Source: Phycisphaerae bacterium
GTDB taxonomy: Bacteria > Chloroflexota > Anaerolineae > 4572-78 > J111
DNA length: 49,085 bases
Direction of reading: 5' to 3'
NCBI GenBank assembly: GCA_028285035.1
Contig: JANQQF010000076.1
Location: 1 to 49,085 of the forward strand
The notes under the pieces were generated by a model, which made no database searches, was not told the DNA's origin, and saw only the letters and a program-made list of their open reading frames with translations. Numbering within the stretch: position 1 is the stretch's first letter; every line of letters starts with the position of its first letter. Shown here piece by piece: positions 1-49,085 of the stretch. The translations under genes and the position numbers were made by a program.

Positions 1-93
1 TTTTCTCGCTTTCTTATTCGTTCTATTGAAGCTATTTATGGCGTTGTTATGGCTATTCCTACTCATCTCAACCCTCAATCTGTGATCTACTGA
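1..93 (+). pseudogene. C-terminal tail of an unidentified coding sequence at the window edge
   Basis: Frame 1 is open from the first base for 30 codons and ends with TGA. The tail reads like protein (it ends ...AIPTHLNPQSVIY), but I do not recognise the family. Its last bases overlap the broken end of the GH25 fragment on the other strand, so it may be the edge of an element or rearrangement that truncated that gene. It could also be a chance open frame. Confidence 0.25.
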
Positions 94-182
94 AATTGAT
101 AATCTTCATTTGCCGCACGGACGCTTGACCAAGCAATGTTTCCTTGATAAACGGATACATCTATTCCTTTAGTAAAAGCCAT
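87..182 (-). pseudogene. N-terminal fragment of a GH25-family lysozyme
   Basis: The minus strand carries a good ribosome binding site (TTAGGAGAAG) followed by ATG and a 31-residue peptide. The peptide contains GIDVSVYQGNIAWSSVRAAN, which matches the N-terminal start of glycoside hydrolase family 25 lysozymes (GIDVSxxQGxIDWxxVxAAG). These enzymes are usually about 200 residues or longer, and the catalytic acidic residues further on are absent. The reading frame stops right after this motif, so this is a truncated remnant with its own start signals intact. A stand-alone small protein is possible but unlikely. Confidence 0.6.
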
Positions 183-739
183 TTGATCTTCTCCTAACTT
201 AATTTATTTCTAAACATCATTAAAAATTCATAAAGTAAATTGATGAGTTAGAATCATTACTTGTCTACTTTTTGAAGTAGACACAAATATTTATGACAGG
301 ATATCTTTTACGTTCTCCATATGACCTATGAAAACTCTCTACAGATCTCTCCTGATTATCTAAAAACCTCTCGCCTTAATATCAAGAAACAAGAAAGTCT
401 CAATTAATTTGCTAGGGATTTATCGGTGTTTGATAGACATCGACTCAAATGTCACTTTTAGTAAATCAACGGTGGGTTATTCAGAGCGGATGATTGAATT
501 GAGTACAGAACTGGAAGAGAATGCGGGAGGCGATACGCTCTCATTTAGCCGAGGGGGCTATGAGATTAGTTTTTGGCAAGAGGTGGTTTTAACAGGGCAA
601 TGAGCAATATCTACGCTCAGCCATTGATTGGGATGTACATCACAAAAGCGGGATTGATTGAGCAGATTCTAGCCAAGATAGGCTCTCCAAATTTAAGCAA
701 AGCCCAATCTATTGACGAAATCGCAAATCAGAAATCACT
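183..739. other. Gene-poor interval with possible degraded coding remains
   Basis: No recognisable intact gene. The left part is AT-rich and contains a short perfect palindrome. Two overlapping plus-strand open frames (409-603 and 573-836) have protein-like composition but no family I recognise, and the second runs into the end of the glycosyltransferase gene on the opposite strand. This could be a decayed gene, since the fragments sit in different frames, but I cannot identify it. Confidence 0.4.
263..282. repeat. Short palindrome, possible operator or hairpin
   Basis: GTCTACTT and AAGTAGAC form perfect 8-base arms around TTTG. The site lies about 80 bases upstream of the GH25 remnant start and could be an operator or a hairpin belonging to that region. 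There is no other support. Confidence 0.35.
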
Positions 740-3166
740 TTATCTAATTTCAACAACCAAATCAACCGCGTCTTTCCCATCAGCTAACAACAAACGCTGT
801 CCATCAGCCGGACGATACAACCCTATGCGGAGTTGATAGGTCGTTAATGAGGTATCAGGGGGGATCCACAAACCGTATTGGTCGGGAATCGTCTCACCGA
901 CTTGCCATGTAGAGGTGGGGCGGGTCCATTGGGCAGGTTGACCATCGGCTTGAGCAATAAGGTCACCATTTGTGTTTGTCAAATGTAGAAAAACGTTGTA
1001 ATCCTCAGAAATGGGAAGCTGGGTTTCCCATTCTAAAGCGACTAAAAGAGCTCGCCCCGTCTTGATTTGAGGCGTATAATCCACCCGCTCTAAGGATATA
1101 CCCCCTTCAAACTGGGCTGCCTCCGTTGCTAATTGCGGGGCCAAATTAATCGGTTTGGCAAAAAGGACTAAACGCTGTCCCTCAAAATTATCATCACGCG
1201 CCCGAAAGTTATCTTGCTGGAGAGTCTGCTCGATACCACTTTCAGCAGGCGGATGCCAACTCGGCACCCACCAAATGTGCTCATATTGGGCCTTGATCTC
1301 AGCCAGTCGATCTGTTACATCGTTGGGCAAAGGAAAATCTCCATTATGCAACCCTAAAACAGGGGCTCGTCCTTTATACAATTCAGCAAATGATCCAGCA
1401 ATTTCAGGATCATTGGTAATGATCACGTCATTGTTATGGACAGCGGCGTTCAATCCTTTAACAACCTGCTGTAGATTTTGAGTGGGCAATGTATGTGTAT
1501 AGGACAACAAAAATATTAGCGTGATGGCTGTTGATAGTAGAGGCAGGAGTAACGACAAAAATGATCGCTGTCCTTTTGCCGTCTGTTGCCACAAAGCTAT
1601 CCCCGTGACCAAAATATTGGAAAGCAACACGAGCAACAACAGGCCATTAAATCGCCCCTGCCACGCCCAAGCCAAATCGAGCGAGTCCATCTGAATGTAG
1701 GACCAAGCCGACCTTAACGGCGAATATTGCCACTGAAAGAAGGTTTCGGGGGCAAAGAGAGGCAAGCCTGTATCGAGAAGTGAGTCCAAAAAGGGTGTAA
1801 AGTGAATAGAGACGGTCAGGAATTGAGGGATAAAGCCAAGGAAAGCGAGAGTGAGATACAACAGACTTAGTATTCGCCTCAGCCCCCCCTCAATCCCCCC
1901 CTCTGGGAGGAAAGCTAATTGGTTCTCCCCTCTCTGGGGGGAGTTAGAGGGGGGCCAGATCGCATCCACCACTGGACCCAAAAACAACGCCCAAAACGGC
2001 AACGTCGGGATCATGAAACGTGGCCCCCACGCATAGCCACCGTGCCACATAAACCACTTGCCATAGAGCAAAAGGTGCACCAGAATGATGCTCAAAGCCA
2101 CAACCGTTTCTGTGCGAAATCGTCGCCAGCCCCACCACATTCCAACAAAGCTCAGGATGAAGATAGGGCTGTAGAGCAGCAAGCCACGGCCTGGGCTAAT
2201 CAGTTGGCCGAGAACGCCTTGCCACAAAATGCCGCTAAAGGTTTCATTGGGGAGATAGCCGGTGTCAAAGGCATCCCCGTAGCGGGCTATATTGAAGCTG
2301 ATGAGGAATAGGCCGGTGAACAGAATGGGGATCATAAAGGCAGTGATGATGAGCCAGGTGCTTTTTATGAAATTGGTTAGGGAAAAGGGAGATGAGTTCT
2401 TGTTGGGAGGTTGATTTCTTTGATAGAGGTAATAGAGTAGCAGAAGGCCGTAAATCGGGAGGAAGAGCACTTCGGCGTAGCGGGTGGCGACGTTCCAGCC
2501 GAGACAAAGACCAGCGAGGAAGGCGTAGGTTAGGGTGATTGATTTAGATGTAGGCCCCCCTAGGCCCCCAGAGGGGGCAATCAATGTTTTTTCTCCCCTC
2601 TGGGGGCCGGAGGGGGTACCAATCTTCCGCAACAAAAATGCTGCCGCCAGCAGTAAAAAGCCCGAAAACGGATCACTAAATAACGATTTAGCATAGGGCC
2701 AAGCAAGGGTTGTTAAACCAAAAGTCAGGGCAACAATTAACCCGACCCGTTGGGAAAAGCCTAAGTCTCGAAGATAGGCCATGAGGATGACGGCGGTCAG
2801 GGCGGTAACAATGGCATTAAATAGAAGACTGACGCTGATGGTGCCAAACCAAGGCACGACAAAGCCAAGCCAGGTCAGTGGAAGCAAACCAAAGGGCACG
2901 CCAATCCCTTTGCGAGAGTAGAGCAAATCATCCAAGCCAAATGTCCCTTGCTGCAAGCCTGACCAACGAATCTGCTCAATGTCGAAAGCACCACGGCGCA
3001 CCAAGCTTTCAGCCGTGGCGAACATGGCGAGACCGTCGCTAGAGTTGATGCGGGGGGTGTAAGTTAGACAGTAAACAGCAAAGAGGAAAAGAAATAGGGC
3101 CACATACAAGGGCAAAGATGTTTTGGTTGAGATGGGTTTTGATTGGGTGTCGGTTTGTTGTGTCAC
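740..3166 (-). CDS. Multi-spanning GT-C type (family 39-like) glycosyltransferase
   Basis: Large integral membrane protein of 808 residues, probably transferring a sugar from a polyprenyl-phosphate donor on the outer face of the membrane. The first membrane span (about residues 18-36) is followed by a loop with NSSDGLAMFATAESL, in the place where GT-C enzymes carry their catalytic acidic residue. About a dozen spans follow, and then a soluble C-terminal domain of roughly 250 residues. The start is GTG, 9 bases after the stop of the SpoIIE phosphatase gene, so the two are probably cotranscribed. Two Gly/Pro-rich inserts of about 26-28 residues (around residues 183-210 and 405-430) are encoded by palindromic DNA repeats and are absent from what the membrane-protein context would require. 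The exact substrate cannot be told. Confidence 0.8.
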   Translation of the reverse strand: MTQQTDTQSKPISTKTSLPLYVALFLFLFAVYCLTYTPRINSSDGLAMFATAESLVRRGAFDIEQIRWSGLQQGTFGLDDLLYSRKGIGVPFGLLPLTWLGFVVPWFGTISVSLLFNAIVTALTAVILMAYLRDLGFSQRVGLIVALTFGLTTLAWPYAKSLFSDPFSGFLLLAAAFLLRKIGTPSGPQRGEKTLIAPSGGLGGPTSKSITLTYAFLAGLCLGWNVATRYAEVLFLPIYGLLLLYYLYQRNQPPNKNSSPFSLTNFIKSTWLIITAFMIPILFTGLFLISFNIARYGDAFDTGYLPNETFSGILWQGVLGQLISPGRGLLLYSPIFILSFVGMWWGWRRFRTETVVALSIILVHLLLYGKWFMWHGGYAWGPRFMIPTLPFWALFLGPVVDAIWPPSNSPQRGENQLAFLPEGGIEGGLRRILSLLYLTLAFLGFIPQFLTVSIHFTPFLDSLLDTGLPLFAPETFFQWQYSPLRSAWSYIQMDSLDLAWAWQGRFNGLLLLVLLSNILVTGIALWQQTAKGQRSFLSLLLPLLSTAITLIFLLSYTHTLPTQNLQQVVKGLNAAVHNNDVIITNDPEIAGSFAELYKGRAPVLGLHNGDFPLPNDVTDRLAEIKAQYEHIWWVPSWHPPAESGIEQTLQQDNFRARDDNFEGQRLVLFAKPINLAPQLATEAAQFEGGISLERVDYTPQIKTGRALLVALEWETQLPISEDYNVFLHLTNTNGDLIAQADGQPAQWTRPTSTWQVGETIPDQYGLWIPPDTSLTTYQLRIGLYRPADGQRLLLADGKDAVDLVVEIR
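1878..1957. repeat. Palindromic G/C-tract repeat inserted in frame (copy B)
   Basis: Runs of C (AGCCCCCCCT, CCCCCCCTCT) are followed by CTCCCCTCT and runs of G, giving a foldable palindromic element of about 80 bases. It lies inside the glycosyltransferase gene and is read through in frame as a Pro/Gly-rich segment containing SPQRGE and LPEGGIEGG. It shares layout and the core GGTTCTCCCCTCT with the copy at 2549-2620. Confidence 0.65.
2549..2620. repeat. Palindromic G/C-tract repeat inserted in frame (copy A)
   Basis: AGGCCCCCCTAGGCCCCCAG and CTCCCCTCTGGGGGCC flank a short A/T-rich centre. The element is translated in frame within the glycosyltransferase as a segment with GPQRGE and APSGGLGGP, parallel to copy B. 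It sits between a predicted membrane helix and the next loop. Confidence 0.65.
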
Positions 3167-3175
3167 ACCGGGAAT

Positions 3176-4594
3176 TTACACCCTGATGACAACAATGGTC
3201 AAATCATCGTGAGGTTCTGCCTCACCAACAAAATCAGCCACCGCGTCTGTCAAATGCTTCAGCATCGCCTGCGCACTATCATTTGGCCCAGCAACGATGG
3301 CTTGCTCAACTCGCTCGAAGCCAAAGATATTGTTGGTCGAAGTATTGGCCTCGGCCACGCCGTCGCTGGTCATAATCACCATATCACCAGCCGAGAGGAT
3401 CGTTTGCACCGCATGATAACCAAGTTGCTCGCCCAAGCCAGTGCCCAAGGGCAGGCCAGCCGCTTCCAGCCACTCGACTGACCCATCAGCGCGTTTAATG
3501 TAGGGGGGAATACAGCCCGCATTCACCACACACAATCTAAAGCCACTTTCAGAATGTCCATTCAGGGCTTCAAGCTCAATGTAACACATCGCGCAGTTAT
3601 GTTTGGTGGATTGGGTGTAAGGTTTGAGGGCTTGATCCAAAGCCACGAGACGTTGGGAGGAGGAGAGTGGTTCGGCTAATAGCGCATTAAAATGGGCCAA
3701 ACTGGTCGCCATCAACAACGCTGCAGACAACCCTTTGCCCGACACATCACCAACAGCGACAGCATATTTTTTGGAGGCATCGATATTGGTCGCGTCAAAG
3801 GCATGATAAGTGTACAGGTCACCACCAACTTCACGAGCGGGGACAGTATAGCAAAGTGTATCCAATTCAGGCCAAGTTGGCCGAGATAGCGGTAATAAAT
3901 CACGTTGGATATTTCTGGCTAAGGCCAACTCACTTTGCAACTGATCCGTCAGAGTTTGTAGCTGCTCATTTTGCTGCTGCACTAAGCGTTCATTCAAAAA
4001 GTTGCGCCACCGTAATCGAACCAATAATCCATACGCTGCCGCAAAAATAAACATGATCAGCATCAGCAAAATGCCAGTGATCAAGTAATCAATCCAGTTA
4101 TTTTGCCAACGTAGCGATGGAGCAATTAACAGATAAAAAACGCCAACAAGGCTATAAAACCACACCATCCACTTGGGCGGCCACGGAATCAAGCCAGCGT
4201 AGGCAATCACGGTGATCACCAAAATTCCACTGGCACTGGAGTAGTCATCGGTTAAACGCATGACGATGAAGGACAAGCTTGTCACCGTGAGCCAGCCACA
4301 GAAAATGGTTAAATCTGTATCGACCTGCTCGCCCCGCCAATGAAAAATTGAAGCGATGACCAAGTAACAGCAGAAGACCGTGACATAGAGCCAGAAAATG
4401 GGCCACAAGATTTCTCGGTAGAGGATGTAGGCTAGCGGGATGTAGCCGGCGGTCATTACCCCACCGGTTAAGGCCCCAGCCACAATCCAGCGCTGTAAAA
4501 ACGCCCGGCCCTCTGCCTCAAACTCATCAGCCAGATGCACATATCTTTTAGGAATTGGATTTAGACGACGGATTAGTTTGTTAAGGGGATTCAC
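3176..4594 (-). CDS. Membrane SpoIIE/RsbU-type PP2C serine phosphatase
   Basis: 472 residues. The N-terminal part has about six hydrophobic segments (roughly residues 35-200), then a short Gln/Leu-rich coiled coil (about 200-225), then a SpoIIE-type PP2C domain to the C-terminus. Visible phosphatase motifs are the Asp-containing GGDLYTYH and AVGDVSGKGLSAALLM, which hold metal-binding Asp residues, and the terminal EPHDDLTIVVIRV. Proteins of this layout dephosphorylate anti-anti-sigma (STAS) proteins in partner-switching pathways. No STAS or anti-sigma kinase gene is adjacent, so the partner is unknown. GTG start. The gene precedes the glycosyltransferase by 9 bases. Confidence 0.85.
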   Translation of the reverse strand: MNPLNKLIRRLNPIPKRYVHLADEFEAEGRAFLQRWIVAGALTGGVMTAGYIPLAYILYREILWPIFWLYVTVFCCYLVIASIFHWRGEQVDTDLTIFCGWLTVTSLSFIVMRLTDDYSSASGILVITVIAYAGLIPWPPKWMVWFYSLVGVFYLLIAPSLRWQNNWIDYLITGILLMLIMFIFAAAYGLLVRLRWRNFLNERLVQQQNEQLQTLTDQLQSELALARNIQRDLLPLSRPTWPELDTLCYTVPAREVGGDLYTYHAFDATNIDASKKYAVAVGDVSGKGLSAALLMATSLAHFNALLAEPLSSSQRLVALDQALKPYTQSTKHNCAMCYIELEALNGHSESGFRLCVVNAGCIPPYIKRADGSVEWLEAAGLPLGTGLGEQLGYHAVQTILSAGDMVIMTSDGVAEANTSTNNIFGFERVEQAIVAGPNDSAQAMLKHLTDAVADFVGEAEPHDDLTIVVIRV

Positions 4595-4685
4595 ACTTTA
4601 GCCACTAAAGTTAACATTTGGGATCATTTGACGCATTATACCACGAACAATGACAGTTGCCACTGAGCTTTTTGGCCCACACTCC

Positions 4686-5852
4686 CTAACCGCGATTGAC
4701 CTCCAAGGCTTTGACCTCATCAATCGTCGTCACGCCAATTTGGCCCATATTACTCTTGAGTTCAGCAATCAAAATCTCAGCCACATGATCGCCACCACTT
4801 GTGCCGAAGGCAGCCACCCCAAAAAGAAAGGCCCGCCCAAGCATCACAAAATCGGCCCCTAATGCCAAGGCCCGAATGATGTCGAGACCAGAGCGAACGC
4901 CGCTATCGAAAATTACGGCAGCCCGACCCTTCACCTGTTCGGCAATCGCAGGCAACGCATCAATCGCGGCGGGCGCACCATCAAATTGGCGAGCGCCGTG
5001 GTTAGAGACAACAATCCCATCAACTCCAATCGAAACGGCCTTTTCTGCATCTGTGGGATGGAGCAAGCCCTTGGCAACCAACGGCCCATCCCAGGCATCA
5101 CGCAACTCTTGTAGATAGTCCCAGGAGAGCGTACCCCCAAAATTTTGTCCGACAAATTGGGTCACCTGACCGATTGAGCCAGCCCCCGCATATTTTTCGA
5201 CCGTGCGCAATCGAGGTAGTCCATAGCGCAAGGTAGCAGCACTCCAAGCTGGGTGGGTAATACCTTGCCAGATAAAGTAGGGGGTGATTTTGGGTGGCAT
5301 CGCCAAGCCAGCCCGAGCAGTACGCTCGCGACGGCTAGGAGAAGGCACGTCAGCGGTGACGACCATCACCTTGAAGCCGCAATCTTTGGCCCGCTGTAAC
5401 AAATCACGCCGAATTTCGTTGTCACGCGGCGGATAAAGCTGAAACCAGCCCATCTCCCCCACCATCGGACCAATCGTTTCTGGCGTCTGCGTGGCTACGG
5501 TGCTGAGGCAGTAGGGAAAGTGGTAACTTGCGGCGGTCTGGGCCAAAACCTGTTCGGCATTGGGCCACATCAAACCCGTTAGGCCAACCGGTGAGCAGCC
5601 AAATGGAGTCTGATAGGTTTGGCCAAATAGGGTCGTGGATAGGTCTTGGCTCTGTAGCCCCTGAAAAAATTGGGGTAAAATCGTCACTTCATCCAGCCGC
5701 TCGCGATTCCGACTGATTCCTTTTTCATCTCCCGTCCCCATATCCAGATACTCCCAAGCCACAAAGGGTAGCCGCTTTTTGGCCCGCTTTTGTAAATCAA
5801 TAATGGCCGGGTAACGTTGCATATGTTTCAATACGTCTGGATTTGTTGACAT
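4686..5852 (-). CDS. FMN-dependent alpha-hydroxy-acid oxidase/dehydrogenase
   Basis: 388 residues, the normal length for the lactate/glycolate oxidase (LldD, GOX) TIM-barrel family, which oxidises 2-hydroxy acids with FMN. Family motifs are present: the FMN-binding SNHGARQFDGAPA, with the catalytic His and the substrate-binding Arg, and the phosphate-binding FDSGVRSGLDIIRALALGAD followed by GRAF. The substrate (lactate, glycolate, mandelate or other) cannot be read from sequence. The gene lies 7 bases downstream of a LysR regulator gene on the same strand, so the two are probably one operon with the regulator controlling it. Confidence 0.88.
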   Translation of the reverse strand: MSTNPDVLKHMQRYPAIIDLQKRAKKRLPFVAWEYLDMGTGDEKGISRNRERLDEVTILPQFFQGLQSQDLSTTLFGQTYQTPFGCSPVGLTGLMWPNAEQVLAQTAASYHFPYCLSTVATQTPETIGPMVGEMGWFQLYPPRDNEIRRDLLQRAKDCGFKVMVVTADVPSPSRRERTARAGLAMPPKITPYFIWQGITHPAWSAATLRYGLPRLRTVEKYAGAGSIGQVTQFVGQNFGGTLSWDYLQELRDAWDGPLVAKGLLHPTDAEKAVSIGVDGIVVSNHGARQFDGAPAAIDALPAIAEQVKGRAAVIFDSGVRSGLDIIRALALGADFVMLGRAFLFGVAAFGTSGGDHVAEILIAELKSNMGQIGVTTIDEVKALEVNRG

Positions 5853-5859
5853 AATGCAC

Positions 5860-6768
5860 CTATCTCTTTCTGTTAGATTTTGCGTAATTTATAATAAAAT
5901 CGATCAATGCCTTGGCTGCGGGCTTTAACATTTTCTCTTGATGCCAAATGAGTTGGACCACAACGTTCCAGGTATCTTGACCTGCTAATGTAAGCGGTAC
6001 TAAGCGACCACTGGCCACTTCAGCCTCGATGGTAAATGAGGGCAATACAGTCAAGCCAATGCCCTCCATAACAAATCGCTTTATCGCTTCAACACTCTCG
6101 ATTTCAAAGGCGATGTTGGGGATAAGTCCGGACTCGCGAGCTCTACGCTCAAAAATCCGACGGTAGTGTGCCCCTTGTTGTAACATAATAAATGTTTCAT
6201 GTTTGAGCATCGGCAGGCTAACTGTGTCAATCTTGCTTAACGGGTGATTGGGCGAGGCAATGAGTTGCAACTGCTCCGTCCACAATCTTTCGGTAGCTAA
6301 GCTCGGAATATCAAAGGGCTCCTCAAAAACAACGGCAGCATCAAATTCGCCATCTCGCAACTGGTGCAACATATAGGTGCTTGGTCGTGAGGCAATGATA
6401 TTGATCTTCACTTGCGGCGCTTGTTGATGAAACTCCCGTAAAACCGGCGGCAAAACATAGGTGCATATCGACTCAACAAAACAAACTGTGATCGAGTCTG
6501 ACAGTTTCTGCTGCCTGGCGCCAATCGATTGGGCTTGACCAGCCAAATCGATCATCTCTTGAGCATACCCAAGAAACTGTTTTCCAGCTGGGGTCATGAC
6601 CGCATATTTACCCACCCTATCAAACAAATCGTACCCTAGCGCGCCTTCCAAGGTTTTGATATGGATTGAGACAGTTGGCTGCGCCATATCAAGGGCCTCT
6701 GCAGCGCGTGAGAAGTTGCCTTGTTCGGCAATGGCTAGAAAGGTTTTAACATGCTTTAAGTCGATCAT
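5860..6768 (-). CDS. LysR-family transcriptional regulator
   Basis: 302 residues, standard LysR length. The N-terminal winged helix-turn-helix (residues 1-60) shows the typical FLAIAEQGNFSRAAEALDMAQ followed by TVSIHIKTLEGALGYDLFDR. The rest is a periplasmic-binding-protein-like effector domain. It sits directly upstream of the alpha-hydroxy-acid oxidase gene in the same direction, unlike the usual divergent LysR arrangement, and probably senses that pathway's substrate. Confidence 0.9.
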   Translation of the reverse strand: MIDLKHVKTFLAIAEQGNFSRAAEALDMAQPTVSIHIKTLEGALGYDLFDRVGKYAVMTPAGKQFLGYAQEMIDLAGQAQSIGARQQKLSDSITVCFVESICTYVLPPVLREFHQQAPQVKINIIASRPSTYMLHQLRDGEFDAAVVFEEPFDIPSLATERLWTEQLQLIASPNHPLSKIDTVSLPMLKHETFIMLQQGAHYRRIFERRARESGLIPNIAFEIESVEAIKRFVMEGIGLTVLPSFTIEAEVASGRLVPLTLAGQDTWNVVVQLIWHQEKMLKPAAKALIDFIINYAKSNRKR

Positions 6769-6882
6769 TAGCTTCTAGAGTCTACCAACAAATTATTGGT
6801 CCTTATATTCTTCACCATTATAATGATCTCCTACCATTCGGTTACGCAAATCAAACCCAAAGTATTTTTATTGAAACTACCT

Positions 6883-8403
6883 ATGTCCACGCTGGAAATC
6901 CCAGAAAATTTAATCCCCCCAGATATTGAAATCCACAACTCAGCAGACGAGTTAATTCTATCGTATCGCTGGTGGGCGAGATGGTATCTTGTTGTGGGCA
7001 CAATTGCCCTTGTTTGTAATGGCTACTTTGTCTATCTTGGGTTCTTGCACTTTATTTTTAATAGCGTGGAGGCCGATGCCTCCATTCTACTGTTGCTCTT
7101 CTTTAGTCTGGCCCTGGCCTATTATGCTCTGGCTGGGTTATTTAATCGTACCACCATTCAGGTAACATCTAAGCACCTTAAATTGAGACAGGGACCACTG
7201 CCTTATTTTGGTAATCTTACGCTACTGACAGAAAACATCAGCCAACTCTATGTCTCACAGGTGTATGACGAGGTGTACAACTATGAGTTACGAATACAGC
7301 TCAGGAATAATTCTAAAGACAAAGTGCTACTCAAGGGTTTAAGCAGTCCCTTGAGTGCCTTATTTCTGGAGCAAGAAATAGAGCAATATTTGGGCATAGA
7401 AGATAAGGTTCTTCCCCAAGAAAATAGTAAAAACACAGATCAGTTGCCCCAAGTTTGGCGGACAATCGCCCAAGCCCACAACTTTGAAATAATTCACGGA
7501 AAACGTGTAGAAAACTCTATGATCCGCGGGGCCTATCAGAACCACACGCTGGAGCTATCTGCTTATCGCAAGGATTATCCACGCGGGGTGCTCCACACGC
7601 GGCTGACCCTAATCGCTAACGAATCTCAGACACCGACAACATTTCCAACACCCCACCAAGTTATCCAACAAATGAATCAAATTAACCAAGATCGTAAGAC
7701 GGTAGAGGACCAATTTTATACCAGAGGCACAATAAGCGGCAATGGTCAAATGATCACGTATGAACAACAGGGCCTCCAACTTCGGACCAAGGTCTTCATT
7801 CCGTTATTTGACTCGTTGGTCGCTTTACTCGACACCTATCCATATATGGCTTCTCTGGGCGGTGAAGCGATTATGGTATTAAAACAAATTGCTACGGACA
7901 AATCACATCGCCTGAGCCGCCTTACGCAGCAATGGATTGAAGACATCGCGGCAGGAACCCATCATCTCGAACCCCAAGCCTCGCAATTGGTATGCCAGCT
8001 CTGTTTGGTTCACTGTGCCTCCCACCAGATGAAATTATCAGCCATGAATCACGTTACATTTTTTGGCTGTCGTGAGTGCTTTCAGAGCCAAGATTTCTAT
8101 GAAGCCAACTCAATTGTGGCAGTGCTGGACGCCCAAATGAGTGATGAAGTTAATCAGGATGGAGACACCCTCTGGGTCAACTGGCTCAAACATCGCACAC
8201 CATTTGATTTTGACAGGGCTGAAATCATTGATGCCTCTGATGAAGATGTCGAACGGTTTGCCATTCAAATGGGCAATGATACCTATTCACCCCGCACCGA
8301 GACGTATCAACAGATGAAATGTGTTATATCAAAGACAAGCCAACTCTCGGACAATACGCTCAAGATATTATACAGAACCTTTGGGCGGGTTGAGATAGAT
8401 TAG
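6883..8403 (+). CDS. Membrane protein of unknown function with PH-like and zinc-ribbon-like parts
   Basis: I do not recognise the family. From the ATG at 6883 (TTG at 6796 and ATG at 6826 are less likely starts) the protein has 506 residues. Two membrane spans lie at about residues 33-85. Next comes a stretch resembling a PH-like membrane-associated beta domain (FNRTTIQVTSKHLKLRQGPL), then a long soluble region. Near the C-terminus the pattern CQLCLVHC ... HVTFFGCRECF could bind a metal through four or more Cys/His residues. The gene is isolated and is followed by the 72-bp hairpin repeat and a T-run that probably ends transcription. Confidence 0.6.
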   Translation: MSTLEIPENLIPPDIEIHNSADELILSYRWWARWYLVVGTIALVCNGYFVYLGFLHFIFNSVEADASILLLLFFSLALAYYALAGLFNRTTIQVTSKHLKLRQGPLPYFGNLTLLTENISQLYVSQVYDEVYNYELRIQLRNNSKDKVLLKGLSSPLSALFLEQEIEQYLGIEDKVLPQENSKNTDQLPQVWRTIAQAHNFEIIHGKRVENSMIRGAYQNHTLELSAYRKDYPRGVLHTRLTLIANESQTPTTFPTPHQVIQQMNQINQDRKTVEDQFYTRGTISGNGQMITYEQQGLQLRTKVFIPLFDSLVALLDTYPYMASLGGEAIMVLKQIATDKSHRLSRLTQQWIEDIAAGTHHLEPQASQLVCQLCLVHCASHQMKLSAMNHVTFFGCRECFQSQDFYEANSIVAVLDAQMSDEVNQDGDTLWVNWLKHRTPFDFDRAEIIDASDEDVERFAIQMGNDTYSPRTETYQQMKCVISKTSQLSDNTLKILYRTFGRVEID

Positions 8404-8418
8404 TTTGGTTCTGGGGTA

Positions 8419-8490
8419 ACAACAACGAATTGCAGAAATCAGCGAATAAATACAAATTATCACTCGCTTCTTTCGACCATTCGTTGTTGT
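8419..8490. repeat. 72-bp hairpin repeat (copy 1) acting as probable terminator
   Basis: Perfect 12-base terminal inverted repeats (ACAACAACGAAT / ATTCGTTGTTGT) enclose about 48 bases. A near-identical-ended 70-bp copy lies at 10154-10223. This copy is 16 bases after the stop codon of the membrane protein gene and is followed at once by AATTTTTTT, so it could work as an intrinsic terminator. The ends are conserved between copies and the centre is not. Confidence 0.65.
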
Positions 8491-8616
8491 AATTTTTTTG
8501 CACCCCCCTTGACCATTCATTGCCTAAGAACTTACTTTAAAAGATTGGTCCAGTCTTCAAAAACCTGATTTTTTGGGCAATATCTATCCTTTGCAAGTAC
8601 ATTCTGAGAAGATCAA

Positions 8617-10152
8617 ATGAACAAACGTCCAAATATCTTACTTATCACCGCCGATCAACACCGCGCCGATCATTTTGGCTTTGCGGGCAAAAGTATTCGC
8701 ACGCCCCATCTTGATCAGATGGCAGTAGATGGTACGCGCTTTGAGGCGGCGATTACGCCCTGTGTGGTCTGCCAGCCTGCCCGTGCCTCAATTTTAACGG
8801 GGCTACTCCCCCTCACCCACGGTGTCCATGACAATGGTATCGATCTTGATCCCGCCATCGGCGAAAAAGGAATGGCGGGTAGTCTGGGGCAAGCAGGATA
8901 TGACACCAAATACATTGGCAAAGCCCATTTTTCTACCTATCACACAAACGAAAAAACGGGCACACCCGAATGCGTCAAAAGCTCCGCTGACTATCCCGAC
9001 GGTTGGAACGGGCCGTATATGGGCTTTGAGGATGTAGAGTTGCTCCTGATTGGTCATAACTATTGGGACCCACCTGAACCCCCGCAAGGCCACCATTATG
9101 AGCGTTGGTATTACGCCGACGGCCGGGGTAAAGCGCGTAATCAACAGTATGCCCAACGGCTTTCCCCAAAAACATCAGCCGCCCAAACTTTCCATTCGGG
9201 GTTACCGGTTGCGTGGCATAATTCCACTTGGATTGGTAATCAGACGGTTGAGTTCTTGAAGTCACGTGGTGAGGATGACGCTCCATTTTTATGCTGGGCC
9301 TCCTTCCCCGATCCCCACCATCCCTTTGACTGCCCTTCGCCTTGGTCAAATATGCATCCACTAGAAGACATCGAACTCCCCGAACATCGTCATCGCGACC
9401 TTGACGACCGCCCGTGGTGGCACAAAGAGGCCGTCGAACGAACACCGAAAAGCAACAATCCCGAGCATATCCGTGTTCGAAAAGAGTACAGCCGGATCGA
9501 GCCGCAGACTGATCAGCAACTCAAAGAGATTATCCAAAACACCTACGGGCAAATTGCCTTGATCGATCATAATGTCGGGCGAATTATGCAAGCCCTGCGC
9601 GAAACAGGGCTGGATGAAAACACAATCGTCATCTACACCGCCGATCACGGTGATTGGATGGGCGATCATGGCCTGATCCTGAAAGGGCCGATGCACTACG
9701 AAGGCCTACTGCGAGTTGGCCTGCTTGTGCGAGGACCGGGTGTGCCCGCAGGCAAGATGGTTGATGAGCCAGTCTCCACCCTCGATTTAGCCCCCACCTT
9801 TATGGATTACGGCCAAGCTACGGCCTTGGGGACCTTGCATGGCGAGTCACTTCGCCCCTTAATCGAAACCGACACCGCCCGCCGTGAGTTTGCCATGAAT
9901 GAGTGGGAGCTATACCCGACTCGTGTGGGTGTACAACTTTCCCTCCGCACCGTTCGCACCAAAACCCACAAACTCACCCTTGATTTGGGCAGCGGGGCAG
10001 GCGAGTTGTACGATCTCGTTAACAATCCGCACGAAATGGTCAATCGCTTTGATGATGCAGATTATCAGACTATTCGCGAAGAATTAACCAAAATGATCCA
10101 CTCGCGCCCTGATGATGCGGGTCCACTAAGGCCACAGGTTGGGGCGGCGTAA
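8617..10152 (+). CDS. Arylsulfatase/choline-sulfatase family hydrolase
   Basis: 511 residues, typical for type I sulfatases of the alkaline-phosphatase superfamily, which hydrolyse sulfate esters. The N-terminal metal site NILLITADQHRADH is present. The formylglycine signature Cys-x-Pro-x-Arg is seen as VVCQPARASILTGLLP, where the Cys is converted to formylglycine by a sulfatase-modifying enzyme not encoded here. A second metal-binding motif, IYTADHGDWMGDHGLILKG, lies near residue 340. No signal peptide is visible, so the enzyme is probably cytoplasmic. The gene is flanked by two copies of a 70-72 bp hairpin repeat and has no operon partner. Confidence 0.9.
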   Translation: MNKRPNILLITADQHRADHFGFAGKSIRTPHLDQMAVDGTRFEAAITPCVVCQPARASILTGLLPLTHGVHDNGIDLDPAIGEKGMAGSLGQAGYDTKYIGKAHFSTYHTNEKTGTPECVKSSADYPDGWNGPYMGFEDVELLLIGHNYWDPPEPPQGHHYERWYYADGRGKARNQQYAQRLSPKTSAAQTFHSGLPVAWHNSTWIGNQTVEFLKSRGEDDAPFLCWASFPDPHHPFDCPSPWSNMHPLEDIELPEHRHRDLDDRPWWHKEAVERTPKSNNPEHIRVRKEYSRIEPQTDQQLKEIIQNTYGQIALIDHNVGRIMQALRETGLDENTIVIYTADHGDWMGDHGLILKGPMHYEGLLRVGLLVRGPGVPAGKMVDEPVSTLDLAPTFMDYGQATALGTLHGESLRPLIETDTARREFAMNEWELYPTRVGVQLSLRTVRTKTHKLTLDLGSGAGELYDLVNNPHEMVNRFDDADYQTIREELTKMIHSRPDDAGPLRPQVGAA

Positions 10153-10153
10153 A

Positions 10154-10223
10154 ACAACAACGAATTGTGAAAAAAATGAATGATGATCTGGGATTATTCG
10201 TCTTTTCAACCATTCGTTGTTGT
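10154..10223. repeat. 70-bp hairpin repeat (copy 2)
   Basis: The same 12-base terminal inverted repeats as copy 1 (ACAACAACGAAT / ATTCGTTGTTGT), starting 1 base after the sulfatase stop codon. The outer 14 bases on each side match copy 1 and the interior differs. CTTTGTT follows, a weaker T-run. It may terminate the sulfatase transcript. Confidence 0.65.
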
Positions 10224-10312
10224 CTTTGTTGCAACATGAGTTTGGCCACTATAATTTTTAGGATATCACGAATTTTCTTGTTTCTTATCTTTACTAATCA
10301 CTAACTGTCAGA

Positions 10313-10379
10313 CATCAATGGATCGTGTGAAAATGAAAGAACATTAACAAACAAATAAGCATCAATGGATCGTGTGAAA
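10313..10379. repeat. Left-end transposase-site repeats L1 and L2
   Basis: CATCAATGGATCGTGTGAAA occurs at 10313-10332 and again, with the same sequence, at 10360-10379, separated by an A-rich spacer that includes TTAACAAACAAATAAG. The transposase stop codon lies inside L2. The motif is repeated in inverted orientation at the right end, so these are probably transposase binding sites. Confidence 0.7.
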
Positions 10380-11744
10380 CACTCGGTTTGCAAATCGGGC
10401 AGTTTGGGTGATTAAGGGTGCAAGAAAGAACCTCCTATTCTTTGAGCCAGAGCCATGAGGTTGGTCAAGGCCAGTCGTTTGGATTTGAGTTTGGTCAGAC
10501 GTTTCAAGAAGCGCTCCCAGCTTGGTAGGTTTGAGAGAGACAGTTTCTTTGAGTGGGAAGCGATAAGAGGCCAGACAGTGTCGTTTAGTGACATCAGGGG
10601 CGGCGTTGTATACGAACAGAGAAGGGACGACTGATGGTTTGAAGTCAATGGTGACCCATACGCCTTGTTTGGCGTAGGCTCGAGGTACGGCCCAATCGAC
10701 ATTCAAAACACGAACGGTAGCTTGCTGCTCCACGCGTCGAATAAAATGGACCCGACCTTCAATCAGAGGGATTTTGCCTTTTGGTAAAATAAGATTGGGT
10801 GATAATTTTTGGCCAGAGACGAGTTGATGGCAGTTGTGTGGGCTTTGTCCCTTGAGTGCGCTGTGGTGTTTGGAGTGACGATATGCTTGAAAGAACTGGT
10901 CTGCTTTGTGTTGCACTTGTTGTTGGTTGTGCAGATAGGTGTCCTGCCAAACGTGGTGGTTGTAGTCCTGATGAAATCGTTCAATATGACCATTACTTTG
11001 CGGGTGGTACACGGGTGAAAAAACCAATTCGGTGCCCACGGCGAGAGCCAGACGTAAGACTTGACCCAAGACATATGGATGGGTGAAGCCACCGCTGAAA
11101 CAGCCTTCATTGTCCACTTGAGTGTAGTGGGGAATACCAATTGTCTGCCAAGTATGGAGCAAAAATTTAGCGGCATCATCCGCTCGACGCTGACTGTAGG
11201 CCTGGCCTGTTGGATAGCGGGAAACTACATCAATGGCATTGAAACAAGCGATCCGTTCACCCCCTTTTAGGTAGTGTGGCACAATATCGACCTGGCACAA
11301 TTGCATAGGTTCGGTCGGTTGCAAATGGGGATAGATGATCTTCTCCTCACTTCGTTTTTGATAAGGTCTGGTCATCTTCTGTTCCCGCAGCACCCGTTCT
11401 ATGGTACTTTTGCTGGGTAAGGGCTTGATCTTTTTCTCCACTAGTCTCGTCCTGACCGCAATCGGACCAATGTATTTCAAGCCTTCCCCGCTGGCTGCTT
11501 TTGCTTCCAATTCACTACGCGCCTGGCAGATGGCACGCCAGACCTTGTCTTTCAACTTGCGTCCGTGCCTGCGCCCCACTCGTGATCGATCTTGCAATCC
11601 GTCCCAGCCCTCCATCTCATAGCGTCGACGCCATTTTCGAACCCAGTTGGGATGTCGACCTAATTCCTGGGCTACTTCCTGTACACTTTGTCCAGATCGT
11701 AGTAAGTGGATCGCTGTTTTTCTTTCTGCTACTATTTCTCTCAT
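10362..11744 (-). CDS. DDE (rve-type) transposase, IS481-like
   Basis: 460 residues. Residues 1-60 form a helix-turn-helix (AIHLLRSGQSVQEVAQELGR, then PNWVRKWRRRYE). A second DNA-binding region follows, then an integrase catalytic core whose three acidic residues are visible: Asp in LCQVDIVPHY, Asp in TQVDNEGCF and Glu in NGHIERFHQDY. The C-terminal 100 residues look like a small beta-barrel domain as in Mu/IS481-type transposases. Start ATG is preceded by GAGGTAGG. The frame is intact, so the element may be active. It catalyses cut or strand transfer at the flanking repeats. Confidence 0.88.
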   Translation of the reverse strand: MREIVAERKTAIHLLRSGQSVQEVAQELGRHPNWVRKWRRRYEMEGWDGLQDRSRVGRRHGRKLKDKVWRAICQARSELEAKAASGEGLKYIGPIAVRTRLVEKKIKPLPSKSTIERVLREQKMTRPYQKRSEEKIIYPHLQPTEPMQLCQVDIVPHYLKGGERIACFNAIDVVSRYPTGQAYSQRRADDAAKFLLHTWQTIGIPHYTQVDNEGCFSGGFTHPYVLGQVLRLALAVGTELVFSPVYHPQSNGHIERFHQDYNHHVWQDTYLHNQQQVQHKADQFFQAYRHSKHHSALKGQSPHNCHQLVSGQKLSPNLILPKGKIPLIEGRVHFIRRVEQQATVRVLNVDWAVPRAYAKQGVWVTIDFKPSVVPSLFVYNAAPDVTKRHCLASYRFPLKETVSLKPTKLGALLETSDQTQIQTTGLDQPHGSGSKNRRFFLAPLITQTARFANRVFHTIH

Positions 11745-11783
11745 TTTTACCTACCTCGTTTTGAGATAGGTCTATTTAACCAC

Positions 11784-11879
11784 TTTCACACGATCTATTG
11801 ATGCTTTATTTGTTAAGGTTCAACACAATCTATTGATGCTTTTGTTACTAACTCGCACACGTTCTATTGACGTGTGACA
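11784..11879. repeat. Right-end transposase-site repeats R3, R2 and R1
   Basis: Inverted versions of the left-end motif: TTTCACACGATCTATTGATG at 11784-11803, TTCAACACAATCTATTGATG at 11819-11838, and a terminal, more divergent copy at 11853-11879 ending TGACA. The spacer between R3 and R2 (CTTTATTTGTTAAGG) mirrors the spacer between L1 and L2, so the repeat-spacer-repeat block itself is conserved at both ends. Confidence 0.7.
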
Positions 11880-11905
11880 ATTAATCCCTAGGCTATCATA
11901 GGTTG

Positions 11906-11982
11906 CAGCCCGCTGAAGCAGGCTCGTCAGGGGGCTTTAGTCCCCTTCAACTTGAGATAGCGTGGCGGCTTTAGTCCCACGC
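11906..11982. repeat. REP-like palindrome cluster
   Basis: Three small palindromes lie in a row: AGCCCGCTGAAGCAGGCT, GGGGGCTTTAGTCCCC (11930-11945) and GCGTGG...CCACGC around CGGCTTTAGT (11960-11982). The phrase GGCTTTAGTCCC occurs twice. Such clusters resemble dispersed extragenic palindromes mobilised by REP-associated tyrosine transposases, but none of those genes is present here. Confidence 0.5.
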
Positions 11983-12013
11983 GATGGTCGAAGGATCGCT
12001 TGCCCAAATATCG

Positions 12014-12220
12014 AAATGCACCCATCAATATGCACCGCTTTTTCATCCTCGCCAACACAGGTGGTCTGATCATTTTTCCTGGACCGATGATTTTCTGGAG
12101 ATTGTTGGTCAAACGGCAACGGGTAGAGCAACGATTGATACCTTGCGATTAAATCGTTCTGAACTCATAAATCTTCGTCGGGTGCTTCATTTAGCTGGGG
12201 AACACCCACCCAAAATTTGA
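12014..12220 (+). pseudogene. C-terminal remnant of an HNH endonuclease-family protein
   Basis: The translated segment APLFHPRQHRWSDHFSW ... GRATIDTLRLNRSELINLRR ... AGEHPP matches the C-terminal half of a widespread HNH endonuclease family, which ends with F(N/H)PR...W..HF.W...GRAT...LN. The His-Asn-His nuclease core that should come before it is missing, and upstream lies the REP-like cluster. The gene is truncated at its 5' end by mobile DNA. Confidence 0.65.
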
Positions 12221-12282
12221 CGCCCCCCCTTAAATAAGGGTACAGTAGATACAATACTTTGTCCAAGCCTACTGCAACCAAT

Positions 12283-12740
12283 TATGTTCAAACATAACCC
12301 CTACATTGCTGGTAATCCTGTCGGTGGCGGGAGGCCTTTATTGGTCAAGCCGATATTTTGCGTGAAGTGCTGCGGGTTCTGCGAAATCCAAATGAGAACG
12401 CCTTGGTGCTTTACGGGCAGCGGCGGATTGGCAAAACTTCAGTTTTACAGGAACTAACCGCCCAACTTCCCAAGGAGGGATCATACCGTTCTGTCTACTT
12501 TGACCTACAGGACAAAGCCACCTTACCCTTAGCCAAGGTCTTGGCTGAATTGGGGATGCGGGTTATTCAGGATTTAGATCTCAAGTTGACCCAATCTTGG
12601 GATGAGAATGTTCCTCGAATTTTTCAAGAGAAGTTTCTTCCTGCTGTTTTAACTGAGTTGCCCCCAGATACCGCTGTAGTCTTTCTCTTTGATGAATTTG
12701 ATGTGTTAGACAACCCCAATGAAGCCAAAGCAGGTACTGA
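12283..12740 (+). pseudogene. Truncated, frameshifted AAA-type ATPase
   Basis: Starting at ATG 12283 the peptide NPYIAGNPVGGG is followed by a one-base frame loss near 12330. The expected continuation EAFIGQADILREVLRVL is in the next frame. A Walker A (LYGQRRIGKTS) and a Walker B (VVFLFDEFDVLD) follow, as in ORC/STAND-like ATPases that often have large sensor domains in this type of genome. Homology stops at about 12740, where an IS481-like fragment on the other strand begins. The remaining C-terminal domains are lost. It is clearly broken twice. Confidence 0.7.
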
Positions 12741-12920
12741 CTTTTTCCGACTGAGCTCTTTTAGCCCTTCTTCTCCGTGGGCATCATAAAGTTCCTTGAA
12801 CCGGTAGAAGCTGTCTCGTGAATATCCCATGATTTTGCAGGCCTGACTCACATTACCTAGCTGCTCTGCTAACTTTAGTAACCCTAACTTCGGTTTGATG
12901 ATTTTTTCCTTTGTTGTCAT
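12741..12920 (-). pseudogene. N-terminal fragment of an IS481-like transposase
   Basis: About 60 residues from ATG 12920 (KIIKPKLGLLKLAEQLGNVS, then QACKIMGYSRDSFYRFKELY) match the helix-turn-helix start of IS481-type transposases. The match ends at GLKELSRKKS, where the frame runs into the disrupted ATPase gene. The catalytic core is gone. ACATTTGTC and its inverse ACAAATGTCAGA lie just upstream (12920-12970) and may be the remaining element end. Confidence 0.7.
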
Positions 12921-12986
12921 CTGACATTTGTCCTTTCTTCTTTTTATGTTTTTACTACAAATGTCAGATTAACTCTTGACTAATTC

Positions 12987-13022
12987 ACCTGACGTACAAA
13001 TTCAAATATTTGTACGTCAGGT
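12987..13022. terminator. Strong hairpin downstream of the VWA gene
   Basis: Perfect 15-base arms (ACCTGACGTACAAAT / ATTTGTACGTCAGGT) with a 6-base loop, 11 bases past the VWA gene stop codon. There is no clear U-run on the minus strand, so this may be a processing or boundary hairpin, or a leftover inverted repeat of a mobile element, rather than a standard terminator. Confidence 0.5.
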
Positions 13023-13033
13023 TCTAAGGTGTG

Positions 13034-15115
13034 TTAATTTTCCCTCGCCTGCTGAATCATCTCTACCAACTCAATCACCTGAATGTTATTAGGGCGTTCA
13101 GTCTCGATAGCCAAAGTGAAATCGAGCAATTCGTCAAAACTACCCTCCTCTGCCCAGTAACTTTGTCCAAGCAATTCAGCAAACTCCGCTGCGGCGGCGT
13201 GCAGACGGAACGTCAAGGGCATTGCCTCAATGCTGGGGCGCAACTCGCCCACTGTAATCGGACGGTTCAGCTCAACAACTTCTCTGGTATCTGCATCCTC
13301 ATATCGAATGTAGGCCGTGGCTATCACGTCGGATGGGAGCAAATCAGTTTGCTCCAAGGCAATCTCATAGAGCGCAGTCACATTGTGTCCGGCCCCAACC
13401 TCTCCCGCATCGACCGTATCATTCCTGAAATCCTTAGCTGCCAATGCTCGGTTTTCATAGCCCATCAGGCGATAGCGATCTGTCACGGCTGGGTTAAACT
13501 CAACCTGAATTTTGGCATCATAGCCAATGACTTGCAGGGTGCCCGTCAAATCTTGAACAAAGATACGACGCGCTTGACGGAGATTATCGACGTAGTAGTA
13601 GTTGCCATTGCCATCATTCGCCAGTTGCTCCATCAGAACATCATTGTAATTGCCCATTCCAAAGCCAATTGTACTCAGGGTGATGTCACGCTCGACGCCA
13701 CGTTGAATATTGGCTAGAATGCCCTCTGGTGTTACGACATCGACGTTGGCCACACCATCGCTGAGGACGATGACTCGGGTGTTTTGTTCTGGGCGTTGAT
13801 GTGTCTCGGCGATTTGATAACCAAGCTGTAACCCCGCATCAACGTTGGTACTCCCTTCTGGTCGTAAGGCATTGATCGCGTCCATGATGGTTTGACGATT
13901 AGCGGCTGAGGTGGGATAGAGCACTACCCGGCTGTTATCTGAATAAACCGCAATGGCGATTCGATCTGCCTCAGTTAACTCATCCACTAACAGAGCCAAC
14001 GCTTCTTTAACCAATCCCAAACGATTATCTTGATCCATACTGCCTGAAACATCGATGACAAATATCAGCAAGGCGGGGTCGCGTTCCTCGGATGTAATCG
14101 TGCGTCCCTGGATGCCCACTCGCAATAACTGATGGTTTTCGAAGCCAAATGGGGCTGGGGCGGCATCCAAGTGAATGGTGAAAGCCTCCTCGTCATTGGT
14201 TGGCCCTGGATACTCGGCATCAAAGTAGTTGACAAACTCCTCGATACGGATGGCCTCAGGGGGGGGGTGCTGCCCTAAATCCAGCAGATAACTTCGCGCT
14301 AATGTGTATGAAGCCGTGTCTACATCCATCGCAAAGGTACTCAAATGCTCATCCTCGGTATCAAGGAAGGGATTGTCACTATATTCTTCAAAAAACATGT
14401 CAGCGGGTGGTATTTCGTTTGGCGCAGGTGTTTCCGTTGGTAGTGGTAATGGTGTGGGACGAATTGCACTTTGTGAACTCTGTAGCTCTAGTGACTCGCT
14501 GGATGGGATTAATGGTGATGCAGCTCCGTCTGCTTCGCTTCTGTTTGCTAATGTTGTTTCATCTGTAGAGAATCGATAAGTCATAGCAGCATCATCTTCT
14601 TGAGCTAACTCTGCCGCCATTATTGGGGCAGGTGTTGGGGTTGGTGGCATTGTAAGCATAGGAGTTGACGTTGCTAGAACAACGGGGGTGTTGGTTGGAG
14701 GTGCTGCGGCAATCATCTGATCTTGGTCATTGAACCCATCCCTTTCTAAATTTCCCTGTTCATCTAAGTTTTCAAGAGATGTGATTTGTGAAGATTGAGA
14801 TGGTTCGATGAAGTAGAGCATGTCTCCATTTTGTGATTGGTTTGAACGACTTTGTAAGAAGAACAAGCCGAATCCACCAAAGATCAGAATCATCAGCATC
14901 GCGACAGCACCAGCCCAACCCCTAAAACCAAACCACAAGGGGGCTCTCTGGGGTTTTGGTGGCGACACAGTCTTGGTTGAGGCTAATAACTCACTTTTTA
15001 CCAATTGTTTTTCTAACTGCGCTACAAAGTCAGTATCTGGCTGTATATTTTGGGCCAGATTTTCAATCTCAGCCTTGAAGGCTGCTTCTTCCGGCGTATA
15101 GTTTTGTTGTGTCAT
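13034..15115 (-). CDS. Membrane-anchored von Willebrand factor A protein (YfbK-like) with anti-sigma-like N-terminus
   Basis: 693 residues. A cytoplasmic N-terminal stretch (1-60) precedes a single membrane span (about 66-87), a long low-complexity Pro/Thr/Ser linker (about 120-240) and a YfbK-type VWA module. The metal-ion adhesion site is visible as FVIDVSGSMD (DxSxS), with a later conserved Asp in VLSDGVANV. The C-terminal region is the extra domain seen after VWA in YfbK proteins. The gene overlaps the ECF sigma gene by 4 bases (ATGA), and the topology is what an anti-sigma factor would have: a cytoplasmic N-terminus and an extracellular sensor. The anti-sigma role is inferred from position, as no zinc motif is seen. 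Confidence 0.85.
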   Translation of the reverse strand: MTQQNYTPEEAAFKAEIENLAQNIQPDTDFVAQLEKQLVKSELLASTKTVSPPKPQRAPLWFGFRGWAGAVAMLMILIFGGFGLFFLQSRSNQSQNGDMLYFIEPSQSSQITSLENLDEQGNLERDGFNDQDQMIAAAPPTNTPVVLATSTPMLTMPPTPTPAPIMAAELAQEDDAAMTYRFSTDETTLANRSEADGAASPLIPSSESLELQSSQSAIRPTPLPLPTETPAPNEIPPADMFFEEYSDNPFLDTEDEHLSTFAMDVDTASYTLARSYLLDLGQHPPPEAIRIEEFVNYFDAEYPGPTNDEEAFTIHLDAAPAPFGFENHQLLRVGIQGRTITSEERDPALLIFVIDVSGSMDQDNRLGLVKEALALLVDELTEADRIAIAVYSDNSRVVLYPTSAANRQTIMDAINALRPEGSTNVDAGLQLGYQIAETHQRPEQNTRVIVLSDGVANVDVVTPEGILANIQRGVERDITLSTIGFGMGNYNDVLMEQLANDGNGNYYYVDNLRQARRIFVQDLTGTLQVIGYDAKIQVEFNPAVTDRYRLMGYENRALAAKDFRNDTVDAGEVGAGHNVTALYEIALEQTDLLPSDVIATAYIRYEDADTREVVELNRPITVGELRPSIEAMPLTFRLHAAAAEFAELLGQSYWAEEGSFDELLDFTLAIETERPNNIQVIELVEMIQQAREN

Positions 15116-15711
15116 CGAACCTGCTCCTGTGTTTCTACCTGTAAGCGTTGCTTTAGATCCTGTATGCCACGATGGATCAACATCCGTACCGCAGCCTCAC
15201 TCTTTTCCATAATTTCGGCAACCTGTCTGATTTCTAACCCGCCAAAACTGTGTAGCGACAACGCCTCGGCCCGATCATCGGATAAAATCTGCATTTTATG
15301 AATGACAGCCTCCAAACGTAGCTGTTGCTCCACACCCTCGTCAGGTGGAGTAATCGCATATTGCAACGCTTCTGCTGTTTCCAGTGGCTCAACCGGACGC
15401 TGGCGTCGGTAATGGCTAGCGACCTGATTGCGGGCTATGCCGATGAGCCAGGTACTGAATTTGGCCTTGCCGCGAAAACCAACAATTCCTTCCAATGCAG
15501 CCATAAAAGTTTGTGTCGTCAAGTCCTGAGCGTCAGGGACATTGCCCACCCTGGCCAATAGATACCGATAGACAAAAGTAACGTGACGGCGATACAACTC
15601 CGCAAAGGCCGTTTGTCCTTGCAAGCTTTTTTGGACCTGCTGCACTAAATCGGCATCATTCATATTCTTAAGATTGTCCTCAGTGAATGGGACCTTTTTT
15701 CTTTGTATCAT
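15112..15711 (-). CDS. ECF-type RNA polymerase sigma factor
   Basis: 199 residues with region 2 (FAELYRRHVTFVYRYLLARV, then DAQDLTTQTFMAAL) and region 4 (LSLHSFGGLEIRQVAEIMEK, then SEAAVRMLIHRGI). These recognise -10 and -35 elements of the genes it controls. It overlaps the VWA gene by 4 bases, indicating translational coupling, so that protein is probably its membrane regulator. An in-frame Met at residue 17 (MNDADLVQQ) is an alternative start. Confidence 0.9.
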   Translation of the reverse strand: MIQRKKVPFTEDNLKNMNDADLVQQVQKSLQGQTAFAELYRRHVTFVYRYLLARVGNVPDAQDLTTQTFMAALEGIVGFRGKAKFSTWLIGIARNQVASHYRRQRPVEPLETAEALQYAITPPDEGVEQQLRLEAVIHKMQILSDDRAEALSLHSFGGLEIRQVAEIMEKSEAAVRMLIHRGIQDLKQRLQVETQEQVR

Positions 15712-15900
15712 ACTGGACCCTCATCCTGTTTCAACATCATCAGTGTGTTCCTTGAAATATTTTGCTCTATTCGTATTTAATTAAACATTCAAGCTTGTCT
15801 GTCATTGATACGTGGCTGAGTAAGACGATTTTGTAACAGGCAAATTCAAAAATTCATCATAATTGTGCATCCCTATTGCTTATGATACAATCGAAACCCT

Positions 15901-17571
15901 ATGTTTGCAGCCTATTTGTCCCCGCTGGCGCCAACGGTCACGTTACTGTTGAGCGCCTTCATTTTGTTTATTGTGATGCCTTGGTTACCGTCACTATGGC
16001 GAACCAAACCCTGGGTTGAAAATTGGTTCGCCACAGGGCTTGTTGGCGTAGCTGGCCTGATGTTGTTATTCATACAACTCACACTGGGGTTGGATGCAAC
16101 AGGTCTGGGCCTTAGCCCATTATTTGGCTGGCAACTATCCCCTGATTTTGGCTATGATCTCAATATTCGTGCTGATGAGCTGAGCCTGGTCTTTTTGATT
16201 TTGACATTACTGTTGCTTCTGGTCGTCACCTTAATGTCCTCTCCGTTTTGGCGTTCTGATGATCGTTTATCTTCGCTGGAAAATTGGCGTAGTATTTCTA
16301 TTTGGTTAGCGATTGGGGCGAGTGCTTGTTTTCTATTTGTTTCCGCCAATCTCCTAACCGTCGCTTACGCTATTTTAGCCTTTGATTTTTTGCTTGCCAT
16401 TTACTGGCTTCGACAAGGCCACAGTAATCGAACTGTTTCTCGTTTATTTCTTGGCTTTTTTTCAGCCACTGCCCTAACACTCATTGGCGCATTTGACCTG
16501 ACGCCGAGCAACGCCAATGATGCCTCACAATTTGGATTATTTTTAGTCGGTGGGGCGTTGTGGCTAAGACTTGGCTTTTTTCCATTTATTGAGATGGCCG
16601 GTCTAATTCGTTGGGATGATGATGAACGCCTGGCCTATCTTGGTCTCTCGTTAATTGTGGGGCTATATTTGCTGATGCGCGTGTTAAGCGCCCCCTTGCC
16701 GGATATCATGCTCTGGTTCACCGCCTTGATTATGTTGTTTAGTGGGTTACTCACCTGGTTGACTAATCGTTCTCCTGTTTGGCTTATTTATCTGATTGTG
16801 ACTGAAATTCTATTTCTTTTGTTGGTCACAATGCCATTTGCGGGTGAACCAGGGGGACTATCAACAGCCAGTCTCTTGGCCATAACCTTGGTATTACCTT
16901 TGAGCCTAATTGCCCTATGGGTCACGCCCTCTTTAGGCAGACCGAACTTTCAAGAACGAGCTTGGCTCTGGCTGTATTTACCGGCTGCGGCTGCGACCAT
17001 CAACCTGGTCGGCGTGCCGTTTACCTTGGGCTGGGTGATGCGTACTGAGCTGTATAAGGCCTTGTTGAAATTTGATAATTTCTTATTTATCATTATTGCC
17101 TTGCTTGCAGAAGCTCTTGCGCTTAGCGGCTTAGTTCGATACTGGTTGGTCTTATGGCAAGGTGAGAATGGTCACCCCCACCGACGTTTAGCTATTGGGA
17201 TTGTCGTGACTGTGCCCTTTCTCCTGCCGGGGCTAGGGATGTTTGTTTTGACCCGGCTGACCCAGCTGACGTTTCCAACAGTGGATTTTGCCCAATCAGT
17301 TGGAGCCATTGCGGCCCTTATCATTGTCGTTGGTGGGGCCATAGCCCTTGCCTACTATCGAGATGCCTTGATGATGACTATCCCATTACCCTCCGCTCGA
17401 GTGGCACGGCTTGCTCGTTTAGGGTGGCTTTGGCCCTTGAGCCGTCGTTGGTTAAGTCGCCTGGGTAAAGTTATCTTACGCATCGATGTTGTATTACAAG
17501 GTCAGCATTATGTGGGTTGGGCGATTTTTATTACCTTAATTGGGGTATTGATTATTTTTTTACAGACTTGA
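15901..17571 (+). CDS. Complex-I/Mrp antiporter-like membrane subunit (NuoL/M-like)
   Basis: 556 residues, about 14 hydrophobic helices, with the overall pattern of the proton-conducting NuoL/NuoM/MrpA/D family. The usual helix-5 WE motif is replaced: the stretch after SANLLTVAYA reads ILAFDFLLAIYWL, with Asp as the only acidic residue. In the helix-7 region the normal Lys is not seen (LWLRLGFFPFIEMAG has Arg). Key proton-path residues are therefore altered, and ion translocation is uncertain. It is the first gene of a tight three-gene operon (3-base gap to the next). Confidence 0.75.
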   Translation: MFAAYLSPLAPTVTLLLSAFILFIVMPWLPSLWRTKPWVENWFATGLVGVAGLMLLFIQLTLGLDATGLGLSPLFGWQLSPDFGYDLNIRADELSLVFLILTLLLLLVVTLMSSPFWRSDDRLSSLENWRSISIWLAIGASACFLFVSANLLTVAYAILAFDFLLAIYWLRQGHSNRTVSRLFLGFFSATALTLIGAFDLTPSNANDASQFGLFLVGGALWLRLGFFPFIEMAGLIRWDDDERLAYLGLSLIVGLYLLMRVLSAPLPDIMLWFTALIMLFSGLLTWLTNRSPVWLIYLIVTEILFLLLVTMPFAGEPGGLSTASLLAITLVLPLSLIALWVTPSLGRPNFQERAWLWLYLPAAAATINLVGVPFTLGWVMRTELYKALLKFDNFLFIIIALLAEALALSGLVRYWLVLWQGENGHPHRRLAIGIVVTVPFLLPGLGMFVLTRLTQLTFPTVDFAQSVGAIAALIIVVGGAIALAYYRDALMMTIPLPSARVARLARLGWLWPLSRRWLSRLGKVILRIDVVLQGQHYVGWAIFITLIGVLIIFLQT

Positions 17572-17574
17572 TAT

Positions 17575-18306
17575 TTGATGCCAACATTACCTGAGACCTT
17601 AGATCAGCTTAATATTATTCCGTTGGATGCCCTGTTATTGGGTATTTTCTTGACAGCGGCCATAATTTTGGTCATTCGTGATTGGCGACTATTAATTTTG
17701 GCATTGCTGGGGCAATATATCGTCACAACTTTGATTATTTCTCGGTTGGTACGACCTGATATAGCGGCTGTAAAGCTTTTGATTGGGGCCTTTATTTGTC
17801 CTATCTTATTTTTATCCGTGAGACAAGTCATTGCGTTTACCCCAACGGTGGTGACAAATATTGAAACCACCATCGATAGAAGAAAGAATTTAGGCTGGTG
17901 GAATAACTTTGTCGAGGCGGTCCTGCCCTTTATTTTTGGCCGAAAACGGCATCGTGGTTTGACCTCTACTGGATTACTCTTTCGTTTTTTTGCTGCTCTT
18001 CTCATGATGATTGTCGCAATTTTGCTCAGCCAAACGTTGTCACTATCCAATGATTTGTCACAGGAATTTGAAATAGCCATCTACTGGCTTATTCTGGCTG
18101 GTCTAACCGCGTTGATTTTGTTTGAGGATCCACTTAAAGTTGGCTTGGGACTATTTACACTTTTTATGGGATTTGATTTGTATTATGTAACCGTCGAGGC
18201 AAGTTTGTTCTTAACTGGGTTGTGGGGAACAGTAAATCTACTTGTGGCCTTAGTTACTGGCTATTTGATTGTCGCTAAGGGTGCTAACCCTGAGGAGGGG
18301 AGATAG
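17575..18306 (+). CDS. Small membrane protein of an antiporter-like operon
   Basis: 243 residues with about six or seven membrane spans in two blocks, split by a basic loop (TIDRRKNLGWWNNFV ... GRKRHRG, about residues 98-125). I do not recognise a named family. Its place between two complex-I antiporter-like genes suggests a role like NuoJ/NuoK or MrpB/C, the small spacer subunits. It is followed by a one-base overlap with the next gene, whose GTG start begins on the last base of this stop codon, indicating translational coupling. Confidence 0.65.
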   Translation: MMPTLPETLDQLNIIPLDALLLGIFLTAAIILVIRDWRLLILALLGQYIVTTLIISRLVRPDIAAVKLLIGAFICPILFLSVRQVIAFTPTVVTNIETTIDRRKNLGWWNNFVEAVLPFIFGRKRHRGLTSTGLLFRFFAALLMMIVAILLSQTLSLSNDLSQEFEIAIYWLILAGLTALILFEDPLKVGLGLFTLFMGFDLYYVTVEASLFLTGLWGTVNLLVALVTGYLIVAKGANPEEGR

Positions 18307-19739
18307 TGCCACCTGCCCTGTGGTTGATTACGCTGCCTCTTGGGGCTGCCCCATTAATTTATCTATTTCGACGGGTTGGGGTCGGTGGAGTCGCTGCTGC
18401 AATTGTTGCTTTAGTGTCTGCTTGGATGGCTACTCAAGTCTCGCCTAATCTTCAGCTAAATATTTTAGGACGGCCTATCGCATTTGATCAGTCATCCCAG
18501 ATCGTGCTTATTGTCTTATTTAGCAGTACCGCCTTTTTGTTTTTGATTTCCTCAGCGTCCGGCCCTTTTCTTTCTGGAATACGCCGTCAGACGGTTGAAA
18601 CGGATACAATTCGTGGGGCGGGCCGAACGTTCTATCCCGTCAGCTTAACTATTTTGGCCCTCTTTGTCGGAGCCATTTTATCTCGTCATTTAGCCATCAC
18701 TGCAATTTTAGTTGAGTCTGCTGCAATTTTATCTGTGATTATTATTCAAGGGTCTCGTGTAGACTCAACCCGAGCGGCCCAACGTTTTCTCGTTTTTATG
18801 TCCTTAGCCCTGCCCTTATTTTTATTGGCTTCACAACGTATCGACGTGTTTAGCTTTAGTGATATCCTCCCTTCGCCCCAATACGTCCAACAAACGGTAT
18901 TTCTGGTAGGTGTTGGGTTTGCTTTATGGCTTGCCGTAGTGCCATTTCATAGCTGGGGAACCACCACTGCCGTTGATGCTTCACCCGTAGTCACGACATT
19001 TATTCTCATTGCCTTTCCCAGCGTAGCTATACTCAGCCTCGTGTATCTTTTGATTGATGTGCCTTGGCTGACATCTACACCTCTCTTGGCCAATGGATTG
19101 TTACTGGCTGGTCTAATGACGATCTGTGTTGGTGGTGTCCTTGCCAGTGTGCAACGGGGCTTTAGCGGTTTGTTAGGCTACACAGCCGTTTATGATTTAG
19201 GCTGTCTAATTTTACTGTTAAGTATCGGTGGGGATATTGCTGTTTTAGTCGTACTGCTTGGTCTAATTCTACGTGCGATTGCCTTAACATTATTAGCTGG
19301 TGCTATTACGGCGATCCGGCTTCATCTCTCCAATGATGGCTTTGCCCAGGCTAAGGGAATGGCGGCGAAGCTACCTTGGGCGTCTATCGGTCTGGCGATC
19401 GGTGGCTTTACTCTAGTCGGTGCCCCATTTACCTTTGGATTCGCGCTTCGTTGGCAACTCCTTCAATCAATTGTCATTATTGATGAACGGTGGCCTGCCC
19501 TTATTATTTTGGCTGGAATCGGGGTTGCTGTTGGCTATTTACGCGGTCTTTCAAGCCTACTATCACCCATCGACGGTGATACACCTGTACAGAAAATAGA
19601 AGCCCAAGAACCACGCTTGTTGATTGTTATTATTGGGCTATTGATTCTTGCCTGTATTGGGTTTGGCGTTTTTCCAAATCTGCTGATTGACCCTCTAAAA
19701 GAGGTGCTTGTGGGGATTACATTGCCAGGAACTTCATAG
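18306..19739 (+). CDS. Complex-I/Mrp antiporter-like membrane subunit (NuoN/M-like)
   Basis: 477 residues, about 14 helices. The helix-5 Glu appears to be kept (ITAILVESAAILSVIII), and the helix-7/8 signature PFHSWGTTTAVDASPVVTTF corresponds to PFHxWLPDAxxxAPTPV in NuoN/NuoM. The Lys that normally precedes PFH is missing (ALWLAVVPFH). GTG start overlapping the previous gene. Together with its two neighbours it may form a stand-alone membrane arm; no NADH-binding or Fe-S subunits are nearby. It ends 3 bases from the convergent SCO1664-like gene. Confidence 0.75.
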   Translation: MPPALWLITLPLGAAPLIYLFRRVGVGGVAAAIVALVSAWMATQVSPNLQLNILGRPIAFDQSSQIVLIVLFSSTAFLFLISSASGPFLSGIRRQTVETDTIRGAGRTFYPVSLTILALFVGAILSRHLAITAILVESAAILSVIIIQGSRVDSTRAAQRFLVFMSLALPLFLLASQRIDVFSFSDILPSPQYVQQTVFLVGVGFALWLAVVPFHSWGTTTAVDASPVVTTFILIAFPSVAILSLVYLLIDVPWLTSTPLLANGLLLAGLMTICVGGVLASVQRGFSGLLGYTAVYDLGCLILLLSIGGDIAVLVVLLGLILRAIALTLLAGAITAIRLHLSNDGFAQAKGMAAKLPWASIGLAIGGFTLVGAPFTFGFALRWQLLQSIVIIDERWPALIILAGIGVAVGYLRGLSSLLSPIDGDTPVQKIEAQEPRLLIVIIGLLILACIGFGVFPNLLIDPLKEVLVGITLPGTS

Positions 19740-19742
19740 CAA

Positions 19743-20552
19743 CTAAATGGGCGGGAACGGGACATTACGGCCGTGGTAAAGATTGGGCAGATATCCTTTC
19801 GTTAAGAGTAAGGCCAATCGATCACGAAATGCCTGAATTTCTGGCTGGCTTATTAATTGAGACAGAATTTTGCATAGGTCTGAGTCTTCCATGAGAAGCT
19901 GCTGAAGTCGTTCTAAATCCTGTAACATCGTTTCAGGCAAGGGTTGGTTGCAATATTCCCAAATAACAGTCCGCAATTTATAGTCAATATTAAAGGTGAG
20001 ACCGTGGTCAATTGCCCAGAGTTGACCGTCGTGATCAAGCAAGCAGTGACCCCCTTTACGATCTGCATTATTTACCAGATGATCAAAAATTGCGATATCT
20101 CTAAATTCATTCTTAAACTGCTTTTTGTCGCGTAGGTTGAAGTAGTGGGCATCGTAGTCTGCTTCGAGAAATAACTGGATTGTGCCTCGCCCGTGGGGGC
20201 CGTCATCCCGTAGGACGGTCGGTGGAATCCACGGCCAGCCCAAAATCTCGCTGATCAAATAGGTCGCAAACTCACGTTGACAAAGCGTACCATCTGGAAA
20301 ATCCCACAATGGACGTTCCCCATCACAAGGTTTATAGATGGCCAATATATTGTCATCTTCTTGGTCAGATAAAGCCAAGCTGATTAAAAAAGTATAATTT
20401 GAACTCCAAGGCATCAAGCCTTGAAGCTCAATTTCTTTTTCCATAAGAAGATTCAGGGCGTCTTTTACCTTGAAATTAAGGCGCCCTTCATACCGACTAT
20501 CATCGATCCATTGTTGAAGGGCTTTCAACAGACTAGCTGAGTTTAATTCCAT
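19743..20552 (-). CDS. SCO1664-family protein (distant PI3/PI4-kinase-like fold)
   Basis: 269 residues. The kinase-like core is visible: IAIFDHLVNNADRKGGHCLL, with the catalytic-loop Asp and Asn-Ala-Asp-Arg pattern, and WAIDHGLTFN, with the metal-binding Asp, as in PI3/PI4-kinase-related and HipA-like proteins. It is the third member of a conserved trio with DUF3090 and a histidine phosphatase, known from Actinobacteria and Chloroflexi. The DUF3090 gene overlaps its start by 10 bases. The substrate is unknown. Confidence 0.85.
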   Translation of the reverse strand: MELNSASLLKALQQWIDDSRYEGRLNFKVKDALNLLMEKEIELQGLMPWSSNYTFLISLALSDQEDDNILAIYKPCDGERPLWDFPDGTLCQREFATYLISEILGWPWIPPTVLRDDGPHGRGTIQLFLEADYDAHYFNLRDKKQFKNEFRDIAIFDHLVNNADRKGGHCLLDHDGQLWAIDHGLTFNIDYKLRTVIWEYCNQPLPETMLQDLERLQQLLMEDSDLCKILSQLISQPEIQAFRDRLALLLTKGYLPNLYHGRNVPFPPI

Positions 20553-21079
20553 TTTGTGTTGTCATGTCCATTGGTTCGTGGGCAGAAATGACCTTCTGGA
20601 TCAATAGGAGACTCGCAAAGTGGGCAAATTGGCCGACCTTGGTCAACGACTTGCAGGGCGTGTTCGCCTAAAATTCGTACTTGGGGACGTGAAGCCCAGA
20701 AGCGAGCAACAGCAGGTTCATCTTCATCCCCTTCAAATTGAACCTCTTGCACGACCAAAACAACCAAGTCTTGTTCTTGATCATAACCAAGGCCAATTTG
20801 ACCCACAACAAAGGCAGGGTCATATGGCTCTTGTAGCATGAGGTCAGAACTTAGAGGTTCATCAACTTTTGTATATTTTCGTGGATACTTTTCATCCAAC
20901 TCTTCTAGTAATTCATCCAGGCTCGATGATAAAATTCTAACTTGTTCTTTCTCTACCTTGAGGGTAATCATCGAGATGCCTTGGCTGGCTTGTAGTAAAA
21001 ATACACGTTGGCCAGGGGGGCCAACGGTCCCGACTGTAATTCGTGAAACCGGATTAAAATCCGTCAAATCGCCTGACAT
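20543..21079 (-). CDS. DUF3090-family protein
   Basis: 178 residues of a conserved family without known function, always found with the SCO1664-like and histidine phosphatase genes. The start (VSRITVGTVGPPGQRVFLLQA) is the family hallmark. The C-terminus carries CPLCESPIDPEGHFCPRTNGH, a small zinc-knuckle-like cluster with three Cys and a His. The 10-base overlap with the next gene indicates coupled translation. Confidence 0.87.
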   Translation of the reverse strand: MSGDLTDFNPVSRITVGTVGPPGQRVFLLQASQGISMITLKVEKEQVRILSSSLDELLEELDEKYPRKYTKVDEPLSSDLMLQEPYDPAFVVGQIGLGYDQEQDLVVLVVQEVQFEGDEDEPAVARFWASRPQVRILGEHALQVVDQGRPICPLCESPIDPEGHFCPRTNGHDNTKWN

Positions 21080-21142
21080 AGCATAAATCCTTTGATAATT
21101 TTTATGAGGCGTACCTCATCAGCTTTACGAGGCCGTTAGCCT

Positions 21143-21820
21143 CTATGAGGCGTTGTCATCTTTTTTCGGGCGGGGTGGATTATGATTGGTATCATTCACC
21201 GAAACAACCCTTGGTCCCATTTTCATAAAACTGACAGTTGTAATTGAAGCTGTGCTAATTACGATCCTTTGAAATAGATCGAGATGGACACCAAGGTAAT
21301 GTGCAATGGCAGATTTTATTAAGTCGGCGTGTCCAACAATTACAATTGTTTCTTCTGGGTGATTGGTCACTAACGAGCTAACCGTTTGGACAAAACGGGC
21401 CTGCATCCCATACATCGTCTCTCCGCCAGGGAAACTGGCTCCACTTGGGTAGAATTGAATCACAGGCCAATGCTCATGTTTGGCCAGCTCTTCAATTTTT
21501 TCGCCTGTCCAATCCCCATAATCAACCTCAAGCAACCCTTCGTGTTTCTGAACGGTTAAAGGATGATGTTGCGCAATCGCCTCAGCCGTTTCGACTGTTC
21601 TTTCCAATGGACTGGCATAAATTGCCTGGAACGTTTGTTCAGCGAGCCGTTTGCCTAAAGCCTGAGCTTGTTCACGTCCGTATTCATTTAGGTAGACACC
21701 CGATGATCGACCTGCTAGCTTATGGGTTTCTGTCCAATTATTCTCACCGTGTCGCACAAATAACACAGTTGTTGGCTTCTTATCTTTCTTCTTTTCTTCT
21801 TCTTTTTTTTCTTCACTCAT
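21143..21820 (-). CDS. Histidine phosphatase family protein (MSMEG_4193-like)
   Basis: 225 residues. The catalytic RHG motif is in VLFVRHGENNWTETHKLAGR. The second catalytic His lies in TIVIVGHADLIKSAIAHYL, with the conserved Glu in YASPLERTVETAEAI. It is first in the trio operon. Highly charged Lys/Glu and Lys/Asp tails at both ends (EEKKEEEKKKDKK and the C-terminal KKDDN) are unusual. The substrate is unknown; the family includes phosphoglycerate-mutase-like phosphatases. Confidence 0.88.
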   Translation of the reverse strand: MSEEKKEEEKKKDKKPTTVLFVRHGENNWTETHKLAGRSSGVYLNEYGREQAQALGKRLAEQTFQAIYASPLERTVETAEAIAQHHPLTVQKHEGLLEVDYGDWTGEKIEELAKHEHWPVIQFYPSGASFPGGETMYGMQARFVQTVSSLVTNHPEETIVIVGHADLIKSAIAHYLGVHLDLFQRIVISTASITTVSFMKMGPRVVSVNDTNHNPPRPKKDDNAS

Positions 21821-22277
21821 AGGATTGCTTATTTTTAATGTAGGTAGATAGATAGGATAATATAGCCGATGCTTGATCGACAGTCAAACAAATTTTTTTA
21901 GCAATAATGAAACAGAAAACATTATAACACCTTAAATCAAAATGCGGAAAGTCATCCCAAATCGTAACTAAAGAACGGGAAACTTTAATGCATTGCGTAT
22001 GTTTGGACGACCATTTTGCTAATTTCTTACTCAGACGTTTCACTTTACAAGTTTTTGAGTTATTGACCTGACAAGTTAGCCCCGCTATAATTGTTCTAGG
22101 ATTGAGAATTAAATAACTTTCCCATTTGTTCCCTCAAATTGCACTCCCTATTTTTAGTTTGAGAACAAAATTAGGTAAGTTGTCCAATGAAGTTGGTGGC
22201 CCAATGAAGTTGCTGCCTAACAAAGTTGGGCCTTAATCCTCAGCCCTAATGTTGGCAACCAACGGGGGACCAAATTT
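21821..22277. other. Intergenic region with a promoter and short repeats
   Basis: AT-rich spacer between divergent genes. A minus-strand open frame of 76 codons (21813-22043) overlaps the phosphatase start but lacks recognisable features and is probably chance. The right half carries a very good sigma-70 promoter pointing toward the lipoprotein gene and a degenerate tandem repeat (CCAATGAAGTTG repeated at 22185 and 22201, decayed at 22218). Confidence 0.5.
22063..22091 (+). promoter_or_regulatory. Sigma-70-type promoter
   Basis: TTGACC, a 17-base spacer and TATAAT: five of six and six of six consensus bases with ideal spacing. It points to the lipoprotein gene starting at 22278, leaving a leader of about 180 bases. 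Confidence 0.7.
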
Positions 22278-23357
22278 ATGCATTTAACAACGAATAGATT
22301 ACATTTGTTTGGAATAGTCGTATCCTTACTTCTTCTGCTTTTATCGGCATGTAATACCAACCCTCCCCCACCCACTCCAGAACCCACGGATACAGCAACC
22401 CCATTTCCTCGTCAATCTTCATTTAGTGATAATGTTGACGCTATGAACTCTGCCGCAGCGGCCATGAGTGAGGTTGATTTTGGCTTTGCTTCTCTCCTAG
22501 AGTTGGATGAGACCAAAATTCGGTTGATAACTGAGTCTGATAGCCTGGTTGCTAAATTAGCTTATCCTCAGCAACCAGAGGACCCTGCAGAATGGACTGC
22601 AGTTGATAGCTTTGTCTTATCACACGCTACTCAGTCGGTGATGATCAGTACTGGGCAGGTGCAGCGTGTTGCCTTAGGGACATTTGATTTGGCCGCACCA
22701 CTCGACAACTTCGGTGACGTGGTCAATCACGTGGCGGTCTGGGTTGTTTTTGCTGATGGGACTCAAGCCGTTGTTGATCTGAGCCCGTTGAGTACCGATT
22801 TTGCTGCGCAGCACCAAGCTGAGCAATTTCTTGGCAACTTTAATCAAATTCGAGAGCAATTTGAAATCTGGCGTGAGGGGGTCAGGCTTGACCAACTCCA
22901 GCCTATGCAGGTGATCGAAGAGGGTGGCGAGAGTTACTATATCTTGGCTCAAATGCAGGTTTTTCCTGACCATTATAAATTTTCCCTGCGGGCGCATCCC
23001 GTCCAAATTGCTGACCCAATGCAGCCTTTACGTTTGGTTCAAGGGGCAATGCTTACGGCTGAGGTAGATCGTCTCGATTTTGTTGATATTCAGGCAGAGA
23101 TTTTGGCTGATGGTGTAGATGCGTTTGATGTGCAATCGGAATTTATGACGCGTTTTGGCAGTGAGAATTCGACGCTCAATCGTATTTTAGATGAGCAGGT
23201 ATCTCTCATTTGGCATATGATTACGAAACTGGAGCATATTCCTCCCACACCCGAAGAGTTGATCCCCGCTACGCCAACAGCGACACCATCCCCTACACCG
23301 ACACCTACGCCAACCCCGACCCCGACCACAGAACGGGAACCGTTGCTTACCTCGTAA
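22278..23357 (+). CDS. Lipoprotein of unknown function with a C-terminal Pro-Thr tail
   Basis: 359 residues. A signal peptide with lipobox LLSAC (Cys about residue 25) is followed by a short Pro/Thr linker. The central 250 residues contain no motif I recognise, and their composition fits an exported globular domain. The last 30 residues are a Pro-Thr dipeptide tract (PTPTPTPTPTPTT) that then ends. In such proteins these tracts normally join two domains, so a C-terminal partner may have been lost, or the tract may arise from repeat slippage. Confidence 0.75.
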   Translation: MHLTTNRLHLFGIVVSLLLLLLSACNTNPPPPTPEPTDTATPFPRQSSFSDNVDAMNSAAAAMSEVDFGFASLLELDETKIRLITESDSLVAKLAYPQQPEDPAEWTAVDSFVLSHATQSVMISTGQVQRVALGTFDLAAPLDNFGDVVNHVAVWVVFADGTQAVVDLSPLSTDFAAQHQAEQFLGNFNQIREQFEIWREGVRLDQLQPMQVIEEGGESYYILAQMQVFPDHYKFSLRAHPVQIADPMQPLRLVQGAMLTAEVDRLDFVDIQAEILADGVDAFDVQSEFMTRFGSENSTLNRILDEQVSLIWHMITKLEHIPPTPEELIPATPTATPSPTPTPTPTPTPTTEREPLLTS

Positions 23358-23373
23358 GAAACTAGTGAGTTTG

Positions 23374-23458
23374 TGTCATACCTGAATGAAGTTGTCGGGT
23401 ATCCATTGATAGGGGACAACGAACGGTGGATTCCTGCCAGAAGTGTGTGGGAATGACA
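23374..23458. repeat. Inverted pair of REP-like units
   Basis: Two 32-base units face each other. Unit 1 (23374-23405) runs from TGTCATACC to GGGTATCCA. Unit 2 (23427-23458), read on the other strand, runs from TGTCATTCC to AGGAATCCA. Both fit TGTCATNCC...GGNATCCA. They lie between the convergent lipoprotein and peroxiredoxin genes, a usual place for extragenic palindromes that also end transcription. Confidence 0.6.
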
Positions 23459-23505
23459 TGATCCAACGTTTCTTTCTTTTTGTAGAAGATGAGCCCTCCA
23501 TCTTC

Positions 23506-24351
23506 TCATTTTCTTGTAATTACCTGGATATTACGAGCGACTAATCCCGAACGATGTTCAACCAACTCAAACTGAACCTTCGTTCCTGCCCGCAATGTTC
23601 GGTAGCCTTCACCCGGAATGGCCGTGAAGTTGAAGAAAACATCTTGCCCCTTCTCGCCATCCAATAAAATTGAGCCATTTCCACTTGCCAAATCAAATGA
23701 TTGAACCGTTCCTTGAGCAACGGGTAAGCCATTTGCTCCGAGCTTGGGCGCACCGTCAAGCCATTCTTGTTGTGGAATTCTAAGCTGCAGAACCTCGCTG
23801 TTCGTATAGGCATCATGACTGTAATTCAAAAATGTTTGCATGATTGCTCGTAAGTCTTGGCGTAATTCTTCGGAAGAAGGTCTACCTACAAAGAACCAAC
23901 CGTTGTAAATATTGTGAATTGTTAAGTCGGGACGTAAGACAAAGACATAAGGTTGAGTGGGATAAGCATACTCCCCTTCTGTTTCATCCAGAATATTGAT
24001 TTGTTTAATCAGAGTTCTGTCCTCATCTGCCAGAAAAGGCCATTCTGCACCCAACCCCGCTCGAAAAGCTGCTTGAACCTCAGGTGGTTGGACACTAATC
24101 GTAACCATTTTGGCATAATTCACCTTGAGTTCTTTTTGAAATTCGACTAACTGTCGCATCTGCTGTTGATCGCGTGGGCAGTAAAAGCCTCGATAAAAGA
24201 CCACAATCAAGGGATACCCATCCAGAAATCCCACCCTGCAGTCAAAATCGCTGGGCTGGATTAATGTTGATAATTTTATTAACGTTTTGTTGTGATTTGG
24301 TAGCGTTACATCGGGGAACTTGTCCCGATCTTTAAATTTGTAGTCATGCAT
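23506..24351 (-). CDS. Peroxiredoxin-like protein fused to a cold-shock domain
   Basis: 281 residues. Residues 1-175 are a thioredoxin-fold peroxiredoxin with the peroxidatic Cys58 in VVFYRGFYCPRDQQQM. The usual second Cys of CPxC is absent (CPRD), so it looks like a 1-Cys type. After a linker, residues 212-281 form a cold-shock domain: GTVQSFDLASGNGSILL matches the GTVKWFNxxKGFGFI strand with RNP1, DVFFNFTAI matches RNP2 (VFVHFSAI), and LRAGTKVQFELVE is the third strand. The domain would bind single-stranded nucleic acid. The start ATG has GAAGGGG upstream. The fusion is rare in my knowledge. Confidence 0.85.
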   Translation of the reverse strand: MHDYKFKDRDKFPDVTLPNHNKTLIKLSTLIQPSDFDCRVGFLDGYPLIVVFYRGFYCPRDQQQMRQLVEFQKELKVNYAKMVTISVQPPEVQAAFRAGLGAEWPFLADEDRTLIKQINILDETEGEYAYPTQPYVFVLRPDLTIHNIYNGWFFVGRPSSEELRQDLRAIMQTFLNYSHDAYTNSEVLQLRIPQQEWLDGAPKLGANGLPVAQGTVQSFDLASGNGSILLDGEKGQDVFFNFTAIPGEGYRTLRAGTKVQFELVEHRSGLVARNIQVITRK

Positions 24352-24376
24352 TACCCCTTCTAACGTGTTGAAAAGT

Positions 24377-24410
24377 AAAAGGGTCTGCGTTGGTAATTGC
24401 AGACCCTTTT
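24377..24410. terminator. Intrinsic terminator (bidirectional-looking)
   Basis: Perfect 12-base arms AAAAGGGTCTGC / GCAGACCCTTTT around a 10-base loop. On the minus strand it follows the DUF427 gene by about 75 bases and ends in TTTT. It separates DUF427 from the peroxiredoxin gene. Confidence 0.75.
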
Positions 24411-24485
24411 TATGAATATGTTTTTAATTGGAACTATACTTCAAATAGGTGCTGTTTCTGCCGAGGCAGGCAGTTCCTTTTGCTA

Positions 24486-24836
24486 CTAAAAATTGAGCAA
24501 TTTTTTGATTGTACCTAATAACCCACCTGGCTCTGGTCCAGTTTCCCCAGGCTTCTTCTCAACTGTGACACCTCGTTGAAATGCCACATAGCCCTTGATA
24601 TTTTTGGCTGCCTTGCTGGGAGAAGGATAATACCAAGCCGCATTCTGTTTGGTCTGACCATCCACTTCTATATCGTAGTAGCTGGCCGTCCCTTTCCAGT
24701 GGCAAACCGTTGTTATTTCACTCTTTTTGAAGAACTTTTTGTTGATCGATTTTGGTGGAAAATAATAATTTCCCTCGACCATTTCATAGGTATCACTGTC
24801 GGCGATGACTTGACCATTCCAGGTTGCAATCGGCAT
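24486..24836 (-). CDS. DUF427 domain protein
   Basis: 116 residues. The DUF427 pattern is visible: ATWNGQVIADSD, EGNYYFPPKSI, TVCHWKGTASYYDI and AAWYYPSPSKAAKNIKGYVA. The family forms a small beta-sandwich and has no established function. The C-terminal 20 residues (Gly-rich, then IKKLLNF) extend beyond the domain. It follows the DUF3179 lipoprotein gene by 5 bases, so the two form an operon. Confidence 0.87.
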   Translation of the reverse strand: MPIATWNGQVIADSDTYEMVEGNYYFPPKSINKKFFKKSEITTVCHWKGTASYYDIEVDGQTKQNAAWYYPSPSKAAKNIKGYVAFQRGVTVEKKPGETGPEPGGLLGTIKKLLNF

Positions 24837-24841
24837 AAGTA

Positions 24842-26332
24842 TTAGCCTTCATAAATGACTGTATCAGGCTGGAAGGCGGCCCAAGCAAACCAGAAGTGCA
24901 TAAAGCTGAGGACGGGTTCTAGTTGTGTCCCTGCCAACTCGCCCGAAACCGCTTGACCAAATACATCCCACTCCGAACCAGTTTCATTGTCTGTAATGAC
25001 ACCATCAGTGTGGCTGAATGTTAGCTTTTCACCATCAACTAAAGGAATGAACATCGCGGCTGAACCGACTTGTCGTGACTCCGCAATTTGACCTTTATCT
25101 AGGGCAGATGCCTGCCCTGGTTCGAAGAAGATGACAATGTCTAGATCGTTGTCCAGTGTATCCTCAATTACCCCAGCCTCGGCGATTTCGGGTAGAGGGT
25201 AGGCTATAGAAACATCCCCACTGTGATAACCGAGTACACGCTCGGTTGCATCCATCCGAGGATCAGGCTCATTAAGGAATAGGAATGGACGTGGAGAAGA
25301 GTCATATCCTACGTAGGGGTTTTGGCCATAATTTCGTCCATTACTTGAAAGAACTCGTCCTTCGGGATAACGTGTTTTAAAGTCTTTCCAGGCAACGAGT
25401 TGAGCTGGCAGAAACTCCAACTGAGTCCCTGTTAAATCACCTACAATGCCTTCCCCTGTGAATTGTTGCCACCAGGTCAGGGTCTTGTCATCCCACATAA
25501 TCATATCGCTATTACGCAGGTTACCAGATACCCCAAATCGCAACACTTCGTCATTGACTTCACGATTGAACACAACGCCAGCGTTACATAGTGGACAGAA
25601 TGTCGCTGCTACTGGTACCCCGCCAACAATATCATTGACGATTTCGTGACGTGTTAAAATTGCTAGCGGATAAGCGCGAGCATCACCATCAATTTCGAGT
25701 GAGAGTACAGGCTGAACATCAGCGAGCCATTCATCGCCAACCTCAATTGAGTCAAAGTTAGGATCATCAATGGGGGGGATACCATCGGGGGGGGGACCGC
25801 CGGATAAAATTTCATCAAACTCAACGCTGCGCTTACAGAAGTTTGTGGCTAAATCACTGTTTGGATCAACCCGAGTTGGCCCCACAAAGCGAGCCAGACG
25901 TTCTGCCGTCCATAATTCGGGGCTAAAGCGAACATTTTGCCCTTCGAATGGATCATCACAGGTCTCATCCGAATGCGCCTCTTCAGCCATAGCCTCTTCC
26001 TCGGCCATTGCTTCAGCATCCATTTCTTCTTCAGCCATCGCCTCCTCTTCGGCCATCGCTTCTTCAGCCATAGCCTCTTCCTCGGCCATTGCTTCAGCAT
26101 CCATTTCCTCTTCAGCCATGGCTTCTTCCGCCGCTTCTTCAACAACCTCTTCTACTTCTTCTACCACCTCTTCCGCCGCTTCCTCAGCTTCTTCTACAGG
26201 GGCCACCTCTTCCACCACCGTTTCTGTGGTTGAGCTTTCTGTATCACTTTCAGTTGATGTAGCTGCCCCGCAGCCCGCAATAACTAGGGCTGAGATTAAG
26301 ATTACCAGCCACATCCATATCGAACGTTTCAT
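24842..26332 (-). CDS. DUF3179 lipoprotein with an acidic repeat linker
   Basis: 496 residues from ATG 26332, chosen over ATG 26347 because GAGGAG (26341-26346) is at ideal distance. Signal peptide with lipobox VIAGC. Residues about 25-125 are a Glu/Ala/Met-rich linker, encoded partly by an 81-base direct repeat. From about residue 135 the DUF3179 domain shows DARAYPLAILTRHEIVNDIV, ATFCPLCNAGVVFNR with a CxxC-like pair, GNLRNSDMIMWDDKT and LSSNGRNYGQNPY. The family is exported and of unknown role. The acid linker probably spaces the domain from the membrane. Confidence 0.88.
   Translation of the reverse strand: MKRSIWMWLVILISALVIAGCGAATSTESDTESSTTETVVEEVAPVEEAEEAAEEVVEEVEEVVEEAAEEAMAEEEMDAEAMAEEEAMAEEAMAEEEAMAEEEMDAEAMAEEEAMAEEAHSDETCDDPFEGQNVRFSPELWTAERLARFVGPTRVDPNSDLATNFCKRSVEFDEILSGGPPPDGIPPIDDPNFDSIEVGDEWLADVQPVLSLEIDGDARAYPLAILTRHEIVNDIVGGVPVAATFCPLCNAGVVFNREVNDEVLRFGVSGNLRNSDMIMWDDKTLTWWQQFTGEGIVGDLTGTQLEFLPAQLVAWKDFKTRYPEGRVLSSNGRNYGQNPYVGYDSSPRPFLFLNEPDPRMDATERVLGYHSGDVSIAYPLPEIAEAGVIEDTLDNDLDIVIFFEPGQASALDKGQIAESRQVGSAAMFIPLVDGEKLTFSHTDGVITDNETGSEWDVFGQAVSGELAGTQLEPVLSFMHFWFAWAAFQPDTVIYEG
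25981..26142. repeat. 81-base direct repeat coding an acidic linker
   Basis: CTTCAGCCATAGCCTCTTCC and the following bases recur 81 bases (27 codons) later with few changes. On the coding strand this gives repeated Ala-Met-Ala-Glu-Glu-Glu units. It is a likely spot for length variation by slippage or recombination. Confidence 0.75.
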
Positions 26333-26509
26333 TACTATGCTCCTCATCTAGTTAATCTAATTCATCAGGTGTATATCTATCACTATTTTGTGTCAAAAAG
26401 ATAATATACCCAAGATATATTTATACCCATTTGGGCAAATCTAAGTTCATTCTACGTGACCCTGTAGATTGCCTCTGTAGGCTTGAATACAATCATTTGT
26501 GAGGGATCT

Positions 26510-27031
26510 TTATGTGATTGATTTGATTAGACGTGGAATTAAGAACCAGCGTAATATTGCTTCTCCTGGCTTCAGTTCTGCCCAAGTGGTGATTGGAATA
26601 TCTAAACAGATCAGACCGGCTGTCGGGATTTGAATAGCCAGTGATGAAGCTTCATCGATGTCGCCTGAAAGTAACATAGCTGCTGTATCCTCCATAGTTG
26701 GATTATGTCCAACCAGAAGCGGGCATTCTATATCATTGGATAGTTGTTGTAGTGCTGTGATCAGATCACTTTCATCACCACCATAAAAATCTGGCTCCTC
26801 TTGAATTGAGCCTTCGTAGCCAGCGACCTTAGCTACGATTTCGGCAGTTCGTTTCGCGCGAGTGGCTGGTGAGGATAAAATTGTATCTGGTGTGGAGGTA
26901 AATTTTTTAAGGGTACGGCCAATGCGAGGTGCATCTTTGATACCTCGTTTCGAGAGGGGGCGGTCAAAATCACCCATCATAGGATTACCCCAATCCGATT
27001 TTGCATGGCGTAGTAACAATACAGTTTTCAT
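26510..27031 (-). CDS. SixA-type phosphohistidine phosphatase
   Basis: 173 residues, short like SixA. The RHG-type catalytic motif is LLRHAKSDWGNP. The acidic residue and second His are in LSSPATRAKRTAEIV and LLVGHNPTMEDTAAMLL. SixA removes phosphate from histidine phosphotransfer domains or PTS-Ntr proteins; the substrate here is unknown. Single gene with its own promoter region. Confidence 0.87.
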   Translation of the reverse strand: MKTVLLLRHAKSDWGNPMMGDFDRPLSKRGIKDAPRIGRTLKKFTSTPDTILSSPATRAKRTAEIVAKVAGYEGSIQEEPDFYGGDESDLITALQQLSNDIECPLLVGHNPTMEDTAAMLLSGDIDEASSLAIQIPTAGLICLDIPITTWAELKPGEAILRWFLIPRLIKSIT

Positions 27032-27197
27032 TGATACTCCTCTCTGAATATATGTGGTAGCAAACTAAATGGTTTTTATAAGTAAACAGCAAATTATTAG
27101 CTGTCTATTCAGGGTTGTGTGAAAATCTATCTCAAAAAAATAGGTGCAATATTAAAAATTTGCTCAATTATAACAACAAATCTATTCTCTCATTGCT

Positions 27198-28247
27198 ATG
27201 ATATATATTATCGTATTTGTCATCGCGTTTCTTACGGCGTTTGCTATAACGCCGCTCTCTATTTTTCTGGGGCGACGCTTACGCTTAACCGACAAACCTG
27301 GCGGACGACGTCACCATAAAGGTGAAATATCTCGTTTAGGGGGAATTGCTTTATTTGTAGGTTTTATAGGGGCAGGCCTCCTTATTTTTTTGACTAATTT
27401 TCTTTGGGATTGGCCTGTTATTGGTGATGAAGACCGCAAATTGTTGACGGGTGTCCTGTTAGGCAGTGTTGTGATTTTTGCCTTTGGTCTTTGGGATGAT
27501 TGGCGTGAATTATCTGCTTGGCCTCAATTTGCTGCCCAATTTGGGGTGGCCCTCATTGCCATTATGTTTGACGTGATTTTTCAGCGCGTGACCCTGCCAT
27601 TTATTGGTCAAACTGATTTTCCATTATGGTTCGCTTATCCGCTTACTATTTTCTGGGTGATGGGTATGATCAATACGGTTAACTGGCTAGATGGTGTTGA
27701 TGGTCTAGCTGCTGGTGTCGCCGCCATCGCTGGTTTACTTTTTGCCGCACACGCGTATTGGCTTGGTCAAACTACAGTTGCGCTCTTTCCGCTTGCTTTG
27801 GCTGCAGCCTGCTTAGGCTTTCTGCCGTTCAATTTTCATCCTGCCCGCGTGTTTATGGGCGGTGGAAGTGCTTTGTTGGGATATGCCCTTGCTTCACTAT
27901 CGATTTTGGCCCCAGCAAAAGTTGCAACGGCCTTACTCGTCTTGGGTATTCCAATTATTGATGTGGCCTGGTTGATGATTCGACGTTGGCGTACGCGTGG
28001 TAACCCTTTAATTGCTGGCCGAGATCATTTGCACTACAGGTTGATGGATTTAGGGTTCACCGCTCGCCAAATCGTTATTCTGTATTATACCCTGTGTGCC
28101 TCTTTTGGGCTGTTAGCCTTATTTGTCGAGAGCCGATTGATGAAGCTTGTCATTTTAACCGCGATGGGCCTCATCACACTTACCCTTCTATGGCGTTTGG
28201 CCCAAGAGGACAATTCAGATGTGATGCCCCCTAGAGATATCCAATAG
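27198..28247 (+). CDS. WecA/MraY-family polyprenyl-phosphate sugar-1-phosphate transferase
   Basis: 349 residues, about 10-11 membrane spans, as in WecA/TagO. The family motif with two adjacent active Asp residues is present (NTVNWLDGVDGLAAG). The cytoplasmic His-rich loop appears as AGRDHLHYRLMDLGF. The motif that is usually FMGDSGS reads FMGGGSALLGY, so the conserved Asp is missing and one position is deleted. I recall related Chloroflexota proteins having such variants, but the effect is unknown. The enzyme would start a cell-surface glycan on undecaprenyl phosphate. Its 3' end overlaps the convergent epimerase gene by 17 bases. Confidence 0.85.
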   Translation: MIYIIVFVIAFLTAFAITPLSIFLGRRLRLTDKPGGRRHHKGEISRLGGIALFVGFIGAGLLIFLTNFLWDWPVIGDEDRKLLTGVLLGSVVIFAFGLWDDWRELSAWPQFAAQFGVALIAIMFDVIFQRVTLPFIGQTDFPLWFAYPLTIFWVMGMINTVNWLDGVDGLAAGVAAIAGLLFAAHAYWLGQTTVALFPLALAAACLGFLPFNFHPARVFMGGGSALLGYALASLSILAPAKVATALLVLGIPIIDVAWLMIRRWRTRGNPLIAGRDHLHYRLMDLGFTARQIVILYYTLCASFGLLALFVESRLMKLVILTAMGLITLTLLWRLAQEDNSDVMPPRDIQ

Positions 28248-29208
28248 AGCGATACCACGCTAACGTTTCTTCTGCCCCTTCTTCAAATGATATCGGATTA
28301 AAGCAAAGTTCTTGTCTGGCTTTACTAGAGTCTACGATCCAATCGTTGAAAACATAGGGCTTTAGATTTTGAGGATAAAAAGGTTCTCGTTTGGTAAAAC
28401 GGGAAAGATATTCTGTGAAGTCGACAAAACTCAAAATGAGCCAAGCTGGCATATTGATCCGCCAGCTGCTCCGATTAGCAAGCTTACTGACAATTGCGTT
28501 GGCTTCACGGTGGGTGATACTTTCATCACAAATGTTATAAATTTCGCCCGGTGTACCGTGCTGAATTGCAAGTTCAATTCCTCGACTGGCATCAGTGATG
28601 TAGCAGGGAAAAATGATGTGTCGGCCTTGATGCACTTGAATTCGTAAGTTGCGAAGATACTCTTCAAAAAATAGGCGATTAAAGGCGTAATGACCCTGCG
28701 GTCCATACAAAGCCCCTAAACGTAGGGTGATCACAGGCAGCCCTTTGCCGTGATAGTAGTGGGCCAGCCGTTCACCGAGATATTTTGTTTTTGCATAGTG
28801 ATCTGTGGGGTAGGGCCGACAAAATGTGTCTTCAGTGATGATTGTGTCCGATTCTTGAGGGCCGACAACGATAATTGTGCTAATGTGGATAAATTTTTTG
28901 ATGCCTGCCATCAGCGAGGCTTCTAAAATGTTCAACGTGCCATCAACATTGGTTTTGTAAAACGGCTCAGGTTCTCCCCATAAGCGAAATCGAGCTGCAG
29001 CATGGACGACGTATTCACACCCTTCCACTGCCGTAGCCACAGACTCTTCATCCGTTACATCTCCGATGGCAAGTTCAACACCCAAATCCGTTAATATCGA
29101 GGTATCGCTGGTTGACCTGACCAAGGCTCGAAGTTGATAGCCCTGATTGATTAAATATTTACATAGGTTTCGGCCCAGAAAACCAGTGGCACCTGTTATT
29201 AAGATCAA
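28231..29208 (-). CDS. NAD-dependent epimerase/dehydratase (extended SDR)
   Basis: About 325 residues. Rossmann motif ITGATGFLGRNL (GxxGxxG) at the N-terminus and the active-site Tyr-x-x-x-Lys in HYAKTKYLGERLAHY. It resembles dihydroflavonol-4-reductase or 3-beta-hydroxysteroid-type SDRs. No ATG start exists. TTG at 29208 has AGGA seven bases before it and is preferred over TTG at 29214. The gene follows the C39-like peptidase gene by about 18 bases. The substrate is unknown. Confidence 0.85.
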   Translation of the reverse strand: MILITGATGFLGRNLCKYLINQGYQLRALVRSTSDTSILTDLGVELAIGDVTDEESVATAVEGCEYVVHAAARFRLWGEPEPFYKTNVDGTLNILEASLMAGIKKFIHISTIIVVGPQESDTIITEDTFCRPYPTDHYAKTKYLGERLAHYYHGKGLPVITLRLGALYGPQGHYAFNRLFFEEYLRNLRIQVHQGRHIIFPCYITDASRGIELAIQHGTPGEIYNICDESITHREANAIVSKLANRSSWRINMPAWLILSFVDFTEYLSRFTKREPFYPQNLKPYVFNDWIVDSSKARQELCFNPISFEEGAEETLAWYRSIGYL

Positions 29209-29226
29209 TGTCAAATCCTGATAAAG

Positions 29227-30573
29227 TTATTGATTTAAGGCAGCTAATGCTTCATGAGCTAGGATGAAATTTTCATTATATGCTAAAGCATTTTGAAAGC
29301 TAGTTACCGCGCCATCTTGATTAGTGGCCAGTAGAGATAATCCTTGATAATAATAGGCTTCCTCTAATCCCCCAGCCCCCTTAATTGTGGCGGCAGCGAG
29401 CTCAAGAACATCTTGATGTCGACCCACGGCGTAGTAAGCCTCAAACGGGGTGAATTGATACCACAATCGTCGCCAATGTAACCCCAGTTGACGCGCTTGG
29501 TCAAAGGCAAGCACCGCTTCTTCATAACGACCTAAACGAGTTAAAACCTCTCCCTGATTGAAATAAGCAATGGGGTCTTCTGGGTTGGCTTCAATATCAG
29601 CCTGTGACTCTGCTAACAATCGTTCATACATAAATTTGTCGCTACTATCTTCCCCAAGTATGCTGGCTACAAGGTCAGTTTGTTCTGAGGTATAAATTAC
29701 GATATACAGTCGATTAAAGACACGCCAGTCGTCGTCAAATTGTGCATAACTAACTTGATGGTCGGGGCCATTCAAGGAGTCAGCCGTTGAAAATTGTTGG
29801 GTTGTATCATCATAACCCGTAATTAAACGATAGTGACCGAGTCCATCACCATCGTGCGTTAACCAGGTTTCAACCAAAATCGGAATATCATTATTTAGAA
29901 ACTCCTTAATCCGATCAATACTTCCCCCTTGTCTTAGAGTAGTCTCCATTCCTAGACTACGAGCATAGGCAGCCAGTTCTTGCGGCGTTACATTTTTATC
30001 ATCACGATTAGGTTTAAGAAATTGGGCTGCATCGGCTTGGTCTTCGGTATGCCCGAAATAACTCATATAGGTAGTGATTGTCGCTGGTCCACAGTTATTC
30101 CAAGTTTGCCACTGGTGATTAAAGCCAGTTAGTTGAATAAATTCATCTTGAACTGGGGTAATTTCTGTTGTTTCAAAGTTTGAGGATAGTAGTATATTAT
30201 TGTCAGTTTGAGTTTGGGATACCTCTGCCTCCAAGCCAACTTGCTCTTCTACAGATGTGTTAGCGACTTCACTCAAGGCGGCGGTGGAGTGAACCGATGG
30301 ATTGAGATTGGGCAAGTTATCTGTTGAAACTATTGGAATATTAGCGGTGTCTATCTGAGGGGCTGGTAAATATTCAGGATGAGGTAACAAACTGCGGTAA
30401 TAGCTTTTTGCGCGATAGGCGAGATTATCTAATCGCGTATTGATATCAGGAATGATAATGCTGCTAATCACAAGAATAGTGACTGCGAGTGCGACCAATC
30501 CAATCCCAAATATAATTGCCCCTGCTTTACTAACTCGTTTCTTCTCATAAGGTCTAATTCGTCTTTTATTCAA
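29227..30573 (-). CDS. Membrane-anchored C39-like cysteine peptidase with TPR repeats
   Basis: About 448 residues. One membrane span (about residues 20-45) precedes a low-complexity linker and a C39-like papain-fold domain: the catalytic Cys is in TWNNCGPATITTYM and the His in GDGLGHYRLITGYD. After it come TPR-type repeats (AYFNQGEVLTRLGRYEEAVL, then AFDQARQLG; and YYYQGLSLLATNQDGAVTSF). The start is taken as TTG 30573, with GAGGT upstream, rather than TTG 30588. It probably cleaves or binds exported peptides; the target is unknown. Confidence 0.8.
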   Translation of the reverse strand: MNKRRIRPYEKKRVSKAGAIIFGIGLVALAVTILVISSIIIPDINTRLDNLAYRAKSYYRSLLPHPEYLPAPQIDTANIPIVSTDNLPNLNPSVHSTAALSEVANTSVEEQVGLEAEVSQTQTDNNILLSSNFETTEITPVQDEFIQLTGFNHQWQTWNNCGPATITTYMSYFGHTEDQADAAQFLKPNRDDKNVTPQELAAYARSLGMETTLRQGGSIDRIKEFLNNDIPILVETWLTHDGDGLGHYRLITGYDDTTQQFSTADSLNGPDHQVSYAQFDDDWRVFNRLYIVIYTSEQTDLVASILGEDSSDKFMYERLLAESQADIEANPEDPIAYFNQGEVLTRLGRYEEAVLAFDQARQLGLHWRRLWYQFTPFEAYYAVGRHQDVLELAAATIKGAGGLEEAYYYQGLSLLATNQDGAVTSFQNALAYNENFILAHEALAALNQ

Positions 30574-31041
30574 AATTTTACCTCGCAAATCGTCTTTGAG
30601 TCACTTTTTATTATCCGTCTAATTGATTATAGTAAAAATTTGTGATAGATTTATTGACAGATTGATATATAATAATATACGCACTGTTTGAACATAACTA
30701 GGATAATAGCTGAATATTGTTGTTCGGCAACCTAACAATTCATTTACTATTAAATATTAAATAAATTGTTGCAACCTTTATCAATTTATAGGTCTTATAT
30801 CCTAAATTGTTGGTTGTTTTGAAAAATTCAATCTGATATAATATTTAATAATATTGTAAAGCTATCACCAGTTCCACCAGAAAACCTCAATACCTCTTTG
30901 TGTATTTTGCACAGCTTTACCCGTACCTAATAAAACTACGAATAATTTTGTGACCTGCATTGGATGAATGTGTTAGTCTGGTCTGTCCAAGAGATATTCA
31001 ATGCATATCTCTATAAACTTAAATTTAATTAGGGAAACTAT
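30574..31041. other. Long AT-rich intergenic region with a structured leader
   Basis: No gene seen. The left 240 bases are simply AT-rich. A promoter at 30814-30842 would start a leader of about 190 bases for the DnaB-like gene. In it, GTAAAGCT (30856) pairs with AGCTTTAC (30913), enclosing a small AATAC/GTATT hairpin, and AGAGATAT / ATATCTCT (30990-31012) forms a second 8-base stem close to the start codon. I do not recognise a known riboswitch. Confidence 0.45.
30814..30842 (+). promoter_or_regulatory. Candidate sigma-70 promoter
   Basis: TTGTTT, a 17-base spacer and a perfect TATAAT, upstream of the DnaB-like ATPase gene. Confidence 0.5.
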
Positions 31042-32274
31042 ATGTCGTCTATGCCAAAAATTCAACAAACTAATAACCAAAGACAGCAACCTCAAGCCTC
31101 GCAACAAGCTGCACAGCGACAGTTACCCGTACAGCCTGTAGCCGGTCAGGCTGGGCATCAACAACCGGCAGCTCCGCAACAACGTGCTCCATTGCCCGCC
31201 CAACCTCGAGCTGCCCGTGGTGCTGGTCAGCGCCGGACAAGTGGCCCAACGCCACGTAGTCTTAACCAGGTTCTGAAAGAGGTGGATCGCCGAGTTTTAC
31301 AAGGTGAGCTTGATGAATATTTACCAATACCGACCGGTTTTGATCAAATTGACCGGCTTATTGGTGGTGGTTTGCGTCGGACCGAGTTGATTTTGTTAGG
31401 CGGCGCACAGGGTATTGGTAAAACGGTAACCGCCCTTCAAATGGCCCGAAATTTAGCCTTAAATGAGGCAACTTATGCTTTCTACATCAGTTATGAGCAC
31501 AGTGAAGTCCATCTTCTCAATCGATTAATTTGTCAAGAAAGTATCGATCCAACTAGTACAGATGTTAGTAGTGGATTGCGTTTGAAGGATTTGCACAATA
31601 TTGTTGTTAGTAAACGGGCCCGCGAGTGGGTAAGAAATGATGGGAATTTAGGCTTGTATCAAATTCTATCACAGCACCCTCGGACTGCCAAGGCTACTGA
31701 GACGATCAGCCGCTATGCAGATCGCTTGATTTTGATGAAGGCCAGCCCTGCTGTAACAACCATCAACGTTATTCGCGAATTGACACGTCAGTTGGTTGAG
31801 GCCACTCAAGGTAAATTGGTGTTGTTCATTGATTACCTACAAAAAGTAGCTATCTATCCTGAACGGGCGGCTGATGAGAATGACAAGGTCACGATTATCG
31901 TCGAAGGGCTAAAAGATATTGCGATGACCCAAAATATTCCGGTGGTGTCAGTTGTAGCGGCAGACCGAGAAGGGCTTCGAAGTAAACGGATGCACTTGTA
32001 TCACCTACGAGGTAGCTCAGCTTTGGATTATGAGTGCGATATTGCGATTATTATGAATAACAAATTCCACATCCTATCCAAAGATCACGTTTCGTTTAAT
32101 CCTTATAAGAGTGATAGCTATCGCGATTGGGTTGTCTTTACGCTGGAGAAAAACCGAGCGGGTCGAGCGATGATTGATGTTGAATTTCAAATGCGACCCC
32201 AGCATTTCTGTTTTAATCCGAAAGGCAATTTAGTAGAGCAGAAACTAATTGACGAGAAAATTATCGTTGAATAA
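31042..32274 (+). CDS. Orphan DnaB-like RecA-fold ATPase
   Basis: 410 residues. The first 70 are a Gln/Pro/Ala-rich disordered tail. From about residue 90 a DnaB C-terminal-like RecA fold is visible: IPTGFDQIDRLIGGGLRRTE, Walker A in GGAQGIGKTVTALQM, Walker B in KLVLFIDYLQKVAI, and the HLRGSSALDYECD segment as in DnaB helicases. The primase-binding N-terminal domain of replicative DnaB is missing, so it is not the main helicase. It may be a helicase or regulator in repair or plasmid/phage-related biology. A strong terminator follows. Confidence 0.75.
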   Translation: MSSMPKIQQTNNQRQQPQASQQAAQRQLPVQPVAGQAGHQQPAAPQQRAPLPAQPRAARGAGQRRTSGPTPRSLNQVLKEVDRRVLQGELDEYLPIPTGFDQIDRLIGGGLRRTELILLGGAQGIGKTVTALQMARNLALNEATYAFYISYEHSEVHLLNRLICQESIDPTSTDVSSGLRLKDLHNIVVSKRAREWVRNDGNLGLYQILSQHPRTAKATETISRYADRLILMKASPAVTTINVIRELTRQLVEATQGKLVLFIDYLQKVAIYPERAADENDKVTIIVEGLKDIAMTQNIPVVSVVAADREGLRSKRMHLYHLRGSSALDYECDIAIIMNNKFHILSKDHVSFNPYKSDSYRDWVVFTLEKNRAGRAMIDVEFQMRPQHFCFNPKGNLVEQKLIDEKIIVE

Positions 32275-32309
32275 TCATTATTGTGATAATCTATATTTAG
32301 AGTAATTTG

Positions 32310-32338
32310 AAAAGAGCGACATGTGTTGCTCTTTTTTT
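32310..32338 (+). terminator. Intrinsic terminator
   Basis: AAAAGAGCGAC / GTTGCTCTTTT, 11 paired bases including one G-U, with loop ATGT, followed by a run of T. It ends the DnaB-like gene transcript. Confidence 0.85.
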
Positions 32339-32339
32339 A

Positions 32340-32368
32340 TTGACAAATTAACTTGACATATTCATAAT
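32340..32368 (+). promoter_or_regulatory. Sigma-70-type promoter for the tlpA-like gene
   Basis: TTGACA, a 17-base spacer and CATAAT, directly after the terminator and about 140 bases before the TlpA-family start. Confidence 0.55.
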
Positions 32369-32508
32369 ATGGGGTGTAGTGGGGTAAAATAAGTTTGTAC
32401 AATTTAGATTGGAAGATACCTTACAGCCGATTTAAGTTTCGGCCATTAATATCATCTTTAGATACCAATTCTAAACTGGCAATAAAGATGTTTTGGAAGG
32501 GGAGAATT

Positions 32509-33111
32509 ATGTCTGTTGAGTCAACATCAGTGGAAACGACTAGTAATGCTAAAGGAATGTGGCTTTGGGGAATTATCATTATTTTTGTGATTGTGGTAGG
32601 TGGTGTTTGGATCTTGTTCTCTCGTACAATTACCACCACAACCGCTTCAAATTCGAGCGGTGTAGTCTTAGAACCGGCTCCCATCGCTGGTCACCCGGCA
32701 CCAGTTTTCGAATTACAAACGCTAGATGGTGATATAGTAACTTTGGCTGACTTTAAAGGTAAGCCAGTCTTGATTAATTTTTGGGCAACGTGGTGTGGCC
32801 CTTGCCGCGCTGAGATGCCTGAGTTCCAGCAGGCTGCTGTTGACAACAGCGATGATCTAGTCGTTATCGGTATTAACAATACGGCCAATGATACACCAGA
32901 GCTTGTGAATGATTTTGTTGATGAATTAGGTATAACATTCTTAATTCTTCTGGATGAGAGCGGCGACACGGCTGAAACCTATCGTGTCCTTGGCTTACCA
33001 ATGACCGTGTTTGTCGATCGAAACGGTGTGGTCAATGAGGTCTTCACCGGCCCCTTAAACAAGGCCTATATCGAAGCCAAAATACCTGAGTTACTCAACC
33101 CAGCATCATAA
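32509..33111 (+). CDS. TlpA-family membrane-anchored thiol-disulfide oxidoreductase
   Basis: 200 residues. The start ATG 32509 has AAGGGGAG just upstream; an open frame reaches back to 32395 but without such a site. A single membrane span (about residues 18-40) is followed by a thioredoxin fold with the redox motif FWATWCGPCRAEMPEF and a cis-Pro segment VLGLPMTVFVDR. The domain faces outward and would reduce or exchange disulfides, for example in cytochrome c maturation. Confidence 0.88.
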   Translation: MSVESTSVETTSNAKGMWLWGIIIIFVIVVGGVWILFSRTITTTTASNSSGVVLEPAPIAGHPAPVFELQTLDGDIVTLADFKGKPVLINFWATWCGPCRAEMPEFQQAAVDNSDDLVVIGINNTANDTPELVNDFVDELGITFLILLDESGDTAETYRVLGLPMTVFVDRNGVVNEVFTGPLNKAYIEAKIPELLNPAS

Positions 33112-33198
33112 CGAGAGAATAGTAGATACGAATTGAAAATGGTTGACAATAAAAGTATTAATCTCGTGAGTTGTAATGGCCTAAATATGAAATCGTCA

Positions 33199-33235
33199 TT
33201 CACAATTCACAATTCATAATTTACAACTCACAATT
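33199..33235. repeat. CACAATT-type short tandem repeat
   Basis: TTCACAATTCACAATTCATA and following decayed copies fill the space before the Lgt-like gene. Such 7-8 base tracts are frequent simple repeats between genes and may vary in length. Confidence 0.5.
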
Positions 33236-33242
33236 AATTTCT

Positions 33243-34007
33243 ATGTTACCCACCCTCTTAGTTGGTTCAATCGCCCTACCAACCTATCCGCTTTTAATCA
33301 TTGTGGCCTTATGGCTTGGTATCACTTTGTCTTCTTATCGCGCGTATCAACTTAATATTGATGGCGACCATGTCTACAATGCTGCCTTATATGCGATTAT
33401 TGGGGGCATTCTCGGCGCCAGAATTTGGTTTGTCCTGTCACATTGGGAAAACTACGCCCCTGATATTACGCAAGCTTTATCGCTGTCCCGTAGCGCTTTA
33501 TCCACAGGTGAAGGATTGATTGTTGCTGGACTAGTGATTCTTATTTATCTTTACAGATATAAATTACCCATCGGGCAATTCTTTGATGCCCTAGCCCCTG
33601 GCTTGATTTTGGCTTTAGTTATCATTCACATTGGGGCATTACTGGGTGGGGAAGGGATTGGATTACCCTCAGATGTGCCTTGGGCTATTGAGATGATTAA
33701 TACGACCCGTCATCCAGTTCAAGCTTATTTTGCGCTTGGTTGCGTGCTTGTTTTACTTGTTCTTTTTCTCATACGGACGTATCTTCCTTGGCCAGGCTTT
33801 CAGTTTTGGGTGTTTGTGTTGCTCTACGGCGTTGTACGTCTATTCTTAGAAGTTTTTCGAGCCAATCCTACTATAGTTGGTGGAGGATTTCTCGCAGTGC
33901 AGCTTCTTGCTCTGAGCGCCATAACAATTGCTTTAGCCGTTATGGCCTACAATTTCAACCAGTCAAACTCTCCGAGAATCGAGGTATCAGATGAAGTTGT
34001 CGGATAA
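33243..34007 (+). CDS. Lgt-like (prolipoprotein diacylglyceryl transferase family) membrane protein
   Basis: 254 residues, seven spans as in Lgt. The order of family landmarks is kept: GGILGARIWFVLSHWENY (for GGRLGYVLFY), GEGIGLPSDVPWAIEM followed by RHPVQAYFAL (for GELYGRPTDLPWA...RHPSQLYE). However, the catalytic His region (GGxxFHGG) reads STGEGLIVAGL and the essential Arg-x-Gly-Asn reads HIGALLGGE. The core residues are therefore missing, and it may not be a working lipoprotein-lipidating enzyme. It sits between a TlpA-family gene and an overlapping sortase gene (17 bases). Confidence 0.72.
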   Translation: MLPTLLVGSIALPTYPLLIIVALWLGITLSSYRAYQLNIDGDHVYNAALYAIIGGILGARIWFVLSHWENYAPDITQALSLSRSALSTGEGLIVAGLVILIYLYRYKLPIGQFFDALAPGLILALVIIHIGALLGGEGIGLPSDVPWAIEMINTTRHPVQAYFALGCVLVLLVLFLIRTYLPWPGFQFWVFVLLYGVVRLFLEVFRANPTIVGGGFLAVQLLALSAITIALAVMAYNFNQSNSPRIEVSDEVVG

Positions 34008-34959
34008 ACAAGCTATTGTTGAACAAATTGCTTTGCTTTTTGCCAGTTTTGTTTGGACAACCGTTATTCTTAGCGTGATTGCCCTTTACTGGGTCTATCA
34101 AGATATCAATGCCCGCTGGGATTACATCGCTCAGATACCGCCGGAAGCCCTTGCTCAGGTTACCGAGGTAACGGCTACACCCCTAGCAACGATCGAACCC
34201 ACCCCGACTTGGCCACAGGGACAGCCGACCCAAACCCCAACCATTACTCCGCCTCCCACTCCGACGGGAACACGGGTGGTTCCGGAGCCTGGGCTTCTGC
34301 CTGAAACACCTGTTGAAAATGAACCTACCCCGATCCCCGTAGTCGTGCATACTGAAGAAGAAGCCGCGGAATTTAATGTTGAACTCAATTCCGAGACCAC
34401 AACTGAGGAGGTAGCCGTAGTTCCAACATTGCCACCTCCCACCCGTCAACCTACGACTCAGCCCCAAACTCAAAGCCAAGAAGCTGCTCCTGCTCCAAGT
34501 GGGGGTAGTATACAGCCAGCCAAGCTGGTCATCGAGTCCGTTGGGATTGATACACCCATTATTCCCGTTGGCTGGGATGTTGTTGAGCAAGATGGTCGCC
34601 AATATAGTATTTGGCAGGTGGCTGACAACGCGGTTGGCTGGCATAAAACAACGGCAGGCTTAGGCCAAGCGGGAAACACCGTCATGGCCGGACATCATAA
34701 TGTCCAAGGCGAAGTCTTCCGTGATCTTGTGAACGTGGAAGTTGGTGACCGGGTTATTGCATACGGCTCAGATAATCAGGTGTATGAATATGTAGTTGAA
34801 CTGAAGACCATCGTGAAAGAAAAGGGCGAACCCTTGGAAGTGCGACAGCGAAACGCCCAGTGGATTTCCAAAACTGATGATGAGCGCCTCACCTTTGTCA
34901 CCTGCTGGCCTTACACCAACAACACTCATCGGGTGATCGTGGTCGCTAAACCCCTTTAA
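33991..34959 (+). CDS. Class E/F-like sortase
   Basis: 322 residues. One N-terminal span (about 20-38), a Pro/Thr linker (about 65-180), then a sortase domain: LVIESVGIDTPIIPVGWDV, catalytic His in TVMAGHHNVQGEVFRDL, catalytic Cys in LTFVTCWPYTNN and Arg in HRVIVVAKPL. Sortases cut a C-terminal sorting signal and attach proteins. No sorting-motif protein is seen nearby. The start overlaps the Lgt-like gene, so the two are cotranslated. Confidence 0.85.
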   Translation: MKLSDKQAIVEQIALLFASFVWTTVILSVIALYWVYQDINARWDYIAQIPPEALAQVTEVTATPLATIEPTPTWPQGQPTQTPTITPPPTPTGTRVVPEPGLLPETPVENEPTPIPVVVHTEEEAAEFNVELNSETTTEEVAVVPTLPPPTRQPTTQPQTQSQEAAPAPSGGSIQPAKLVIESVGIDTPIIPVGWDVVEQDGRQYSIWQVADNAVGWHKTTAGLGQAGNTVMAGHHNVQGEVFRDLVNVEVGDRVIAYGSDNQVYEYVVELKTIVKEKGEPLEVRQRNAQWISKTDDERLTFVTCWPYTNNTHRVIVVAKPL

Positions 34960-34972
34960 AGTTTCCAAGCCA

Positions 34973-35000
34973 TTGACAATTTAATTGTAACTGCTATCAT
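34973..35000 (+). promoter_or_regulatory. Sigma-70-type promoter for rpe
   Basis: TTGACA, a 16-base spacer and TATCAT, 40 bases before the rpe start. Confidence 0.6.
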
Positions 35001-35039
35001 GCGCCTTCTAAAATTGTTTACGTTTTGGGAGGAGATAGT

Positions 35040-35699
35040 ATGTCCCAGGTAAAAATTGCGCCATCAATCCTGGCTGCTGATTTTGCCCAGCTTGGCGAGC
35101 AAGTTCGGGAAGCTGAAGCGGCTGGTGCCGAATGGCTACATATTGATGTGATGGATGGACATTTTGTTCCGAATATAACAATCGGCCCCCTCATTGTGGC
35201 TGCCTTACGCCCCATCACCTCGTTGGTCTTAGACGTGCATTTGATGATTGAGAAGCCAGAAAGGTACCTAGCCGATTTTGCCAACGCTGGAGCAGATCGT
35301 ATCACCGTCCATGTAGAGACCTGCCCCCATCTTTACCGAACGATCCAACAGATAAAAGAGTTAGGGTTAAAGACTGGTGTGACCTTAAATCCAGCTACGC
35401 CTTTAACTACGTTAGGGGAAATTTTACCAGAGGTGGATTTAGCCTTGATTATGTCGGTGAATCCGGGATTTGGTGGCCAGAAATATATCTCCAGTAGTAC
35501 GGCTAAGGTTCGCCGCTTGCGACAAATGTTGGATGAAATTGGCTCAGAGGCGGAGCTGGAGATCGATGGTGGGGTCAATCCCCAGACTATTCCTGAAATC
35601 GTAGAGGCCGGAGCGACAGTTTTGGTGGCTGGCTCAGCAATTTTCAACCAAAAGGCTTCGATTGCTGAGAATATTCAAACATTACGGACATTGTTCTAA
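35040..35699 (+). CDS. rpe: Ribulose-phosphate 3-epimerase
   Basis: 219 residues, standard length for this TIM-barrel enzyme of the pentose phosphate pathway, which interconverts ribulose-5-P and xylulose-5-P. Start ATG 35040 is chosen for the GGGAGGAGA site. Motifs: APSILAADFAQLG, HIDVMDGHFVPNI with metal-binding His and Asp, DVHLMIEKPE, SVNPGFGGQKYI and the phosphate-binding EIDGGVNPQTI...VAGSAIF. All key residues are present. Confidence 0.95.
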   Translation: MSQVKIAPSILAADFAQLGEQVREAEAAGAEWLHIDVMDGHFVPNITIGPLIVAALRPITSLVLDVHLMIEKPERYLADFANAGADRITVHVETCPHLYRTIQQIKELGLKTGVTLNPATPLTTLGEILPEVDLALIMSVNPGFGGQKYISSSTAKVRRLRQMLDEIGSEAELEIDGGVNPQTIPEIVEAGATVLVAGSAIFNQKASIAENIQTLRTLF

Positions 35700-35713
35700 A
35701 AGGGGACCGATCT

Positions 35714-36307
35714 GTGACAGAGATTGCAATCCGAAGATTTGTCGGACCTGAAATCAATACCTATATTACAGCATTGGCCAAACTTCGAATTGAGGTTTTT
35801 CGGGACTATCCTTACCTTTACGATGGGACGATGGCCTACGAAACTAGTTATCTTGAAACCTACAGTAATGCCCCAGAAAGTCTCTTTGTTGTTGTCTTTG
35901 TTGATGATCAGGTTGTAGGAGTCTCGACGGGCGTGCCAATGGAACAGGAAACGGCCGAATTTAAACAACCGTTTATTGATCACGGATATGATCCCACCAA
36001 GATTTTTTATTTTGGTGAGTCTGTCTTGAAACAAGCCTATCGTGGTCAAGGCCTTGGGGTGAAATTTTTTCAAGAACGTGAGGCCTACGCTCAGTCATTG
36101 AAGCGATTTGATTATACCACTTTTTGTGCCGTTGATCGTCCGCTTGATCATCCTCGTCGTCCCGCTGATTACATCCCCCTTGACCAGTTCTGGGCAAATC
36201 GTGGGTATGAAAAACGGCCTGAATTGCAAACCTATTACAGTTGGCGTGATTTGGATGAGCAAACAGACTCGCCAAAACCAATGACCTTTTGGATGAAAAC
36301 GTTATGA
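35714..36307 (+). CDS. GNAT-family N-acetyltransferase
   Basis: 197 residues. The acetyl-CoA-binding segment GESVLKQAYRGQGLGVKFFQ shows the R/Q-x-x-G-x-G/A pattern. GTG start, 14 bases after rpe, with AGGGGA upstream. It ends in ATGA overlapping the next gene. The C-terminal part (PRRPADYIPLDQFWANRGYE) resembles a subgroup of GNAT proteins with unknown substrates. Confidence 0.8.
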   Translation: MTEIAIRRFVGPEINTYITALAKLRIEVFRDYPYLYDGTMAYETSYLETYSNAPESLFVVVFVDDQVVGVSTGVPMEQETAEFKQPFIDHGYDPTKIFYFGESVLKQAYRGQGLGVKFFQEREAYAQSLKRFDYTTFCAVDRPLDHPRRPADYIPLDQFWANRGYEKRPELQTYYSWRDLDEQTDSPKPMTFWMKTL

Positions 36308-36912
36308 ATATGGATCCGATTCACATTGACACAATTCCTGCCCAACTACGTTGGCAGAATCAGCCCCTTACGGCAACAGTAGACACAGATAAAATTCAAA
36401 TTACGGCTGGACCATCAACCGATTTATTTAGCGACCCCAACGGTCAAATGCAAGCGAAAAACTCACCACAGCTACTTTTTCCTGTATCTGGTGATTTTTG
36501 CCTGCAGGTAAAGATATTGGTTCAGTTCGCCTCAAAATTTGATGCGGGAGCGCTTCTGATTTATGAGAATGAGCAATCGTGGGGGAAATTTTGCTTTGAA
36601 TATTCTCCGAATCACCAACCGATGATCGTTTCAGTTGTAACCAAAGATGGCTTTTCTGATGACTGTAATTCCATCGTTGTTGAGGGGAATGAGGTCTACT
36701 TACGAGTCGCTCGAATTGATCGCGCTTTCGCGTTTCACTACTCGTTTAATGGCACTTACTGGGAACTTGCCCGATTTTTCACATTGAACAATAAAGTAGA
36801 GGCTTCTGTCGGATTTTCAGCGCAATCACCAACAGGAGAGGCTTGTCAGGCGGATTTCACAGAAATCCTGTTTCGCCCTGACCGTTTGGGGGATATTCGA
36901 TCAGGGGAGTAG
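36304..36912 (+). CDS. DUF1349 domain protein
   Basis: 202 residues from ATG 36304, which overlaps the GNAT stop codon (ATGA). It has the concanavalin-like beta-sandwich pattern of DUF1349: GDFCLQVKILVQFASKFDAG, WGKFCFEYSPN, VSVVTKDGFSDDCNS and YLRVARIDRAFAFHYSFNGT. The function is unknown; related folds bind sugars. It is last in the rpe operon and converges with the CsoR-family gene with no gap. Confidence 0.8.
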   Translation: MNMDPIHIDTIPAQLRWQNQPLTATVDTDKIQITAGPSTDLFSDPNGQMQAKNSPQLLFPVSGDFCLQVKILVQFASKFDAGALLIYENEQSWGKFCFEYSPNHQPMIVSVVTKDGFSDDCNSIVVEGNEVYLRVARIDRAFAFHYSFNGTYWELARFFTLNNKVEASVGFSAQSPTGEACQADFTEILFRPDRLGDIRSGE

Positions 36913-37188
36913 TTAGGACAACTTGCCCAAAGTGTTGACCATTTTGGCAATGGCCTCATTGGCCGAACCGTGCTCCTCTGGGTGACTGACACAATCAAGA
37001 GCGTAATTTTCAACAAGTAACAAAGAGATTTGATGGGCCGCCCCACGAATGGCCGATAACTGCGTCAGAATATCAGAACACTCACGATTTTCATTGAGCA
37101 TTCGCCGTACGCCACGCACTTGACCTTCTAGCCGTTGTAACCGTTGATCAACATTTTTTTGTACTTCAGAGGTAAGTTTGTCTTTCAT
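36913..37188 (-). CDS. CsoR/FrmR-family repressor, CstR-like sensor site
   Basis: 91 residues, all-alpha DUF156 family. Cys37 (NRECSDIL) and Cys66 (YALDCV) are 29 residues apart, as in CsoR (Cys36/Cys65) and the persulfide sensor CstR (Cys31/Cys60). The copper-binding His that lies four residues before the second Cys in CsoR is Tyr62 here. This points to thiol or persulfide sensing rather than Cu(I) binding (inference). A matching operator lies in the promoter of the trxA-selenothioredoxin operon upstream. A hairpin separates this gene from that operon. Confidence 0.85.
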   Translation of the reverse strand: MKDKLTSEVQKNVDQRLQRLEGQVRGVRRMLNENRECSDILTQLSAIRGAAHQISLLLVENYALDCVSHPEEHGSANEAIAKMVNTLGKLS

Positions 37189-37215
37189 TGTTTAAGTTAA
37201 AGTCAGATTTAATCT

Positions 37216-37260
37216 AAAACCGCAACGGCATCCAGAAATCTATGACCGTTGCGGTTTTTA
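37216..37260 (-). terminator. Terminator/attenuator between selenothioredoxin and CsoR-family genes
   Basis: 12-base arms AAACCGCAACGG / CCGTTGCGGTTT with T-runs on both sides. On the minus strand it lies about 30 bases after the selenothioredoxin stop and before the regulator start, so read-through to the regulator would be reduced. Confidence 0.7.
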
Positions 37261-37290
37261 TAGAAGCTATTCTTAAATTTGTCGATAATA

Positions 37291-37722
37291 TTAGTTTTCG
37301 GCGATCAGTAGTGCCTCAACTTCATTCGTGATTACATCAGATTGCGGTAAGCCATATTCACCATAAATCAACTCGCCGCCGCCATCGACAACAATAAGCG
37401 TTGGGACAGCACGGACACCGTACTTCAGTGCCACATTACGACCCACCTCACTCAAGATATTGAGCCGTAATACTTCAGCTTTGCCATCTAATCTAGTTTC
37501 TATCCTATCCACGATAGGCTTACTCAAAAGGCAGGTGCTTCAGAAATTTGAATAAAAATCAATGACGACCGGCTCACCAGCCGTCACTGATTGCTCAAAA
37601 GCGGCAACCGAGGTGATATGCTCTGAAGGGGTGTTACGCAGAAAAAAGAAAGCCGCCCCTAGCACAGTGATAAAGAGTAATAAAGGCCCGTTGAGGCGCA
37701 ACCACTCACGAATAGCGGTCAT
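37291..37722 (-). CDS. Membrane-anchored thioredoxin-like selenoprotein (UxxC), in-frame TGA = Sec
   Basis: Read through the TGA at 37540-37542 this is one 143-residue protein. A membrane span (about 13-28) precedes a thioredoxin fold with VVIDFYSNF-Sec61-STC64 in the position of the CxxC redox motif, and the cis-Pro loop VRAVPTLIVVDGGGE. The frame is open on both sides of TGA without any shift. A hairpin fitting a bacterial SECIS starts 22 bases after TGA. Its start overlaps the trxA stop codon (TAATG), so it is made with TrxA. Sec would make a strongly reducing, outward-facing Trx. A nonsense-mutated pseudogene is the alternative, but the exact TGA position and selD in the same window argue against it. 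Confidence 0.85.
37504..37542 (-). promoter_or_regulatory. Putative bacterial SECIS after the thioredoxin TGA
   Basis: TGA (37540-37542), 21 bases, then CCTATC-GTG-GATAGG: a perfect 6-base stem with a three-base loop starting with G, the loop at 28-30 bases past TGA. This fits the bacterial SECIS model (a short apical loop with G in its first two positions, within about 16-37 bases), where SelB binds. Confidence 0.75.
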
Positions 37723-38054
37723 TAATTTGCGCTCAATAAATCTTCAAAGTTTTGCTGAATTTTTGGCTTAGGTGCTGCCCCAACCATCTTATTAACGACG
37801 TCGCCATTTTTTATGAAGAGCATCGTTGGGATACCCTGGACACCATATTGCATGGCATAACTTGGGTTTTCATCAGTGTTTACTTTTGCGATTACAACTT
37901 GATCACCATATTCTTCCGCCATAGCGTCCAAAATTGGGGCAATCATACGACACGGTCCACACCAAGGTGCCCAAAAGTCAACAACAACAGGTGTTGCCGA
38001 ATTTAATACTTTTTCTTCGAATTCTGCATCAGTAACATGAATTGGGCTAGACAT
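37722..38054 (-). CDS. trxA: Thioredoxin
   Basis: 110 residues. Redox motif VDFWAPWCGPCRMIAPIL, the buried Asp in PVVVDFW, and the cis-Pro loop VQGIPTMLFIKNG, all standard for cytoplasmic thioredoxin. Start ATG with AAGGAGAA. It is first in an operon with the selenothioredoxin (TAATG overlap). The promoter carries a CsoR/CstR-type palindrome, so it is probably induced by a thiol-reactive signal. Confidence 0.95.
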   Translation of the reverse strand: MSSPIHVTDAEFEEKVLNSATPVVVDFWAPWCGPCRMIAPILDAMAEEYGDQVVIAKVNTDENPSYAMQYGVQGIPTMLFIKNGDVVNKMVGAAPKPKIQQNFEDLLSAN

Positions 38055-38088
38055 TTATATTCTCCTTATGTCTGTATTGATAAAATTG

Positions 38089-38117
38089 ATTATACCCTAT
38101 AGGGGTATTTTTTAAGA
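38089..38117 (-). promoter_or_regulatory. Promoter of trxA operon with CsoR/CstR-type operator
   Basis: On the minus strand TATAAT (38089-38094) lies 17 bases from a weak -35 (TCTTAA). The palindrome ATACCCTATAGGGGTAT (38092-38108, plus strand) overlaps the -10 and spacer. It matches the TACCC...GGGGTA operators bound by CsoR-type repressors. The CsoR-family gene 0.9 kb downstream is the obvious ligand. Confidence 0.7.
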
Positions 38118-38229
38118 TTATAGATGAGCAAAATTCAGTGTCAAATCACTGGTGCTTAAAATTTTACTCTAATTGATAGACTGTAATGCTTCCCAAATTC
38201 TTACCTCGGTTATTTTCTTCGAGAATGAT

Positions 38230-38258
38230 TCGAGATTTTTAGCATCATTTGTTATAAT
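38230..38258 (+). promoter_or_regulatory. Promoter of mfd
   Basis: TCGAGA, a 17-base spacer and TATAAT. Transcription would begin about 15-20 bases before the mfd start, which supports the TTG start at 38282. Confidence 0.5.
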
Positions 38259-38281
38259 ATCAAGCTCTGTTGTGAAAAATT

Positions 38282-41200
38282 TTGTTAGTAACTGGCCTAA
38301 TAACAACATTGATTAATTTATCACCGGCATTAAAGTTATTTAATCAAATACCAACCCATAATGAATTGGCGGATAGCCTCCATTCAGGGGAATTATCAGA
38401 GGTAATGCAACATCCTTGGGGAGTAATGACGGGCGCGCGTCCAGCGGTCATTGCTGCGTTGCAGGCTGATTTACAATGCCCAATTTTGTTTATTACGGTC
38501 CGGGCTGATCGTGCCCGTATTTTTGCCGAACAAATTCAGATATGGACTGAATTTCCCGACCAAGTTTATCGATTTCCCGACCCTGATGCCCTACCTCATG
38601 AAAAAGTGGCCTGGGGGCCAGAGACAATACAGGGGCGCTTGGCTGCGCTATCTGCCTTGTATTTGTATAATCAGAATGAGCGTACAATTAATCCGCCACT
38701 ACTCATTACCTCAGCCCGCGCTTTGATGCAGCATACGCTCCCCCCCGATAAATTCAATATGACCACATTTACGGTTGGTCAGCGTATCAATCTAAATGAT
38801 GTGGTTGGTCAGTGGCTTGAATTGGGCTATCAGCCAGAGGATGTAGTTGAAGTGCCGGGGAGTTTTAGTCGGCGGGGGGGAATCCTTGATGTATTTCCCC
38901 CGAATATGGATAGCCCCATACGAGTTGAATTGTTTGGGGATGAGATTGACTCCTTGCGCACGTTTGATCCTACCACGCAACGCTCAGAAGGTCGGTTAAA
39001 AGCATTTTCTATTGGTCCAGCCACAGAGGCCTTACCACGATTTGCCAATCAGGCTGTGGACCAACTGAATCGGTGGGATATCACAAATCTCCAGCCGAGT
39101 GCAAAGATTGCTTTTGAAGAGGATTTAGTCCGTTTATCAAGCGAAACTATATTCCGTGGTATTGAATACTACTTACCCTTTTTCTACAACAGCCCCACAG
39201 ATGCCTCTCTTAACACCGCCTCGATCCTTGACTTCTTACCAAAAAATGCCCTTATTCTCATCGATGATCCTGAAGAGTTGGCGGCGGTAATTGATGAGTT
39301 GGAAGCACAGGCGCGTACCCTGCGACAGGATTTGACGATGGTTGGGGATTTACCAAACGAATGGATTGATCCCTATTTTGACTGGTCGGACTTGTCTACC
39401 ACACTCGCTGCCCGACAAACATTTAGTCTTGGGTTCACAAACTTTGCGACAACAGAGTCATCTCAAAATGGCCAACAAGGACCCGAAAATTTTGATTTAG
39501 ATAAAGGCTATTATTTACAATCAACCTATACTCCGGCTCCATCTTTTGGCGGGCAGGTAAAAAATGTTGTTCAAGAGATTGTTGCTCGAAAAGAGCAGGG
39601 CGAACGGATTATTTTGGTTAGCCGACAAGCCAAGCGTTTGAGTCACCTCCTGAGCGAACATGCTGAGTTAACGGTCACCCCAGTTGATAGCCTTGAACCT
39701 GGAGACCCGCCGCCTGCCACAGGCAGCATCACCCTTATTCAGGGAATGCTCATCGAAGGATGGACAGTTCGAGGCGAACAAACCACGAATCAAGCCGGAT
39801 CACTGTTAACCGTGATGTCTGACTCGGAATTATTTGGCTGGAAGAAGCCGACCACAATTCGGCGCCGGAAAGCACCACGAGGTGTCACCCCGGAAACTTT
39901 CTTTGCCGATGTTAACCCCAATGATTTGGTTGTTCATATTGAGCACGGGATTGGTCGGTATGTCGGCTTGGTTAAGCTAGATTTTGAAGGGGTTGAGCGC
40001 GAATATTTGGCTGTTGAATATTCCAACAGAGATAAGCTGTACGTCCCTATCCATCAGGCTGACCGACTGGCTCGATATGTTGGGGCGGATGAGCATCTGC
40101 CTGTCCTCAATCGTTTGGGGAGTGCCGATTGGAACACTGTCAAACGGCGGACCAAGAAAGCGGTTGAAGATATTGCCAAAGAGCTTCTTGAAGTTTACGC
40201 CAAGCGAGAAGTGCGCCTTGGTCGAGCCTTTAGCCCAGATACAGAATGGCAGACGGAAATTGAAGATGCGTTTCCATTTGTTGAAACTGATGATCAATTG
40301 CGGGCGATTTCTGATGTCAAACAGGATATGGAAAAGCCAAAATCGATGGATCGGTTGATTTGTGGGGATGTTGGCTATGGTAAAACCGAAGTAGCGCTCC
40401 GGGCCGCATTTAAAGCAGTGATGGATGGCGTTCAGGTCGCCATCTTAGCCCCGACCACTGTTTTGGCCCAACAACATTTGCGGACCTTCCAAACCCGTTT
40501 GGCCAATTATCCGATTAAAATTGAAGCGTTGTCACGGTTTCGGACGAAACAGCAACAACAGCAAACGTTGCTTAATCTTGTCAACGGCACGACCGATATT
40601 GTGATTGGTACCCATCGGCTTATCCAAAAAGATATTACATTCAAGAATCTGGGGCTGCTCATTATCGATGAAGAGCAGCGATTTGGGGTAAAGCAAAAAG
40701 AATCGCTCAAGCAGTTGCGCACTGAAGTTGATACCCTAACCCTGACTGCCACTCCAATTCCGCGTACCCTACATATGTCGCTGAGCGGGGTGCGTGATTT
40801 GAGTACCATTGATACGCCACCCGAAGAACGGTTACCAATTCAAACGACTGTGACTGAATACGATGAAGCCTTAATTCGACAGGCCATTCTACGGGAGATG
40901 GACCGAGGGGGACAGATTTTTTATGTGTACAATCGGGTGATGGGGATTGAGCAGAAAGCCAATCGAATTCAAAATATTGTGCCTGATGCTCGGGTTGTGG
41001 TTGGGCACGGTCAGATGAGTCCTCGTCAGCTTGAAAAGATAATGATTGCTTTTGTTGACGGGGAATATGATGTCCTGGTGAGCACCACAATCGTTGAAAG
41101 TGGCTTGGATATGCCCAATGTCAATACCATTATTATTGATCGGGCAGACCGGCTGGGGCTGGCTCAACTGTACCAGTTACGTGGTCGTGTGGGGCGTGGG

Positions 41201-41947
41201 GCGTTACAAGCCTACGCCTACCTGCTTACCCCAAAGCATACCGAACTCAGTGTCGATTCCCGCAAGCGTTTGGAGGCTATTTCCGAGGCAAGTGAGCTGG
41301 GAGCAGGCTTCAGAATTGCAATGCGTGATCTTGAGATTCGAGGAGCGGGTGAGATTTTAGGGGCAAAACAGCATGGGCACATTGGGGCGGTTGGTTTTGA
41401 TCTGTATAGCCGTTTATTGGCACAAGCTATTCGTGAGGTTAAAGGTGAAGCCCCTGAACGGTTAACGGGCGAGAATGCTTCAGCCTACTTAAATCCGCTC
41501 AATGATGGAATCCAGCTTAATTTGCCAATTCCGGCCTATGTACCTGAAGATTATTTGCCTGAGGAAAAAATGCGTTTGCGATTGTATCGTCGTTTGGCAG
41601 GCTTGACCACCCTGACCGAGATTGATGATATGTCCAAGGAACTGCGTGACCGATTTGGCGATCTACCCGCGTCTGTGACAAATCTACTCTATCAATTAAA
41701 GCTCAAGATTTTGGCAGTAGAAGGTGAGGTTAAAGCAATTTTGACTGAAGCAGGACAGATTGTGATTCGGGCTGATAGTATTCAAGAAATTGATCGGGCT
41801 GGCCTTAGTCGACGGCTTGGTCCGGCGGCTAATGTAACCCCTCGCCAAATTTCTTTACCCCTGCACCCAAACCAAGAGGTTTGGCAAGAAGAATTAGAAA
41901 AAGCCTTACGATTGATTGGGCGCATGCTCCACGACCCTGCGGGATGA
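38282..41947 (+). CDS. mfd: Transcription-repair coupling factor Mfd
   Basis: 1221 residues. UvrB-like N-terminal modules, then the RNA-polymerase-interacting CarD-like domain (NDLVVHIEHGIGRYVGLVKL), then the translocase: Walker A CGDVGYGKTEVALRAAF, Walker B LLIIDEEQRFGVKQKE (DEEQ box), motif III TLTATPIPRTLHMSL and the second RecA half with QLRGRVGRGALQAYAYLL. The C-terminal TRCF domain is complete. It frees stalled RNA polymerase and recruits UvrA. Start TTG 38282 fits the promoter and the conserved early LSPALKLF helix. The length is near the family norm. Confidence 0.95.
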   Translation: MLVTGLITTLINLSPALKLFNQIPTHNELADSLHSGELSEVMQHPWGVMTGARPAVIAALQADLQCPILFITVRADRARIFAEQIQIWTEFPDQVYRFPDPDALPHEKVAWGPETIQGRLAALSALYLYNQNERTINPPLLITSARALMQHTLPPDKFNMTTFTVGQRINLNDVVGQWLELGYQPEDVVEVPGSFSRRGGILDVFPPNMDSPIRVELFGDEIDSLRTFDPTTQRSEGRLKAFSIGPATEALPRFANQAVDQLNRWDITNLQPSAKIAFEEDLVRLSSETIFRGIEYYLPFFYNSPTDASLNTASILDFLPKNALILIDDPEELAAVIDELEAQARTLRQDLTMVGDLPNEWIDPYFDWSDLSTTLAARQTFSLGFTNFATTESSQNGQQGPENFDLDKGYYLQSTYTPAPSFGGQVKNVVQEIVARKEQGERIILVSRQAKRLSHLLSEHAELTVTPVDSLEPGDPPPATGSITLIQGMLIEGWTVRGEQTTNQAGSLLTVMSDSELFGWKKPTTIRRRKAPRGVTPETFFADVNPNDLVVHIEHGIGRYVGLVKLDFEGVEREYLAVEYSNRDKLYVPIHQADRLARYVGADEHLPVLNRLGSADWNTVKRRTKKAVEDIAKELLEVYAKREVRLGRAFSPDTEWQTEIEDAFPFVETDDQLRAISDVKQDMEKPKSMDRLICGDVGYGKTEVALRAAFKAVMDGVQVAILAPTTVLAQQHLRTFQTRLANYPIKIEALSRFRTKQQQQQTLLNLVNGTTDIVIGTHRLIQKDITFKNLGLLIIDEEQRFGVKQKESLKQLRTEVDTLTLTATPIPRTLHMSLSGVRDLSTIDTPPEERLPIQTTVTEYDEALIRQAILREMDRGGQIFYVYNRVMGIEQKANRIQNIVPDARVVVGHGQMSPRQLEKIMIAFVDGEYDVLVSTTIVESGLDMPNVNTIIIDRADRLGLAQLYQLRGRVGRGALQAYAYLLTPKHTELSVDSRKRLEAISEASELGAGFRIAMRDLEIRGAGEILGAKQHGHIGAVGFDLYSRLLAQAIREVKGEAPERLTGENASAYLNPLNDGIQLNLPIPAYVPEDYLPEEKMRLRLYRRLAGLTTLTEIDDMSKELRDRFGDLPASVTNLLYQLKLKILAVEGEVKAILTEAGQIVIRADSIQEIDRAGLSRRLGPAANVTPRQISLPLHPNQEVWQEELEKALRLIGRMLHDPAG

Positions 41948-42085
41948 ACGTAGAGTTACCTCTTTTTGACCAAAATAAACACACTTAAAAATGAATCTTC
42001 CTCGAAAAGGCCTATTTGTCCTATTAACAAAAGCCGATCGGTTTGGTATGTTGGTAAGTAGGCAATTTCACTTGGTGAGGACATC

Positions 42086-43666
42086 ATGATAATTATCGAC
42101 TACGCAAATGGAAGCAATCCGCAAAAACGGTTTGTTTCTGAAGCTCATACAATTACGATTGGACGATCATCCCCTGATCAGCCGGTAGATTTAGATTTAA
42201 CCCCAGATACATCTGTTTCTCGTCGCCACGCCCAACTTACTTTTGAGACGGGTTCATATTGGCTCAAGGATATGGGCAGTAAAGCAGGCACACGGGTGAA
42301 TGAACAGGTCATTGAAGGAAAGACTCGCTTAGCACCCGGTGACAAGGTTCGAATTGGGCTGACTTTACTGGAGATTTATATTCCTGAAGAGGGAATGTTG
42401 GCCAATAGTATCAGTGCTACAATTCCTGCGGCTGAGTTGTTAATGACCCAGAAGATGGGGAACACGGCCACGCTTGATGCCGCCCGACATCGGTTGGTTG
42501 CTCTCTATGAGCTAGGTATTTCTATTGGTTCTGCTCGTGATGTCGATACCTTGCTTACGACTGTGGCGGAGCATTTATGTCGGGTGATGTTGGAAGCACA
42601 ACGGGCTGCGGTGTTATTGCAAGAGGATGGCGAGTTGATTTGTAAAGCGCACATTCCAGCAAAGTCACAGCCGCCTGTCAGCTTGAATATGGCCCAAACT
42701 GCGATTGATAACCAAGAGGCATTTACCTGGCGGAATGAGGCAACTGAGGCATCCAATTTATATGATAGTGTCATCCGACATGGCACTCAGGCAGCAATGT
42801 ATGCACCTCTGGTTTGGCAGGAGGAGGTGTTTGGGGTCGTTTTTGTTGATAATACGCAATATGGACAGGCCTTTGATGATGATGACCTACGATTGTTAAT
42901 GGCAATGGCTAACCAAATTGCAATGTTTATAAAGAATCACGAACTGCAACAGGATCTCCTTCATCAGGAGGTGATCCGCTCTAACTTGTTGCGCCAATTT
43001 TCACCCCAGGTTGCTGATCGGATTGAAGATTTGTTAAAAGAACGCGAAGGCCTTCGCTTAGGTGGCGAGCGAGCTGAGCCTGTAACCATTCTGACTTCTG
43101 ATGTACGGGGCTTTACGGCCTTATCTGCGGAGATGGAGCCGAGTGACGTGGTCCAGATGCTCAATGAGCTATTCAGCATCTGTACGCCTATTATCTTTAA
43201 ATACAACGGTGCGGTGGATAAGTATGTTGGTGATGCTATTCTGGCTGTCTTTGGTAGCCCAGAGCCAGATGACCATCAGTGGGAGAAAGCGGTTCAGGCT
43301 GCCATTGAGATGCAGGTGGCGATTGAAAAGTTGGACAAAGATCGGGCGGAGCGTGGGTTAGCCGTTTGTAAGGTGGGGATTGGTATTCACACGGGGGCTG
43401 TGTTACATGGCTTTATTGGTGCTGAGGAGCAGATGGAGTATACTGTGATTGGCGATGCGGTCAACCGTGCGTCCCGCTATTGTGATGGGGCTGGTCCTGG
43501 CGAAATTATGATTAGCGAAGCTGTTTATGAGCGGGTGACAAAGTGGGTTGAGGCTGAACCAAAAATGGTTAAATCCAAGCATCCGGAGACGGAACCTGAT
43601 CTCCCGGCCTATTTGGTCAAGGGATTCAAAATAACAACTGATATTTTGGAAAGTTCCATCAAATAG
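42086..43666 (+). CDS. FHA-GAF-class III adenylate/guanylate cyclase
   Basis: 526 residues. FHA domain (1-95; ITIGRSSPDQ...SVSRRHAQLTF) reads phosphothreonine. A GAF domain lies at about 130-290, and a class III cyclase at about 330-520, with metal Asp residues in TILTSDVRGFTAL and VDKYVGDAILAVFG, and the transition-state segment YTVIGDAVNRASRY with the Asn and Arg. The Lys in VDKYVGD and the Asp in VIGDAVN favour ATP, so cAMP is the likely product. The protein would link Ser/Thr-kinase signals and a small ligand to cyclic nucleotide. The gene precedes acpS by 4 bases. Confidence 0.9.
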   Translation: MIIIDYANGSNPQKRFVSEAHTITIGRSSPDQPVDLDLTPDTSVSRRHAQLTFETGSYWLKDMGSKAGTRVNEQVIEGKTRLAPGDKVRIGLTLLEIYIPEEGMLANSISATIPAAELLMTQKMGNTATLDAARHRLVALYELGISIGSARDVDTLLTTVAEHLCRVMLEAQRAAVLLQEDGELICKAHIPAKSQPPVSLNMAQTAIDNQEAFTWRNEATEASNLYDSVIRHGTQAAMYAPLVWQEEVFGVVFVDNTQYGQAFDDDDLRLLMAMANQIAMFIKNHELQQDLLHQEVIRSNLLRQFSPQVADRIEDLLKEREGLRLGGERAEPVTILTSDVRGFTALSAEMEPSDVVQMLNELFSICTPIIFKYNGAVDKYVGDAILAVFGSPEPDDHQWEKAVQAAIEMQVAIEKLDKDRAERGLAVCKVGIGIHTGAVLHGFIGAEEQMEYTVIGDAVNRASRYCDGAGPGEIMISEAVYERVTKWVEAEPKMVKSKHPETEPDLPAYLVKGFKITTDILESSIK

Positions 43667-43670
43667 ACTT

Positions 43671-44030
43671 ATGAAAACAATTGGGGTGGACCTCATTGAA
43701 AACGAACGTGTCGCTGAAGCGATTACTCGATTTGGTGATCGTTATTTGAAGCGGATTTATACCGAGCAAGAGTTGGCTTATTGTGAAGGGCGTATCCCTT
43801 CTTTGGCGGCACGCTGGGCAGCCAAAGAGGCTGTTGGGAAGGCTTTAGGAACCGGTATCGGCGATGTGTCCTGGCAAGAAATTGAGGTTGTCTGTGCCCC
43901 TAATCGAAAACCTGCCCTCCAATTGCACGGTGCTGCGGCTGAACTGGCTGCTCAAATGGGAATTTCAAATTTTGCCGTGAGTTTGTCACATACAAAAGAG
44001 CACGCTATTGCTTTTGTGGTGGGGGATTGA
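43671..44030 (+). CDS. acpS: Holo-[acyl-carrier-protein] synthase
   Basis: 119 residues, standard length. GVDLIENERVAEA has the Mg-binding Asp and RWAAKEAVGKALGTG the catalytic Glu and Lys. The end SLSHTKEHAIAFVV is typical. It transfers phosphopantetheine from CoA to ACP. TGATG overlap with the next gene. Confidence 0.95.
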   Translation: MKTIGVDLIENERVAEAITRFGDRYLKRIYTEQELAYCEGRIPSLAARWAAKEAVGKALGTGIGDVSWQEIEVVCAPNRKPALQLHGAAAELAAQMGISNFAVSLSHTKEHAIAFVVGD

Positions 44031-44425
44031 TGAGCGAGACACCTGATGTTGAAGAAGGGCCAACAAAGGTTCAAGAACGGATCAATTATTATTTGACCCT
44101 GATTGTCCTTGGCCTGTTCATCATTTTGCCCCCGATTCTGTGTGGTTTGGTCTATCTCTCGTTTGTTCCTGATATTTCTTGGGGCGACGAAACCTCCCCC
44201 TCATATACCCGAGTTTGGATGCATCGGGAAAAACGGCCTGTTGGCATTGGATATGAAACTCGCCGTGTCATTCAGGAGCTTGATGACACAGAAGTTTGTG
44301 TGCGGACAACGCTTCGTTTTTTGTTGTGGCAGAGTTCTGATATTGTAGAAAATGCGGATCGTACCCAAAAGATGGTACAGGTCAATGAGCGCTGGCAGCC
44401 TACAGGTGAAGCGTGCGAGAATTAA
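44030..44425 (+). CDS. Small membrane protein of unknown function
   Basis: 131 residues from ATG 44030, overlapping the acpS stop (TGATG). A single span (about 20-42, LTLIVLGLFIILPPILCGL) and an exported or cytoplasmic tail without a recognised motif. Two Cys in the tail (TEVCVRTTL and the final GEACEN) could pair. I do not recognise the family. Confidence 0.65.
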   Translation: MSETPDVEEGPTKVQERINYYLTLIVLGLFIILPPILCGLVYLSFVPDISWGDETSPSYTRVWMHREKRPVGIGYETRRVIQELDDTEVCVRTTLRFLLWQSSDIVENADRTQKMVQVNERWQPTGEACEN

Positions 44426-44435
44426 TCACGATTGA

Positions 44436-45143
44436 CTACTGTCGACTGACCGTAAAGTAAGGACTCTCGTCCACCGTTAAATCAACAATCACTTCTTGCC
44501 CCCCAAACCCCTCAACATTATCCTTTGCTCGAACAATCACCTGAGTTAATCCTTCAGGAAGAACAATGCCCGATTGACTGCGGGTGAACGGTTGTTCATT
44601 GTCATGTGGATGCAACAGAATGCGCTCGCCTAAAATTTCTTCTGTGTCAGGATGAACAACGTACCAAGCATCAGCATAATCATCCCAACCTTGATCATCG
44701 TGGCGTACAGTGGTATCGAATCGCCAAGAACCGTCACTACTTTGAGTGGCTTTGACAAAAATCACTTGGGCATAATCTAAGTCTGAATTGCCCTCAATAA
44801 TAAAATCGACCTCTTGCTCGACTGTTGGCGTAATTGTTGGCGTGTCTGATGGCTCAGGTGTGGGTGTATCAGGATCACTTTCTGGTTCTTCAGACTCGCT
44901 CATCTCAGCGGCAACCTCTGCGGGTGTTGATGTAGGTGTGGGAACGGGCGTGTCGGTCGGTTGTAGTGGCGTCGCTGTTGGGGGTGGAGTATTGGTTGAG
45001 GGTGGGGCTGTTTGTTGAACGATGGGCTGCTGGGTGGGGGATGCTGGCTCCGCATCGGAAGGCGCAGGAGAAGCTCCGCCACCACAACTGCTGATTACAA
45101 CAACAAGTGTCACTGTTGTGCCGTATTTGAATAGTGTCATCAT
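44436..45143 (-). CDS. Lipoprotein with Pro-Thr linker and unknown C-terminal domain
   Basis: 235 residues. Signal peptide with lipobox VISSC (Cys about residue 20), then a Pro/Thr/Glu linker to about 105. The C-terminal 120 residues form an exported beta-rich domain with QVIFVKATQSSDGSWRFDTT and VRAKDNVEGFGGQEVIVDLT. The Met pair at the start leaves 45140 as an alternative. Its ATG shares a base with the stop of the protease gene (TAATG), so the two proteins are made together and may act together outside the membrane. Confidence 0.8.
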   Translation of the reverse strand: MMTLFKYGTTVTLVVVISSCGGGASPAPSDAEPASPTQQPIVQQTAPPSTNTPPPTATPLQPTDTPVPTPTSTPAEVAAEMSESEEPESDPDTPTPEPSDTPTITPTVEQEVDFIIEGNSDLDYAQVIFVKATQSSDGSWRFDTTVRHDDQGWDDYADAWYVVHPDTEEILGERILLHPHDNEQPFTRSQSGIVLPEGLTQVIVRAKDNVEGFGGQEVIVDLTVDESPYFTVSRQ

Positions 45144-46300
45144 TAATTATTGGGTTCTCCTGAAGCAGGAATAGGAACACTCTCGCCACTGTGAGCAGCG
45201 ATCCACGGGAATAACAAATTTTTCGCTGTTTCGGAGGGTAAGGCAAAGGCGATGCCTTCAGCCACCCCCCGATCTTCGCTTTCACGAATGATGAAGGTGT
45301 TGATTCCAATCATTTCACCCCGCGTATTGATCAATGGTCCACCCGAACTACCACGATTAATAGCTGCGTCAGTTTGGATCAGGCCGTCAATCACGTGTTC
45401 TTCCATCTCCAAAGCCCGGTTTAGACCACTGACAATGCCAAAGCTGACCGAATTTGGGAAATCTCCCAGCGGACTACCAATGGCGTACACGGCTTGCCCC
45501 GGTCGAACTGTGTCTGAGTTACCCCAGTGGATTGGAATCAGGCTATCTGCTGCAATCTTGACAATAGCTAAATCTTCTGTTGGGTCAGAAATGACAAGCA
45601 CGGCCTCAAGATTACGACCATCGGCTAAGATGACCCTCAGTTCCCCTGGGTTTTCAATCACATGATGATTAGTGGCAATGTAACCTCGATGATCGATGAT
45701 AATGCCTGAGCCAACAACTCGGCCTTCATCAGGGTTGAAACTTAATCCATAATTTTGCTGATTGATAATGGTGACCACGGAAGGAATGATATCAGCGATG
45801 ATATCCTCCATCGCTGGGGTAGCTGTAGGGACGACTGTCGGCGTGGGGGTGTAGGTGGAGGCGGGGGCAGGCGTTGGGGTATGAATTACCGTTGCTGTTG
45901 GGGTTGGGGCCGAGGCTAAAAGGCCACTTGGACCCATCAAGCTCATTAAAAAGACCCCTGAAACCAATCCCCCCATAATCCCGCCAACAAACAACAAAAA
46001 GCCGCCAAATGACAAAAGGAGGCAACCATTTGTGCTTTTGAGGGAACTTAGCCTCAATGTTGATAAATCGGCTGTAGATTTTTGAGATTTCGCCGCTGTT
46101 GTCTGAGCTTGCTGTTTGGCTGTTGGCTGTGGCTGAGAAGGGGGTGGCGTTGTAGCGACCGTTTCTATGACCGACTTCTTATGAGCACTAGCATGTCGAG
46201 CCCGAGCCATTGTAATGGGATTAACGACCATTGACTCATCGACTTCTTTAGGCATTTTGTCGGTTTGTTTATCAGATTTTGGTTTTGGTACATCGCTCAT
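45143..46300 (-). CDS. Membrane-anchored trypsin-like (HtrA/DegP-type) serine protease
   Basis: 385 residues. A cytoplasmic Gln/Pro-rich head and one span (about 93-125) lead to a Pro-Thr linker and a trypsin fold: His in YIATNHHVIENPGE, Asp in DPTEDLAIVKIAAD and Ser in AAINRGSSGGPLINTRG. No PDZ domain follows, unlike most HtrA. It acts outside the cytoplasm in protein quality control or signalling. It follows selD directly with no spacer and is coupled to the lipoprotein gene. Confidence 0.88.
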   Translation of the reverse strand: MSDVPKPKSDKQTDKMPKEVDESMVVNPITMARARHASAHKKSVIETVATTPPPSQPQPTAKQQAQTTAAKSQKSTADLSTLRLSSLKSTNGCLLLSFGGFLLFVGGIMGGLVSGVFLMSLMGPSGLLASAPTPTATVIHTPTPAPASTYTPTPTVVPTATPAMEDIIADIIPSVVTIINQQNYGLSFNPDEGRVVGSGIIIDHRGYIATNHHVIENPGELRVILADGRNLEAVLVISDPTEDLAIVKIAADSLIPIHWGNSDTVRPGQAVYAIGSPLGDFPNSVSFGIVSGLNRALEMEEHVIDGLIQTDAAINRGSSGGPLINTRGEMIGINTFIIRESEDRGVAEGIAFALPSETAKNLLFPWIAAHSGESVPIPASGEPNN

Positions 46301-47353
46301 TTAAGATAAAACCTCAATACCACTGCCTTGCTTTACTTGACCGATAACCCAATTAGCTTGGTTTCGATCAGCACAGGCTTGCTGAAAAGCGGCTAGGCGC
46401 TCAGGCGGAATGGCTAGTAGTAACCCACCTGAGGTTTGCGGATCCCACAATATCCACTGTTGCTCGTCTGGGATAGACGCATTAAAAGTAATTTCATTTT
46501 CAAAGTAAGACTTGTTGTTAGACGCGCCACCTGGAAAGATAAATTCAGCCGCGTACTTTGTTACGCCGTCTAGCAGCGGGATTTGATTCATTTCAAAGAC
46601 AAATTTATGTTCAGAGGCCTTGCTCATTTCCATTGCATGACCAAGTAGTCCGAAACCAGTAATGTCTGTCACAGATTTGATGTTTCCAGCCAACTGCCCT
46701 GCCTCAGCCGCAGCGCGATTCAGATGTTTCATTGAGTTGACCATCTGCTCAACATGCGCTGTTTCGGCTAGATTTCGTTTGAGGGCTGTACTGATTGTTC
46801 CTGTGCCTAAAGGCTTTGTTAAAACTAAAATATCACCCGTCTTGGCTCCACCTTTGGTGAAGTAGCGCTCTGGGTGAACCGTTCCAGTAACCGCGAGACC
46901 ATATTTTGGCTCATCATCAGTGACAGTATGTCCACCTGCGATGACGGCACCTGCCTCAAGGACTTTCTCTGCCCCACCTCGCAAAATTTCGGTAACCACA
47001 GTTGAGTCAAGTTTCTCTGGAAAAGCACCGACGTTCAAGGCAAAAACAACTTGCCCGCCCATTGCATAAACATCGCTCATTGAATTTGCCGCAGCAATGG
47101 CCCCAAAATCATAGGGATCATCAACAACGGGCGTGAAAAAATCTAACGTGTTGATGATTGCCTGATCATCATTGACTTTGTAGACGGCTGCATCATCGGC
47201 AATATCTAAACCAACAAGCAATTCAGGAGGCGTATGTCCGGTAAATATATTCTTTAAAGGACGCAACACGTGCGTCAAGGCCTCAGGGGCCATTTTGCTA
47301 GCTCAACCAGCACATTTAGCCATTGCAGTAAGTTTTATCTCTTGGCTTGTCAT
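46301..47353 (-). CDS. selD: Selenide, water dikinase, itself a selenoprotein (in-frame TGA = Sec17)
   Basis: 350 residues. It makes selenophosphate from selenide and ATP for Sec-tRNA. The true start is ATG 47353 with AAAGGGGG upstream, not the internal ATG 47293. The 20 extra codons read LTAMAKCAG-Sec-ASKMAPEAL, which is the conserved N-terminal catalytic motif of SelD; Sec17 is TGA 47303-47305. Further family motifs: GLDIADDAAVYKV, AANSMSDVYAMGGQVVFALN, VIAGGHTVTDDEPKYGLAVT and WDPQTSGGLLLAIP. A SECIS-like hairpin follows the TGA. This proves the organism has at least part of a Sec system; selA, selB and selC must be elsewhere. Confidence 0.93.
47260..47305 (-). promoter_or_regulatory. Putative bacterial SECIS in selD
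   Basis: TGA, 26 bases, then GACGCA-CGTGT-TGCGTC: a perfect 6-base stem with a 5-base loop whose second base is G, the loop 33-37 bases past TGA. A shorter GGCC/GGCC hairpin closer to TGA is a weaker candidate. Confidence 0.7.
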
Positions 47354-47444
47354 GATGACCCCCTTTCTTCGTAGGCTGATGTTAAAAGCTTCCCTATTTT
47401 ACCCTATTCTTGATTGATGGCAAGGAGTCAGAATGGTGTTTGTT

Positions 47445-48545
47445 TTAAGAGGTTTGATGATTTGGGAGATAAAAACAGAAGGTTGACCCTTGCCCTGACC
47501 GACTTTCTACGGTGATTTCGCCGCCATAATGACGAGCAATTGTTTGGGCGATAAAGAGACCAACACCCAGCCCGTGTTGCATTCGAGTGGTTGACATATC
47601 AATCTGAAAAAATTTATCAAAGATACGGCTTTGATAGACCTGATCAATACCCGGCCCTTCATCTTTCACATAAATCTTAATGCCATCTACCCCGACAGGT
47701 TCAGCGAAAATAGAAATCGTTGCTCGCTTTGGACTAAACTTACAGGCGTTGTCGAGTAAGTGGCTAAGTATGTTGTAGGCGTGTTTTCTTAAAATATAAA
47801 TCAGATTACCACTGGCTACATCAACCTGAAAGTGTAGATTTTTTGGCTTATATCCTGTTTTTACCTGATCCAAGGACAACTGAACGACAGAGGCCAAATC
47901 GAGAGGCTGATAAAATGGTTTGATAGTTTCTTCTGTAATGGCATTCAGGAGAAGTAGATCTTCAAGAAGTCGATGCAGTTCATAGGCCCCTTCACGGGCT
48001 AGATTAAGGAGTTGGCCTAAATCAGTTTCGTCTTCACGGGGGACGATATGCGAGATTAGATCTAGAGCACCGAGAACCTTTGACATAGGCGTTAATAGCT
48101 CGTGGCTCATATTTTGGGCTAGATTTTTGCGATATTGATCGATGACAGCTTGAGCACGACCTTGCTCAACTTGGCGACGATGAAGGACCGCTTTAACTCT
48201 GGCTTTGAATTCGGCCATCGTAAACGGCTTGGTCAGATAATCAGTTCCCCCCGCAGCAAACCCGGAAAGTTTATCATCCAGCGTACCTCTGGCGGTAATG
48301 AAAATTACGGGAATGCCTGATGTGTGATCATCTTTCTGCAGGACTTCACAGATTTGATACCCATCCATTTCACCGGGTAACTGTACATCAAGCAGGATAA
48401 GATCTGGATTTTCGGTTTGTGCCAAATTTAAGCCTGATGTACCGTCATTAGCTATTTTAAATTGATACCCCAGAGAATCCAGCTCATAACTTAATAAATC
48501 AACAAGGGCCGGATCATCCTCAACGAGTAAAATCTTTTCTTCCAT
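47445..48545 (-). CDS. Response-regulator receiver fused to histidine kinase
   Basis: 366 residues. Receiver domain (1-120) with acidic pair ILLVEDDPALV, phospho-acceptor Asp in DLILLDVQLPGEMDG and Lys in DYLTKPF. A HisKA dimerisation helix with the His in NLAQNMSHELLTPMSKV (about 150) and HATPase_c with DNACKFSPKRATI, KDEGPGIDQ and GLGVGLFIAQ. The soluble hybrid probably passes phosphate between its receiver and other kinases. It lies 91 bases upstream of selD in the same direction. Confidence 0.9.
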   Translation of the reverse strand: MEEKILLVEDDPALVDLLSYELDSLGYQFKIANDGTSGLNLAQTENPDLILLDVQLPGEMDGYQICEVLQKDDHTSGIPVIFITARGTLDDKLSGFAAGGTDYLTKPFTMAEFKARVKAVLHRRQVEQGRAQAVIDQYRKNLAQNMSHELLTPMSKVLGALDLISHIVPREDETDLGQLLNLAREGAYELHRLLEDLLLLNAITEETIKPFYQPLDLASVVQLSLDQVKTGYKPKNLHFQVDVASGNLIYILRKHAYNILSHLLDNACKFSPKRATISIFAEPVGVDGIKIYVKDEGPGIDQVYQSRIFDKFFQIDMSTTRMQHGLGVGLFIAQTIARHYGGEITVESRSGQGSTFCFYLPNHQTS

Positions 48546-48644
48546 AAATTTCTATTACATCAACCAATCATACGAAATTTGTTTTATTTGATCATATCGA
48601 ATTGTTTTAGAAAGATCAATGTTCGAGAAAAATATCAAATCATT

Positions 48645-49085
48645 TTATTTTTCTGTCTCCACCCATAATCGCTGTCCATCTGTACTAAATTCAATCGTGC
48701 CAGGTTGATCCGTTCGTAGAATAGCTAGCCCGTAACTCTCGTAACGCTCTAACACTTCTGAAGCTGGATGCCCAAAACGGTTGTCTTCTCCTGCAGATAT
48801 CACGACGATTTGGGGATCAACTGCTTGTAGGAATATATCGCTTGAGGAGGTTTGGCTGCCGTGATGGGGGCTCTTTAGAACTGTAGCAGTTAAAGGCGTG
48901 TTGTTGAGAACGAGAGCACGCTCAACCGGAGCTTCAATATCACCTGGAAATAAAAAGCTGATTTCCTCATAATAGTTGCATAGGCCAAGATCAGTAATCC
49001 AATAGGAAATCTGCCTAAATCGAGGGAAGCGTAAGGGAGTTGGACGGTCTGCTCAACAACCCAAACTGACCAAGCCAAGGGTAGC
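48645..49085 (-). pseudogene. ComEC-like competence protein, internally deleted
   Basis: At the window edge a hydrophobic segment (LGRFPIGLLILAYA) matches the last membrane spans of ComEC. The next segment, in a different frame (ISFLFPGDIEAPVERA, then VLKSPHHGSQTSS and VVISAGED), matches the last third of its metallo-beta-lactamase-like domain. The metal-binding N-terminal part of that domain (about 150-200 residues, HxHxDH type) is missing between them. A deletion with a frame change at about 48970 explains this. The gene continues beyond the window. ComEC carries single-stranded DNA into competent cells; this copy is most likely dead. Confidence 0.72.

Follow-up and report, generated by a model that had tools for sequence, protein, structure and literature searches.

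A probable selenocysteine-containing, membrane-anchored thioredoxin encoded next to trxA in a probable Anaerolineae-type member of the Chloroflexota

Does a reading frame that is interrupted by a single TGA, at the very place where thioredoxins carry the first Cys of their active site, encode one selenocysteine-containing protein, or is it a decayed gene, a gene read with a different code, or a pair of short genes? The question is raised by a locus at positions 37291..37722, on the minus strand (the strand was absent from the preliminary description), of a stretch of DNA of 49,085 nt that will be referred to here as the window. We assign a probability of about 0.93 to the reading in which this locus is the second gene of a trxA operon in a probable Anaerolineae-type member of the Chloroflexota, and encodes a thioredoxin that is tethered by an N-terminal membrane helix and in which selenocysteine (Sec), specified by the UGA at codon 61, takes the place of the first Cys of the CxxC motif, rendering U-S-T-C.

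Read from 37722 to 37291 with TGA as U, the frame comprises 143 aa, contains a single TGA (37540..37542, minus strand) and ends in TAA; the sequence around the site is ...VVIDFYSNF-U-STC-LLSKPIVDR...VRAVPT... When Cys was written for Sec, PF00085 matched residues 37-117, across the TGA, with 44.3 bits against a gathering cut-off of 23.5, and in an alignment of U61-S-T-C64 with the CGPC of solved thioredoxins U61 fell on the first Cys and C64 on the second. The conserved cis-Pro of thioredoxins is also present (P107, in VP107), as it is in 81/81 relatives. On the other hand, the score against TIGR01068 (56.5 bits) lies below the TrxA equivalog cut-off of 96.8, the match to PF00578 was only marginal (20 bits, cut-off 26), no NCBIfam model matched the protein at its own cut-off, and Rfam gave no match at the gathering threshold. 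Judged by its sequence, the protein is a thioredoxin, but it is not filed as TrxA. A structure model computed with an alignment of 82 rows (pLDDT 91.2) consists of one long N-terminal helix, residues 2-29, followed by strands and helices in the thioredoxin order. The top PDB match of this model is a thioredoxin complex, and most of the 50 matches listed are titled thioredoxin. The hydrophobicity of the protein peaks over 19 residues from position 10, with a mean of 2.09 (2.26-2.35 in the 3 full-length relatives), and the N-terminal helix is predicted to be a transmembrane helix. These observations bear out the preliminary description in what it had claimed of the protein, namely the joining of two in-frame pieces through one TGA as Sec-Ser-Thr-Cys, a thioredoxin fold around it that is intact in DFYSNF and in the cis-Pro of VPT, and a membrane anchor.

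It could be asked whether a joined frame of this kind is fortuitous. Under a rule of at least 20 codons before and at least 60 after the TGA, 18 TGA-split ORF pairs were found in the window. The Pfam scan took 17 of them, since the remaining one (15901-18306) represents two adjacent genes fused, and rendered a match for the Sec-thioredoxin alone, that of PF00085 across its TGA; the other 16 scanned pairs of the window had no Pfam match. A looser listing contained 24 pairs, selD included, and six more of these were scanned with Pfam: five had no match, and in the sixth a histidine phosphatase domain was matched entirely downstream of the TGA, so that none of the six shows a match across it. The TGA join of the Sec-thioredoxin is more than chance.

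The distribution of relatives provides a second line of evidence. A search with the single sequence gave 2 proteins, a search with the C-terminal half gave 3, including the window's own fragment, and a search with a four-sequence alignment gave 82 relatives, one of them (P0004) being the window's own 73-aa fragment and 81 being external, although two of the four rows of the query alignment were already shortened at the N-terminus and may favour short matches. Used by itself, however, the full-length query retrieved no more than one full-length relative, which has Trp. According to the preliminary description gene callers would break the gene, and indeed 78 of the 81 external relatives, when placed against the 143-aa frame, are the part after the site. 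They begin after column 61, at column 66 in 71 cases, at columns 62, 65 and 74 in one case each, and at columns 70 and 71 in two cases each, and none of the 81 starts between columns 2 and 61. This is to be expected if gene callers meet a stop there, and it points to a TGA at column 61 in the relatives as well. Four columns after the site (E75, G94, P107 and G116) are invariant in 81/81. Only three of the 81 are full-length: P0079, with 44% identity, reads EFYSNG-C-ASC and thus has Cys at column 61, whereas P0002 and P0043 have Trp. The occurrence of Cys at this codon in a relative had been set in advance as a check, and it was found, in a single sequence. The six relatives for which an organism is named (P0003, P0023, P0027, P0053, P0054 and P0081) are labelled Chloroflexi or Anaerolineae, and the affiliation of the window is deduced from these names. 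A scan of the contig set rendered a single relative (29%), which is an ordinary thioredoxin of Kerfeldbacteria; in viral contigs there was no match with the P0001 query, and 26 loci at 25-34% identity were retrieved with the family alignment. Plasmids gave 150 records (20 listed), all with <60% identity and none of them covering 80% of the query. The 78 external entries look like fragments, of 55-85 aa, of a probable selenoprotein thioredoxin, and their annotation could be mended by a single model that has U at column 61.

A further gene of the window bears on how TGA is decoded. The selD gene (46301..47353, minus strand), located 8.6 kb from the Sec-thioredoxin gene (the two TGAs being 9.8 kb apart), is likewise predicted to encode a selenoprotein, its product reading MTSQEIKLTAMAKCAG-U-ASKMAPEAL around an in-frame TGA at 47303..47305 (minus strand). 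The selD ORF as listed starts after this TGA, and the part after it matched TIGR00476 with 352 bits. In an alignment with 3u0o, which we take to be E. coli SelD, the U falls on Cys17, the catalytic Cys of the E. coli protein. A selD gene of the Sec type, with its own in-frame TGA, constitutes strong evidence for Sec decoding in the genome that also carries the Sec-thioredoxin gene. No tRNA gene, tRNA-Sec included, was found in the 49,085 nt. The two genes share the window and a similar layout, a TGA followed by a hairpin whose loop contains GTG, and they differ in that selD, an independent gene, supplies selenophosphate.

With this evidence at hand the other readings of the locus can be weighed. 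That the TGA is decoded as Trp or through a suppressor, in a manner similar to that of table 4, and not as Sec, appears very improbable to us. The W found at column 61 of P0002 and P0043 would agree with it; however, these proteins are encoded on contigs of ~1 kb (1023 and 940 bases), for which the gene caller may perhaps have picked code 4. TGA is a stop in the host organism, since 7/40 listed genes of the window end in it and TGG stands for Trp 238 times, and the site is moreover that of a catalytic Cys, with selD having a TGA at its own. It could also be the case that the locus is a pseudogene, derived from an ordinary Cys thioredoxin by a nonsense mutation or by a sequencing error, as a single substitution in a Cys codon would be enough to produce it, but this is hardly tenable for a gene of which 78/81 external relatives are interrupted at this very position, the columns downstream being strongly conserved, and which shares the window with a selD that has the same kind of TGA. 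That the locus encodes two short proteins, a membrane peptide of 60 aa and a half-thioredoxin of ~77 aa initiated at codon 66, is scarcely credible even though 71/82 rows start at column 66 and TTG is found there in the window, given that this column corresponds to the hydrophobic residue located two positions after CxxC, which is Met in the trxA product of the window (WCGPCRM) and in P0079, and that the short piece would be devoid of the beginning of the fold and of both active-site residues. The three readings were rejected on the relatives, selD, the usage of TGA and the Met of column 66. Selenocysteine at codon 61 is, on the contrary, very likely, because a selD with an in-frame TGA lies nearby, 78/81 relatives start after column 61 and TGA acts as an ordinary terminator, and in this the selenoprotein reading of the preliminary description is upheld.

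The stem-loop after the TGA (37475..37539, minus strand) is a candidate bSECIS element, either as a 6-bp hairpin with a GTG loop or as a longer stem-loop with the loop GTGGATAG. The hairpin previously pointed out, CCTATC-GTG-GATAGG, does exist, but the 28 nt given as its distance from the TGA correspond to the start of the loop and not to that of the stem; when a longer stretch is folded, a different pairing is predicted for its bases, within the larger stem with the loop GTGGATAG. The accessible part of a 2026 review (PMC13188914) gives as rules for bSECIS elements a loop of 3-9 nt, a stem of 4-16 bp, a G in the first two loop bases, a spacing of 16-37 nt and an MFE <= -7.5. The short 6-bp fold has -6.4 as compared with this MFE limit. 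The fold of 68 nt from the TGA, with -16.2 kcal/mol (z -1.65, 12/200 shuffles as good), agrees with those rules, as do the folds after 494/2124 window TGAs according to our own version of the full model, and hairpins of at least 6 bp were found by the same rule after 72/2127 window TGAs. A fold of the 59 nt after the TGA gave z +0.68, with 153/200 shuffles as good. Among synonymous recodings, 67/500 were as stable as the candidate, and 203/500 when the first 48 nt were considered. In the case of selD, the hairpin GACGCA-CGTGT-TGCGTC has a loop that starts 33 nt after the TGA, a z of -1.27 with 23/200 shuffles as good, and 38/500 synonymous recodings that fold as well. The hairpin after the Sec-thioredoxin TGA is not beyond chance, and the hairpins of both genes are compatible with SECIS elements without being proof of them. 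The use of the bSECIS as proof of Sec was dropped, the candidate being weakened by the window frequency, the shuffles and the synonymous recodings; what stands of the earlier argument is that the hairpin fits the published model, but it carries little statistical weight.

The gene upstream, trxA (37722..38054, minus strand), encodes an ordinary thioredoxin of 110 aa with WCGPC. Its stop overlaps the ATG of the Sec-thioredoxin gene by 1 nt, within TAATG at 37724-37720, as had been described. Further upstream, at 38117..38144 (minus strand), a sigma-70 promoter-like site, TTGACA-16-TATAAT, scores 12/12. Promoter-like sites upstream of trxA numbered 4 as against 3.6 in shuffles, and it is therefore the perfect score alone that sets this site apart. 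A palindrome resembling an operator of the CsoR family, ATACCCCTATAGGGTAT (38092..38108, minus strand), starts 8 nt after the sigma-70 site and lies between the -10 box and trxA. No second copy of this palindrome was found in the window at up to 3 mismatches (0.10 expected; 10/100 shuffles had one), although this uniqueness is no independent test because the pattern was copied from the site; a looser pattern has 0.74 expected occurrences. With the 1-nt overlap, the perfect promoter match and the palindrome as signals, trxA and the Sec-thioredoxin gene look like an operon, and the coupling to trxA previously proposed is supported by the overlap and by the promoter-like site upstream of trxA. 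At the other end of the Sec-thioredoxin gene, between it and a CsoR-family gene, a perfect inverted repeat of 13 bp (AAAACCGCAACGG/CCGTTGCGGTTTT; 37216..37258) is likely to be a bidirectional terminator, its 17-nt loop lying outside the rule of the terminator scan.

The CsoR-family gene (36913..37188, minus strand) encodes a putative repressor (PF02583) in which Cys37 and Cys66 are kept and Tyr62 occupies the place of the ligand His. In the five alignments shown this place is taken by His in three (4m1p, 5fmn, 4adz) and by Asn and Ala in 7mq1 and 7mq3, which are presumably persulfide sensors although their records are titled copper-sensing. The Cys-His-Cys copper ligands of CsoR are incomplete in this neighbour, which was not filed as CsoR, and its Cys pair is a candidate counterpart of the one that reacts with sulfane sulfur in the persulfide repressor CstR. 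We infer that it would be a sensor of thiols or of sulfane sulfur more than of copper. CsoR-family repressors bind, according to the accessible text of PMC10318464, pseudo-palindromes with a run of at least 4 G or C, and the same text reports that in Thermus the deletion of the CsoR-family gene TTHA1953 raised the expression of the thioredoxin gene soxW 113-fold. From its position and from the palindrome by the promoter it might be surmised, with less assurance, that the neighbour controls the trxA operon, possibly in response not to copper but to sulfane sulfur or another thiol-reactive stress.

A terminator-like hairpin of 16 pairs, spotted post hoc, is located inside the coding sequence (37557..37592, minus strand), 14 nt upstream of the Sec codon. 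It is followed by TTTATTC; five consecutive T occur here, of which two belong to the stem. Its stability, -24.0 kcal/mol (z -6.56), was reached by 0/200 shuffles and by 1/500 synonymous recodings, and it ranks as the third most stable region, after merging of overlaps, among 13,729 codon-aligned segments of 47 nt from 40 genes. Terminator-like sites in the region numbered 6 as against 1.3 in shuffles, two of the six being the ATACCCCTATAGGGTAT palindrome on either strand. The hairpin looks like an intrinsic terminator or an attenuator and, owing to its position immediately ahead of the Sec codon, provides a case in which regulation in the vicinity of a recoding event can be tested. A bolder and rather unlikely scheme can be envisaged, in which a Chloroflexota lineage of membrane-anchored thioredoxins, almost fixed for Sec, would share its operon with a cytosolic TrxA, and a CsoR-family repressor devoid of a copper site would act as the switch. 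In this scheme the strong hairpin 14 nt before the Sec codon would link transcription, or the movement of ribosomes, with the translation of the UGA, and selenium or thiol stress would thereby be sensed by the operon at the recoding point.

As to how the Sec-containing thioredoxin may work, Sec would be inserted at UGA 61 by means of SelB and of the stem-loop that follows this codon. The N-terminus of the protein would stay inside, as in an N-in signal anchor, and the thioredoxin domain would be exposed outside the membrane, where it may reduce disulfides or oxidised thiols, with Sec61 as the attacking residue and Cys64 as the resolving one. Electrons usually reach an outer thioredoxin from TrxR via TrxA and then through a carrier of the CcdA/DsbD type. 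In the present case they may come from the co-expressed cytosolic TrxA, probably via a separate carrier of this type, and the substrates at the envelope could be, as a guess, disulfides, persulfides or oxidised thiols. Such a protein would add a membrane-anchored, probably extracytoplasmic form to the Sec thioredoxins; its occurrence suggests that selenium is devoted to redox reactions of the envelope in Anaerolineae-type bacteria.

The preliminary description had spoken of an undescribed redox module. This is too strong, because the UxxC Sec-thioredoxin is a listed selenoprotein family in the portions available of three sources (PMC13188914; PMC1794560; PMC1088965), but the membrane-anchored lineage, nearly always shortened in the databases, appears to be new as far as the papers searched go. 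The accessible part of PMC1794560 names as species with a Sec-thioredoxin Treponema denticola, Geobacter, Anaeromyxobacter and Carboxydothermus, and its Table 2 assigns to the Chloroflexi 3 families with 3 selenoproteins. Among the literature matches listed, from a scope outside which most subscription journals lie, there was no membrane or Chloroflexota Sec thioredoxin, an absence of weak value. The window protein has in common with the known Sec-thioredoxins (PF00085, UxxC) a thioredoxin domain in which Sec takes the first active-site position and Cys the second. Compared with them by description, it would differ in its N-terminal anchor, and it differs in FYSNF-U-STC, without Trp before the site, as well as in the coupling of its gene to a normal trxA and in the Chloroflexi/Anaerolineae affiliation of its named relatives. 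With the anchored thioredoxins of the TlpA/ResA type, of which the window contains a Cys example (32395-33111), it shares the N-terminal anchor and the thioredoxin fold, whereas it matches plain PF00085 and has Sec instead of Cys.

Some other features of the window can be mentioned. Counted on both strands of the whole window, TGA occurs 2128 times, as compared with 1806 expected from dinucleotide shuffles. A frame at the window end (48645-49073, minus strand) also has a TGA near its start; it has no Pfam match and there is no reason to call it Sec, and the part after the TGA resembles, in our impression, the end of a ComEC-type protein. A DUF3179 protein is encoded at 24842-26347 (minus strand; 327.7 bits), with a long Glu/Ala-rich stretch near its N-terminus. 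Although the DUF3179 family has Sec members according to the accessible part of PMC13188914, this protein was rejected as a Sec candidate, its site reading FCPLC, with Cys. Finally, the gene at 23506-24351 (minus strand) combines a peroxiredoxin-like AhpC/TSA domain with a C-terminal cold-shock domain (PF00578 and PF00313), a pairing that strikes us as unusual.
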